Positions 1 through 64,000 of a DNA stretch of 64,000 nt are shown here, piece by piece. A program made the position numbers and the translations under genes. Below the pieces are notes generated by a model. The model saw only the letters and a program-made list of their open reading frames with translations. It made no database searches and was not told the DNA's origin. Origin of the DNA: Norana najaformis (lineage: Eukaryota; Annelida; Clitellata; Crassiclitellata; Hormogastridae); the NCBI GenBank assembly GCA_964023275.1, contig OZ029921.1, forward strand, positions 9,043,306-9,107,305, written 5' to 3'. Numbering within the stretch: position 1 is the stretch's first letter; every line of letters begins with the position of its first letter.

Positions 1-2020
1 GCAATTTCGCTGTTCAGAGTTGAATAAGTTAACACCAGGGTGCAAGAAGTTTAGTTATCTGATACCAGAGGATTTTCTTGTTGTCATAAAGCTGTTGTAG
101 TTTAGAAGCCTCTGAATACTTCTTCTGTATAGGATGGTACACAAGTGTTATCAGTATACTGAACCATCTGAAAATGGTTCCGTGGTTCATTTATTAGACG
201 CCTTTAGTTGTGTCTGTGCAGTAGCCTGAGAGGTCTCTCTCAACCTTCACAGGTGCATGGCAATAAATATCAGGAAATGTCAGATTAACTTAGCTTTACT
301 GTGATGTTACTTGTGTGTTATGGTGTCATAGTATCCATTAACCGCTGTCATTTTACAAATGTGTTGAGAGGTCCTGGACTTAATTCTATTAAACTCTGAT
401 AATTATTTTATTAAACTCAAATAATTTTTGTAATAGAATAGGGTAGCCTGTCCACACCTCAGTATGGTCTGGTCTGTTAGAAGACCCAGCTAGTCAAAAC
501 TGTTGTTTTCGAGTCTGTAAAAATGCTCTTTCTTTGGATTTCATTTTCTGTACACAAAACAACCCATTCAAATGTGAAATTCCTAGAATAATTAATTAAT
601 CCATGATTAGTAAGTCTGTGATTGTTTGTGCCACCTGCTTCTGCCGCCTACAGTGAATAAGAATTTTCATTTTGCAAAATGAACAATTTGCAACATCATC
701 TGCTGTTCAAATCCAGTTGGTGTGGATCTTATCTGATGCATCTATTCACATTCAAGCAAGCAGCCTTTTAAGCCTACTGCTCGGGACACAGGTGCAATAC
801 CATCTCCTTATGAATGCCACAGGCCTTAGCAAAATTATGCCACAGTTTTTCTCTCTGCCGCATCTCTCATATAATAAGGAACCTACATTAGCAACTCGCA
901 CATGGCTATATTATAAATGGAATCATTGATGGTTTTCTGTCATGCTGCCTTATTAAACTTCCATTCAACTGGCACTGGTTGGCTGACTTTGCATCATTCC
1001 AGAGGCAAACAGATAGTGTTCATGTCTTTTAGTATGCTGTCCAGTGATTATGCTTATTTCACTAACAGCCACAGACTCATAATTTCCACATGGACTTTTA
1101 TGCTCAGTTCTTTTTAATTCACCTGATATAAAAATCTTTTATTATTGATATTGCTAACTCGAGAACTGTCTGCTTAACACAGAGGCTTCAAGAAGTCCTT
1201 TCAAAACCAATCTAGTCATTGGATCCAGTACTATCATAAAATCGTAATTACTGTTACTGTATCTTTGATTGGTTGAGTTTCTTTTGGTTAAGTTTTTATG
1301 TTTCCATTTTTCCAGTGTTTCTGTTCAATCCAAGTTCTTTGTAGTGCTAAATGCATTATGAGCAGTAGACTGCAAATAAGACAGCTGTCAAAACAACCAC
1401 ACTGAGGGTTATTTTTATTGCTGCTGCGATTAAAAGCATTGTTAATTGCTGTAATGCTTGCTAGTTTGCTGTTTAAGTACCCAGTACAGTGTTCATGACT
1501 GCAACCATTTTATGATATAAATTTCATGGTTGTATTCAGGCAGTAAACACTGACTTCACACAAGCTGCCTATCAAATTGCTGTCCGGTTGACTGATGACC
1601 TGCGATCTCACCGATAAAGCTAGCACTGGTCTTAAAACCTGGATCAGTTGATTTGAAATCAGTTGGTCAGAGTTTTGATAAACATCATGGCAACTAGACC
1701 TCGGTCACCTAGAGCATTTTTGGTGCATTTATTTAGAGCCTCTTCAAGATATCTACTCAGTCACACAACTGAACATATAAACTTTGGTATATGGAAATTG
1801 ATCTGGCATACCTAAACTGGTGGTCATGCTTCATTTTTATCAAATGGGAAATTCTTACAGTATCATACATCCCACAAGGTCTTTCCTTGAATTCCACAGG
1901 AGTGGTATGTCCATGCAACTGAAGGGCACTGCTGGTGTAGTCTCAGAAACCATGTATCGATTTTTTTACTTGCATCCTTACTTATGTGAGAATATGCATG
2001 CATCTACTGGTTTGCATGTA
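1..2020. other. AT-rich non-coding stretch, no gene supported
   Basis: Open frames here are short (85 codons at most), overlap on both strands and lack recognisable motifs. No TIRs, LTRs or SINE promoter boxes were seen. A 25-codon frame at about 1541-1616, preceded by a TTCAG acceptor-like site and ended by TAA, is the only terminal-exon-like item, and it is too short to support. Confidence 0.5.
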
Positions 2021-2023
2021 CAG

Positions 2024-2095
2024 TATGTATGTATGTATGTATGTATGTATGTATGTATGTATGTATGTACAGTGTATGTATGTATGTATTTATGC
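2024..2095. repeat. (ATGT)n microsatellite
   Basis: About 70 bp of tandem TATG/ATGT units with a few interruptions. It directly abuts a LINE 3'-tail motif in reverse orientation (2096-2150), so it is probably the microsatellite tail of that minus-strand retroelement rather than an independent array. Confidence 0.9.
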
Positions 2096-2150
2096 ATGGA
2101 TCTGAACATTTATATAGCATCTTTTAAGAACCTGTCAAAAGCAATGTAAA
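2096..2150 (-). repeat. LINE/SINE 3'-tail fragment (gcgctatataaat-type)
   Basis: On the plus strand it reads acatttatatagcatctt followed by ttaagaacctgtcaaaag. The same motif occurs at 3262-3318, 3395-3466, 11085-11145, 17883-17940, 22908-22945, 30993-31045 and 40965-41015. On the minus strand this is a 3' end of the ...gcgctatataaatgt type known from L2/CR1-like LINEs and their SINE partners. It is a 5'-truncated copy ending in the adjacent ATGT repeat. Confidence 0.65.
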
Positions 2151-2229
2151 TCACCAATGTAGGAGAATCATAAATTTTTGTGTTGTGAGGTCAGTGGTAG
2201 CGATTGGTGTACCATGACTTTATTTCACG

Positions 2230-2840
2230 TCAGCCATCATCTGCACCAGAAGAATCACTGTGGGATCCGGCACAAGATATACATCTTCTGGTACTGAGGA
2301 TGAACCAGAAGGTTGACTAGATATTATGGCGTGATGAAAATAATAAACAGTGGTTGGCACGGAACATTCTCGACATTTGGGATTCCACTCTTTGTTAACA
2401 GCGCTGCGCTGTCATCCCAGGATGAAGGCGTCTGTCTTGGACTGAGCTTAGTCAATACATCAAAAAACACACAGGAAATTTGCCAACTGGCGTCCGCCAC
2501 GGCTTCCATGTCTTATGATTGTTTGCCGTCATTGGGCAAAGCATGCAACACTATTAACCCATGGTAGGGTCAGCACTTTCTTCAGAACATTCATTTGAGA
2601 AACCAGAAATAAAATCTCGTGTTGCATAATTTGAATATTGAACTTCAGTTCGGTATGCACAAATGACTTGGGTTTTACGGTGAAACGTGGCATGGCCATA
2701 TTTTGCTGGCCTTTTAATAGCAAATGAAAAGACAGAAGTAGATCTGAACCAATGTTGATGTTGGTTTCTTCTCTAGTGCACCGTAGAACAATAGCTGGCT
2801 CGCTTGAAGCATGAAGAAAAAACTTATGCATTTTTGTACG
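2230..2840 (-). other. possible decayed coding remnant, unassigned
   Basis: On the minus strand a 100-codon frame (2831-2529) is followed, in another frame, by a 61-codon frame (2509-2324). The first contains PRFTVKPKSFVHTEL and is moderately protein-like, with few low-complexity residues. The interruption by stops and frame changes would fit an old transposon coding region. No family is recognised, no splice sites frame it, and it may be chance. Confidence 0.2.
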
Positions 2841-3261
2841 CTGTTCAAGTTCTGTTAGATTCTAGCAAAAACAGATTATTTAGGAACCTTTCTTTGCTAT
2901 TTTAATGACTGGTGATGTTATAGATGTTATAGATACAAGTAATAATTTTACATTGTATTGGTGTTCTGTTGTCCTGTACTTAAACTGCATGGTTTAGATT
3001 GAAAATGGAATTGGATTAGGTTGATCAATTTCAAACATGAAACACCATCCACTCTAGATTTTAATGCAGAATGAGATTGCATGCAGTCATAGGCAAACGT
3101 TCTGGTTTAGCTTTATTATCCTATGTATTTAAGCCCTCATGTTTGCTGGCATTCTGTAGGTTTCATGGAGATCATATGATGTTTTTTACTAACAATCAAA
3201 ATGACCATCTTTGATTGCAAACTGAAAGGGAATGCTTGCTGGCTTTGCCTTCTGTGGTGTG

Positions 3262-3466
3262 TAATTAGGCACTTATATCAGGACTTTTAAGAACCTCTCC
3301 TAAGTGCCCTTTTCTAGCCAAAATGCCATTGAGTTTGTCGAATAAGTCTCACATAGCTGGGCAAGGACTGCAGCGACAGTCTCTCACAAGCATGTACTAG
3401 TATTTATACAGATCGCAAAGTACTTATACAACACCCTTTAAGAACCCCACAAAAGTGCTTCTTACA
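3262..3466 (-). repeat. two LINE/SINE 3'-tail fragments
   Basis: Copies at about 3262-3318 (ggcacttatatcaggactt then ttaagaacctc) and 3395-3466 (acttatacaacaccctt then taagaaccccacaaaag). Both are degenerate versions of the motif at 2096-2150 and have no recognisable LINE body. They lie about 80 bp apart in the same orientation. Confidence 0.5.
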
Positions 3467-3647
3467 CAGCTATCTAACTGATGCGATTTAAGTTGAATGG
3501 AGAATGTATGTTGATCTCAAATTACATGAAACAGATTGTTTATTGAATGGAAGAACAGATTGTTTATGGAATGGAAGATTGTTCCAAACGGAAGATCCAA
3601 TGCACAAGAAAGCCCAATGAACTCATACTGTGCTGTGGAAGCAAATA

Positions 3648-4221
3648 CAGTGCGAACTCATTAACGTGAAGTCGTGGGGAGACATGCATTTGAAACCGCG
3701 TGTAAACCAGTTCGCACGTTAAACGGGCCAGTGTTGAAATATGTCGCCTCTGCTACTCGGTCGCCCACATTCCCCTATCGCATGCTGTTCCCTCCAACCA
3801 AGCTCCTCTTTGCATGGCAGGCAGGTCTATACTCAGCTTGCCGCCCAGCCAGGCAATCTCTCTGCGGTCGCGCCGGTCATCCTATACCTGCCTTGTTCTG
3901 CCGATTCCCCCTCCTAACCGGTTAAAACCGGTTTCAGCCAGGCTTCCTTGTCCATCCCTCCTGCCCTAATTAGCTCCCTCCCGCAGTTGAGTCACATGGC
4001 CGTTTATTTAGAAGACACCCTCCCACTTGTACTTAGCTTGGGAATGAATTGAATGTTACAGCTGCCAGAGTACGTCTCCACTGTTTTAATTAGCCTTATT
4101 CCCGATAGTAAAACACGTTAACCGATACGGCGTGTTAGGTTAATAGCTTTGGGGGCATACAACCACTTTGCGATATGCGGAATCGCAGGTAAACCTGGGG
4201 CGCGTTAACGCGACCGCACTG
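3648..4221. mobile_element. 574-bp non-autonomous TIR transposon with TA duplication
   Basis: The left end begins CAGTGCGAACTCATTAACG and the right end is the inverted copy of CAGTGCGGTCGCGTTAACG. With the flanking TA the two 23-bp arms match at 18 positions. Both sides carry TA (3646-3647 and 4222-4223), the duplication expected of the Tc1/mariner/pogo superfamily. The interior is GC-rich compared with its surroundings and has no transposase; the 83-codon frame at 3674-3925 is not recognisable. Motifs resembling the arms (gttaac, cgcacgttaa) recur inside. It is therefore a MITE-like element mobilised in trans. The superfamily is inferred from the TA and the arm sequence. Confidence 0.75.
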
Positions 4222-5796
4222 TAACTTGCATATCTCCACAGGCAGAAGAGAGCAGCAATCAGCAGCCGGGCAGACTCAAAATTAGAAAACACAACTTGCT
4301 GCTTAGAAGTGACCGTTGATTGATATCTTGTACATTGTGATAGCGTCACTACAAAAGTTCCAGAATAGATTAGATCAGCTGTCTGATGTATGCATGGGCA
4401 TTACCCCTCCCGGTGAAACCAAACAATGAACTTCCATCAATGGTTGACAATAGTAATAATAATTAAGTGCTTAAAAATCTTATTAACTTGAGTGTAGCTC
4501 ATTAGAACTAAACATTTGTATCTATAGAAAATTTATAATCTGACCTTTGAAATTTAACTAATAAATAAGCACATACAAGTGTCTGTGTTTAAGCTGCGTA
4601 TATGTCACATGCAGTTTAGGTAATTATCTTTGACTTAATTTGGTGAGACCCATGCACTGTTTAAGGAAATCTAACCTTCTGCAGCCTGATGTTGTCTTCG
4701 TTGGTAGGGGTGTCAAAGTATACAAGTCATTGTTTAATATTTGGCATTTCTTTTGCGGTAAAGCTAGAAAACTTGTCTAAGTTCTTTACTGACCAAGGCA
4801 TAATACTTTCAGCTAAGATTGAATGTGTCTGTTAAGTGAGCATGATTTTTACTGTCTGGATACACAAACAGAAAGACAGATTATCTGAACCATATTGTCT
4901 TTAGTCTAGCACATTTTTAAAAATTTTTGTCAGTTACACAAACGTCTTGAGAATACTGATGCCTGGGTGATTGTTTGATGCTAGAGCAAAATGGATATGG
5001 TGTTCGGAGCACTTTCGTGTAGAGTATTGAAAGAAGTGATGATAGTTGGTGGATGACTGGAGTGACAGTTTATCCAGTGGAAGTACAAAAGAGTTGATGT
5101 TTTGCTATGGAAATCTCTTTAAAGATCAGCTGGAAATCAATTTCACCCACAACTGGGCAAAGACTCCCGATGAACAGCATAAAGGATGAGTGCAGATAAA
5201 TACGACAGGCTGCGAATAGGAGTTCATTGACATATGATGCTACTTACATGTCGTCATTTGGGTTATAATTTTTAGTGAATTTGATTTGTTTTCATTCATT
5301 AAATGCCACGTGCACTTTTAAGGGTAACATGTCTCGAGTGATCACAGACGTAAATTGTGTCTGTGCTTCACAGCAAGAATTTCTTGTCGTACGAAAGACC
5401 TAATTGAATCCTGAGTGTAAGTAGCTACGGATGTCCAGGACCCAAAGAATTTAATCCAGAGAACTATGTTATTCAGTAACTGTCGTTTATTGCCAGCCAA
5501 TTTATGTCTATGAGCATCCAAGCCAGATTAGTGTCTGCTATTAGGGGAAATTGCCTACAGATGCCAACTGACTTTCGTCTTACTCAGCCGTTGCCTCAGT
5601 GCTTCTCTTGGGCCTTTTACTAGATTCACATTTATCTTATTCTGTGCATTAGTGGGTCGTTCTTTGTAATGAATTGCTTTCTGCCTTTTGAGAAGGAATT
5701 CCATCATATTTTTAATGTTGGCCCCATAACGTTGATTTCTCTTGTAGAGTAATTATTTGATTTCTCATAAATGCTTTAATTCATTATGCTTCTAAG
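4222..5796. other. non-coding AT-rich stretch
   Basis: No frame over about 70 codons, no matched repeat ends and no promoter-like boxes. The composition is uniform and AT-rich. Probably intergenic or intronic. Confidence 0.5.
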
Positions 5797-5985
5797 TAAT
5801 TATTATTTATGAATTTATTGAGTGCAACTATCTAAGGACAAAGCATCGTTTGACGGCACTGAGCGATTGTGAGTGAGGGACTTGCTGAAGGTCCTAAAAC
5901 AGTAAATGTCTCAGAGGAAGCTCAATCCCATACTCTTGGCATTCAGCAAAGCCAAGCGCTCTATCCAGTCAGCTACCATGTACAT
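5797..5985 (-). mobile_element. tRNA-derived SINE (family 1), copy a
   Basis: On the minus strand the copy starts near 5985 with a tRNA-like head: an A-box-like TAGCTGACTGGATAGAG, then a degenerate B box (TGGGATTGAGCTTCC). A body containing gaccttcagcaagtccctc follows, with a 3' end of tagatagttgcactcaataa and an A/T-rich tail. It aligns along its length with copies at 29690-29872 (minus) and 58182-58385 (plus). The ccttgagcaagtc core resembles the conserved middle of several animal SINEs. It is transcribed by RNA polymerase III if active, but this copy is diverged. Confidence 0.7.
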
Positions 5986-7400
5986 GTAACTGCCATGATT
6001 GGTCTCTACACAAAATCCTCTGTTACATTAAACTACATTACATTTGCTTTTCGTTCAGTTTGTCCTGATGTTCACTTAGTCAATGAAGTGGAGTGCTAAT
6101 GCTGTATATGTAGAACAGGCAAAGCGAGCTCAAAGCCTGGCTTCCACCTCTGGTTGGCTGTGATAGTTTTTGAATGCAGTTGATTTCTGTTGCCTGCTAA
6201 TGCCAAGAGCTCTTTAAGTAGTAATTTCTGCTCTTGAAACAGAGTGAAATAGCTCACTTGGTATCACTGTGCCAATCAGTGACACCAATTTAACCTTTTA
6301 CATCAGTCTTTAGTATCCAATCACAAGCCACGGAATAATTATTAGTATCATTATTTATTTATTTATTTATTTATATGAGGTAGGAATTGTCCTTCAGGAA
6401 TGAAAAAATACATTAAGGCATCAAAATTTGATTATTTTTAGTTTAGTTATTTTCTATATTTGTATCGCACACCTATACATTACACAGTTAATTGCAAAAT
6501 TTAATATAAGCTGAAATTTGTGACTTTTTTAAAGAGCCCCTCAACAGTAAAGGTTATCAGATGTGATTATGTATGTCTATATGCATTAATACTAGTGCAC
6601 CTCTTGGGTTCTTTTCAGAGGCATTAGTATATATATTTAGCAGTTTATGTGAGTGCAATTCAATATATTCTTAAAATGTTTCACTGAGCTGTGCTAAGCA
6701 GAACAAATTGAATTTTCTCTGGAAGAGTGAGGATTCCAAGAAGACAGTCTGACATATGAGAGTCATATGTGGTCTGGTATGAAGTTATTCACATCCAAGG
6801 CTATGAAAAGCATTGGCTGTCAAGAACAGATGATGTCTGTTTTTATATGGAATTATTTCCTATAGGGCATGATTTTCTTAGGGTCTCTTTCAGACGATGT
6901 GGTGTCATTGAGTGAAAATGACCATGGCCACCATGTTGTCAACGGTGGTGATGTGTGTGTGTGTGTGTGTGCGCATGTGGGCGTGCATGGATGTGTGTGA
7001 TTTGTATATGTATATTACTTACAAAGATAATGTCTATAATAAGAAGACAAAAATCTCATTGCATAACAAGATTGTGTAGGGGGGCTTTATAGATCCAAGG
7101 ATGATCTTGTATGTATGAAGTCTGTGTATAGTAAAGAGCATTAAGCAGCTTTATGCCTTAATTAGGTTTTCCAGTGTTTCCACAAAATGAAACCTTGCAG
7201 TGAAAGTATGCTAAATTTTGCACAGATAGAGCTAGCTGCAAGATTTTGTTCTTCAACATCACCCTACTTTTTACAGTTTTTATTTATATTTATTTTATTT
7301 ATAAATTTGAAAAACCACGGGCAATTTGATGCTTGCTCTGACTTTCAAACATCGTGATTCCTCTTCTTCCCCTTATCTGTCCTACAGTTCCAGTTTCAAA
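5986..7400. other. non-coding stretch with two microsatellites
   Basis: Contains an (ATTT)n run at about 6350-6374 and a (TG)n run at about 6951-6970 with decaying TG-rich flank to 7005. The rest is AT-rich with no supported gene or repeat end. Confidence 0.6.
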
Positions 7401-7590
7401 CAGCATCCACTTTAGCCGTCTGACTGTCTGCCTGTCTGACTCTTAAGTCTGAACATGGAACTGAACCTTTCTTGCCTATCAGTTTGTTCTGACTGAGTGT
7501 CTGTGAATAAACTGGTTCCTGCGACTTGGTTCCTCGACAGTGCTTTCGATGGACGCTGTAGAAATCTCGAGTTTACAATTACGATTTTTG
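7401..7590 (+). mobile_element. LINE 3' end, acgatt-tail family
   Basis: Contains the family hallmark block: gaactgaacctttcttgcc, then tgactgagtgtctgtgaataa, then gctgtagaaatctcgag, ending attacgat. The block is shared with copies at 16064, 18945, 37726, 37851, 43165, 47445, 50157 and 50455. In the longest copies (18945 and 37851) the sequence upstream encodes the C-terminal tail of a reverse transcriptase, which fixes the orientation. This copy is 5'-truncated to the 3' UTR. Confidence 0.7.
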
Positions 7591-8654
7591 ACAATCTATT
7601 TTCACCAGTTGCAGTTGATCAGTTGCTGAGTAAGGGCTGATCTACAGCATGCCAAACTTAGAGACATCTTCTCTAGTTTTCAAATTCCATGTTTGTTTCC
7701 ATATTTCCCAATAAACCGTGTGTGTGTAATCATTATTGTGTGCAAGTATTAATTTTCACATGTTTAATATTCGGTTATGTGCATTTAACTGCGTTATGAG
7801 AAAGAGGAAATTTAGAGACTTGGTGTTTCAAGTAATCTTGCTGAAATCGAGTGGTTTATGTGGATGGTCGTGATCCCATAAACTAATCTAGATAAAATTG
7901 ACTTTCGTGGATGGCCACATAGTCTAGAGCGCTGCAATTTAGAGAAATCCAGGGTAGGTTGGACAATCTGTAAACCTTAGTTTATTGACTTTGGTGGAAC
8001 CAATGGTATCTTATCTAATCGAATGATTTCTTTAGCGCCATTATCATAATGTGCAAGGCATCAATTGATAGTCGCTTCTATTGAAATCATAGTCGAAATC
8101 GTAATCTATTGGAGAAGCCAGGTTAATTGCGATAGGTCAGAGAAACCAGAAGTTAGGCTACACTGGATAAGCAAGTTGAAAGAGATGAGTCTTAAGTTTA
8201 GGCCTGAATGGCATCAAAGAACTGATAGAACAAATAGAACTTGGCAGCAAATTTCAAAGCCGTGGATCAGCAGTCAAGAATGCTCGAGAACCAAACACCG
8301 TCATAGTACAAGGCATAACAAGAGTCATAGCATCCATTGATTGGGTGCAATATTTGTTGGGATGACGGTTGAGTATGGAACAGAGATAGGTCGGCTGATT
8401 TAAATGTTGTACTTTGTGAACTATAAGACAGATTTTAAAATGGATTCTGTGTAATAGGTAGCAGCCGAGGAAAATACTCTTTTACCATAGCTACTGACCT
8501 CCCTCACTTTGTCTTCTCTACTTCCACTCGCAATCTTGGAGTTGTCATGTACCAAGAACTCACTCTCTCTGAGCAGATAAATCTTGTTTGTGGTGCATGC
8601 TTTTCTCCAATGAATTATGATTTGATTACGATTTAACTTGAAGTGACCATCCAT
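7591..8654. other. non-coding stretch
   Basis: A 91-codon plus-strand frame at 8065-8340 has no recognisable motif and a strongly basic, repetitive composition, so it is not called. No element ends were detected. Confidence 0.45.
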
Positions 8655-9230
8655 TGATGCCTTTGACATTATGGTAACGACTGTGCAATTACCCTTATCC
8701 ATGCTTTCATTAGCTCCAGGATTGATTACTGTAGTGCCATCTACACGAGGCTCCCATTGGGGGTGCATTGGGCAGCTAAACACATGCTGGATGCAGCTGC
8801 ACTGCTTGTGGGTGGCATTTCCAAGTTTGACCTTGTATTGCATTACTGGGGTATATGCATGATGTACCTCATTGGTTGTCAGTTTTGCCACTCATCGAAT
8901 TTAAAATTTTGATGTGGGTCTGGCAGTGCCGTTAGGGGATGTGTCCTCTTACATGTGTGAGTTTTTTGACCCATTTTAGTTAAGGCTGGACACAAAAATC
9001 TTTGCTACACGACCCGAGATGAAATTGTTGTTTCTTTTAAGTGGTTGGGCCTTCTAAGTGGAATAGATTTCCTCTTGATCTGCATGTCATTCTGGGTAGG
9101 GATGCTAGATGCACCTTTCATCAACAGCTGAAAACAGTTCTTCAGCTGAACTGGTAATGCCTCTGGGTATATATCTTGAAGGGATGGTATAATGGATGTT
9201 TGAATGAATGAATGAATGAATGAATGTGTA
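8655..9230 (+). mobile_element. CR1/L2-like LINE, reverse-transcriptase C-terminus and 3' end
   Basis: Conceptual translation, with frame shifts and stops, gives a segment like HAFISSRIDYC near 8690 followed by a LDAAALLVGGISKFD-like stretch near 8790. These match the typical C-terminal reverse-transcriptase region (SRLDYCNALL ... QNAAARLVTG) of CR1/L2-clade LINEs. A later FHQQLKTVLF-like segment near 9115-9150 is the usual last conserved block. The copy ends in a (TGAA)n microsatellite at 9202-9227, as is common for this clade. It is 5'-truncated and decayed. Confidence 0.7.
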
Positions 9231-9417
9231 TTATTTCAATTATTACTTAACTAATTATATAGTATTAATTTATGGATTCAGTGCAGAAGTTCAGGTAGCA
9301 AGAAAAAAACGAGCTTCAGTTGTTTGCAGAATGAGACAAGTAAGTGGTCACTGAAAGTTGGAGGCAATGCCTTTATGTTTTTGTATTGGAAAATATGGTG
9401 TTATTAATACGTGAAAA

Positions 9418-9515
9418 GGCAGAAAAACAGAGAGATAAAGAGAGCAGAAGAGACAGAGAAAGAAAGGGAGACAGTAGAGGGAGGTAGCAAGGCATAGAGT
9501 AGAAAGAAAAAGGGT
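9418..9515. repeat. purine-rich (GA)n-like low-complexity tract
   Basis: About 100 bp dominated by gaga/aaga/agag units (polypyrimidine on the minus strand). A 110-codon minus-strand frame crossing it is an artefact of the low complexity. The tract resembles the one at 43980-44215. Confidence 0.75.
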
Positions 9516-12340
9516 TCGAGGGTTGAAGTGAAAGAAGGCCAGATTCTGTCCATAGTTGCAGTTCCAGAGACCTGATGCTGAGAAACCTAGGTTTTCAATG
9601 TTTTTTGTCAGTGGTTTGTTAGCAACCATCGTCGTGGGAGTCGTATCTGTTTCCTGTGGCTTGACAACCAAATGGACCAAGCAGTTTTAAATCCAAGTCT
9701 GGCAGAAGTTTTGTTGTTTTGTCTCCTGCCCGTGGAATCGATTCTGTCAGTGACTGAATTTGTTTTAGATTTCATGCCTTCTGCTCATGCGTACAGTGCA
9801 TCTATCCATTTCTCTTAACCTGCTGTTTTTCTGCTTGAATGACTTCTGATGCATCATCTTGCTTCATATTTTTAATGGATCGGACTGGGTTAACGTGTGC
9901 TTGTTTCTCCCTTCAGCCACAACCCCGTTTATTCAATTTTTACCCTGTCTGATTAATTGCCACTTTGCATTTTTTTTCTGTGGAGTACTAACAAAAACCA
10001 TATAAAATCACATGATGTTAAATGGTGTTTTAATGGTAAAAAATCCAAGTAAGCAACTCTGTCTGAAATTCACTTCTCATTGTATAAATTGTATACATGG
10101 TTCTTGACTGTAGACTGCACTTCTTAAGGAATGCTTTGAGGTTCTGGACCCTGTAATTTGTACTGTTGTCAACCTCTGCCGTGTTAAAGGTTGCTTTCTT
10201 TCTTGCTATACCCATGTATCGGTGTATTCCTTCTCAAGAAGCCATTGTGAATTTAGAATGTGGTTTTGCATAGAAGCAACAACTATCAACTGATGTTTCA
10301 AACATTACAGCAACAATGCTGTAGAAGTTTCCAGATTAAACTGGATTAGTAACAATATTCACTCAGTGAAAAAACTTTGTCTCCTTTATTTACTGAGTTA
10401 ATCATCTCTCATCTAGTTAACTATGTTATGTATTTCAATCTACTGACTCATCTTTAGTTAGTGATCACCTCACCATAGACAGATTTAACTCCTGCAGCTG
10501 AGTAGGCCTAAAGAAACACTGACTGTGGCAATCTGATTAATGGCAGTCTAATATATGTGGCAATTCAGTGTAATTACAAGTGTGGTGAAAGTGAAAATAC
10601 TAGTAACACTAGGGTCAAAGCTTTTTCTTACAGTGTTTGCATATAAAGTTTGTTGTGAAAAGTTGTTAACTGGTATTTAATATGGTTCAGTAATTCATAT
10701 TACAGTCGTTGACCTAATGTTACCCATTTAAAGTGATTTTGCGCCATGTCTAGTTAAAAACACCTGCTGGTTCTTTTTGCTGCAATGCACTTAACGTATT
10801 TATTTAAGTCCACATCTGAACTTAGTGAATTTTTAGTATATGGCAATTGTTGCAGTTTGTGACAGTGGACGAACATAGCGTCGTCTCTGGCTTACCATAG
10901 ATGATGATATGTTCTGAAAGAAATTTGTATTTTTATTACAAAATATTTTACCAGTAAATTTACATCATTGCTTATATTTGTGTGTGTATATACCACAATT
11001 TCAAGTGTTTGTCTCTGTATATTATACAGTGTAAAACCACTTGCATGAACACAGATATATACCACTTGTGGTACATTGTACATACATGTGTATCTGAACA
11101 TTTTATAGTGCCTTTTAGGAACTTCAGAAAGGCACTGTGTTATGGTTGATCATCTACTTTTTAAACAATATATTAGCCAATTCTGTACCTTTTGAACATG
11201 GTGACCCAGCAAATTCATCCCTCAACTGGTTTAGCTTTATCTAATCACTGGCCAAACCAATAACAGACTAACATTCCGAGTGTTCAGTTGACCAATTCTT
11301 AGTGCTGTTTTATAGAGCTGGTAGAAATTAACCCAATCCATATTCTTGACTGTAGAGTCATGAAACGTGATGGGACCAGAATGAAATAAGAATTTGGACC
11401 TCATTGGTAAATTGCCTTTTAATAATAAATTATTTGTACTAAGTCTGCTTTGTACCTGGGCAGTAATGTAATAAATGTTATTGCTTTCTGTGCATTCAAG
11501 GGATTTTATAGCACTACTAGAATTTAGGTTACAGATTTTATAGGCTACATCAATTTGGACAATGCCAGCTACAGTTTTTCCAGTATGAATAAAAATTTGA
11601 CATATATTATCTACATCGCTGTTCAGTATATGCTGCTTCGGTGCTAGGTTTAAGTGATGCTAACAAGTGTTAGTGTTTAAAAGTCTAATAGTAGCACTGT
11701 CAGTGCTGTTGTGTGATGTTATGAGTTTTCAATTTAATTTCCATTTAATCAGCCAGTTTAGAGAAACAGTGCTTAGGCAGCTAAGCACTATCAGTCAAAA
11801 AAACTTGTTGAGCCCAGGTTGCAAATTCCAGTTGAGAAGAGATTCTTCAACAGAAATTGAAAGGAGATCGATGAGGAGTCAGTCTGTTTGGCAAAAACAA
11901 CCACTGAATTAAAACAAATTGTGCTACTGCAAAGATTTGAACAGGTGACCGTTTGCTGTGCCTGATAGCAGCCTCACCATTAGCTGTTGTATCCAGACCA
12001 TGCAGACTTGTGGATGGTTAGATGACATGGAAGAGATGGTGGAAATCGTTCACTGTTGGTTCAGCGCAAAACCCAACTGATTGGCCCATCACTAGATGTC
12101 CATGCGGGCAATTAGAATGTATGCTCACGGCAAAATGAGGTGTTTCTACAGGGAATGAAAGATCCATGCCAACAGACCCAGAAATTGTATGGCAAAGAAA
12201 CATGACTTCTGAGCATGGCTAAATATAGATATGGCTGTGGGCAGGTGGTACGTTTATCAGCATGGCTGCATATAAGAGCAGACAAGGCAATCAGATTTAG
12301 ACAAGGCAATCAGAAGTTTTAGTCAGAAAATGACCAAGAC
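9516..12340. other. non-coding stretch with one LINE-tail fragment
   Basis: No supported gene. A retroelement 3'-tail copy lies at 11085-11145 (acattttatagtgcctttt then aggaacttcagaaag), in minus orientation. The remaining frames are under about 85 codons and unrecognisable. Confidence 0.5.
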
Positions 12341-12345
12341 TTGGA

Positions 12346-12530
12346 GCACTCTGTCTCTCTCTCTGTCTGTTTATCTCTGTCTCTGTCTGTGTCTCTCTGT
12401 CGCTGTCTGTGTCTCTGTCTCTGTGCTATCTCTATGCTCTCTGTCTCTTTCTTTCTCTGTCTGTCTCTGTTTATCTGTCTATCTCTCTATGTCTCTGTTT
12501 ATCTGTCTATCTCTCTATCTAATCTTCTTT
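12346..12530. repeat. (TCTG/TCTC)n pyrimidine-rich microsatellite
   Basis: About 185 bp of ctctgtctgt, tctctctat and related units. Two overlapping plus-strand frames across it translate to Ser/Leu/Cys-rich low-complexity protein and are not genes. It ends about 45 bp before the left terminus of the transposon at 12575. Confidence 0.9.
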
Positions 12531-12574
12531 TCTCCACTCCTTTCATTCAGGACTTCATTTCACCCCCTTCATTA

Positions 12575-14088
12575 CCGTATATACTCGACTATAAGTCGAG
12601 AAATTTATGTCTATTTCAGGGCTACGAAAAAGGCCTTTGACTTATACTCGAAAGACAAAAGAGACGGAAGATTTTCGGACCGAATGTTCAACATTATGAA
12701 AATGGCCTTAAAAATAAGCGCTCATTTTATTTTAGTTGTCTTTGTTTTTATATCGTTTTTCAAGAAAAATCACATTTCAGTAAATTACTGACTACATATA
12801 GATCAAAACGAAATATTCTTCTCTTATAACAATGTTATTATATACTGGTACTTCTACGATATATTTCATGCATCAAAAACGATGTCCTTTATTATCGCTT
12901 GCTGGGACCTCCGCCAAAAGAAATCAAATATCATGGATACGCGCAGTAATGTCGAGCAAGAGAAAGACCTCCAACATAGGTGTAGAGATGTGTGCAAAAT
13001 GAGGGAGTCGGGCTGTGATCCTAGCTGATAAACCGTTTGAAAGGGGAAAGTCGCTGCATGGGGAGTCTCATAAGAAGCGATTGCAGAGATGATATTTCTA
13101 AAGAGATTAAAGACAATTGATTCTGGCTGAAATGAAATAATTTACTCCATTCTGACATTTGAATATTGCAAATTATATGCCATTGTAAATGCACTTGGTA
13201 ATATTTATTTATAGGCCTATAGTGAAATTTGCTTGCAATATGCTGATTGGTCCTCTTGATTGATCCCGGCGATTCAGTTCACTTCCTACCAACTCTTTCC
13301 AGAAATTCCGTATAGGGCCAACCCATACATTACATACGCAATGAGGGGGGAGAGGGTGATCGGATTTTGGCGATTTTGCGTACGGGTGCGTATGGCGAGG
13401 GGGTGGGTCTCAAAAAATGTGTACGTACGCAAAATAAATTTTCACATTAGCCTATTTATAACACTGTATTATCCTATAGTCCGATGGAATTTATTACATT
13501 ATATAAAAGCCATGTGCAGTTATTCTGTGCTGAGAACCAGGTCGACCAAGGGAACTGAGTCACAGGCAGTCGGACATACAGACCTTATGCCACACAGGTC
13601 GCCAGAGGGCACAGATCTATAGCAAGATTCGACACAACCCTGAAAAATTAATGGAATGCAGGTCAGAAAATTCGCCCTCACATCACTGCCATCGCCATTT
13701 GGATGTCATCTTTGGCCAATCAGGCAGTACTAAGGGGTGTAAGCTGACCCGCTAAATTAGTTCCTTCAGTTACAAAACCGTATACATGTACCTTATGGTT
13801 TTGTAAATATGGAGTGGATACATATATACTAATAATCGTGTAGTCGCCCTTTATAATTATATTCTCTACACTGTCTCTGCATGCTAGCCGAAGAAAGGTC
13901 CCTCTGTTAAATATATGAGGGGTATGAAAATATAATTTTCTCTGCATACGTAATATATGGACGGGCCCATATTCTAAGGCTGTATATATGGGTTCGACTT
14001 ATATTTGAGCCGTCGACTTTGGACGCTTTTTTTCTCAAAAAAGTACACCGACTTATACTTGAATTGACTTATAGTCGGGTATATACGG
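12575..14088. mobile_element. 1.5-kb DNA transposon with TA duplication (Tc1/mariner-like, non-autonomous)
   Basis: The left end reads CCGTATATACTCGACTAT then AAGTCGAG. The right end is the inverted copy (GACTTATAGTCGGGTATATA then CGG). TA flanks both ends (12573-12574, 14089-14090). Subterminal motifs (gacttatactcgaa on the left; cgacttatacttgaattgac on the right) repeat the arm sequence. No transposase frame exceeds 120 codons, so it depends on an autonomous relative. A solo right end of the same family lies at 31583-31764. The superfamily is inferred from the TA duplication. Confidence 0.75.
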
Positions 14089-14279
14089 TAATTCATTTGC
14101 CCTTCTCTTGCCTTGTTATTTTGCCCTTTTTTTCTATCTTCCTTTCATCCGTTATCCCTTTTAGCCTTCTGTCATTGTTCATCTTGCCGTCATCACTATC
14201 AGTTCTTTTTCTACCAAATCACCTACTATTATCACTTTCCATCCCTGACATAGACTAGATGTCCAGACCTTTGAAAATG

Positions 14280-15830
14280 ACATTTGCTGGTCACTTCTTT
14301 CCTCTGAGTCATACCTACCATCAAATATAACCCTCCCTGTCCATTCCAACGAACTCAGTTGCCTTGAGCATGGTGTGGAGATCTGGTTTAGCCCTAAACT
14401 GGTTCCAAAATCCTAGTGTCATCATCTTGTCAATATTTCACTTGTTGAGGGCTATTTCCCATATATATTTTCCAAAGACAATAGTCTACCCTAAATGCTG
14501 ATGCTGAGTAGTTCAGACTGGTCTTGAACCTGAATTCTATTTCTAGACTTCTTGATTGTATCACTAAAAGATGACTGGAGGCACATCTGCCTTCAGATTC
14601 CTTACTTTTCCCTTTCCAGTTAGCACATCACTAATTCCACTCGGCTGAGACTGTTCTTCTCTCTGTCATTTGTGAAATAACAGTAATATTGTGAAATGGT
14701 TGAGTAACTGCACACTTGCTTTTTGAGGTATCTGCTGCCTTTGACACTGTTGATCACATTGGCTTGCTGCACTGCCCTTTGCATGGTGTGAAGTATCAGA
14801 TTTAGCCCTAAACTGGTTCCAACATCTTAATCCTTGCGCTCATTCTCTACCCCTATGCATAGCTATGTCAGACTGGGTGCCACTCACCTGCAGCATTGCT
14901 GAGGGCTCTGTTCTTGGTCCCTGACATGTCTTTTTGTATACCACTTCACTGAGTGTCTTTTAAGTCATAGTGATCTCAAGCATCATCTAGACGTTGACGA
15001 TTCTCAGCTCTATGTCTCCTTTGACAATTCCACTTCTTCCAGCCCTTGTGCTCCATTATCTGCAATCTTTAACCAAGTTCCATTTGGGTGACAGAAACGG
15101 AATGCTCCTGAGTCCATCCAAGACTGAGTTTCTACTTTATTGAACTCACAGCAACTGAACTTATTTAACTAATTGAATTCAGACTACCTAGGGTAGTTGA
15201 GAAATGTAATGCAGCTGTCTGCATTTTAGGCATTGTAGTTGACTCCAGCCTATCATTCAGTTAACATGTTAAAATGTAGGTCTGCCCACTACCACGTATC
15301 AGACATCTGCAGGATTAGGTGCCACATTCCCTGTTTTGCCTCAGTTTGCTTGGCTAATGCCCTGGCCTCCAGTCGTCTTGACTGCTGCAACTCACTTCTT
15401 ATTGGCATTTCAAAAGCTAACTTGATTAAGCTTCAGAGAACAACAAACAATTTTTAAGACTGGGCTAATTGTTTACAAGGCTCTACATTTCAGTAGACCT
15501 AACTATCTTCACTCAAAGCTAACTCTCAGGACATGTTACTACTTGACCAAGTCCTCTGATTGTCTTACCCTGACTGCACTGGGGACAAGGATAACTCTCA
15601 GCATCTCTTTTGTTGTCAACCCGGACTCTTGAACTTTCTTCTAGCAGAAATTTACTCTGCCTAGTCTGTGTTGGTCTTCAGAATTCGACTAAAATCTCAT
15701 CTATTCATGCAGTCATTTCCTCCATAGGCAATTTCTCTGTCTTTGTGGATTTTCCTTGTGGTGTTTGACTGGACTGAACCTGGATTTTGGCATGCACTCT
15801 GATTTTGCTCAGCAGCAACCATTGATTGAT
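14280..15830 (+). pseudogene. L2/CR1-like LINE reverse transcriptase, decayed
   Basis: Translation in shifting frames recovers the reverse-transcriptase signature blocks in order: a DLSAAFDTVDH-like block near 14705, VPQGSVLGP-like remains near 14890, an ADDTQLYVSF-like catalytic block (here DVDDSQLYVSF) near 14995, GIVVDSSLSF near 15230, and ASSRLDCCNSLL near 15370. A 3' portion with LxxLQRTxN follows. Order, spacing and wording fit the L2/CR1 clade. The catalytic YADD-type motif has become VDD, and many stops interrupt the frames, so it is dead. A phrase at about 14355-14400 (agcatggtgtggagatc...) recurs at about 14780, suggesting an internal rearrangement. Confidence 0.75.
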
Positions 15831-16063
15831 GTATGGAGCATTATTACAGTGGTGCTATAGATCTTATGAGATTAGATTCTTCCATTTCTCCTCTTCTTCC
15901 TTCTCTCATTCTCCTTTTGACTGTGTGTGCTTTTTGAAATTCTGTCATCATTCTTCTAACTTTGTTAAAGTAATTTCTCCTTTCAATTATAAAACTCTGA
16001 TAAATTTCGCTACTGAAGGCCATCTGTACAGTAACAAATAAGAAAGGCAGTGGTGGCTATGTC

Positions 16064-16233
16064 ATCGTAATCATAATCATAATCGTAATTCCGAGATTTC
16101 TACAGTGCCCAACGAAAGCCATGCCACAGGGACCAGCTTATTCAGAGGCACTCAGTCAAAACAAATTTGATAGGCAAAAGGGTTCGGTTCCAAGTCAAGA
16201 TCCAAAAGTCAGACGAAGAGACAGCGTGGCATG
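16064..16233 (-). mobile_element. LINE 3' end, acgatt-tail family (minus)
   Basis: It begins on the plus strand with the tail tcgtaatcataatcataatc, followed by ccgagatttctacagtgccc and ggttcggttccaagtcaag. This is the reverse complement of the block at 7401-7590. Only about 170 bp of 3' UTR is retained. Confidence 0.75.
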
Positions 16234-17390
16234 GATAGGTTTCAATACTTGACTGTCTTATTTGCTTTCTGCTGAGTCATTCAGTGTTGAAATCGTGAAG
16301 TGCCATGTGAAGTTGATCATTTGTCATCAAATAAAAGAAACTGAATGTTTTCCGGTTGTTAGATTGCTGTTAAAAGGAACAAATGTTCTGCAATCCAGTG
16401 GCTTAGGACTAATTCTAATAGAGGTGGATAAAAAATGAAGGCTGGCTTACTTCACCTAAACAAGGCCTAGGGCATTGAAAAAGGAGAATGAAATAAATAC
16501 AGGGTTTTGTGCAGTGGAGGTTTGGAGGCCTGAAATTTGTTGACGATGTACAATGTGCTGCCTGATGGGAAGGGGTTTTGGAAACCAGGCGAACCTTCGT
16601 CTCGGTGGTTCTGGGCGTGCTGGGAGATTTTTTGTAGAGTATAACATGAATTGCAGTCAGTAGAAGTGGCTTGTTTGACGTTGACCGAATGGAATGAAGT
16701 ATTTTCTGCATGATTGACCCAGCAGAACTGTCTCATCAGATGGAACAAGTGCAGTGATTCTGATGCCAAAATGATCTAGCATCTGCTGTACAGATAGTGA
16801 CATATGGTCAGTTAATAAATATCCATGCTGCCAATGTTTATGCCATAAATCAGAGAGGATATCACTTGGACCCTTTCAGCTGTGCAAACGGAGCCTTATG
16901 CAAGGGCCTCAGTTAATGCTAAGGTCCAAAGAAGAAACCCTATGATCTGTTCTGAAACATTCCTGCTGCTTCTTCTCATCTGATTTTGTCCCAAGGATTC
17001 ATTCAGTATTGCTATCAACTGCAATATCTGTATTGTCTAGAACTCTGTGTTGCTGCTCTTAAAAAGTATTGTGTCCTGAACGACTGTTGTCTGACTTTTG
17101 ATAAGAAGTTGTTATATTTCTGTCTGATTATCACAAAGCACCATATGATCTGTTGGCCAAAGTGGTTGGTTTATTATCAGACAGTTTATTGTGTCTTGAG
17201 TTTTGTGGCCACATTAGCTTGTTGCATGTTGCGTTTATTAGCCAGTCTATTTGAGAATGAGGGGTTGAGCATGATGAATCTTTGTGCTTCATTGTGGAAG
17301 TACTAGACTGGGCACAAACAAGTTACATTGCACTGTGGAGCAAAGAGATCTGAAACCTGGAACAGATACCACATAGTTGCAGATCTCTCA
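16234..17390. other. non-coding stretch, weak minus-strand open frames
   Basis: Three overlapping minus-strand frames (16415-16769) of up to 100 codons have no recognisable motif, and no splice sites clearly frame them. One plus-strand frame (16986-17306, 106 codons) is Cys/Leu-rich and unrecognised. I do not call a gene. Confidence 0.4.
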
Positions 17391-17618
17391 AATATATAAT
17401 GGCAGCAGCGCTTTTGTGATATTCTTAAAAGGCATTGTGTGAGTGCTTTGATACATGCAGATATACCGTGTAGAGATTTGAATCTCAGGCTAGCACGGTC
17501 CATACACGAGGACTTTAAATGGCATGGCAAAGGATCTCACCCGATAAATTTGTTGCAAAATGAGCAGGGTCGAGGCTATTTGGTCGCTATATAAAACCGT
17601 GTACATTTACATTTATGT
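17391..17618 (+). mobile_element. SINE-like repeat with tatataaaacc...acattta tail (family 3)
   Basis: The 3' part (17521-17618) reads ggcatggcaaaggatctcac, then gatcgctatataaaacc-like sequence (here ggtcgctatataaaaccg), ending in acatttacatttatg. Related copies are at 41975-42112 (minus), 42724-42790 (plus, partial) and 45450-45575 (minus). Upstream, agatttgaatctcaggcta at 17474 resembles a Pol III B box, suggesting a tRNA-derived head. The 5' limit is uncertain. Confidence 0.5.
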
Positions 17619-18885
17619 AATTGTTTTGATACATGAAGCCGTACTGGTGCATGGAGCATAGCCAGCCGTGCACTTCAGCATGAGCATTAAGATCTTAAAT
17701 GCTTTGTGACTTTGCCAGGGAAACCAGTGCAGCTCCCAGTAAATGTATTGCTGAACTTAATTAAGGATACCAGCCACACGGGTGAGCCTATGTGAAGGAT
17801 TGCGGCAAGTTAATGCAGGAGAAATGAGTTGATGCTGACTAGCAATATATTGTCATTGTAATGTTGCAGTGTAAGTTGGTTGTAATTATAAGAGAACATT
17901 TGTATAGCATTTCTTAAGAGCCTCTTAGATGTGAGGTTGTTATGTACTGTTGTAAATGCTTTGCTGTATTACACAGTAAAACAAGAGCAGATGCTCTTAG
18001 ATCAACCTATTTAGAACCAGGAATTCTACTACAAGAACCTGTATATGCGGAACAACCAACCTTCAGTGACCCTCCTGTTGCAGTTCAAATTTCAATTGAT
18101 ACATGATGACTTTGTCAGAAGGGTATTGAAAAAATAGCATGGCAACAGATAAGGATGTGTTGAAGCTGGAATGGGTAAATTTAGGATGCAATCTGATAGA
18201 TAACGTCTGACAGGATGAACAGAGGGTATGGTACGGTTGTGACCATGAGGTATGTTGGAGTCAACAAATCTACAGTTAGAAGATAAAACTAAACTAGAAT
18301 ATTAAAAAGGTTATTTGAATTAGATGTAATTTTTCAAACTTTATCTTGTCTTATATTGAGGACTCCGGTTGTTCTGTCTTCATTGTTCATTTCCAACTGT
18401 GCTTTGAATAAGGTGTTTGTTAAGCTCTTTATTTCTGAGGCCTGGAACAAGGACGTCTCTGTTTTGTAAGTCTCTGTGTGGTCAGGTTTTTTTGTGAAGC
18501 TTGCTGATATATTTCTGTTGTCTGGAAGTCAAAGTGGGATTAAGTGAAATGGGTTGTGGGAAAGAGACCACTATTTGGCCACTTCAATTCAACTGCCTTA
18601 GCAGCAGTGGCTAATTTATTGTTTTTCTCTGATTGTTCATTGGTTGAGGATTCCGGTTGTCCTTTGCCTGGTAGGGTGAACCTGAGGGTAGAATTTGTCT
18701 GACTAAGCCAAAGGTTTTGTTGGCAGCCTATATGAATTATTGAGTCCCTAGTTTTAGAATTTGTTTTTTTGGGTTTGAACATGTGAATACAGGCTGACAA
18801 GTTAGTCATTGAGTCAAAATTTAAGTAATATTTAAAAAATCAATGAATAGTTTCATGAGAATGTAAGTTAGTTGTTGACTTGATT
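17619..18885. other. non-coding stretch with one LINE-tail fragment
   Basis: A retroelement tail copy lies at 17883-17940 (acatttgtatagcatttctt then aagagcctc). The rest shows no gene and no paired repeat ends. Confidence 0.5.
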
Positions 18886-18935
18886 GCTTGCTTGCTCAGT
18901 CACTCAGTCAGTCGCTCACTCGCTCGCTTGCTGCC
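18886..18935. repeat. (GCTT/CACT/CGCT)n microsatellite
   Basis: Tandem tetranucleotide-like units (gcttgcttgctcagtcactc, gctcactcgctcgcttgct), degenerate. They directly precede a LINE 3' end. Confidence 0.8.
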
Positions 18936-18944
18936 TTACTAATC

Positions 18945-19276
18945 TGCTCATTTTCTGACCCATCATACAAACTCATCGATGCTCCACCGCTTGCAATTTC
19001 TGCTTCAGCCTTTCACTCAAAACTCAAAACATTCCTCTTTCACAGATCGTACCCTGACACTCCTTCCTCTTATCTCTCTCTCTGCTCTCCAATCCCAAAC
19101 ACCCCCCCCCCCCGTAGCTGCCACGCTGTCTCTCCATCTGACTTTTGGATCTTGACCTGGAACCGGACTCTTTTTGCCTATCAATTTTGTTTTGACTGAG
19201 CACCTGTGAATAAGCTGGTCCACCCGGTGTGGCTTTCGTTGGACACTGTAGAAATCTCGGAATTACGATTATGATT
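18945..19276 (+). mobile_element. LINE 3' end with RT C-terminal coding, acgatt-tail family
   Basis: The first 150 bp encode SDPSYKLIDAPPLAISASAF then HSKLKTFLFHRSYPDTP, the last conserved region after the reverse transcriptase in CR1/L2-like LINEs. The 3' UTR follows (ttggatcttgacctggaacc, ctgtgaataagctggtc, ctgtagaaatctcggaatta) and ends in attacgattatgattcg. A 12-bp poly-C tract (19102-19113) lies between coding and UTR. Together with 37851-38214 this copy shows the orientation of the family. Confidence 0.8.
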
Positions 19277-19322
19277 CGCTTGCTCACTGACTCCCTTATT
19301 CACTCATTTACTCACAGTCTTT

Positions 19323-19358
19323 CACTCTTTCACTCACTCACTCACTCACTCACTCACT
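19323..19358. repeat. (CACT)n microsatellite
   Basis: Nine or so tandem cact/actc units directly downstream of the LINE tail. They may be an expanded continuation of its tail. Confidence 0.9.
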
Positions 19359-19563
19359 TTTGGCCTGAGATCAGTCTGTTGGATTCGAGTCAGCATTTAT
19401 TAACTTGGTGGTTGGTGTTATTGTGATGGAAAGCCAATATTCTTCACAGTTGTGTTGCTCGTTAACCTCTGACATCAGTTACAGGTCTGGCTCAATTACT
19501 CATGTCATCGCCCACTCTATCAGTTTTAATTTGCTAGGAAGGCTTTTAATAAGCTGTCGTATA

Positions 19564-19620
19564 TAAGTATATATATATTTTTATGTATGTATGTAGGCAT
19601 GTATGTATGTATATATGTTG
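19564..19620. repeat. (TATA)/(ATGT)n microsatellite
   Basis: Short runs of tatata and tatgtatg with interruptions. Confidence 0.7.
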
Positions 19621-20790
19621 CATAAATAGTTTGATGCATCAACAACTGGTCAAAGGTTCCACTGAAATATAAGCTTTGTTAATGTTTTGATTGCAAATAA
19701 ATGAAACACAGCTGGGAATTTTGTTACCTTCCGTAAACCAGCTGGGTAAGTCAGGGTGGCCATGGCTGCCCCAATCCTACTATTGACTAGGCCACCACAT
19801 ACATGGCACACCCAGTAATTATTGCCAAATTGTTATTCAGTGCAGTAATTTAAATTGCAAAATGTGTCTGAGGTTTTCATTTTATTTTGATTACAATAAA
19901 AGATAACATAATCTTAAAGAGTTTATTTCCTTTCCTTCCTTCCAGTCATTTCCTAGAGTAACCATTTGGGAGCAACTTTACTGTTGTCATCAATTCTGAG
20001 ATTGCAATCACCAGTCCTCTGATCTGCTGATACCATTGGTTGGCCCAGCCAATTATTTTCACTTGGCACCCCTGTAGGCTCAAACATTTTTTGGACAAAT
20101 GCTTTGGTTAAATGCTGTCAGGGAAAGTATGTCCTCAAGTTAGGATATTATGTATGACAAATGAATTTTGCCATATGAGTTCAGTAGTGACTTGTGTTTT
20201 CCTAAGGCGTTTATTAGCTTTGTTATTAGAGATTCTATGAGAGACAAGATGAAACTCAATCTGCAATGACAAATAACTTGCAAAGCATAATTTTCAACAT
20301 TGGAAATTAAATGCTTTTTATTTGCAAGGGTTTCAAGAGGTATTTCAGTGGGAGTCATGGCAAGACATCTTCAGGGCTGCTGTCTCAACTAATTTCAGAG
20401 TGGATTTTAATAGATTAATGTTTTGTATTATCTGTAGGTCACAAAATGTCACTGATGTAAACACAAGCCATTGAATATTTTCTCGTTCAACTAGTATTAG
20501 CGCGTTTTCAGCATGTTCAACGAGCTGACTGAGCAAATAATTTCAAGGTTTACTATGGTTCAACGGTTGGCAGGTTGCCTACCTCAAGTGACCCTGTTGC
20601 TTGGTGTTAGGTTAAGACAGCAGTAACCAGTAATCCTCTGGAGAAAAGTCTGGGATGCCTATCATTTGGCTGAAAAACGGAGCAGTAGCAGTCAGACTAT
20701 ATTCGACTACATTTCTTTACAACTTTCATGGTTCAGCAATAATTATGTATTTCACTGTAAATAACTAAATGTGGTGTCAGTTGTCAGCTT
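19621..20790. other. non-coding stretch
   Basis: No recognisable coding frame or repeat termini; two minus-strand frames (20140-20536) are under 75 codons and unrecognised. Confidence 0.45.
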
Positions 20791-20796
20791 TTAATG

Positions 20797-20975
20797 GGAC
20801 TCCATTGGTCGGGGTCTACATGTGTGTAAGAGCCCAGTAGTAGTGACCTTTCTAGTTATCTGGGCATTATTTCCTTACATGAATTTGCTGTTGTTAATGA
20901 ACTTTAACACAAACTAGGCTAGCACATGCAGCACATTTGTGAGGTATTTGAAAGGTTCTATATTAAGCCTAATTG
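20797..20975 (+). mobile_element. SINE-like repeat (family 2), copy a
   Basis: Shared blocks with copies at 35695-35990 and 55140-55345 appear in order: a ggggtct...tgtgtgtaagagcc start, tctagttatctgggcattat, aactaggctagcacatgcag, and a 3' end of gaggtatttgaaaggttct then atattaa. The 3' end is the same motif as the LINE tails listed at 2096-2150 in reverse complement. It carries no coding capacity. A Pol III head is not obvious, so the 5' end may be missing. Confidence 0.6.
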
Positions 20976-21104
20976 AGAACTTCTGTAGTGCCACTGTAAT
21001 AACGCTTAAGACTTCAGTCAGTGGTTGCTACTAAGCAAAGTCATTGTGCAAGCCATATTCCATTGTGAATCTGGTCACAAGCCAAGAAGGTAATCTGAAG
21101 AGAC

Positions 21105-21420
21105 ACAGAAACGGCCTACCTGAGGTTCTGACCATTTTGTGGACAAGGACAGCTCTTCACAAGCATGCCTGTTCTGTCATTGTACCTAGACTCTGGAACT
21201 CTCTTCCAACTCTTTGAAGTCTGTTTTGGCCTTCAGATCTTGACTAAAACTCATCTCTTCCATACTGGAAAGGTAATTTAGAAGAGCTTCATTCTCTAAC
21301 TGAGATTGTGGTGGATGAAGAATAATTATCTAAGTTTCATCCAGCCCAAAAGGATGGTACAGTTTAAAGCAAGTCAAGCAAAGACTTAAAACGTCATAAT
21401 GGTGAAAATAAAGAGCACAC
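21105..21420 (+). mobile_element. L2-like LINE C-terminal fragment
   Basis: Translation in shifting frames gives an RTxALHKHACSVIVPRLWNSL-like path (ggacaaggacagctcttcac ... ctctggaactctcttcc), ending in an LTKTHLF-like block (cttgactaaaactcatctct). These are the last conserved segments of L2/CR1 LINE polyproteins. About 250 bp of coding remnant plus 3' flank is present, with no intact frame. Confidence 0.55.
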
Positions 21421-21903
21421 CTTCAGGATCGAATTGCAATAGTTCAGCCTTGACAAAGAGCAGATAATGTGAAGGGCAGCAAATTAATAATTATAATAGG
21501 TAAGTAACTACTTTCTGCACCAAGATGATGTATCTGCATGTATACCCGTATCCTGTCTTTCTATTGTCTCATTTCAAATCATGAGTGAAATATCGAAAAA
21601 CAGATCAAAGTTGCTCAAGTAGGCAAAAGTAAAAAGGAAAATGTAATGTTTTGACATTACATATTCCTGTATGTAAACTGTAAACACCAGTTTCTATGTA
21701 AGTATTTACTTGTGGTTTTTGTGCCTTGTCCACATGGTGGTTCACGTCTGTGGAATTGACTACCACCATCATTGCAGGACCCATCTCTTTCTCATATTGC
21801 ATCTCACACACAATTGAAGACATACATTTTTCCAGCTACCCACACTTTGCGATGCAATATACATATCTGATTAATTATAATAATAAATTTATTTGCATGT
21901 AAT

Positions 21904-21904
<1 letters not shown>

Positions 21905-21945
<41 letters not shown>
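21905..21945. repeat. (AT)n microsatellite
   Basis: About 40 bp of uninterrupted alternating AT (21906-21943), followed by short tta/ttg units. Confidence 0.95.
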
Positions 21946-21951
<6 letters not shown>

Positions 21952-22114
21952 ATTGTTATTATAGAGTTTATGTACCTTTGTACATATGTGTGACTGACAC
22001 ATATGTGAGTATATGCATGTAGAGAATAATGTTTGCCTTTGGTGTTTCATTTCTGTGCTGCTGGTCCATGGTGGGCAGAGCTTTTGAGGCTTGCAGCTGA
22101 ATGTCAACAATCAA

Positions 22115-22180
22115 TTGTTATTATTATTGTTGTTGTTTTGTTGTTGTTGTTATTGTTATTATTATTATTATTATTAATTA
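22115..22180. repeat. (TTG/TTA)n trinucleotide microsatellite
   Basis: ttattattattgttgttgtt units continuing into (TTA)n; translates to poly-Ile/Leu/Val and is not coding. Confidence 0.9.
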
Positions 22181-22744
22181 GTGGCTTTTATATCATCATC
22201 AACCAATGGCACACCAAAGCCAAACTGTCAATAAACCGTAATCAGGTCAATAAACCGTAATCAGGGCTACCCAAGGGCTTGAGTCATCGTAGTACTAGCT
22301 CACCAAAACTGAGCATGAGACAGCAAGTGCAATAAAGAGAGATGTAGAGTGATGGAGGATAGAGATAGATGAATGAATCTTGCAAGACAAGCCAACCATG
22401 GTAGTTGGAAGAATGTCAGGTAAGCCCATATTAGCTGCACTTGTGGGAAGGGGAAGGTCATGAAGGAGACATAGAAGGAAGTAGTATGATGCAAGGAGTT
22501 GGCAAGAGATTGGTTCGTCAGACCCGTGGCAGTGACATTGCCAACTGATCTACTGTTGGGTTGATGTGTAACTGCTGTGTCTACAATGCGTTTGACAATA
22601 AACATTTAGATTACAGAATTTGCTGTTGTTGATTTCGTCATTTGAACTCTGTTGATCACACTGCTCCCTTGCCTACTAATGGTCCCTCTCCTTCAGGTGA
22701 CCTCTCAGACATACTACTTCTGTCTTCTACATGTGTAAATATAA

Positions 22745-22945
22745 GTGTGTGTGTTTATACATATGTATATCTGTATATGCATATGAAATAAACAAGTGTA
22801 TGTATGGTTGAATGTCTTTATGTATATATATGTGTGTGTGTGTACATTATAATGTACACATGTATGTATGTATGTATATATGTATATGTAGGCTATGTAC
22901 CTATGTATCTTGACATTTACATGGCACCTTTCAGAGTGCTTCCGT
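22745..22945 (-). repeat. (TG)/(TATG)n microsatellite plus LINE 3'-tail fragment
   Basis: TG- and TATG-rich DNA (22745-22895) leads into cttgacatttacatggcacc then tttcagagtgc at 22908-22945. This is the reverse complement of the LINE tail motif. The layout (tail motif followed, on the minus strand, by a CATA-type microsatellite) is the same as at 2024-2150 and 40912-41015. Confidence 0.65.
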
Positions 22946-23459
22946 TCATTTGCCATTGTCAAGGTAACATCATTAAACTCTGAGTATGTGGTGTATATGG
23001 TTTTAACTTAAGGTGGTCTGGCACTCGGGCAAAGTCAAGGAATGCTAGTATAGCTGAATTTTAAATATGGCGTATTAAATGTTTTCATGTTAAATACAAG
23101 TTTTAGAAACTGTGGAATAATGAAATAGACTGAGTTCTAATGTCATACATTTGCTGATTCTTAGGAGGATGTGGTTGAATTCAGTCTTCAAACTTTCCTC
23201 TATTCTGCCAATAACATAAGGCTTATTCTGGCCTAGGTGTTCATTGTCAGCTCACAGTCAGTTCTGTTGTATGAACTCTCCACATCTATTCAGTATTCTT
23301 ATCATCATTCTGGCAGAAAAGAACTCAAAAAGGTCAAAGAAAGAAGAGGCAATTGTACAAGAACGTTGTTCCACTGCTGTGCAACCTGAGCAATACTCTA
23401 AAGTAGACATTGCATCCCTCATCCAGTCTGCATCCCTCGTATAATTATCCATTTGCGTG

Positions 23460-25420
23460 CAATGACTACCATGAAATCTGAAATGCTTCGGTTGATTGAA
23501 GAGAGATTAAAGGAAGCCCAAGCACAGTTCCATAAAGCTCTCAGTGATCATTTCTTGCAAATCGACATGCAATTTGTTTGGCTGCGAGAAGAGCTTTAGG
23601 TACTCTCTTAAAACCATAAAAGCGTCCTTTCTAGAGCATAAGAAAAACAGAGAGATGAACCAGTGATATGCTAACTTAAAAAATTATGTAACCTCTGAAA
23701 CTGATCCGAGGAAGCATATGAACATCAAAATCGACCTCATATCTGCCGAAATCAAGATACAGTAACTACCTGGACCAGCTGTCGTGCTGCATGAGACTTC
23801 CAACTAAGCGGCCTTCGTCTGGATGGTGCCAAACCCAATGAGTCCTTCACCTCATTCTGTGGGGATAGGCTCAGATGCAGTCTGTGCCAACAGACATTGA
23901 GCAAATACAATTTATTCCTGTCAAGCACGCACAGGTTTTGTCACTGTTTGCCTCCACTGGTACTTCTTATCAAATTCGTTCAAATTCAGACACAAAAGCT
24001 GGCGATACGCAATCAATGTCACCTGAAGGGAACAGGCCTTAGGATCTTTGAGGACCTAATCCTTGTGAACATGCAGCTAATGGAACGCCTCAAGGGGAAG
24101 GGGGATCTTCACTGTGATGTCTAGTTCATTACTCTAATAATATTAGTGTGATATTATCAGATTTATTCATATTTACAGTAAGTATCATGTTGCTGTTAAC
24201 CTTTGTAGTTAACCTGTTACAAATTGGTTTAATAATTGACCTATGTATGGGTTCCAACAGAACATCTGTCGAACTTAGCAAGTATGAATAGCCATAATGA
24301 TAGGCTTGGGGTTAGGCCTTTCGAAACTGTTTGGTCTGTAGACACTGCTGTTGATAAATTAGCTCAGTTGTCTGTCCTTTGGATCTCAGTCTGGGTGTAG
24401 TTTATAGCATAAGCCATTGACCAATCCTTTTGAAATTTAAAATGGTGTATCATTAGCCTTAAACCAAGAAATTGTGATGTGGATTTTAAATACTATGAAC
24501 AGTTAACAGTGCAACCAACTGAATATTTTACTGAGGACCAGTTTGATGAATCTGTTCATCTAAATAATTTCTGTAAAAACATTAAGTTAATGAATTTAAA
24601 TATCAAAAAGTTTTGACAAAAATGATGCATTTAAAAGCAAATTTGCTATAATAGCTCTAACTGAAACTTGTGGCACTCCTGAAACTGAAAGTTGAATTTC
24701 ACTGCCTTGGTTTCAATGTTGTTCATAAACAGGGCAGAGGAGGAGAAGTTGCTCTTCTCATCAGAGTTTGTTAAGCTATGAATTATGTAATAACTAAATG
24801 ATCTGAGACTCCAGAATAACGGAGTCGATCTTCATTCGCATGTTCACACAGTCCGCTTCCTCCATAACAGTAGGTGCAATTTAAAGATCCCCTGGAGCTG
24901 TATACCACTTACTTTGTGATCAAACGTCACAGATTTTAAGAAAAGTAAGTTACAGTTCTATTGAAACTAGTTATATCTGTGGAGGGTTTAATACTAATCT
25001 TGTGAATGCAGATTCTCATGCAAAGACACATGCTTTCGTGATACTGTGCTAACGTTTATCTTCTGCTTCTAGAATTCCTGAATTAGCACTGACCCTTATT
25101 GATAACATTTTCTCCAATACATCAGAAGGAGATGACTTTCATGATACTGTGCTAACATTTATCTTCTGCTTCTAGAATTCCTGAATTAGCACTGACCCTT
25201 ATTGATAACATTTTCTCCAATACATCAGAAGGAGATGACTTTCATGATACTGTGCTAACGTTCTGAATACGGATCTATCTGATCACCTGATCTTCACTGT
25301 GACTTCTAGTTGTGGTCACCTAAAATCAGAAAAGTCTAAATACATGACTTACCATCCCAAGTGTAATTTGAAGCACTGGATAGAGTCTTAGCCTTAAGCC
25401 TTGAAATGTGGGAAGATCTA
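23460..25420 (+). pseudogene. LINE 5' half: ORF1 and endonuclease domain, decayed
   Basis: ORF1 region (23465-24123): a Met-initiated stretch with a coiled-coil-like RLIEERLKEAQAQFHKAL, then much later LKGTGLRIFEDLILVNMQLM, similar to the GLKIYEDLTKxNxxLxxxL segment of LINE ORF1 proteins. ORF2 region (about 24600-25420): remains of an apurinic-type endonuclease, including an ALTETCGTPETES block near 24655, a GRGGGVALLIR-like block near 24735 and NTDLSDHLIFTVTS near 25266. The SDH block supplies the catalytic His in intact enzymes. Stops and frame changes are frequent. No reverse transcriptase follows, and a 103-bp internal tandem duplication disrupts the endonuclease. Confidence 0.7.
25036..25262 (+). 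repeat. 103-bp tandem duplication inside the LINE endonuclease
   Basis: The phrase atactgtgctaac starts at 25041, 25144 and 25247, giving two nearly identical 103-bp units plus a partial third. The first two differ at only a few bases (tttcgtgatac against tttcatgatac; taacg against taaca), so the duplication is much younger than the decayed LINE around it. Confidence 0.9.
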
Positions 25421-25429
25421 TGTCATTAG

Positions 25430-25960
25430 GCTAACAGGGAAACGTCATTGATTATGGAAACTTCCGCTGTTATATTGATTGGGGAAAATGGGAGGAAGAG
25501 AGAAAAAGATAAGATTTCTTAGATTTTATTAATGCCAGCTTTATACAGCAACATGTCATGGAACCCACTAGGAGGGAGGGAATAACGTTTTGGACTTAGT
25601 GATTACATCTGATGAAAATATGGTAGAGAGATGGGGGATGGAGGAGCACTTTAGTACTAGTGATCATCAGGTAGTCAGATGGGATTTAGCTATGGAGCAG
25701 ATCCAGAAAGTCAGATCTTACAAGGAAAGACCCAATTTCTTCTAAGCAGACTGTGAATTAGGAAAATGTTGAAGGAAATGTATTTGGCTGGTAGAATTAA
25801 ACGTATGAGAGTGAAAGAGGCATGGACAAATTTGACAGAAGTCATGAGAAAGATTACTGAAAAAACATACCTAAAAAAAGAACCATTAAGGAGAGGCAAT
25901 GGGTAACCCGAGAGTTTTAAAAAGAGAAGGGCAAACAGCAAAGCATGGAAAGAATTTCAC
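25430..25960 (+). pseudogene. second LINE endonuclease-to-linker fragment, decayed
   Basis: The translation includes FLDFINASFIQQHVMEPTRR near 25525, LDLVITSDENMVE near 25593, and a STSDHQVVRWDL segment near 25652-25690. These are the C-terminal endonuclease blocks of CR1-type LINEs (DFxNDxFxxQHV..PTR, LDLVLTSE, SDHxxV). A region like YLKKEPLRRG then WVTREFKK near 25870-25920 matches the linker that precedes the reverse transcriptase. It breaks off at about 25960, where unrelated sequence leading to the transposase-like gene begins. Confidence 0.65.
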
Positions 25961-28430
25961 TGGCCAACAGAAAAATTTTTTTTTCTTGTTGCCTTCGGTT
26001 TTAGACCTGTTCTTGGGGTAATTTTGGGCGCTGATTCAGAAAATGTCATTGGATTGAGTGCATCAGGTCTAGTTTCTGAGATATCGTCGATTTTGTAAAG
26101 AAAACCCAGTCCACTCTTTAAATGATGTCTTTGGCAAAACTAAAATGTCATAATAAGCTTTATTTATGGCTAATTATAATTCTTGCTGATTCATATAATG
26201 CCTACATCCTTATAATGTAAAATCAGCATATCTTGCCGCGTGCTGAGATATTGCTGATTCAACGAAATAACTATTCCGTAGCCTACAGCTTACTCAGCAC
26301 TAAATTCATGGCCTCATTTAGAATTTATTTGTGCTTATACAGCGTTTCATGGTTTCGAACTATGTAAATAGATTATGCTGAAGTCAGCATTTATAGCCTG
26401 TATAAACCGCCTCCTGAAAGCTAGAGCAGCCGCAGTCGTCTTAGGGCATATTAAGAGTTGGTCGCAAGAACAATCTGTGAATGTGAGCATTAAATAACTA
26501 CATGTTCTTACTATTTTTTATGTTAGTCATTTAATTCCTCAGATGCGAACATCCTTAAGGTTATGGCTACTTCCAGACGGAGCTGCATTAACCATCCAGA
26601 CATATTCTGCTACATTTGTGGGGAATACACACTAAAAGCAAACAGGAAACCGATTTCTGAGTTTGTAAAAAGAGCATATGTAGGTTATTTTGGTGTCAAA
26701 CTTGGAGATCAAGATAAGCAATGGGCTCCTCATACAGTATGCAAAACTTGTATTGAACAATTGCGCCACTGGACAATTGGAAAGAGAAGCTGCCTGAAAT
26801 TTGGTGTACTGATGGTTTGGAGGGAACAGATAAACCACTTCGACGACTGTTACTTTTGTATGGTTAATATCATAGGCATCAATCGAAATAATCGTCACAA
26901 GTTGTCTTACCCTGATATACCTTCAGCCAGGAGACCTGTTCCACATTCGGATATTGTACCAGTTCTACCTTTTCGCGAACTACCTCAGCTCTCAGACGAT
27001 GAGACTTGCATGTCCAATATCGGACAAGATGACGAAAGTGAAGAAAGTGGGGGCAGTGATTTCCAGTCAACTTCACACAGTGAACGTTTTGACCAAAAAG
27101 AGTTGAGTGATCTGATCAGGGACTTAAATCTTTCCAAAGAGTCCTCTGAATTGCTTGCGTCCAGACTAAAGGAAAAGAATGCACTTCAGCCTGGAACGAA
27201 AATTGCAATTTATAGAAACAGAGAAAAGGATTTGCTGCCATTCTTTACCGAAGACAACAACCTAGTATTCTGTAATGACATCAGCAACTTATTGAAGAAA
27301 ATTGGTCTGTCGGATTACAGCCCAGATGAGTGGCGTCTTTTTATCGACAGTTCAAAACGTAGTCTGAAATGTGTGCTTTTAAATAACGGCAACAAATTTG
27401 GTTCTATTCCAATCGGTCACTCCACCAGGATGAAAGAAGAGTACAATGCCATCTCTTTAGTACTGGAAAAGATAAAATACAAAGAACATCAATGGGTAAT
27501 TTGTGTAGACTTGAAGATGGTAAATTTCCTCCTTGGTCAACAAAGTGGCTACACAAAGTATCCCTGCTTTTTGTGTCTTTGGGACAGTAGAGCCAAGCAT
27601 GAACATTGGACAAGAAAAGATTGGCCTTCGAGGAAAGACATGGTGGTTGGAGCTCAAAATGTAATCAAGGAATCTTTGGTGGCACGAGATAGGATCATAC
27701 TGCCACCACTACACATAAAGCTAGGCCTGATGAAACAATTTGTCAGGGCTTTGAATAAAGAAGGTTCATGCTTCGAATACATAGTACACAAGTTACCAGG
27801 AATTACAATGGTCCACAGATCAGGCAACTTATGAATGACCCACTTTTCATACCATCAATGAATGAAATCGAATCTTGTGCCTGGTCTTCCTTTGTTCTTG
27901 TAACTAAAAATTTTCTTGGCAACAAGAAGGCAGACAATTATGCACAACTAGTAGAGGATATGCTTCTTCATTTCAACAAGCTTGGCTGCAACATGAGCAT
28001 TAAAGTCCATTATCTCCACAGTCACTTAGATCGCTTTCCAGAGAATCTTGGTGACTTCAGCGAAGAGCAAGGTGAAAGATTTCGCCAAGACATCAAAACA
28101 ATGGAAAATCGATATCAAGGAAGATGGGATGCACACATGATGGCAGACTATTGCTGGAATATTAAGAATTTTCAGAGGATTAAAGAAGGAAGCAAAAACT
28201 GGACTGGACCATGAGAATATTGTAAAACGTAATAAATTCAGAATAAAGTTTGTGAATAAAAGGAATATCAGCAATAAAGCAACCAAGAAGGCAATAGAAA
28301 CTTTTTGCCAGAAGTTGTCAAGGAATGTTAAGGAGGACAGCTGGAGTTTTAATAACTATATCTGAAGCAGGCAAAATCAGAAAGAGTAGTTAGGCCCATT
28401 GAAAAAGGATGAGGGAATGTAATGTAATGT
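25961..28430 (+). mobile_element. putative DNA transposon carrying a zinc-finger/DDE-like gene
   Basis: The interval starts where the LINE fragment stops (after cactgg at about 25955) with ccaacagaaaaatttttttt, has about 600 bp of AT-rich leader, then an intronless 1.65-kb gene and about 200 bp of 3' flank. I found no convincing inverted terminal repeats or target duplication by eye, so both limits are guesses. A self-contained intronless gene set into a decayed LINE, in DNA otherwise made of repeats, argues for a mobile element. A retrocopy is not excluded. Confidence 0.45.
26563..28214 (+). pseudogene. zinc-finger DDE-transposase-like protein, one frameshift lesion
   Basis: A 423-codon frame (26563-27834) is continued by a second frame (homologous from about 27810 to 28214). 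The N-terminus has paired cysteines: C16xxC19 and C60xxC63, spaced like a ZAD-type zinc domain, then C96xxC99. An acidic linker (about 145-175) follows. The core has a hydrophobic-Asp block LFIDSS (D262), a second VICVDLKM (D316), a CFLC pair (335/338), and LPPLHIKLG (H384). The second frame has NEIESCAW and then LGCNMSIKVHYLHSHL and FRQDIK. Asp, Asp, CxxC, His and a late Glu in this order recall eukaryotic DDE transposases, but that is inference. From memory, close relatives recur as uncharacterised multi-copy proteins in invertebrate genomes. Frames meet between 27784 and 27810, with residues apparently lost. The long stop-free frame marks it as much younger than neighbouring repeats. Confidence 0.7.
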
Positions 28431-29689
28431 AATCGGAAATTTATGCCAAAAATGTAGACGGCCATTTAAATTTGATACATAGTTATTTTAGCATAGTCTG
28501 TGTCGTAGACTTCGTCTTCACATGCTGTACTGTACTTCATTGGATCTAATTAGAGTCTCTTGCTGGATGAAGCTGTATCAAATTGCCCTATTCCACAGCA
28601 GAGTTAGCTCTGCTAGATCAATATGGTAGCGTTATCTGGTTATTAGTATTCCATTGGAGTGTGGACATCCACAAAGAGGGATGTGGTGGGTAATGCAAAA
28701 CATGCACAATCGGGAGGAAGTGGTCAAAAGTAGGTTTTTTGCGGACAACCTTTGTGGTTGTCCCCAAAGACAAATGAGACAGAATTTAGCATTATAGCCC
28801 TAAATTTAACTTGTCTTTAGTCTTTGTTTTTATATGGTGCAATTTTGTAGGCTTTTAGTGTAGGCTTTATGGATGTGCAATCTTGCATGGACTAAAGCTG
28901 AGGTCCCAGATGTTACTGCTCACATGCAGTGCATGCTTGGCAAACAAATTTAGAGGGACCACTGTGCCTGATCAGTCTAACCAGTCTCTTTCGGCTCGGT
29001 TTGGGGGGGGGGGAATCAATTGGCTCAGACCAATGCATCCTTTCAAGATCCTGTCTACCATTGTCACGTGCGAAGTGACAAATCGAGCTAACCATTGTTA
29101 GAATCATCTCAGAGATGGAGACCTGCATTGTGCACTTGTATAGTTTGTTTTAGAGCTTGGCCGCCTAGGAGTTTTCGTCTGAATGGTGTTCTTCGGTCAC
29201 CAGTAACTGCCTCTAAGCCTAAGGGACTTGGTAATCCAATATATTTGTTAAAATTTTCTACGTTTTTATGATATAGATTTTGAATTGTATACAAGTGGCA
29301 TACACTATACAATACACTATGTCATGGGTACTACCATGTGTAGTAATGTGTCTGGCAAATTTTGCCATATGGTTACCATAATTATCTCCTCAATATGACG
29401 TTGCTGTGTAGATTTTTACTGTTGTCCTTTTATTAAATTTTTCTTTGCATTAGGTTAAACTGTAAAGGCGTGCATATTAGATAAGCATGATGGTCAAAGA
29501 TTTGCTACTACTTTCTTCAGTATATTGCTACATGGACTTGATAAGCTCACTAGAGCTTTTCCGCTAGTTCTTCTCCATTGGCAAAGTACATATCAACCAA
29601 TAGCAGTAATTCATTGGTAAATGTCTAACAGGGTGTGACTGCATTACCGTTTTATACTTAGTTCTGTTTTGAGGTACTTTTGTTAGTAA
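28431..29689. other. non-coding stretch
   Basis: Contains an 11-bp poly-G tract at 29003-29013 and short (gtaat) repeats near 28413-28432. Frames under 75 codons are unrecognised. No element ends were paired with the transposon upstream. Confidence 0.5.
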
Positions 29690-29872
29690 TTTATTATTTC
29701 TTTATTTATTAGGCACCACTATCTAATGACTTAGCATCGATCGATGGCGCCGAGCAAAGAAAGTGAAGGACTTGCTCAAGATCTCTACACAGTTACCGTC
29801 TCAGGGGAGTTTCGAATCCATACTCTCTTCATTACAAGCCAAGCCCTCTCTCCAGTAGGGTACCATGCCCCA
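29690..29872 (-). mobile_element. tRNA-derived SINE (family 1), copy b
   Basis: On the minus strand it has a head with ggtaccctactggagagag (A-box region) and GGATTCGAAACTCCCC near 29805-29822, a good match to the Pol III B box GGTTCGAATCC. A gatcttgagcaagtccttc body follows, then a 3' end with tagatagtggtgcctaataa and AT-rich tail. It is the best preserved B box of the three family-1 copies. The 69-codon plus-strand frame across it is not a gene. Confidence 0.75.
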
Positions 29873-30700
29873 TTTTGTTTATGCATTGGGATTTCATTTT
29901 TTAATTCAAATAAACTTGAACTTGAGAGGCTGTATTCCTGTCCGTGGTTCTGAAGGCAGACTTTGTGATTTTTGGAGGAGATCTTTGTTCTTTGACGTCA
30001 GATCAGCTTGTAGTTAAGTGCAATTGTTGTGTAATTAATGAACTAAGCTCACAGAACAACTCATTTCCACCAGACTGATGGCAGGAGGGCAACTAATTTT
30101 CGCCACTGATAACAAAACCCCGCTGATCTTGGTCAGCCATATGTCATTGGTTCCCAGTAATAAACAAGGGAATACTAAATAACGAGCTTCCGTGACCTCA
30201 TTGGGAAGGTCATAACTGCACCTCATGGAGTAAGGACCAGTTTCAAGGCAAGGACTTTGGTCGCTTTGGTCAAACACTGTGCCACATTAACTGCCTGACT
30301 TTCCTTTAGCACAAGGCAGCTTGTTTTTTAATGGTGATTCTCACCATGCCAGTGTCTTCTGTCAGCAAGCATTTCTTCGAAGTATGAATACAATCAACTT
30401 TATTCTAGCCCAACCAAGTGGAAAGCTAAAGTTATTTCTGACTTCCATTGTACTAATGCAGTTGTCAACAGAACAAAATGTTGAGAATTACTTATAAGTA
30501 AAATTATCATCATTCTCCATCCGTCTCTTTGTCATCATCTTCATCAGTTGCAAAGTCTGGGAGTTGTTCCACCTGCAATTTTATGTGATGTTCATCTTTT
30601 CACATTTCATAAACCACTTGAAAACTACCTACACATCTGAAGTTAATTCATCATTACTTGACCTTATGTGATTGTGCTTGCATAATTGAAAGAATGATAC
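29873..30700. other. non-coding stretch
   Basis: No frame over 80 codons with recognisable content; no repeat family seen. Confidence 0.45.
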
Positions 30701-30790
30701 TTACTGTATTTTCTGGACTATAAATAGCTCCTTTATCTAAGGGGATAAGATGCAAAAATGGCATCTTTTTTATAAGTCAAATACATTAGA
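30701..30790 (+). repeat. possible left end of a TA-type transposon
   Basis: tactgtattttctggacta followed by taaatagctcc resembles the inverted terminal arm of the 12575-14088 family (CNGTATNTNCNGGACTATAA against its right arms). If paired with the right end at 31764 it would make an element of about 1.06 kb containing a nested LINE. The pairing is inference: arm identity is only moderate. Confidence 0.35.
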
Positions 30791-30956
30791 TGCACCACTG
30801 TTCTAGTCGTGTCTCTGATGTTCCATCGGTCCTGAACACCAATAACTGTATTTGGCAAAATCACCTGTCTAATTTTTAGATAAACTGTTACCTGGAAAAT
30901 ATCTATAGAAATAAAATTTGTTGCACTTTTAAATTAAAGATTTGTAACACTTGTTT

Positions 30957-31250
30957 TTATTTATTTATTTATTTATGTTATTTATTTATACAGAGCACTT
31001 ATATAGCGCCCCTTCAAGAAAACTGCTCAGAAGCGCTCCCAAACCAACCTCGGCGAAAGAGAACAGTCTTAAGAGAAGAATAGAAGATAGAAGTAAAATC
31101 CCGGGGCAGAAGACGTAGAGTAACAGGAAGTCCACTCCAGAGGGTCGGGCCAGCAACAGAGAAAGCACGATGCTGCATGGTCGAGGTGCAAGCGCGGGGC
31201 ACTAGTAGATTACCACTAGCAGTGGAGCGATGAGAAGCATGTCCCAAATT
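30957..31250 (-). mobile_element. L2/CR1-like LINE C-terminus and 3' end with (ATTT)n tail
   Basis: The minus-strand frame (31247-31014) encodes RSTASGNLLVPRACTSTM, then AFSVAGPTLWSGLPVTLR and FYSSLKTVLFRRGW. This is the diagnostic C-terminal end of an L2/CR1-like LINE polyprotein (…R…FSVAGPxLWNxLP…F…LKTxLF). Downstream on the minus strand come ggggcgctatataagtgctc then tgtataaataaa and a (TAAA)n tail (plus strand 30957-30992). One open frame of 77 codons remains, so this copy is relatively fresh. It links the gcgctatataa tail to an LINE body. Confidence 0.8.
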
Positions 31251-31582
31251 GTTGTTTAATGCCTTGTTTGATATTTTAACATTGTAGTATTATTTTATCT
31301 TATCCAATGGAGCCAAAGAGATTGTATGGCTTTATTTTATTTGAAACAGAGTACTTCATATAAATAATTTGATAATATTTGTTAATGTTGTCCTGCTGGT
31401 TCTATTTAGAAAATTATTGTATAACTAACACCCAGGCATCTGAGTACAGGTGACACAGGTTAATATTCTTTAACATCATTCAATAGGACAACGTTAATGA
31501 ATATTAGTATTAGATGCTGCATCTGGGTTAGAAGCCAGCTGTAGGGATGACTTCTAAGCAGATACTTTACTTTTACTTACAC

Positions 31583-31764
31583 ATATATGAGGGGTATGAA
31601 AATATAATTTTCTTTGCATACGTAATATATGGATGGGCCCATATTATAATAAGGCTGTGTATATGGGTTCGACTTATATTTGAGCCGTTGATTTTGGGCG
31701 CTTTTTTTCTCAAAAAGTACACTTCGACTTATGCTTGAATCAACTTATAGTCCCGTATATACGG
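31583..31764 (+). mobile_element. solo right end of the TA-flanked transposon family
   Basis: About 180 bp nearly identical to the right end of the 12575-14088 element (matching 13911-14088): atatatgaggggtatgaaaa, then ggcccatatt, ggttcgacttatatttgagc and a terminal gtatatacgg followed by TA (31765-31766). The left part is missing or diverged. Few differences separate the two copies, so both are fairly recent. Confidence 0.75.
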
Positions 31765-31769
31765 TACTT

Positions 31770-31850
31770 ATCGTTGGTGCCAAAATAATTGTACTTGCTA
31801 CAAAAGTATTTGCTACCCAAGTACTTGTACTTCAATTTTAGTACTTGATA
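31770..31850. repeat. AGTACTT-rich fragment (hAT-MITE-like)
   Basis: Several acttgta/agtacttg words (caagtacttgtacttcaatt) like the subterminal repeats of the elements at 44775-46898. Too short to assign ends. Confidence 0.35.
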
Positions 31851-32617
31851 GAAGCCTAACCATGAAGTAATTTATTTATCAAGCCATACCTGAATATCTG
31901 CTATTATGAAACTGCCATGTTCTAAGTAGCCGGTGGAACAGCTTACAGATTTTGTCAAGGTGCCGACTAAGAGATATGTTGCGTCGCTATCTTTCGGTGC
32001 TACTGTTGGGCTAGCTAAATATTCATATTAGCACTTAAAGCTGGTTTTATGTTGCTGGTGGCATGTAGATTGGTAGACGCAGCTGGTCCGCATAAGTGGA
32101 TATCAGTGTGTGAGTGTTGTGTGTGATTGATGCCTTGCTAAGACTTGGAGGCACAAAATGTCTAAGTCACGAAATGGCTGTTGCAAATTCAGAAGGTCTT
32201 ACTCTGCCATTGCCGAATATTATATATTATTTATAGATGACGGTTGTTCTCCATTCTGCCGCCATTGGCTTAACCCAGCCATATGCTGTCCTGGGGTTCT
32301 AAGTGAAGGGTTTAGGAAGCACTGTGGACCTGTCATCGCCAGGAATCCTTCTCAAAGCATCTGGGGGTCTTTGCTTTTGTCTTCCAGTCTGTCTCATTTA
32401 TCAGGTGCTCCGGAAGTGTTTTCTCTGCACAGATGCTGTTTGTTCCTTCTCCTGGCTACTGAGACAACATTCATTTTCCTCTTTAATTCATTTGAGATAA
32501 TATCTTTTAATTAGACTAATGTTGTAGCCTAGCTGTTCAATATTTAATACAACTGTTATTGCCATTTTACTACTTGCCAATTACATGTTATGGCATTTTC
32601 AGTGTTGGCATCAGCAG
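31851..32617. other. non-coding stretch, one unassigned 118-codon frame
   Basis: The plus-strand frame at 32158-32514 begins MSKSRNGCCKF and has no recognisable domain. Its flanks show no strong splice or promoter signal. It overlaps a 65-codon frame in another phase. I leave it uncalled. Confidence 0.4.
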
Positions 32618-32735
32618 CTTTGGCATTTTAAAATTTAGTTGGCATTTTTAATTTTAGTTGATATTTTAATTTTAGTTGGCATTTTAAATTTTAGTTGGCA
32701 TTTTAAGTTTTAGTTGACATTTGTAATTTTAGCAT
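32618..32735 (+). repeat. short tandem repeat, unit about 20-24 bp
   Basis: Five to six degenerate copies of ttttagttggcattttaaat. The array is AT-rich and expanded locally. Confidence 0.75.
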
Positions 32736-32842
32736 CACCAACAATGGCCTGGCCAGTTAAAGCAAAGATAGCATTGATTTTAGCCATGTTGGCATCAGCA
32801 GCATTATTGCATGCATATTTGGCATCTACAATACAAGCATAT

Positions 32843-32870
32843 GCAGCAGCAGCAGCAGCAGCAGCAGCAT
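32843..32870. repeat. (GCA)n microsatellite
   Basis: Nine tandem gca units. The minus strand would read poly-Cys in one frame, not a gene. Confidence 0.95.
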
Positions 32871-35169
32871 CCCAGAAGCTCGAGTATCACTGACATGCAA
32901 GATGTTGTTGACAAAAATATCATTGGATTTCTTAGAACGATAAAACATTGAAAGTAATTTCCATGGCAAGTGTTGGTCCTAGTGTGAAGCATCCTACAGG
33001 ATGATTAAAGCAACTGTCATCAAGCCATACTCAATCTTCAGATGAGAGAAAGGATTTCATTCAGATCCCAGAGGAATCTTTGCTGCCAGATCTGAATGGT
33101 TCAGGCACATGCTCTTTGATCCCATTAGTGGTGCACTGAACCACTAAATGAACACCTGGGCTCCTTCTGATAACTTGGGTTGGGGTCTCTTTTCTGTTTC
33201 CATATGCAGATCCTCCACCCTCCACCACTGGCGCTGCATCAAATTGAACAAATTGCAAAAATAGTCAGAACAAATTCCTAGGATGTTGGCTTAGAAGTAA
33301 AGCCGCAGCCCGGTTGATGACCTATTTCTTTAATATGCGTTATGCAGCTTGGAATAGAGAGCAATTTCAAGACAATTAGAATCGAGCACGCCAGGAAGCC
33401 ACTTGAGGCCAATGACGTTTCAAGGATGTTGACGCAGTTGCTGCAGTCTTCTTCTTATATTGGCTACAAGTAATTACGATCACTGCTTAACCTGTAACTG
33501 GTTTGGATTCACCATTAAGCATGCAAGAGTATTATTACCCTAGCAGTTATTTTTCGTCAAAGCTGTTATTTCTCCACTGCATCTTAAATAAATATATTTC
33601 CAGCATCAATCACATGGTGAATTTGATCCATCTGAAGTAGGAATTGATAGCATCTCAACAGGACATGGTGAGATGTGTTCTTTGTGAATGAACTGTCACA
33701 AACACCGAACATTTGTATGCAACTGAAGAAATCCCGTGCAATAGGGGAGACAAAAAATTGACAAATAGAGACAATGACATGATCAAACTTCAAGATTCAT
33801 ATCCAGATGAAGTGTTGGACCCATTACCCATTCTGATCTCTGGTTTCTTTGTGTGTTAGTGAAAGCGAGAAAAGTGGTAGAATCAAAGCCAAGGAGTAGC
33901 TGGGTGCTCAGGTCATTCATTAAACAATGTTGTCAATTGTGCTGTAGCTACAACAACAGCAAGTTCAAAAACAACTCCCCCAAAGGAGCAGACACAATGA
34001 AGACAACAGTGGTAGCATCAATAACAACAGCTGCCCTAACAACGACAGCAGTCAAGTCTGTCTAACATTAGACACTTCATCTGTGCCAGGATCTCTGCAT
34101 AAACCTGAACAAGAAAGGGAAAGCCATTAAATATTAGTTATTTGAGCATTGACACCAGAGGTAGCCAAGGACACTAGTTTATCTGAGGGTGATTCTGCTC
34201 TCTCAGTTTACTCTTCAAGCTTACTAAAAATATCTCTAGCTATAGTCGTGCTATGTGGTGAGATCAAATAATGCATAATGTATCACTAAATTTGATGTTT
34301 AATGTTTAAGCGATAGTTCTGTCGTCAAAAATACACTGCCAGTTGTGCTTATAGATTTTTGCCTATTAAAACGTTTGCTTATAAATTCCAAAAGTCTATA
34401 AAAAGCTATGTTGGATGATAAACTTAAACTTTCAAACTCTAATCTTTCCAAGGCATAAGATTTCGTTTGCTTTTAACATGCATTCTAGTAGAAATGTTTC
34501 TTTGATGAATGGACAATAGGATTTTGCGATCACTGAGCACATAACTGCTCTTATTGAATCTGTGCTAGCTTTATTGATCGAAGTGAAGACTCAACACTAC
34601 TTAGGAAATTGATGACCTCAGTCGACAAACAGGCTCTTCATGAATTTTGCCTCTGACTGCATTGCATTTATTAGGGAAACATGTGACTAAACATAGGCAT
34701 AGCTATTTGAACTTATTTAGGGCTTAAGGTGCTCAATGACTTCTTACTGAAGCTTTTAGTAAGCATAATGGAATTATCTAAATAATAATTAATATTAATT
34801 ATTAAGTATAAATAATTAAAAATACTTTAGTAAGTGTTGTGGGCTTTAAATCAGATTGTGAACATCTAGGAGTTTGAGACCATTGTTCCACTGAGGGCTA
34901 CATGATCAAAGAATCAGTCAATGCTCAGTTTAAAGAATGTTTTTTCTAATGAAAACTGTGCATGTTAATACTTTGTAGCAGAAGGAAGGTGATCATAATG
35001 ATGATGGTGATCGATATTTAATCCTCTGTTGGTGGTTATCAAGTTTTTATGATTCTGCATCCATACTTGATGCTGGTTGACACAGATGCAATAGAGCAAT
35101 CACTTTTGGCATCTGTTTGCCTAATATAAGTTTAAGCGGCTTTCTCGAGGAGGCAGCTATTGCTGTTAG
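32871..35169. other. non-coding stretch
   Basis: Several 65-70 codon frames on both strands (33061-33258 minus, 33584-33793 minus, 33853-34065 plus) have no recognisable motif. CAA/CAG-rich sequence at 33945-34050 gives Thr/Asn-rich frames. No paired repeat ends seen. Confidence 0.45.
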
Positions 35170-35590
35170 CCATAAGGGCAGTTCTGGTAGCAGTAAGTTT
35201 GTTTCAAGTACTTCAAGTACAAGTGCTCATGTACCTATGTAGAAAATATAAGTACTTAGTAGTAAGTGCAAGTACTTCAGTGCCAATGACAAGTAAAGTT
35301 AGAAGTGCAGTCACTATAAACAACAGTTTCACCCAGATTTTGCCCCATTTTTGATTGATGATTTCTTCCTCCAATACAGAATGAAAAACTACATGCTGAC
35401 AGATTAATTGCACCTGTTTACTCTGAACTATGCCTAGACAGGCTAAAACTCAAAATTGTACTTATACAGCAATATACAAATTTCGATTTTTTTCAATTCT
35501 GCAAGTAACCAGTACAAGTACTTGGGTTGCAACCACAAGTACATGATAACAGTACTTAAGTAAATGATTAAGTACATGTATCAGGCACTA
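35170..35590. mobile_element. degenerate AGTACTT-rich element (hAT-MITE-like)
   Basis: The two ends carry many copies of aagtacttcaagtacaagtg-like words, in opposite orientation, around a plain AT-rich core. This resembles the subterminal repeats of the hAT-like elements at 44775-46898. No CAGTGTTG terminus or 8-bp duplication is evident, so the ends are eroded. Confidence 0.4.
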
Positions 35591-35694
35591 TATGCCTAGT
35601 TTCAACACAATTTATGCCTGTGATTGCTTTCTGGGTAGACTACTTCCCTGCCAGCATGGCCATAAACATTTGATGGCACCCACCTGGACCCTAT

Positions 35695-35990
35695 TTCGGT
35701 CCCATATGGGAATGTGGGTCCAAATTGAGCCACATATTCCTTACATTGGGCTCTAGGTGTGTGAGTGAGCCCGCCACTGATGACTCTTCTAGTTATCTCC
35801 ACATTGTTTCGCTTGCTGACTTTCTGTTCTTAATGGCATTTAATATCATTTATGCTAATATATGCGATTGACACCAACAGGCACTGAGCCCACGGACGAT
35901 GATGATGATGATGATGATGATGATGCTAATATAGGTAGCACTTTTGTGAGGTACTTAAAAGGTGCTATATCAAATGTTTAGAACTAAGTA
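35695..35990 (+). mobile_element. SINE-like repeat (family 2), copy b, with GAT insertion
   Basis: Shares gagcccgccactgatgact then cttctagttatctcc and the 3' end gtgaggtacttaaaaggtg then ctatatcaaatg with copies at 20797 and 55140. A (GAT)n array (35897-35925) sits inside the 3' half, splitting the gctaata...gcac block. It may start further 5' than the other copies (ggtcccatatgggaatgtgg). Confidence 0.6.
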
Positions 35991-36870
35991 ACATATGGCG
36001 TGCCAGCAGAGAATTTTTGGATGCCAAAGTGATTTGATTTTTTTGGGTAGTTAATTTTTAGCCAGATTTCATTATTTCCATTTGCCTCATTATGTCATTT
36101 CAATGACACAGTTAACTGGAACTTTTGGTCACAGTTGCAACCACCCCAGTCCTTCAGTTGATTGAAATAAGTTTAGGGAGTAACTAGTGAACAATGTGAT
36201 GAGGTGGCTTCAGCATAATTTAGATGTATGACATATACTCATTTTTGCATGCACTGATCAAAACTGATAAAAACATTCTCGATAATTCTGCTGTCGCTTT
36301 GTGGCATAAGCTTGTCACAGTTTATCCATTTCTCTTTTCCAAATTTTGACAAACTTTGCATATTTTTACTCTATCTGGGCTGGACACAAAATTTGTAATA
36401 AGCCAAAGATTTATGGTTCATAGGAGGATATAACATGTCGCTCACATTGACAGCTGACTGTATTAGACATCTGAAAAGGATAAAGCGATGAAATACAGAT
36501 ACTATCGTATGTCGCAACAGATTAATTTCTCGGCACAAATATCGAGTTGCTATGAAATCAACAGAAAGCCAATCCATTGTTTGAAAAACATTTTAATTTC
36601 AGTAAAAAATGAGAAATGAACATTTGCCAGTATGTTACATGTACACTGATGTTAGAAAAACCCAAGGTGAAGAAAGTATTATAGGTTGCGTGTCTTAGAT
36701 ACAGGCCATGAAAGAGAAGTTGCAGTGTCATAAAAGTTATGGCTTTTGCAAGTTATGATTCAGGTCATCTCTTGAAATAGTTCCACACTGTGCATGTTTC
36801 ACTGTGATGTGGCTGCCATTCAGACTGTTTGCTCGTATTTGAAAACCCATAATTTCTTGGTCGAATTTTG
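35991..36870. other. non-coding stretch
   Basis: AT-rich, no gene or repeat family recognised. Confidence 0.45.
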
Positions 36871-36879
36871 TGGCAGTAG

Positions 36880-37165
36880 CCTATATTCGTGAATGAAGAA
36901 CCAGCCACACAGTAAAGCACCCAGTGGGAAGCATTTGAAAGGGAGGAACAATCAGCCTATCACGTGAGGCGGGACGGAGAGATCAGCTCCCCTGAGGAGC
37001 GTCCAGCATAAGATCATAGCTCTCTAAGATAGACTGTTTGTCAGTGAATCGGACCGTTATGTGTGAGCAGAGGAATCTTGTCTCTAATCCTCGTTTGGAC
37101 AGAGATTCAGTCAGCCGTGTGATAAATCCTGGAGATCCGGTCGATCATCCAAGAAGTGGCTTTTG
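36880..37165. other. unassigned GC-richer island
   Basis: GC-richer than its AT-rich neighbours, non-repetitive, and with two adjacent short protein-like open stretches on the plus strand (containing EREEQSAYHVRRDGEISSP near 36935-36992, and RLDRDSVSRVINPGDPVDHP near 37090-37150). Neither has convincing splice sites, and they are in different frames. It could be an exon, a non-coding RNA exon or a conserved regulatory sequence. Confidence 0.25.
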
Positions 37166-37725
37166 AAATACATATTGCCATTGTGGAAATGTAAAAATAC
37201 TTCCTGTGGCAAGATCATTTGATTTACTACCTAAGCATGCATCCCATGGTGGAACGGTGGGTAGGATCTTCAACTGACCGGCTACAAATAATATGTTCAG
37301 TTGTAGCTGTTGAAAAAATTCAAATTTATAAATTCTAATAAGTTTCAAAATCTGACAAGTCAGGTACTCAGGGTAGACTGCAATGGAAAAGCACACTGAA
37401 AATAAACATTCGAGACAGTGACAGGTAAGGTCAGATTCTGGCAGAACTAGTGGATGCTGGCAGAAAATGCCAAACTTTAGACCATGAGGCAGAGTTGAGC
37501 GCCAATCTATGACTATGGCCTGCTGTTGACATTAGTGTTAAAGGTGTGGAATGACTGATCGAAACTCCTGAGATTTTGTATTATTCATTTTTGTAATATA
37601 GCTCGATAAAAAAAACAGATTCTATTGTTCTACTGATTCGGCCCTCAGTTCTCAGTTTTACCTTTTGCATCTTCCTTTGTGACATTTTTGTTTTTTGCCA
37701 TTTTCAGTTATATCTTTTATCCTTC

Positions 37726-37850
37726 AATCATAATCATAGACTCGATATTTCTACAGCTTCCAATAAAAACTAAGTTGTGAGAGCCAGCTAATTCACAGGT
37801 GCTCACTCAAAACAAAATCGATAGACAGGCAAGGTCAGATTCGGTTCCAG
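37726..37850 (-). mobile_element. LINE 3' end, acgatt-tail family (minus), inverted pair with next
   Basis: On the plus strand: the tail aatcataatcatagactcg, then gatatttctacagcttcc and aaaacaaaatcgatagacag. It is cut short at ggttccaggcc, where an oppositely oriented copy of the same family begins at once. Confidence 0.75.
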
Positions 37851-38214
37851 GCCCCACCACTCTGGAATAAACTCCTCCCAGAACTGCAACAGTTTTCTGA
37901 CCCATCATACAAACTCACCAATGCTCCACCGCTTGCAATTTCTGCTTCGGCCTTTCATTCCAAACTGAAAACATTCCTCTTCCACAGATCCTATCCTGAC
38001 ACCCCTTCTTCCTTTTCTCTCTCTCTGCTCTCTAGCCCCAAACATCACCTACCATAGCTGCCACTCTGTCTCTCTGCCTGACTCTTGGATCTTGACCTGG
38101 AACCGAACCCTTTTGCCTATCGATTTTTTTTTGACTGAGCGCCTGTGAATAAGCTGGTCTCCGCGGCGCGGCTTTCGTTGGGCGCTGTAGAATTCTTGGA
38201 ATTACGATTACGAT
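37851..38214 (+). mobile_element. LINE 3' end with RT C-terminal coding, acgatt-tail family
   Basis: The longest copy of the family. It starts in coding for PLWNKLLPELQQF-like sequence (cactctggaataaactcc), then SDPSYKLTNAPPLAISASAF-like and KLKTFLFHRSYPDTP-like blocks. The 3' UTR follows (ttggatcttgacctggaacc ... gctttcgttgggcgctgtag) and ends attacgattacgatc. The UTR is the inverted complement of 37726-37850, giving arms of about 120 bp separated by about 240 bp. Confidence 0.8.
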
Positions 38215-38640
38215 CAGATGGTCAAGCAGGTAGACAATCAGAACAGCTGTGGTGGATGGTGTTTAGAATTGGAGCGGCAAGATAGATAAGGGGTAGATGA
38301 GGAATCAGGATCGGTTGTATGGAAGAGGAGTGTTCAGTTTTGAGTGAAAGATCTGCGCTGAGATTGCAAGAGGTGCAGTGTTGGTGAGTACACAGGATGG
38401 ATCAGATAAGTTTGTTCCAGAGGGGTGACAGCTATGGCTCTGGAGCAATTTCCAAATTTTAAGAATGAGGCAATGGAAGGCAAAAGAGTAGCAGGTTAAG
38501 TGGAGTGGTTGGATTATAAATAACTCATGAAGATCAGAGGATTGGGAGGATTGAAGTGTACTGTAGGTAAGTGATATGACTTTGTACTGTATTCGTTTAA
38601 GCCAATAAATGATTTTAGAACAAGAGTGATGGGATGGTGT
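38215..38640. other. non-coding stretch
   Basis: GA-rich unique sequence, no gene. Confidence 0.45.
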
Positions 38641-38654
38641 TTGGGATTAATATT

Positions 38655-38688
<34 letters not shown>

Positions 38689-38820
38689 CATATATATTTA
38701 TATACATATATATTATATATATATATATTGATGTGATGGTGTTTGGGGTTATATATATAATATAGATTATGGATATTATTTATATATAACCCCTAAGTCC
38801 TTCATATCAAATATATATAT
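38626..38820. repeat. (AT)n-rich array between duplicated flanks
   Basis: Long tatatata runs with short interruptions. The phrase gtgatgggatggtgtttggg at about 38627 recurs as gatgtgatggtgtttggggt at about 38730, so a flank-plus-AT unit of about 100 bp has been duplicated. Confidence 0.8.
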
Positions 38821-39154
38821 GTGTGGTGTCTATCTTTTTTATTCTGCTTAATTACCACCTTGATTTCAACGCTTTTCATCAGTTTTGATTTGACCTGGGC
38901 TGTTGGTTTCATATTTATCCAGCCATTAGCATTCAGTGACGTAAGCACATTTATACCACCCCAGATGGAATCCGTTGCAACATTCAGAAAGGACGCTGGT
39001 ATTTCAGGAGTAATTCTATCAGATTAGGCAGATTATCTGCTGTTAAACCATACTCTGAGCTTAAAATCTATTTCTAAGCAATCAGAAATAGGCTTCCATC
39101 ACTTAATGCGGCTTACTGTAAAGACATTTCTTTTCTGTTTTTATTCATCATATA

Positions 39155-39212
39155 TATGTGCTGCAGATAGAAAGAGGGAGGTAGAGACAGAGAGATAGAA
39201 AGAGAGAGGTTT
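39155..39212. repeat. (GA)n purine tract
   Basis: agaaagagggaggtagagac followed by agagagatagaaagagag. Confidence 0.8.
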
Positions 39213-40911
39213 GTTCCAGTATGGCGCCAGCAGTTGCATAAATTTAGGTCTTGTTTCCATTGTTTTTGTTGTCCTGTTATTGTCATTTGTCTGATGTTCT
39301 TCATCTACAAGCATCACTGGGCAGCAATGGCCATTGTTTGGTCATCTGCAGATAATAGTTGTGTTCTCATAGACTTGTAAATGTAAATGTAAATCTCTGC
39401 AATTTCTCAGCACTACACAAAAAGCCGCATCAGGGAGACGGGCTTATTTGCCGGTGCTACATCAAATCAAGTCTGATATGGTGAAAATCATTGGTTATGT
39501 TGGTCATGTGATGGTACAGGAGCAGAAGCAGGATAGGATAGCTTGAAAAGTTTGGTTCTCAGTCTTTTCTACTTTAATTCCTTGTGTTCCACAACCCCTT
39601 TGTGTGAATACGATGTTTTTGCTATTGAAACAGTTGATCCTTTCAGTCACTGAGTTTGACCCGACCCGGTTTATTTGAATCTGGCTCAGTTTTCACAGTT
39701 TCACTTCAGAAGCAAACGAAATATTGCTGTTGATGCTTGTTTTGATTGCTTTTAGTCACGCTTGGGTTAATGCAAATTGTAATTTTATTCAGTCGTAATT
39801 AATGGTTTGATGTTTGAGAGTCTGACTTTAACTGACTTGAGGCTGTTGTTATAGCTAACATGCATGTCTTCCACTGCCATAATAAATGTACAGGTAGTAG
39901 TGATGTGCAGCTCAACAAACCAATGAACATGGTTGAAAAGCAAGATAAAAGTATTTGTAATTTATTGTAAATGTAAATGAACCAGAATGAGGAAGGTGTA
40001 ATTGTAATTGCAGTTGAATAAATATGAAAGTATTTGAAATTTTTTTGATTTTCTTATACAGTAATTGGCCTAAGCCTCCTTTTAGTGTATTTTCGTGAAA
40101 TAGGTAGAATAATGTGGTGAAATAAAATTAATTATAATGGGTATGTATTTGTGCGTATCTTTGCACTTAATTAATGCCTTTTAATCTTCAAAGGTTGTAA
40201 AATGTGGCTATCTAACGTATCCCAAAATTATGCTTAATGAACTGGTAAGCAGGAAATGTTTTTAAAGCTGTTTCTGGCAGGAGAATTCAGATTTTCTGTG
40301 AAAGATTGTTGCATAATAAAAACAACAGTAATAGAATATTATATTGTAAGTAAACGTATGCAAGACATCAGTCTGTGGCTGAATTTGGACAGAGTCATAG
40401 TTCAGGGATTGATAAAGGCAGCTTCCTTCAAAGGCTCCAGAGATACAACTGAGTTGATGGATATTGTTCACATATCTTGGAAGGCAGACAATGCGCCAAT
40501 GAGCACTTTAATCTGTACCTCTGAAGGCAGAAAAAGAAACCAAATGTCATTACATTGCTACAACAAATGTGAAAATTTTCATTAATATTACTAACAGAAT
40601 TTGATTTATTGAGAATGCCGAGCTGAGAAGCACAAGCTCAATGTTTATCAAACTCACACTACAAAAAGGAGAAAGAAAATCCTATTCTGTTGAGCTAGCT
40701 GTCAAAAGCCAGCACTTTTTAACTATAATATAAGTCCCATCTACACAGATGAAACGTTTCATTGGATAGCCAGTTCGTTTACACTGTGTTGCAAGTAAAC
40801 TGTCAGGTGGTGCTTCCCACCTTGAAATTATTAGATACTGCTATCTCGCTCATGACAGACGCCTATGGTGTGCAGAAATCAAGTTGAAAACCAAGCTCAG
40901 ACTATTTGCGT
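39213..40911. other. non-coding stretch
   Basis: (AAATGT)n remnants at 39378-39396, probably a retroelement tail. The 109-codon plus-strand frame at 40256-40585 is unrecognised and has a 69-codon frame antisense to it. Confidence 0.4.
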
Positions 40912-41015
40912 GTATGTATGTATGTATGTATGTATATATGTATGCACTTATGTTTGTATGGATTTATCCAGCTGTTTACATGGCACCTTTTTGAGAACTG
41001 CACAGAGTTGCTAAA
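40912..41015 (-). repeat. (ATGT)n microsatellite plus LINE 3'-tail fragment
   Basis: tgtatgtatgtatgtatgt (40912-40940), then ccagctgtttacatggcacc and tttttgagaactgc (40965-41010). Same arrangement as 2024-2150. Confidence 0.65.
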
Positions 41016-41974
41016 ACTTCATCAACATCAGTTTTGGGATTGTTGAAATGTGCACTACTTCCTGGCAAGTTAAGTTCTCCTCTCAAATCCCACAGAGGAA
41101 CATCTGGATACCAAGATTTTTTACTTGAAAGTTGAATGACTTGCTGACTTGGCTCTACTGGTTTTATTTTCAAGAGAGGAAAGGAAGTCTCTGAAAACCG
41201 TTAACTGTTTTTTGGTCTGTATACTCAGCTTGAGTGCTGGGCCAGAATGCATAATGAGGAATTATGCCAGAAAATTTACAAAGGAAGTAAGATAGATTGA
41301 CAAGAAGGAATTGAGAGGCATTTGAGGAAAATTAGAAGAACCTTATGATATTACAGGTGGATATGCAGTGTCGTGAAACAAAACTGAGATGGATGCTTGG
41401 TTTCTAGCTTTGCTGTATCGGTTCTGGTTGCCACTGGAGTGAACTGTACATTGCCTCAATGAAACTATACGTGAGACATTCTTGTTAATCTCATTATTCA
41501 TTGTTGGAATTGAATTTCATACACGATGAAGTGTCACAAAATTTAGAAAGAAAATGACGCAGAAATACATGTATATGAGAAAGTTAAACCAAACGAAACC
41601 ATGATGCAGATCTTGGGCCTGTGGTCGCAGATCTAGGCATAGTAATGTAGAGTAACCAGAAGGAAGTCTTTCAGAAGTGATCGATTTGTGACTGACGTCA
41701 TTGAAGCATGCAGTCATCTTCAGTCATTGTGGCCAACAGACGTCATCTGTTGGTTATGTCTTTGTGGACATCATCCGACGATTGCTTACTTAGAGGTTGT
41801 CCGTATTAGGACACCACATATTAAGAATTGGCCATTAGAGAGCGTTGCTGGGCAATATGTTACTATTTGCGGGAATGAAGGCAAATGATGTAAGAGAGTC
41901 AGAGGGAGGCAGTCAGCAAAAGGGACCCCTATAATCAGCATACATGTTCATAGGCCCATGACAGAGCCATATTT
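41016..41974. other. non-coding stretch
   Basis: No recognised feature; frames are 66 codons or less. Confidence 0.45.
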
Positions 41975-42112
41975 TATTGGTAAATGTAAATGTACATGTT
42001 TTCTGCAGCAACCATATGGCCTTAACCCTGCTTATTTTTCAGTGAATTTATTTGGTGAGATCCTTCACCACTGCTGCCTGTTTAAGGTTCCCATGTATGG
42101 ATCATGATAGCC
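41975..42112 (-). mobile_element. SINE-like repeat (family 3), minus
   Basis: Plus strand: ggtaaatgtaaatgtacatg tail, then caaccatatggccttaaccc, gaatttatttggtgagatcc and caccactgctgcctg. Reverse complement of the 3' part of the copy at 17521-17618. A second, partial copy lies in plus orientation at 42724-42790. Confidence 0.6.
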
Positions 42113-42654
42113 GGAAATTAAAATCTCATAAATCTAGTCATTGTTGGTATGTAATCCAGCTTCCTCATGCCCAGAGGCATCTTTGGTGTATGCTTTAACC
42201 AATGTTACTATCCAGGCTAGCAAATACTTCAAACTTCAAAGTCATTATTTTTACCCAAGTATGAAATCTCGCCCACACATGAATGATTTTATAATGTAAG
42301 CAAATTGCAAAATTCGTGGTGCCAACTAGACAGTCTACTGAACCCCATGCATACTGTATTGCAATCCCTGGCTGATTTGGGGAGGGGCCTTATGGACCAC
42401 ACCCTCCCACAATTTCCCAAAATTAGCGGCCTCAAGTTTCCCTTAATTGTTTGAAGCCCGAACCCGCGTATCAGTTTGCTCCATACATTCACATCCTGTT
42501 CAGCCCTCTACTATTACATTGCTATTGTTCTTGTCTAAACTTGCTCATATGATGTCAACAACCTAACTGTTAATGTCATTTTCCTATTGTTTTATAAAAT
42601 TTTTATTAATTTTACTATTTAAATTATAACTACATTTAGAAATACTGTTACTAT
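42113..42654. other. non-coding stretch
   Basis: No recognised feature. Confidence 0.4.
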
Positions 42655-42790
42655 TAATGCTTCTGTTACCGTTATTGTTACCGTTATTGTTGCCTTTATC
42701 GTCATTGTAACTGTTACCGTTATGGCATGGCACCCATTCAGATGAGCAGTGGTGGCGAAGGATCTCACCCGATCAATTCACTGACACTTC
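42655..42790 (+). repeat. (TTACCGTTATTG)n tract plus partial family-3 repeat
   Basis: Four or so degenerate 12-bp units (gttaccgttattgttaccgt) at 42663-42723 run straight into ggcatggcacccattcagat and gcgaaggatctcacccgatc, the 5' part of the family-3 3' module. The 12-bp units may be the end of an oppositely oriented tail. Confidence 0.55.
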
Positions 42791-43164
42791 CAATTCAAGA
42801 GTTACAAGAGAAAAAGTTGGTTCTGAGATGACAGTGATGATTTCTATCATTATTAAGGGCTCGTTTTCCAACAGATAATTAATAATTATTATATTAATTA
42901 TTAATAACAACAGTAACGATTAGTGATAATAATAGCAAGATACAATGATCGTCCTTCACATTTTGACCCCGATCTAATTTTTCATTTACTTATGGATCAT
43001 TTGGATTAAATAATAACTCCACAACAATTGTAAAATATTTCCCTTTTTCACATGAATGATGTGATACTATATATTTATATGTGACAACATGTGAAATTTT
43101 CTAGATTTAGCATTTATTTTCTACATACAGAAGGAGGGCCTACCAAGAGAAGATTAGTGGTTCC

Positions 43165-43330
43165 CTGATCGTAATTGCAAACTCGAGATTTCTGCAGTGC
43201 CCAATGAAAGCTAAGTTGCGGGAACCAGCTTATTCACAGGTGCTCAGTCAAAACAAAATCAATAGGCGAGAAGGGTTCGGTTCCAGGTCAAGATCCAAGA
43301 GTCAGGCACGCAGGCATTCAGATAGCTACG
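43165..43330 (-). mobile_element. LINE 3' end, acgatt-tail family (minus)
   Basis: Plus strand: gatcgtaattgcaaactcg tail, tgcagtgcccaatgaaagct, cttattcacaggtgctcagt, then ggttcggttccaggtcaag and agtcaggca. 5'-truncated copy. Confidence 0.75.
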
Positions 43331-43979
43331 GTGGTGTTTGGAATTGTATGTGTATCATTCAGACCATAGGGTGTTTTGCATTTGAGAGTTTAACCTTTTA
43401 AACTTTGTGGCATTTAATTAGGCAAATGCTGTTTGTGCATTGAGTCTTTCAACTGCCGCTGACCCTGTCAGAAGGTCTGTTCATGCCATGTGAATTTAAT
43501 CGTTTGGTGAGAAGTTGTCTTTGCTGTAGATTTCCACCGGTTACTTTATGGCAAGATTAAAATTTGAGCAGCAACTGTGGAACACTGATGCTCTGCAGTG
43601 TAGCATATGTTGTGCGGAACCATGAATGGCCCAGTTACAGGATAGAATATCAGATGAGGAATTTCCGATGCCATACTTGGAAGCTTCTTATTCTTGCTAC
43701 ATCGGTCAATATTTCAATTGCCGGCTGCAGATTGATGGCTATAGTAATTCGGCTCTGACTTGGTCACTTGTGCCTGTCGCGGTCACACTGGCTGCCACAT
43801 TCAGACCCCTGACCCTTGATGCCTTCTGGTGCTGACTGACTGTGCATAAGAAATTGGGTGCACTAATGTCCAAATGCTTTCCAAAGTTCTTTGGCCCTCT
43901 AGTGCCATCTTTGGGGCAGCACTTTCTGGCCTGATGAGTGTGCATGAGAGATATACCACTGCAAAAAACCAGGTACATG

Positions 43980-44215
43980 CATGACAAACACAGACAAAAG
44001 AAAGAAAAAAGAAAGATAGAGAATGAAAGAAAGGAAGAAAGAATGAAGAAAGAAGGGTCAGACAGATAAGAGATATGGAAAGACATACAGAGTGAGAAGA
44101 GAGAGACAGATAGAGAAAAACAGAGGAGAGACATACAGGGATGCAAAGATGCAGATGTAGAGATGTAGACAGAGAGATAAAGAGATAAAGACAGAAAGTG
44201 AGAGAAGAGAAAGGG
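43980..44215. repeat. purine-rich (GAAA/GAGA)n low-complexity tract
   Basis: About 235 bp of gaaagaaaaaagaaagata-like sequence. A 162-codon minus-strand frame across it is Ser/Leu/Phe-rich low complexity and not a gene. Confidence 0.85.
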
Positions 44216-44774
44216 TTCCTGAGTCATCCAGTGATATCTTTATATTGATTTCTCAATTTATTAACTCCGCCACTGCCTTGTTTGGGGGCAGTGCCAGTCC
44301 CAAGCCTGGATAAAGGAGGAGGGTGACGGCAACGGCCTTTGATGCCATAAGCTGTTGTTAAACTGAGGAACTACTACTCTCAATTTATTCGCTCTAAATG
44401 TAGTTAAATATAGATTATGTAGTTTCCCTTTAATAACTAGTTTTAATTTTCGATTTGGCTTTAGTTGCTGTAGTAGCATCTGAGGTGGTAAACTATGCAC
44501 AAGGTAGACTTTCATTGCAAAAGTCACTACATTAATAAAAACAGTGACCAAGAACTTATAATCAACAGAGAGAGAAATATTTTTTTACATTTGTGGGAAC
44601 ATCTGATTACAAATAAAACATTAGTGCATAAAGAAGTTGAGACAGAGAGAGATCTAAAGTGATGTCCTGCATCATTTGACCTCGTTAACATGAAAGATTA
44701 AGCATGACTACATGGTAACTGTGAGGTCTTTTATTCTGCCAACCTGCTGGGAACTCCCTTTAATGACTTGCTGG

Positions 44775-45768
44775 CAGCGTTGTTCAAAGCACCGGACCAG
44801 AGTACTTAATTGAAAGTAAAAATAAATGTAACTGTCAGTAAGTACTTAGGTAACAGTAAAGTATTCACTGATAATTTTACTTAAATAAAAGTAAAAAATT
44901 AATTTTTCTGCAAATAATAAAGTAAACAATAAAAGTACACAAGTCCATTATAGGGTCTATATATGTTGACCACATTAGCAAATATGCACCATATGTATTA
45001 TAGAATATATTATACATTATATAGTGTATGCCATATATTATATAATATACAATATATATAAAAACAGATGTGCATTAGCTGCTCTGCCTCAGTGGCAACT
45101 CTATGGCTCCTTTAAGAGTTTATAAACGGTATCATTCTTCCTATCTCAAATTTCTTATTCGTTTCTCTTCTGGCCTGTTTTTTGCCGGGGTCATTAGGTC
45201 AAAGTGGATTCATATACTACTGTGAGCGAGATCCATGTGCGCACCTCAGTGTACTCTGAGTGATTTAAATTAGTTCAACCCGCATCGTTCTACAGAAGCT
45301 CGGTATGGACACTACTTGCCAACTATCTCAAGTCAGCTGCCTGTCACTCATCACCGTAAATTTTCAATGTAATGCAGCAATTAATGTTCCAGCAGAACAT
45401 ATGGGCATATATGCACCCGCAGAGTGCATGGACGATAACATAGTTGACTAGCATTACTTTTAAATAAGTAAATAAATGTATAGGTTTTATATATCGACCA
45501 TATGGCCTCAACCTGCTCATTTTGCAATGAATTTATCGAGTGAGATCCTTTACCACCGCTGCCCCTTAGAATGGTAGGCCTACTGTAAGACTGGCTTGCA
45601 TTGTCACGAAAAATACTTTGTAACGAACATGTAATCCAAACATGTAACGAAATAAAAATTGTTACAAATAAAAGTATTTTACTTTTTAATACTTGTTTAC
45701 TAGTAAAAGTACTAAAACTCTTACTTAAGTACAATAACGTGTTACCTATTCGTTACTATGCAACACTG
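44775..45768. mobile_element. hAT-like non-autonomous element A, 8-bp target duplication
   Basis: The left end is CAGCGTTGTTCAAAGC, and the right end CAACACTG is the inverted CAGTGTTG. It is flanked by cttgctgg (44767-44774) and cctgctgg (45769-45776), an 8-bp duplication with one mismatch, the length typical of the hAT superfamily. Both subterminal regions are crowded with agtactt/aagtaaaagta words. The 994-bp interior has no transposase. It contains a family-3 SINE-like copy (45450-45575) and an AT-rich microsatellite (45000-45060), so part of its length is nested insertion. Confidence 0.8.
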
Positions 45769-45783
45769 CCTGCTGGTTAAAAC

Positions 45784-46898
45784 CAGTGTTGTTCGAGGTA
45801 CTGGGCCAAAATACTTAAGTAAAAGTACGAGTAGAGCTGTTTTTAAGTACTTAAGTAAAAGTAAAAGTACTCATCAATTTTATTTAGGCAAAACTAAAAA
45901 AGTATTCTGCCAAATAATACTTTAAAGTAAAAGTAAAAAGTATCGAGTGTAGTAAGTATGCATGTATGTATCTACATATGTATCTATGAATGTATTTATG
46001 TATCGGTTATGTGGGCCTATGTATGTATGCAAGTATATAAATCTCAAAAGAGCAGCTATGGTGACTATCACCTAGAGCTATAAAATAGGCATGTTTATTT
46101 ATTGCAGAAGCATTTTGCTTCCATAGTTCATGCAGCCTATTTAGGCTACTCGCATGTAACGTGTTGGCCACCAATGTATCACACAACATGCTGTATGTTG
46201 AATGCACAAGCCAGTGCCAGAATCTGATGCCAGGTCACAGGTTAAACAGACGTATTAGCCGTTGGGCCACCATGTCAACTCACTAATCACCTCCTCCATC
46301 GTATATCACATCTTACAGCCTCATCCTGACCATGGACCCCTCACTCAGTATCTCTTCCCATTTCTTGTTTTTCTTCCTATTTCTCTCGGCCAGTTATAGG
46401 GTCAAAAGGTGAAAATGAACTCAAAATACTAATGCAATAAATTCTGATTATAAACAGGGTGTACTATAAGTTTATACTCGGAAGTGTTTAATACATTTAC
46501 GCGGTGTTCCTTACTCGCTAGACTTATAGTCCTGTTCAGAATGTACCTACTCAGTGTACCTAGGGAATACATACGGTCCCTAATGTACCCCCACCCCTGT
46601 GAGTTTTCTGACGATTTCAAACCATTTGCACTCGATAATTAGTCAGTGTCACTCTGTTTTAACGATTATTGGCTTCACTTGTCACTTCCCTTCTCGTCAC
46701 TGTGCAGCCATCATTTATTTGAACTAACAGCGGAACCCGCATAAATTTAAAGTAAGGCGTCACTTGTAACAAAATTGGTGAAATATTACTTTGTTCCAAG
46801 TAATAGTATTTCTTTTTTAATACTTCTTTACAAGTAAAAATGCTAATACTTACTTACGTACAGCAATGCATTACTTTTACTTTGCTACTGAACAATAG
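45784..46898. mobile_element. hAT-like non-autonomous element B
   Basis: Starts CAGTGTTGTTCGAGGTACTG, 15 bp after element A ends, and shares with it the left subterminal block (aaaatacttaagtaaaagta) and the right block (tttcttttttaatacttctt ... gctactgaacaatag aligned to A's ttactatgcaacactg). Its right terminus has decayed, and no 8-bp duplication is readable (left gttaaaac, right tagtcttt). Interior: a short TATG run (45957-46030) and no transposase. Confidence 0.6.
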
Positions 46899-47444
46899 TA
46901 GTCTTTTCCTGAATTTACTCGATAGGCTGTGCAAGCTGAGGACTCTGAGAATTATCCTGTTTGATTTCAATCCAGCTTTTGTTATGGCAAGAGGCCATGT
47001 GTCTTGGTGCTGGAATGATAGAATTCATTAGATTCTATTAGATTAGAGACCAATCTATGCATAATGTATGAGAGTTGTTTTATCTGTTATGTCGGTTTAG
47101 CTTTGAATAGAATTTTCTGCTTTTGAAGTGAATTTGCAAGATGTGCAGAGTTTTCTATCTTGTTACAGACAATGAATGTACCGAATTCAATGTTTTAATT
47201 GAAATTGTGTGTCAACTTACGACACTTTCACCTTGCTTAACCTCCTTATTCTGAGTCAGCTGAAATCCTTAATTTAACCACAGTGCAAATGACAGAACAA
47301 GTGAGCATTGCTGTCCAACTCAGTAATGCCTTGTGCTTTACTATAATGGCCCTATGGACAGATTAGATTAAATTAAACTGGTTATAAGAGGAAGGCAGGT
47401 CAAATCAGTGACACATGTTTGGAAAACATCTAACTGAACATTTG
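46899..47444. other. non-coding stretch
   Basis: No recognised feature. Confidence 0.4.
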
Positions 47445-47612
47445 CATCCACTGTAGCTATCCGACTGTCTGACTGCCTGACTCCTGGATCTTGACCTGGG
47501 ACCGAACCCTTTTGCCTAGTGATTTGTTTTGACTGAGCGCCTGTGAATAAGCTGGTTCCCGCGACTTAGCATTCATTGGGTGCTGTACAAATCTCGAGAT
47601 TACGATTACGAT
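47445..47612 (+). mobile_element. LINE 3' end, acgatt-tail family
   Basis: cctggatcttgacctgggac, then tgactgagcgcctgtgaata and aatctcgagattacgattac. Only the 3' UTR is present. Confidence 0.75.
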
Positions 47613-49144
47613 AGCACCTCTCTTCTCTACTGTAAACTGAGAACTGAAACAACAAATGCCTAAAATTATTCCAGTGACTAATATAAATTATTATTTTGGT
47701 TTACTCCATGGAAGCAGAATATTTGTTCCTTTATTACAGATTTAATTTAACTATATTTTAACTATAATTTGTGTTTGAAATGTCCACCTTTGATCTCAGG
47801 ACAGGCTTGTAACAGAAAGCAACCATTTTCTCCTCTTTGCTAATTACGTTTTTGCAAGGGTGTGTCTTTTATAATAACTTCACTGTGACATTATTTTTTA
47901 ATAGCGAATGCTTATAATTAAAAATGTAGTTGATATTGTATTCTTGCTTAAAAAGTTTTAGTTTTATTTAATTTTTATAGTTAGATAATTTAGCAATGAT
48001 TCTAGGATTAATTTTTTTCACTGTGTATGCATTCGTATGTCATATGGGCTGTTGCAAAGTATGTGTCTTACTGGAAAAGAGAATTCGTGAGTGTGCAAAC
48101 TCTGCACTGTTTGGTCTTTGTTGGTTTGCTTTTTTGTGCAGACGGCTGTTTTTGTATAGTGCTCCAGTTCCCATGAGGATAGAAAGTCTGTGTGACGATT
48201 AGTGCAGTGGAAATGTTTGCCAGGACAACAATAGCAACTCTTGCTTGCTTCTTCATCTCCGCTGGCTTCCTGTTTACAGTGGACGTCTAATTAAGCCAAC
48301 AATTAGCCTTTGCACTTGTCCTCTCTCCTCAGTAGTCTGGGTCTGTTGGAGGCCAAATGATTGGTAGAGGTTGGGATGGGTGGGTGGGTGGATGGATCCA
48401 AGTGTCCAACGTGGGCGAATCAGCAGTATTAACATCCGATGCATGCATTGCATCCGTCGATGACGCGAGGTTTCACTTCATGCGTCGACATTGAAACATC
48501 TTTTCTCCATTTTCTTCTTGTCCATTGGAAAATATTATACAGTGAACAGACTTTATATGGCGTCTTCACTGAGGCTGGCTTAATGGCTACAACTCATGGT
48601 CCACATTTCAAATCCTATTGTGTCGTTTAAAATTAGAAATCATTGTTATCATGTGTCTTCTCAGCAGGAATTGTTAGGTAAAAACGGTTGTTTGACTGCT
48701 GTTGTCATGTCTGTTAGCCGACAGCAGATGTGACAGGAAGGTAAAGACAAATGCTGCGTTTGGGAGACCGTGAATTGATGCATTGCATTTGGATATATGG
48801 TAATAAGTGTCTGATGCAAAACTTTGAAATGTTATTAAGTCAGGTGTGGAAATTAAACAAGTTACAAATTAGGTAACCTTGGTAGTGAAACTTGCATTCC
48901 TTTTGGTTTTGCCTTTTAAATAGATATCAACAATTCCATGACTGGTCAACTTTCGTTTATGGGTTGCTTGTCTCAGTGATGAATAATTACAATTATTGTT
49001 AGTTGTTCTTTATCAAGCAGGTTCAGAGTCCAGATGCACTGCTGAGAGACAATACATTGGCAGTCAGCCACTGTGTGCAGCATTTAATATCTACTCATAC
49101 ATGTTTATGCTCTCATACTGCTGTTCATAAGGCCCATCTGTGTG
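47613..49144. other. non-coding stretch
   Basis: AT-rich; frames of 68 codons or less, none recognised. Confidence 0.4.
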
Positions 49145-49149
49145 GCTAC

Positions 49150-49501
49150 TGTCATGAAAGAGTTCAGTTTCACCTCAGATCAGCTCTGTTTACAACTGCA
49201 GTCTGATTTATAAGCAGTTCATCTATCTTTCGTGTTGCTATAGTATGCGTGACTGTGTTGTAATTTGAGAATAAGGAATTCGAGTTTTGTAAGCAGTTCA
49301 GCTATCTTTTGATTCCTGGTTTTTTCATCCTGTGGGCATCTAATCTTCAATTCTCCTTTCTTCTCCTCACTCCACACCACCTCTTAAACTTGGTCACAGT
49401 TCACTGACCAGACATAAGTTCAAGATCCGTTCACACAATATGAAACTCCCACTAACTTAAATCTTGCTTAAGGCAAGGTCACATCAGAACATTTTGTGAC
49501 A
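49150..49501 (-). repeat. 3' LTR of the Gypsy element
   Basis: 352 bp; longer than the 5' LTR because of an internal duplication (taagcagttcatctatcttt at 49211 and gtaagcagttcagctatctt at 49289). On the minus strand it begins TGTCACAAAATG, a common Gypsy LTR start. The adjacent minus-strand gaaaaaggcaggcac (49502-49516) fits the polypurine tract position. Confidence 0.8.
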
Positions 49502-49639
49502 GTGCCTGCCTTTTTCAAGAAAAAATCCCATTTCTTTTCAGATACCACACAATGTTCACAAGTATCTAAATTGCAAAGGTGCCTTACATCCTTTGACACG
49601 TTGACATACTAAAAGTTCTCCTCAAAATAACACTTAATT

Positions 49640-49803
49640 ATTACATACCTGTGAATAGCTTCCAGTAATGCACAAATTATCACCCAGTAATAAAAAAAAT
49701 TAACAAACACTTAATAACACATAACTATTACATACCTGTGAATAGCTTCCAGTAATACACAAATTATCACCCAGTAATAAAAAAAATTAACAAACACTTC
49801 ATA
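49640..49803. repeat. 87-bp tandem duplication inside the Gypsy 3' region
   Basis: ttacatacctgtgaatagct starts at 49641 and 49728. The two units differ at only a few bases (aatgcac against aatacac), a recent local duplication inside old element DNA. Confidence 0.9.
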
Positions 49804-50156
49804 AGTTCAAACGTACACTAATAAACTACGAGTAACTGTCTGATTACAAAATATGCTGAATATTCCTCAGAAATGTTTTTCTCTTTTACTATATTTTTCT
49901 TTTTGATTTTATTCTTCTGTTTGACTTTATTTTTATTTTCCCCTTCTACTTCATTCTTCTCTTTGCTATTTGTTGCATCTTTTGTGAGTTCTGTTTCTGC
50001 TTCAGGTGGCTTAGCTGTGCTAAGCTAATCCGAGACATGTAAGTCATCACGAAGGTTCAGTTATACCCGCGCTATTAAAGGTTCTTTGGTGATATCCTCT
50101 GTTTTGAAACTCTACCGCTTCTGTTGCTGTATAGACTAAACAGCTGGTCATTTAGT

Positions 50157-50312
50157 AACTGTAACTGTAATGGTAATGATAAACTCAAGATTTCTACGGC
50201 ACCTAATGAATGCTAAGTCATAGGAACCAACTTATTCACAGGCACTCAGTCGAAACAAAATTGATAGGCAAGAAGGGTTCAGCTCCAGGTCAAGATCTAA
50301 GAGTCAGGCAGG
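50157..50312 (-). mobile_element. LINE 3' end, acgatt-tail family (minus)
   Basis: Plus strand: gtaactgtaatggtaatgat tail, then actcaagatttctacggcac and ttcagctccaggtcaagatc. Lies in the pol region of the Gypsy element. Confidence 0.7.
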
Positions 50313-50454
50313 ACCTAACTACTGTCATTTTCCATCGTGGTTTGATTTTAGCATTATGCTAAATGCTAAATGTTATGTTAAGTGGCACCAATTATTCATC
50401 GTCTGATGTCCATATCCATTTCCATACCTTTGTAAATGTGTCATCATTCCTGGA

Positions 50455-50596
50455 AATCGTAATTGTAATCGTAATTTCGAGATTTCTACAGCGCCCAACG
50501 AAAGCCGCACCATGGGGACCAGCTTATTCACAGGCGCTTAGTCAAAACAAAATCGATAGGCAAAAGGGTTTGGTTCCAGGTCAAGATCCAAAAGTG
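50455..50596 (-). mobile_element. LINE 3' end, acgatt-tail family (minus), well preserved
   Basis: Plus strand: gaaatcgtaattgtaatcgt tail, tttctacagcgcccaacgaa, accagcttattcacaggcgc and ggcaaaagggtttggttcca. Among the best-preserved copies of the family. It lies 140 bp from the copy at 50157, in the same orientation. Confidence 0.8.
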
Positions 50597-50657
50597 AAAT
50601 GTTAATGCCAAGACTGCTGGTAATGCCTGGTCTGTTTTTGGTCTTCCTTGCTTGACT

Positions 50658-50897
50658 TCAAGTAACAACAGCTATGGTTAGATCTTTTAACGTTGCTCTG
50701 ATCTCAGCACATTTCTTCTGTGCTTCAATATATTCTGCAACCTCTTGCACATTCTCAATAATCAGATGATAAATTGAGTTCTCCATGCATATAGCTTTGA
50801 CTCTTCCCCTCAAACACAGAGTGTCAACTTGTTGTTCTTCAGTTAACTGCTCTTCTGGGACCAGGCCACTTCTGACAATAATAGTTGTACTTTCCAT
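50658..50897 (-). pseudogene. Gypsy protease-region remnant
   Basis: The 79-codon frame contains VRSGLVPEEQLTEEQ and VKAICMENSIYHLIIENV. These resemble the retropepsin region of Gypsy pol, where the strand after the active-site loop reads VVRxxLVPxxQLTG and the C-terminal part has a CMxNPxYDLIIGN-like motif. The Asp-Thr-Gly active-site triad expected just upstream is not present and there is a gap in the middle, so it is inactive. The next part of pol is absent. Confidence 0.6.
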
Positions 50898-51215
50898 ATC
50901 TCATCACTTGCACATGTGCTCTATACAGATATCCTTCAATCACTGATATATCTTTTTGCTGTTCAGTCCACTTTTAACTGTACAGCCAATTTTGGTGATG
51001 AAAGATAATTTATGTCCACACTTTAATTCAACGGATTCTACTCCTATACAAGAGCAAACTTGATGAGCTCCAGTTTCATCAGGTGACGAACTATGGCCAT
51101 CCTCTCTTGTTCATTCAGATGCAGTGTGAGAACCTCTAGCCAGAACTTCTTTTATGCTTGTTTCTCTCTCTATTTCCTCTGTAGATCTCGTTGATGCCAC
51201 TTTTGCCAAATGGAA

Positions 51216-51257
51216 ACAGTTTTGGGCCAGATGATTTCCTTTACCACAGACATAACA
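51216..51257 (-). pseudogene. gag CCHC zinc knuckle
   Basis: Reads CYVCGKGNHLAQNC on the minus strand, a complete CX2CX4HX4C nucleic-acid-binding knuckle. It is in a different frame from the gag remnant upstream, and stops lie on both sides. Confidence 0.75.
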
Positions 51258-51375
51258 GGTTCTTCAATTCTTATCAACCACTCTGGACTCTATCTAGCTA
51301 CAAATGCATTCCAGTTACATTGCAATTTTTAATTGTAAATTGTATGCAAAGCACTTCCACATCATAGCACGTGTT

Positions 51376-51540
51376 TTAATCACTCATCACTTTTTCGATT
51401 ATTCTGCTTTTCTCCTGCTGTTTCTCAAACAAGATCCTATCCTCATGTGTCACTAGATACTGTTCAGCCAGAGTTCCCAACTCTTCTAAGGTTGCTAGCA
51501 CCCTTTTCATAAATAAACCCAGCTCCTTTGGACATCCAAG
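51376..51540 (-). pseudogene. gag C-terminal domain fragment
   Basis: CPKELGLFMKRVLATLEELG followed by TLAEQYLVTHEDRILFE. This matches the late gag/capsid segment of Gypsy elements (…LxxFLKER.PxSLEEL…AEQYLxAH). It begins abruptly at 51540, where the inserted LINE starts; the preceding part of gag resumes beyond 52740. Confidence 0.65.
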
Positions 51541-52738
51541 CGTATACAGATAAAAATGAATCATATATCTTACTAAATGATATCTCTGATTGCCTGCCTG
51601 TTATGTTTTGCCTAGGTTGTACAAGGATATCTTGTATACAAAGAATAGAATTAGCGACCTTTGTCAGTAGGCTAATAAATGAGAAAGCTGTTACTCAATT
51701 TAATGCTTCTCTGGCAGAGGTTGACTGGTCTGATGTTGAAAGATTGTGTTGCGGGTGAACCTTTTACTGCTTATATCTGTTTCATGGATAAATATGAACA
51801 TTTGTATGAAGCAACCTTCCCAGTAAATAGCAGAAAGGCGCATTTAAATGTAAAACAACCATGGATGACCAGTGCACTACTTAAATCCTGTAAGGAAAGG
51901 TCAAGACTTTATGCCAAATATTTAAAAAATCACACTACTGCCAGTGAAGCTACTTTGATTAAATATCATAATAAGTTTAAGTAACTTAGATAATATTCTG
52001 CAAAAAGTGTATTAAGCAGATAGATTTTAGAAATATGGAAATGATCTTTATAAAACTAGCAGAGAATATTAGCATACTGTTGCTGTCTCCCCTAAACTAC
52101 TCTACAAAACTTATATTATTCCTTAATTTTTCTTTATTTGCTGTGATATCATTTGGGCTTCAAATTATACTTCCTACTGAAAAGAACTGGACATTTTACA
52201 AAATCATTCCATTCAAATTATTTTATGCTGCACTGGTCGAACCTATATTGCACTCCGACTAGCAGACATAAATAAGTTTCAGATTAGTTTATTCATGTTT
52301 TGCTGTCATCACAACTTGTTACCAAGTACATCTGATGGTTATTTTCATCAAGGAACTGCTATACATAGTCATGACACTAGAACTTTTGTAAAGTACCACA
52401 CTGATATTGCAACATAATAGGATGAAATTATTCTCTATATAATGTTCTGGCCCTTCTGTATGAAATGGTCTTCCAGTTATGTTTTAAATCTATCCACCCT
52501 TAATTAATTTAAGACAGAAGTTAAAGTCTGCTTGATTTCTGTGCATTAAGCTGCTAGCACATTGGTAGTCGTTAGTTAATCTCAGTTGTGTATTACATAA
52601 TCCTAAACCTCATTTTGTGTTTACACTCCTTACTGTGCATGTAAATTAATAAATGCACTGTTTTACTGCCAAAATATAATCTGGGAAAAGGCCAATCCAG
52701 CCTTAGCAGGTCTCTCTGAGGCCATTTTGGATTGTTCT
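51541..52738 (+). mobile_element. LINE fragment nested in Gypsy gag, RT core deleted
   Basis: Plus-strand translation gives LLNDISDCLPVMFCL (the SDH-type endonuclease block with H changed to C), then FNASLAEVDWSDVERL and QPWMTSALLKSCKERSRLYA, the linker before the reverse transcriptase. At about 52030-52100 it jumps to the reverse-transcriptase C-terminus: CDIIWASNYTSY, DINKFQISLFMF and IHSHDTRTF, then the final FKTEVKVCLIS. The whole catalytic core is missing. The 3' end (52680-52738, tgggaaaaggccaatccagc ... gaggccattttgg) can fold as a hairpin. The sequence then returns to Gypsy gag. Confidence 0.75.
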
Positions 52739-53070
52739 TTTGACTTCTGCATCAATCACTGAGAATTTTGATTGTATTGACTGTTGTAATTGAGATAATG
52801 TGGTGCTGGTGTTCTATCAGTTAAATGGCTAAACAAGTCTAATTTATATTTCTCTAGCACATTAGCCCTTTCACCTTCTCTAAGTTCCTTTTCGAATTTC
52901 ATGTTATCTAATTGCTGTTCCTGTTCCAATTTCATTTGTTCAATTTTTGCCTGTTTCTCACTTTCTTTTACTTCCTTATTCACTTTCATTCCTTCAGTTT
53001 CCATCTGTTTCTCATGCTGTTCTCTTTCAAATACTCTTAGCCCTTTCCTCTGCTTGCTGCTTCTTAACAA
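52739..53070 (-). pseudogene. gag N-terminal coiled-coil region
   Basis: A 104-codon frame rich in Glu/Lys/Gln (EREQHEKQMETEGMKVNKEV, KQAKIEQMKLEQEQQLDNMK), predicted coiled coil, then KYKLDLFSHLTDRTPAPHYL leading toward the capsid part. This layout (charged coiled coil, then capsid) is usual for Gypsy gag polyproteins. It is cut by the LINE at 52739. Confidence 0.6.
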
Positions 53071-53766
53071 AATTTATTCAATGCTTTACCTTTTAGTCGA
53101 ATGATTTCACATTATTCTTTTGGTTGTTGAATTCAAGCTATTTTAACTCAGGGTAAATAGGTACTGTAAATACTGATAAAGAAATAATATTATTTTAGCT
53201 GGCCTGTATAACTGGCCTGTGGCTAATGAAATATCTCAAAATGTTCTTTATTCTCAAATTTTTCTAGTATTTATAGTCACAGGGTAAAAAGATGTTTTAT
53301 TTATTCTTTATTTAATTAAAAGTACTTATAATGCGAATTGCAGAGAGGTAAGTAGTGTAAATTGGTGAGCAGTCTCCTCACTCGAACTTTGTCCCAGACT
53401 TTGGCCGTGTCGCTCCCTGTTTTTTTTGTTGTGGTGGAAGTGTGTTTCTTTCATCACAAAGTGTTTAGTGACGGTCACTGGAAACGTTTTTCTGTCATTG
53501 CAGAGCCATTTGGTTGTCATAGTGGAAGCAGTTTTCCCTCTTCACAGAGCTACACTGCCTTTGTTGTATTGAAAAATCTCAAAGTTTATTCAAGACACGC
53601 TTCTGTTGTTGTTTTCAGATCCTTTGTCTGTCTCATGATGCAGGCCTATCGAACAAACTTCCAGTCTGTCTACATGAATAATATCAAGCACAACTCACTC
53701 ACTTGAATAGAAACTCCTTTTGTATTACTTTAAAAATCCTTATTACAACCCACCCACCGTTTCATT

Positions 53767-53791
53767 GGGGCATCTTGTGGGATCGCCTAAT
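53767..53791 (-). promoter_or_regulatory. putative primer-binding-site region of the Gypsy element
   Basis: Directly inside the 5' LTR the minus strand reads aattaggcgatcccacaaga. Position and the GGCGAxCCCAC-like wording fit a tRNA-primed binding site, but I could not match it to a specific tRNA 3' end. Confidence 0.35.
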
Positions 53792-54079
53792 TGTTAAGAG
53801 GGAGTTCACTTTCATGTATTTTCTTTATTAGAACTAACTCCCTGTTTACAACTACACTGTCTTAATTGAAAACAGTTCATCTTCTGAGCTATCTTTCAGT
53901 TCCCAGTTGTCATCCTCCTGGCATCTGATCTTCAACTCTCTTTCCTTCTCCTCACTCCAGACCTCTTAGACTCAATTTATTGGCCACACACAAGTTCAAG
54001 ACCACTTCATACTGTATAGAAGACTGGTGATAAGTTGAATCTTGTTTAAGGCAAGGTCACATCAGAATGTTTTGTGACT
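53792..54079 (-). repeat. 5' LTR of the Gypsy element
   Basis: 288 bp direct repeat of 49150-49501. It contains an AATAAA-type word on the minus strand near 53828. It ends (plus strand) gttttgtgact, followed by the GCTAC target duplicate at 54080-54084, 67 bp upstream of the putative exon at 54147. Confidence 0.8.
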
Positions 54080-54146
54080 GCTACAAATGCCATGTGACTT
54101 ACTAATCTTGATTATAGATCTTGATGTTTTATGTTCTTCTTCCAAG

Positions 54147-54336
54147 GATGTTCATCGTGAGTCAACGAATTTGATTCTGCTGTACGGATGTGTGGCTGCC
54201 ATCATCGTCCTTCTCATCGTCCTAATCATCGTCGGATACATCTCATATGAGTGGCACCACTTGCCATGGAATAACTCCAATGCCTTGGCATCAAGGATGA
54301 TGACAAATTCGAGTTATCATGCCACATCACAGCCAG
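54147..54336 (+). CDS. putative host-gene exon A encoding a membrane helix (partial)
   Basis: The acceptor gttcttcttccaag precedes it and the donor cag|gtatgc follows it. The 190-bp interval is open and encodes DVHRESTNLILLYGC, then a hydrophobic run VAAIIVLLIVLIIVGYISY and a polar tail with NSSYH. One helix of about 25 residues is obvious. The reading frame starts in phase 0 and leaves one base at the end, matching the next candidate exon. GC and codon use are higher than in the flanks. The protein family is not recognised. A Gypsy LTR ends 67 bp before the acceptor, so the branch-point/polypyrimidine region of this intron survives between them. Confidence 0.55.
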
Positions 54337-55139
54337 GTATGCAGGTGGCTCTGAACCACATACACCAGCTCCAGTTATCCTGCCATGTGTTCAATATAAG
54401 AAGCTGTTATATTTGCATACCTGAAAGCATTAGTTGGCTATGATGAATTCGCTAACAACTAGTTTTAAGTCGAATGGAATGGATTGATTATTACCAATCA
54501 AAAAGAAATATTAAATGCTCCTCTCATACTTCATATGTGGAAACTTACCGTATGTATGCTGTCTGCAACTGGAAAATCTTGGATTCAGTGAAGGAAGGAA
54601 GGGTGATGAGAGTCACTGGAGTGGTGATGAGAGTCATTGGAGTGATGTTGACTATCAGTCATGGAGAGGTTCTATGACCAGTTGGCCAGCTGGTGAAGAA
54701 TACCTGTTACTGTATGTACTGACCTGATGTCTTGAGGGATATCCAGATACTGAGTATTCTTCCATCTACAAGCGAATGCTGAATGGTGAGGTAACCATGT
54801 GCAGCAATCTTCATTGGTTGTCATCGTTTCTCATCCTCAGTGCAATGCTGTCCAACTCTGGATGGGAATAGTGGTGAGGTCAACTTTTTAGCCAGGAAAG
54901 TCCAGTACCTGGACGAAAATTGAGAGGTCAAGGACAGCAAGTGCTGAAGGTGCTAAGCCCCTAATGACCAGGGGCTGTGTGGGAACGTAATGTATAAGTT
55001 CTCACAGCAAGGTCCAGGAAGCCAGCACATTTTAAAACATTTAGGATGAAATTGAGAATATTTTGGCAACATGTGCTACACTTTATTTTATGATTGACAT
55101 ATCATCTACAACAGAGCATTGTCAAGAGTCACTGAAAAG
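54337..55139. other. putative intron, non-coding
   Basis: Contains a short duplicated phrase (agtcactggagtggtgatgag and agtcattggagtgatg) near 54610-54650. No other supported feature. Confidence 0.4.
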
Positions 55140-55345
55140 GGTGTGGTTTGCCTCACACATCTTTAGTTTGGGTCTCTGTGTGTGCAGGAGCCCGCCAGTG
55201 GGAACTTCTCCAGTTATCTGAGCACTGTTTGATTACTGATGAACTCTTTGCTCTAAATGAATTTGAACACTATTTAGGCTAGCAAAAGCAGAGCTTCTAC
55301 GAGGTACCTAGAAGGCACTATATTACATGTTTAGATAACAAACAA
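55140..55345 (+). mobile_element. SINE-like repeat (family 2), copy c
   Basis: Has the full set of family-2 blocks in order: gggtctctgtgtgtgcagga, gcccgccagtgggaacttct, ccagttatctgagcactgtt, taggctagcaaaagcag, and the 3' end cgaggtacctagaaggcact then atattaca. A (TAAC/TTAC)-rich tail follows to about 55395. Confidence 0.65.
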
Positions 55346-55899
55346 ACTTACTAACTAACCAACTAACTTACTTACTTAGCTAACTGGTAAATAAAAGTTA
55401 ACCGAACTATGAAAGTCTAAATAAAAAACACATGTGACATTAGCACAGATTACATATTGGCAGAAAAACGCTTGACTATAAGAAAAGTATTAAAAGCAGC
55501 TGGTTGCTTAGTTGACTTTTTCAATTTTGAACATGGTCACAGTGCAAGTTCTTATTTAAACTGAAAGTGAATGGCACTCTCCAATGACCAAATAGGTGGT
55601 ATAATGAATTCTGTGTGAGTGTCAGTCACTGCAGAAAATTTTTTATTCCAGTCGGGGTACCCGTCATCGATCAGCCCAATGCAATTGCATGTTCTGCATA
55701 ATGGTTAATCTGGCTTTGGTTGCAGGACAGGCTGTCAGTCATTTTCTCCACGGCCCAGGCCCTGTATTTTGAATTACAGTGTGCAGTTGCACTGAGACAC
55801 TGCTGATGGACATATACATATAGAAGGTGACCATCACAGTCTAATGAATGCTTAAATCTTTTTCTTTTCCAGTGTAACCACGTAATATGAATTTGATCT

Positions 55900-56230
55900 C
55901 ATGTTCAGCCACTGAGAAGCTCTGGGGGTGGGCCCACACAGGCCAGACGTGATCTGCCTTGGCTAATACAGTTACTCTTTGTACAGGTCATTTGCCTGCT
56001 GAATCCAGAGACGGCGCCCCTCTCCTCTCCGTCTTTCTTGTTTTGCTCGGTTTTAATTAGAATTGCGTTTTCTCGCCCATTCAAGCAGCCAATTTCCGCG
56101 AAATAGTTTGGCTTCTGGCCCCAAACAACACACCAGGCAGAAGCCTACGATGAGAAATGGGTGTCAACTAGGGCAATTGACTCATCGTCCATTACCTTCA
56201 AGAAAGCAGCCAGGGTATTAAGCTGAGATT
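55900..56230. other. GC-richer non-repetitive island in putative intron
   Basis: Unlike the AT-rich neighbours, it has mixed composition and no repeat similarity to the rest of the window. It includes ggttttaattagaattgcg with a TAATTA homeodomain-type core. A 66-codon stop-free plus-strand stretch crosses it but has no typical protein features. It is a candidate conserved regulatory sequence or an unrecognised exon. Confidence 0.25.
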
Positions 56231-57334
56231 AATGCAGTTTAGTGTAACTTGATCTTTAAATTATGCCATGGTTCCTTGGAGACACCTGATTGCACAAAAC
56301 TGCCATGAAACAGAAGGGTTTAAACTGCTGACAAAGCAAAGTAATCTAAGACAGCGGTTAAGAAGCACCTTATGTATGCAGTTGACTTCCTAGTGTACTT
56401 GCTAGTTCCTGTTGTTTTTGTGCTTCATGTAACCATAAATGAGAATGTTTAGAGTGTCGGTGTCCCACATATATTATAGGAGTTACTCAATGGTTTGGTC
56501 TGCTATCCATAAGCACTGGCTATTCTAGTATCCGTAGAGCAAAGGTGGTAGCAACATCAAGTGTTCCACGAGCATTGAATGGCTTTAAAAATTCTTGGCA
56601 TCCATTTGCGCTGCTAACCTCTATCTTTACTCCACTTTGGCCTTTGATGCAGCCACCTAGAAAATGGAATGATTAATAAGGCAGTGCATGCAAATAGCCA
56701 GAGACAATACATGCAAATACCATGTCATACTACATTATATTTGTATATATATACATCATTAGGCCTATATGTACAGTATATGTATATATAAAGACTTTAT
56801 TTATATGTATCTTTGTGCATGTATATACATGTACAATATATTGTGTGTGGCCAAGGTGATATATATATATGTGCACCTCTCATGTTATATATATATATAT
56901 ATCATATGCATACATATATATGTATAAGCATAAGCATGCTTGACTCAAAGGAAAGGCTGTTGCAACTCATTGCCTCCAGACTCACCTAATTTCCTTGAGT
57001 CTCTTCCCTGGAGTCACCTCTGAGTTGTTTGTTTTGTGAGAGGTGCTACATAAGTTGACCAATTCAGTGCAATACAATACAATGGATGGCTTGTGATATA
57101 CTGGACAACATTACATCAGTGATGCATAACTGGGCTTAGTAGTGACCTTTGGGGGGGGGGGGGCAGGACACTTGCAGGAGGCAGTGATAGGTGTGTGGCT
57201 GCAGAGGTTTAGCTGCTTATTGTTACTGGAGGAGGGGAACATCCTTGGTGGTGAAATGTATTAATGGCTTTGCATGACATTTGAAGAATCAACTATGCTT
57301 TACTTACTGTCCACGTCATTGCTTTGACAATGCA
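56231..57334. other. putative intron with TA-rich microsatellites
   Basis: TATA/TATG-rich runs at 56742-56760, 56775-56850 and 56862-56935; a 13-bp poly-G at 57151-57163. No gene. Confidence 0.6.
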
Positions 57335-57790
57335 CTGATGTTCTGTTACTCAGCATTTATGTGACATTGCACTGATAACTTCACACATCATTCATATGAC
57401 AGTGCATTGGTGAATTATGTGTCATTCATGTGACATTGCATTGGTAGTTTATGTGTCATTCATGTGACAGTGCATTGGTGATTTATGTGTCATTCATGTG
57501 ACAGTGCATTGGTAGTTTATGTGTCATTCATGTGGCAGTGCATTGTTGATTTATGTGTCATTCATGTGACAGTGTATTGCCGGCCTTTTATATGACAATG
57601 CATTGATGACTTTATTTGTCATTCGTGTGGGTGGCGGCACTGCATTGACATCATAATTTTTTCACATGACATTCGTGCATCTCTTCTTGTGATGGTGTAC
57701 TGATGACATCATGTGGCATTCACATGATTAATGTGTATGGCATTTATGTGACAGTGCATTGTTGACTTAATTTAGCATTTATGCAATAAT
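57335..57790 (+). repeat. 34-bp minisatellite
   Basis: About 13 copies of a 34-bp unit with the core gtcattcatgtgacagtgca followed by ttggtgatttatgt. The centre (57387-57590) is regular: gtcattcatg starts at 57421 and again at 57455. The edges are increasingly diverged, the typical pattern of array growth from the middle. Confidence 0.9.
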
Positions 57791-57998
57791 GCAGTGATTT
57801 AAAATTTAATCGTTTATGTGATGGGCCTTATAAGTTCGTATAGAGTTCGTTTGAAATTCCTGTAGCAGTTATCGGATAGGTAAGGATGTGCTTGCAATTT
57901 ATTGAGGCCAATGAGTGCATGTGTTTCATTGTGCTATGAGGTGACATTAACTGGAGAAGTTCACCAGCATCCAAAGAAATTTTGTTTGGTGCTTTCAG

Positions 57999-58075
57999 AC
58001 TGCCAGTCTGCGTTACAGGAAGCTGTTCCTTCAACTGATATGGCTTTTATTTCCAGTGCTAATAAAGACAAAGAG
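57999..58075 (+). CDS. putative host-gene exon B (partial)
   Basis: Preceded by a good acceptor (ttttgtttggtgctttcag) and followed by a weak donor (gag|gtcagg). The 77 bp complete the split codon left by exon A and then read CQSALQEAVPSTDMAF and ISSANKDKE, ending exactly in phase 0, which is the phase needed by exon C. The phase match at both ends is the main support; on its own it is short. Confidence 0.4.
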
Positions 58076-58181
58076 GTCAGGACACTTTACCTTATTAATT
58101 AAAACGAGCAAATTCAAATTCATGTTGATAAGACTAAAAATTACCTATACAACATAATCATAATATAATACAACATAGTTC

Positions 58182-58385
58182 GTGGGCATGGTAGCAGATT
58201 GGTTAGAGTGTTTGGCTTGTAACTAGGAGAGTATGGGTTTAAGTCTCCTCTCAAACAGTTACTGTGTAGGGACCTTGAGCAAGTCTTTCACTCACAGTTG
58301 CTCTGTGCCATCAATTGATGCTAAGGTCATTAGATAGTGGCGCTTAATAAATGCAGAAATAATAATAATCAATGACTGACCTTCC
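58182..58385 (+). mobile_element. tRNA-derived SINE (family 1), copy c
   Basis: The head reads gggcatggtagcagattggt with A box TAGCAGATTGGTTAGAG (58191-58207), an anticodon-arm-like middle, and B box GGTTTAAGTCT (58236-58246). The body has gaccttgagcaagtctttc and ctctgtgccatcaattgatg; the 3' end is tagatagtggcgcttaataa with an (AAT)n tail. This is the most complete copy and the reference for orientation. Confidence 0.85.
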
Positions 58386-59159
58386 ATGAGCCAGTATAGG
58401 AGAGGAACAAATATAAAATAAAGGAAGTAAAGAATAATTTAAACCAATAAATAGTAGTTCAGTGAACAAGCGAAACAAGCCAGTTTTCTGATAGCTCTGG
58501 GTCATTAAGTATTCATGCGGTGCGTTCGTCAGTAGATATTTTGCCTTGGACTTGTAAATTCTGGTCCTCTAGATTCCTAGATTTCTAGATTCCTCTGCCC
58601 TGACAGTTCTTAGTCTTAGTTTAGTCCTTTCCTGGCATGGATGTCATAGTTGGCTTAAAGTCACCTTTGTTCATGTCTCGCAAGGGATTGCGCGCTATGG
58701 AGACGCATTCTAGTCACTCAATCGACCTGCTTCTATAATCATTTTGAAATGATATTCTGAGGTTCTGTTGTGCAAAAGCTTAATAGCCTGGAAATGCCCC
58801 TGGGTGAGGGAGGCAGTGGAAAAGGAGTCCAAGGAGAAAAATGCAGCACCTCCAGAGAATTAGTTAACAGACGGCTGTGTGACTGCTTTCAGCTTCTCAA
58901 GCAGCATCTGTATCCATACATATATATATATATATGTATATATTTATGTACTGCTATTATAAATACATAAGAATTGTATTTTCATTTATTTAAATATAAG
59001 TAAGTATACACATATGCTACCAAGATTAGCTTTGTTGAAAAATAAGCTGAGCTGAAATTAAGCACTGATGTTGAAGATACGGATTATTATCTTCTAAGGT
59101 TGTCAAACAGTGTGGTAACTGACCAGTATTTGAATATAAATATCTCATTCTGAGGTGAC
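58386..59159. other. putative intron, non-coding
   Basis: A (TA)n run at about 58918-58940. No gene. Confidence 0.45.
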
Positions 59160-59520
59160 TGCTAGGCTTACCACTACTCGATCAGATCCTCTGATTGTCA
59201 TCTCATTCAGACCGTGTCCAGGACAAGGGCGGTTCTTGGCAGCTTCAGCCAGTGCTGTCCCAAGACTCTGAATCTCCCTGTTCATGGTCATGAATATGGT
59301 CCCTGTTTGTTCTGCAGTCTGTGACGGTCTTCAGTTCACAATTAAACATGTATCTTTTCCAGATCACATTTCCCCTATAGGCTGGCTATCAGTATCTCTG
59401 TCATTGTCGATTGCTCATCTAGGCTGCAACTGGACTCACCCCAGATTATGGAAGTCATATCGATTGCACTTAGAGCTGACCATCGATTGATTCCTTTTAA
59501 ATTATTACATCAGCACCATG
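59160..59520 (+). mobile_element. L2-like LINE C-terminal fragment
   Basis: Decayed coding (ctactcgatcagatcctctg, gtccaggacaagggcggttc, gtgctgtcccaagactctga) corresponding to TRSDxx...RTRxGRxFAVAAPxLWN-like sequence, followed by an FTIKHVSF block in place of the usual FKxxLKTxLF. About 360 bp of 5'-truncated element with no intact frame. Confidence 0.5.
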
Positions 59521-59633
59521 GATCCTCTTAGATTCAGTGCTTCAGAATACATTTGATGTTTGTTGCGACTTTGAGGATTGCAGTGATTTCGATGACAATG
59601 AGGATTATGTGGCTCTTACTACCTCAATGTTGT

Positions 59634-59689
59634 GAATGTTGTTGTTGTTGGTGGTGGCGGCGGCGGCGGCGGCGGCGGTGGTGGTGGTA

Positions 59690-59720
<31 letters not shown>

Positions 59721-59880
59721 CTAAGATAGTGATATTGGTGATTATGATGATTAAGATAGTGATATTGGTGATCATGATGATTATGATGATTAAGATAGTG
59801 ATATCGGTGGTGATGATGATGATGTTGATAATAGTGATATTGGTGATCATGATGATGATGATGATGATGATGATGCAACA
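59634..59880. repeat. compound (GTT)(GGC)(GGT)(GAT)n trinucleotide array
   Basis: About 245 bp beginning gttgttgttggtggtggcgg, then ggcggcggc, ggtggtggt, then (GAT)n broken into longer units built on gattaagatagtgatattgg. All six frames are open because of the 3-bp period, giving poly-Met, His or Ile runs; none is a gene. Confidence 0.95.
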
Positions 59881-60008
59881 ATTGGTACAAATTTCGTAAC
59901 TTTTGTTTTGGAGTTTTCTGTGGTCACCTCTTAATTGTTGCGACGTTTGCCGTGCTTAGCATTGAGAGCTCTGTCTCTGTCTCCTCCTCATCTTTCTTTT
60001 TCTTTCAG

Positions 60009-60243
60009 TGTGCTTGTGATAAATCTTTGAACGATGGACTGGGCCGCGATGGCGTAAGCCCCAGTCGGTCTCAGAGGGGCAGCATCAGACGACAGACTGG
60101 TTCCGTAATTCCACACAAGGTGACACTACTGATTCTGTCGCTGGCGGCTTTTATTTCGGCCGCCACGGTCTTGGCCGCCACCGTCTGTGGAAGGAACACC
60201 ATAGTTCATGTCGTCTTTCATATACCATCGACCATTCACCTGG
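60009..60243 (+). CDS. putative host-gene exon C encoding a membrane helix (partial)
   Basis: The best exon in the window. It has a long polypyrimidine tract ending tctttttctttcag and a perfect GTGAGT donor, and is GC-rich relative to its flanks. Its 78 codons read CACDKSLNDGLGRDG, then a basic stretch (SRSQRGSIRRQTGS), a helix of about 20 residues (VTLLILSLAAFISAATVLA) and NTIVHVVFHIPSTIHL. Positive charges before the helix suggest that end is cytosolic. It starts in phase 0, as exon B predicts, and leaves one base. No family is recognised; with exon A it implies at least two membrane segments separated by about 90 residues. Confidence 0.65.
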
Positions 60244-62500
60244 GTGAGTCACTGTCCCTCCAGCTGTACCTGTTTCTAACTGTCTGTCTCTTTCTCTTTG
60301 TTTCTCTCAAACTTACTAATATTACAGAGTTGTCTAAACCCGAAGGAATGACACACAATGCGTCACCAAACTTTTGGGAGAGGGGGCAAAAATTCCCATT
60401 CAAAATTTCAACAACTTTCATTCTGTTTCCTTTAAGCAAAACTTATGACTAACAGTAATAAATTATTATCTAATGCACGGTAAGTGTACTTCACTGTGTC
60501 TGCAGGTTGCCTGAATAGCGAAGCCTTGTAACAATAAGACCTATTTGACAGTGACATTAGCCCATTGTGGTACACACAGATCTATGTTTTCCATTGCATT
60601 TGCATGCAGTGCACTACAAGAAATATTTTTACACTGAGGAAGAGTAAAATTTCGATATTGTCATCAGTGGCACCGGTTTATGGTGGGGAAGAGGAGCTGC
60701 GACCCCACTCACTCATAAACATGGAGCCATAAATATTTTCCTTCTTGTAATTTTATTTAGCATTAACTTAAATGTCGCTGCCTGTATGCGCCTATGGCCC
60801 GGTGATTTGTGCTTTGTAGCCTATCTCATTGTGTAATTGACCAGTCTGTTTTGTCTCAGGCTTGTTAATTTTAATAAAAATTAAAAGTGGGGCATATCGA
60901 CACATGTGTTCCCTGATTATTATTTCTTGTTTATATCAGTTTGTACCAGACCCTACTATGAAACAGATGTTTTTGTGTCCAACATTTTGTTCTTAGATTG
61001 TATTAAAAGCGGAGGTCCGTAACCACATACGGACTCCCGTAATTTTTGTTTTTATTCTTGTATGCACCAGACCAGATTTTATCCTCTTCTAGTGTTAAGG
61101 ATTTATAATTCTTGGCTCTGCTTTTCAAGCAGATCAGGGCAGGGGTGTCTATCCCTCTGTGGCCAATGATACAGTTCACCTTCATTTACAACCACTGCGT
61201 CTGCCCTTTGGTACGAGTGCCATAAGTTAAGGCACAAAGGTGATAGTAATGCAATGAATATGCAACCACTGCCCCTCCCCAAAAGGGGCCAGTGGTTGCA
61301 AAACAAGGGGAACTGCATTGTTGGCCTCGAGGGGATAAATGCTGCTGCCCTGATCTGCTTCACTGAAATGTTGGTAGACAGATTGCCAGTGGTTGATGGG
61401 AATGCATTCCTGTTCTGGTCTAACCTGATCTTCTTAGCTGTGTTTAATCAGCATTTAATCTCATTTGCTCTGTCTGGATCTTGTCTTTTCTACTTCTGTT
61501 CATGTGTCTCTCTGTCTTTCTGTCTGTTTCAGTGTTTTGTCCTGTCTTATCTTTGAACATCTTTCTGATCTCTCCCTTCTCTGTTGCTTGATTTATCTTG
61601 TTTTTTGCCTTCTTTTGTGTCATTTGAGTCATTTTCACCTTTTCTCCATCTGTTTCACATCCATGTACACAGCTCTCTCAAAAGGCGTTTCTCAATACAG
61701 TACATACATGTAGTGTTTCAGGTATTTCCTGCATTTGGTCGTAGTCCAGGTGTGTCAGTCGAGTTCTAGGTCGGTCCTCAAATGAAATTTACCTATGCTG
61801 TAGGAAATTGGATCAAATGTTGTTGAACCAAGCAACCTAAAGACAGATTAAGCAGTTTCTGGCTTCTTGTTATGACTGTGTTTCAACCAAGAGGTCTAAC
61901 AACTTCAGAACCACACACCACTAATGACGAGTACTGATCAGAACATGTAATGAATATACTATCATAATTTAATGAAGTAAAGTAAATAGCAACTCCTATA
62001 GTGCTGGCATCTAATGCACAAGGCTTCAGTTGATGGTGCACCAAAACCCAATCTGTAGTCAAGTCAGTACCCACAGAGATATTACATTACTTTACCTTAC
62101 AATGATCAGTCTATTATAAATGTCTTGGATGCAGAAAGGCTGGCAGACAGCAAAGTGGAGGCAAAATGGGCAAGGGTATTGAAGCAGAATTAAAAAGTAA
62201 AGAAAAGAGTATTCTGTATCATAGTTGGCATCTCATTTTATCTAGTAGGAACTGAAAGTAACGTGAATTAGGTGACAATGTCTGCTGCCTCTGAGGTGGA
62301 TTCCATTTGGAAGCAGGGCCTGGGAACTGGTCGTTTGACATAGATTATCTGAAGTAATCTTTAGTATATAACAAATCGTGCAATCTATCGGAAGTTTCAG
62401 GGAGAAATTGACACGTCTAATTATATCATCTGACTAGACTGAACTGCTGCTAGTGCATTTGCAGTGTACAGTATTCTGTTATATTAAACTGTGCTTCATA
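60244..62500. other. putative intron, non-coding
   Basis: Frames up to 100 codons (for example 61254-61556 plus and 61465-61713 plus, the latter over tctgtctttctg-type low complexity) are unrecognised. No repeat ends found. Confidence 0.45.
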
Positions 62501-62509
62501 AATTTAATA

Positions 62510-63130
62510 ATGGTAATATTAGTAACAACAACAATAATAATAACATCCTATAATTGCCATTACTTGTTAATTACCTCCTCATTTCCTATCCTGTGATATT
62601 AATTTTACTTTGTTATCTGCTAGGGAATTACTTATTACTTGTCTTATACCATGATGCTATTGTGGCCATATTATTAATGAACCGGTTGGTAACGCCTTCT
62701 TTAATGCCTTGCTATTATTATTACTTCATTACCTGATGAGGCCTGTTTAATAGTACCTTATTATCCACCCTGTACCTTGATATCACCAGTAATTTTACCT
62801 CATTACCTAATTTACTAGCTAACTAATGGATTTTACCTATCTTTTTACCCTATCATCAATTCCTTCTTTATCATGGTGCAACCTATTATGACCTTATCTT
62901 TTGTGTGAATTCTTACCTTGTTTACACATCCTATCTTGCTACCATATGGCTTTTCTAGTATTTTACTACCATATTACTTTTCTATTACTTTACAACCATA
63001 TTACTTTTTTACTACCATATTACTTTTCTAGTATTTGAAGCACAGAATATACACTAGAAATTTTTTACAAGTCCTGTTGTTACCCTATTACTTTTCTAGT
63101 ACTTGAAGTGCAGAACATAAACTAGAACTG
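62510..63130. repeat. TTAC-rich cryptic repeat with a tandem duplication
   Basis: After (AAC/AAT)n at 62522-62545, the region to about 62930 is enriched in ttacct/attacc words. At 62945-63127 tactaccatattacttttct recurs, and a segment of about 47 bp is duplicated: accatattacttttctagta at 63016 and accctattacttttctagta at 63082, each followed by a tgaag...cagaa...actagaa string. Confidence 0.6.
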
Positions 63131-63517
63131 GTGATTGAGGACGACGTCATGCATAATTCTTCTAGGGGTGAACTGTGACCCTCAGGCCCTCATTGTGACA
63201 TTTATTTATCAAGGCTTATGTGGATTGGCCGGCAGTTAAGATTGGCACAGGATTCTTCAGTGGCAGTGTTTCTTCTTCTTCCATGGGTCAGTGTTGGAAT
63301 GGAGCTTCATGGGTCCATGCTTCTCCTTATGACCATCTCCTTATGGGATACCACTGAGAAGACGAGCACAAAAACCATTGTCTAATTCCAGATTCTGCAT
63401 CAATCAATGACAGATTTTTGCAACTTCTGGGAATATTGACATGTCCAGACTTTGATAAAGTTTAATGATACACATGAATGTTGGAATGGGTAGCAGCAGA
63501 GCCTCGGGATGTTGCAG
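63131..63517. other. putative intron, non-coding
   Basis: No supported feature. Confidence 0.4.
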
Positions 63518-63637
63518 TGTTGTCCGAACGCCGAATATTGTTGGCTTTTTCCCGCTTTGACCTCATGTGTACATCATTTGAAATTGACATAGATGGCGCC
63601 GCTGAACTATACAAAGCCTCGGTGGCCTTTGTCTTGG
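63518..63637 (+). CDS. possible host-gene exon D (partial)
   Basis: The 120 bp are bounded by gatgttgcag and the donor gg|gtaaaag. Read in the phase left by exon C they give LSERRILLAFSRFDLMCTSF then EIDIDGAAELYKASVAFVL, with balanced composition and higher GC than the flanks. The acceptor has almost no polypyrimidine tract, which is the main doubt. If real it extends the membrane protein on the far side of the second helix. Confidence 0.35.
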
Positions 63638-64000
63638 GTAAAAGTGTCTCCTGTCAGCCTTCGACACACACCACATCTTTTAATGTCTATTGCTTTTTTT
63701 GAAATTGGTAATTTTTTACGAAGCCTTGCTATACAGCATTAAAAGGAAAGGATTCTAGCTTTAGGTAGAAATTTTTAAGGCTTCACTTCAGCCAGACAAT
63801 TCTGGACTGTGACTTTGAGAACAAATATGTATTTAATGAAGTACATTTTATGTATGTCAACCTTACTCAGTTGTGGAGGCAGCAAATATTTTTAGATTGG
63901 TGGGAAACTGTATTTTGATGGTCTTTCTGGTTGCCATCTTAAGATCATGTCAAAGTGGTTTTTCTTACCTTGAAACCTAGTAGCAGATGCCTGAATCATA
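63638..64000. other. non-coding stretch to window end
   Basis: AT-rich; no exon or repeat recognised. Confidence 0.4.

Follow-up and report, generated by a model that had tools for sequence, protein, structure and literature searches.

A defective transposon copy in Norana najaformis very probably belongs to the Chapaev3 group and to an abundant, recently active family

The question raised by this locus is what kind of gene lies at positions 26563..28214 of the window (the whole stretch of DNA analysed, 64 kb in length), where a first-pass annotation had placed an almost intact gene of a mobile element that would fit no superfamily. Our analysis indicates that it is very probably a defunct copy of a cut-and-paste transposon of the Chapaev3 type, an assignment made through the published description of the group and not by comparison with reference proteins, because the ends, the target site and the motifs fit that description. 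In the accessible part of PMC4079192, Chapaev3 elements have CAC/GTG termini and 3-bp TWA duplications between A and T, and their mostly single-exon transposases carry C(2)C, LH and H(4)H motifs. Since the group is already named and described there, neither the absence of a fitting superfamily nor the status of an under-described system, both suggested earlier, can be upheld.

The two overlapping open frames are as they had been described (26527-27834, encoding 435 aa with a Met at 26563, and 27759-28214), but the gene that they make up is defective: the element, which starts upstream of it at 25958, carries two deletions and has no right end (Table 1). Compared with full-length copies, 6 bp are deleted near 27052 and 28 bp near 27808, the latter causing a frameshift, and homology stops after 28164; the element sequence past position 2241 is missing and the right end TGTTGGCCAGTG, the partner of CACTGGCCAACA, is absent. 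The sequence retained is 97.6% identical to the full-length copy L015. The deletions together with the loss of the right end would have inactivated this copy. Beyond the truncation point, the flanking DNA that closes the second open frame resembles a decayed LINE by eye. The 8-bp direct repeat at the two junctions has the junction as its sole basis, because a search for the empty site allowing up to three mismatches gave 0 matches, and it is weak as a target duplication because two-ended copies reach equally long repeats. Further pieces of this family (family A) or of the related family B were not found elsewhere in the 64-kb window. A separate feature of the window is a type-P1 twister ribozyme (RF03160) at 44258-44326 (+), with a score of 69.5 bits (gathering score, 67.2), which is the sole gathering-level Rfam match in the 64 kb.

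Table 1. Features of the transposon copy and its junctions, in window coordinates
Feature	Position	Strand	Remark
Truncated family A element, very probably Chapaev3-type	25958..28164	+	Positions 1-2241 of 2625
Left terminal inverted repeat CACTGGCCAACA	25958..25969	+	
8-bp direct repeat AAGAATTT, left copy	25950..25957	+	Junction; candidate target duplication, weak
8-bp direct repeat AAGAATTT, right copy	28164..28171	+	Junction; at truncation point
Transposase, first frame	26563..27810	+	Residues 1-418 of 567-aa protein
Transposase, second frame	27804..28163	+	After 28-bp deletion; residues 426-545
Last ~17 residues of second open frame	28165..28214	+	Flanking DNA, outside element
N-terminal Cys-rich domain, candidate Chapa domain	26608..26859	+	C16xxC19, C60xxC63, C96xxC99
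Putative catalytic Asp no. 1	27346..27348	+	D264 of intact protein (262 in window copy)
Putative catalytic Asp no. 2	27508..27510	+	D318 of intact protein (316 in window copy)
CFLC, C(2)C motif	27565..27576	+	C337 and C340
PPLH, LH motif	27703..27714	+	H386
HYLHSH, H(4)H motif	28008..28025	+	H494 and H499
Candidate third catalytic acid	28065..28076	+	Either E513 or E516

The genome searched comprises 608 Mb in 17 contigs, with a TTAGGG array at one of the eight contig ends sampled. A DNA search for family A scored 40 of 940 candidates, at 96-100% identity, and 20 of these 40, a batch chosen by score, were fetched with flanks; both 12-bp termini (CACTGGCCAACA...TGTTGGCCAGTG) are present at 15 of the 20 loci. 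The 15 two-ended copies diverge by 0-0.64% from the column majority, and two of them (L012 and L013) are identical in sequence at separate places in the genome. Their 567-569-aa frame is complete in five and broken in eight of the 13 copies assessed, the start string being absent in the other two. At the protein level, 77 of 6422 candidates were scored, of which 72 are uninterrupted and five have one stop; these are the best-scoring matches, so that uninterrupted frames make up a smaller part of the full set of copies. One motif variant gave 1467 exact matches in the genome and its backwards control 0, a count outside which the window copy falls through a different codon at the motif, and 98 of 100 motif-match places among the matches listed belong to family A as judged by eye. 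The gene is more than a chance open frame, given the multitude of near-identical copies in the genome. Coding changes across 40 loci (39 elements) are mixed and carry no claim about selection (seen once: 82 N, 43 S and five stop; seen twice: 22 N and one S; seen at least three times: four N and one S). The genome itself therefore yielded full-length copies, terminal repeats and target duplications, and not a single-copy orthologue: family A is an abundant and recently active cut-and-paste element.

Termini of the CAC/GTG type are found in family A and in family B. Among the 15 two-ended copies of the first sample, 13 are flanked by an exact 3-bp duplication, and nine lie in an A-TWA-T site. 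The second sample consisted of the first 20 motif-match places on contig 1, corresponding to 19 elements (L045 and L046 overlap), and was unselected for completeness, though the motif is present in every member; both ends occur in 12 elements, with a 3-bp duplication in 9/12 and A-TWA-T in 6/12, read by eye from the printed flanks. Pooling both samples gives 22 of 27 two-ended copies with the 3-bp duplication, five without a clean one and 15 of 27 in A-TWA-T. Genome-wide, ATWA directly precedes 524 of the 731 exact left ends, against roughly 2% expected (a rough estimate from base composition). A-TWA-T is thus a strong preference here, whereas the published Chapaev3 account, in its accessible part, says always (PMC4079192). 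Two structural observations were made along the way: L045/L046 is one element in which positions 1720-1838 occur once more internally, and L049 and L050 (contig C1, at ~4.03 and 4.08 Mb) have the left flank in common and differ in their right flanks, which suggests recombination or flank duplication.

One end is missing from six of the 19 elements of the second sample. Clean direct repeats lie at both junctions of L038 (9 bp), L042 (13 bp) and L046 (31 bp), and the same pattern was seen with the first batch, chosen by score, in L018 (33 bp), L020 (57 bp, 55 matching), L022 (17 bp), L026 (39 bp) and the window copy (8 bp), so that the seven clean one-ended cases besides the window copy have repeats of 9-57 bp. 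The long repeats of L044 and L051 were left out of the count as both sit in tandem repeats. L035 has lost one end and shows no duplication, with a right-end piece inverted directly before its left end, and L041 lacks only about 4 bp. By the same scan, the longest repeat at two-ended copies is 8 bp in the first batch (L010) and at most 5 bp among L033-L052, which were scanned with a slightly changed score, and this puts the repeats of L038 and the window copy close to background. Some flanking repeats take in a few element bases of microhomology. Read by eye, the kept end lies at A-TWA-T in four of eight copies (L018, L038, L042, L046) and at another site in the other four (L020, L022, L026 and the window copy). 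It is possible, though on balance doubtful, that Chapaev3 transposition often gives one-ended products with target repeats longer than 3 bp, either by one-ended insertion through a RAG1-like transposase or because gap repair after excision, using the empty homologue as a second template, was aborted; the data do not tell these two routes apart. PMC8277862 discusses how gaps are filled and templates switched at TIR transposons of animals. Within the portions of the literature covered by our search, no account of one-ended, long-repeat copies was recognised for Chapaev, which is no proof of absence.

The intact transposase is encoded by an uninterrupted single-exon frame of 567 aa. The CxxC pairs, Asp262, Asp316, CFLC and LPPLHIKLG were all found where the first-pass annotation had put them; D264 and D318 are numbered 262 and 316 in the window copy because two residues are missing there. 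Alignment of four full-length proteins (one of family A, two of family B and one of family H) shows D264, D318, the CFLC motif with C337 and C340, L385-H386, E513 and the six N-terminal cysteines to be invariant; a second alignment leaves out all of L064 and the middle part of L069, both misaligned in the first. H494 and H499 are present in P0003 and L068, and single family B copies are altered (L066 at H494; P0005 at H499 and E516). By analogy with relatives, D264, D318 and either E513 or E516 would form the catalytic triad, and the cysteines may bind zinc. The N-terminal Cys-rich domain has a weak zf-AD match (E 0.002, below the Pfam cut-off) in P0003 only, and a Chapa zinc finger is placed at the Chapaev3 N-terminus in the accessible part of PMC4411706, which draws Chapaev3 as a clade within the Transib superfamily.

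An AlphaFold model of middling quality (mean pLDDT 56, pTM 0.43) places D264 and D318 on RNase H-type strands, with pLDDT below 50 at residues 330-369 (including C(2)C) and 490-521 (including H(4)H and the two candidate Glu residues); an earlier model built from one sequence (pLDDT 33.7) was set aside. The best structural matches, RNase H-like as the first-pass annotation had anticipated, are Transib, RAG1 and ProtoRAG (HzTransib, BbRAGL) over residues ~177-562 at 8-13% identity, and the transposase is predicted to have a Transib/RAG1-like, RNase H-type fold. RAG1 is the recombinase underlying antibody diversity.

This genome contains three or more related families whose genes are uninterrupted. 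In family B, for which 150 of 4567 candidates were scored, the termini CACTGGATCACA...TGTGATCCAGTG are present in both copies read at both ends (L066 and L067, 98% alike). Their duplications are TAA and TTA and their frames run uninterrupted for 564 aa, and family H has an uninterrupted frame of 563 aa. Families C and D, and decayed copies found singly, match A or H piecewise at about 29-71% identity.

Termini starting with CACTG and a 3-bp duplication would also suit EnSpm/CACTA elements of animals, in which CACT-type ends go with a short duplication. This identity is nevertheless very unlikely, as the A-TWA-T preference combined with C(2)C, LH and H(4)H is the Chapaev3 description, and Pfam searches with three proteins gave no significant family, the CACTA and Harbinger transposase families being absent up to E 10 under HMMER filters that discard weak matches. 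The Pfam outcome, the failure of phmmer and a profile search to find any relative in PDB by sequence, and a Foldseek search of PDB and viral models with no significant match (best E 0.42) might instead speak for an unnamed superfamily convergent on TWA targets and CAC ends; we consider this highly improbable, given that the termini, the target site, the motifs and the best structural matches jointly point to one named group. The viral, prokaryote and phage collections held no relative of the transposase either, pattern matches there being judged non-relatives and two viral contigs matching by sequence being put down to chance. As for a transposase-derived host gene, the long frame and the kept N-terminal cysteines are what one might expect, but the abundance of one exact motif variant, near-identical copies at many places with intact termini and duplications, and the frameshifted, truncated state of the window copy leave it next to no probability. 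The near-identical copies, termini, target duplications and predicted fold bear out the earlier view of a mobile element with a DDE-type Cys-rich transposase, and Chapaev3 remains the very probable assignment.

For such a Chapaev3-type element, the 567-aa transposase would bind the element ends, probably via its N-terminal Cys-rich domain, as relatives suggest. An RNase H-fold DDE core with Transib/RAG1-style CxxC and HxxxxH would then cut at the CAC/GTG termini, with chemistry like that of relatives, and the cut ends would be joined to A^TWA^T targets with a 3-bp stagger, giving the TWA duplication. A previously unplaced gene is thereby placed as Chapaev3-type, with a structural link to Transib/RAG1, and the genome offers a good eukaryotic system for studying transposition of the RAG1-like kind and the aberrant products that it leaves.

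The RAG1 core carries CxxC and HxxxxH spacing, and the family described here has in common with Transib, RAG1 and ProtoRAG both its structural matches and CxxC plus HxxxxH in the catalytic core. It differs from RAG1/ProtoRAG in that intact copies such as L014 and L015 show no further long frame that could encode a RAG2-like partner (coding strand, frames of at least 100 aa), and Transib proper was rejected since the target duplication of Transib is 5 bp and here 3-bp TWA. A 3-bp duplication and CACT-type ends are in common with EnSpm/CACTA, and a 3-bp duplication and the TWA target, the target of Harbinger elements, with PIF/Harbinger; in contrast to both, the motif set and best structural matches here are Transib/Chapaev-like, and PIF/Harbinger identity was rejected. 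The accessible part of PMC3630058 merely lists Chapaev3 fragments in a fly. Compared by description only, the family is either new or a copy of a listed Chapaev3 family. In the accessible part of PMC4079192, Merrow, Garfield and Conan have in common with it the CAC/GTG ends, the TWA duplication, the three motifs and, in most families, the single exon, and Garfield_BM (2289 bp, 556 aa) is similar in size to the 2625 bp and 567 aa found here.
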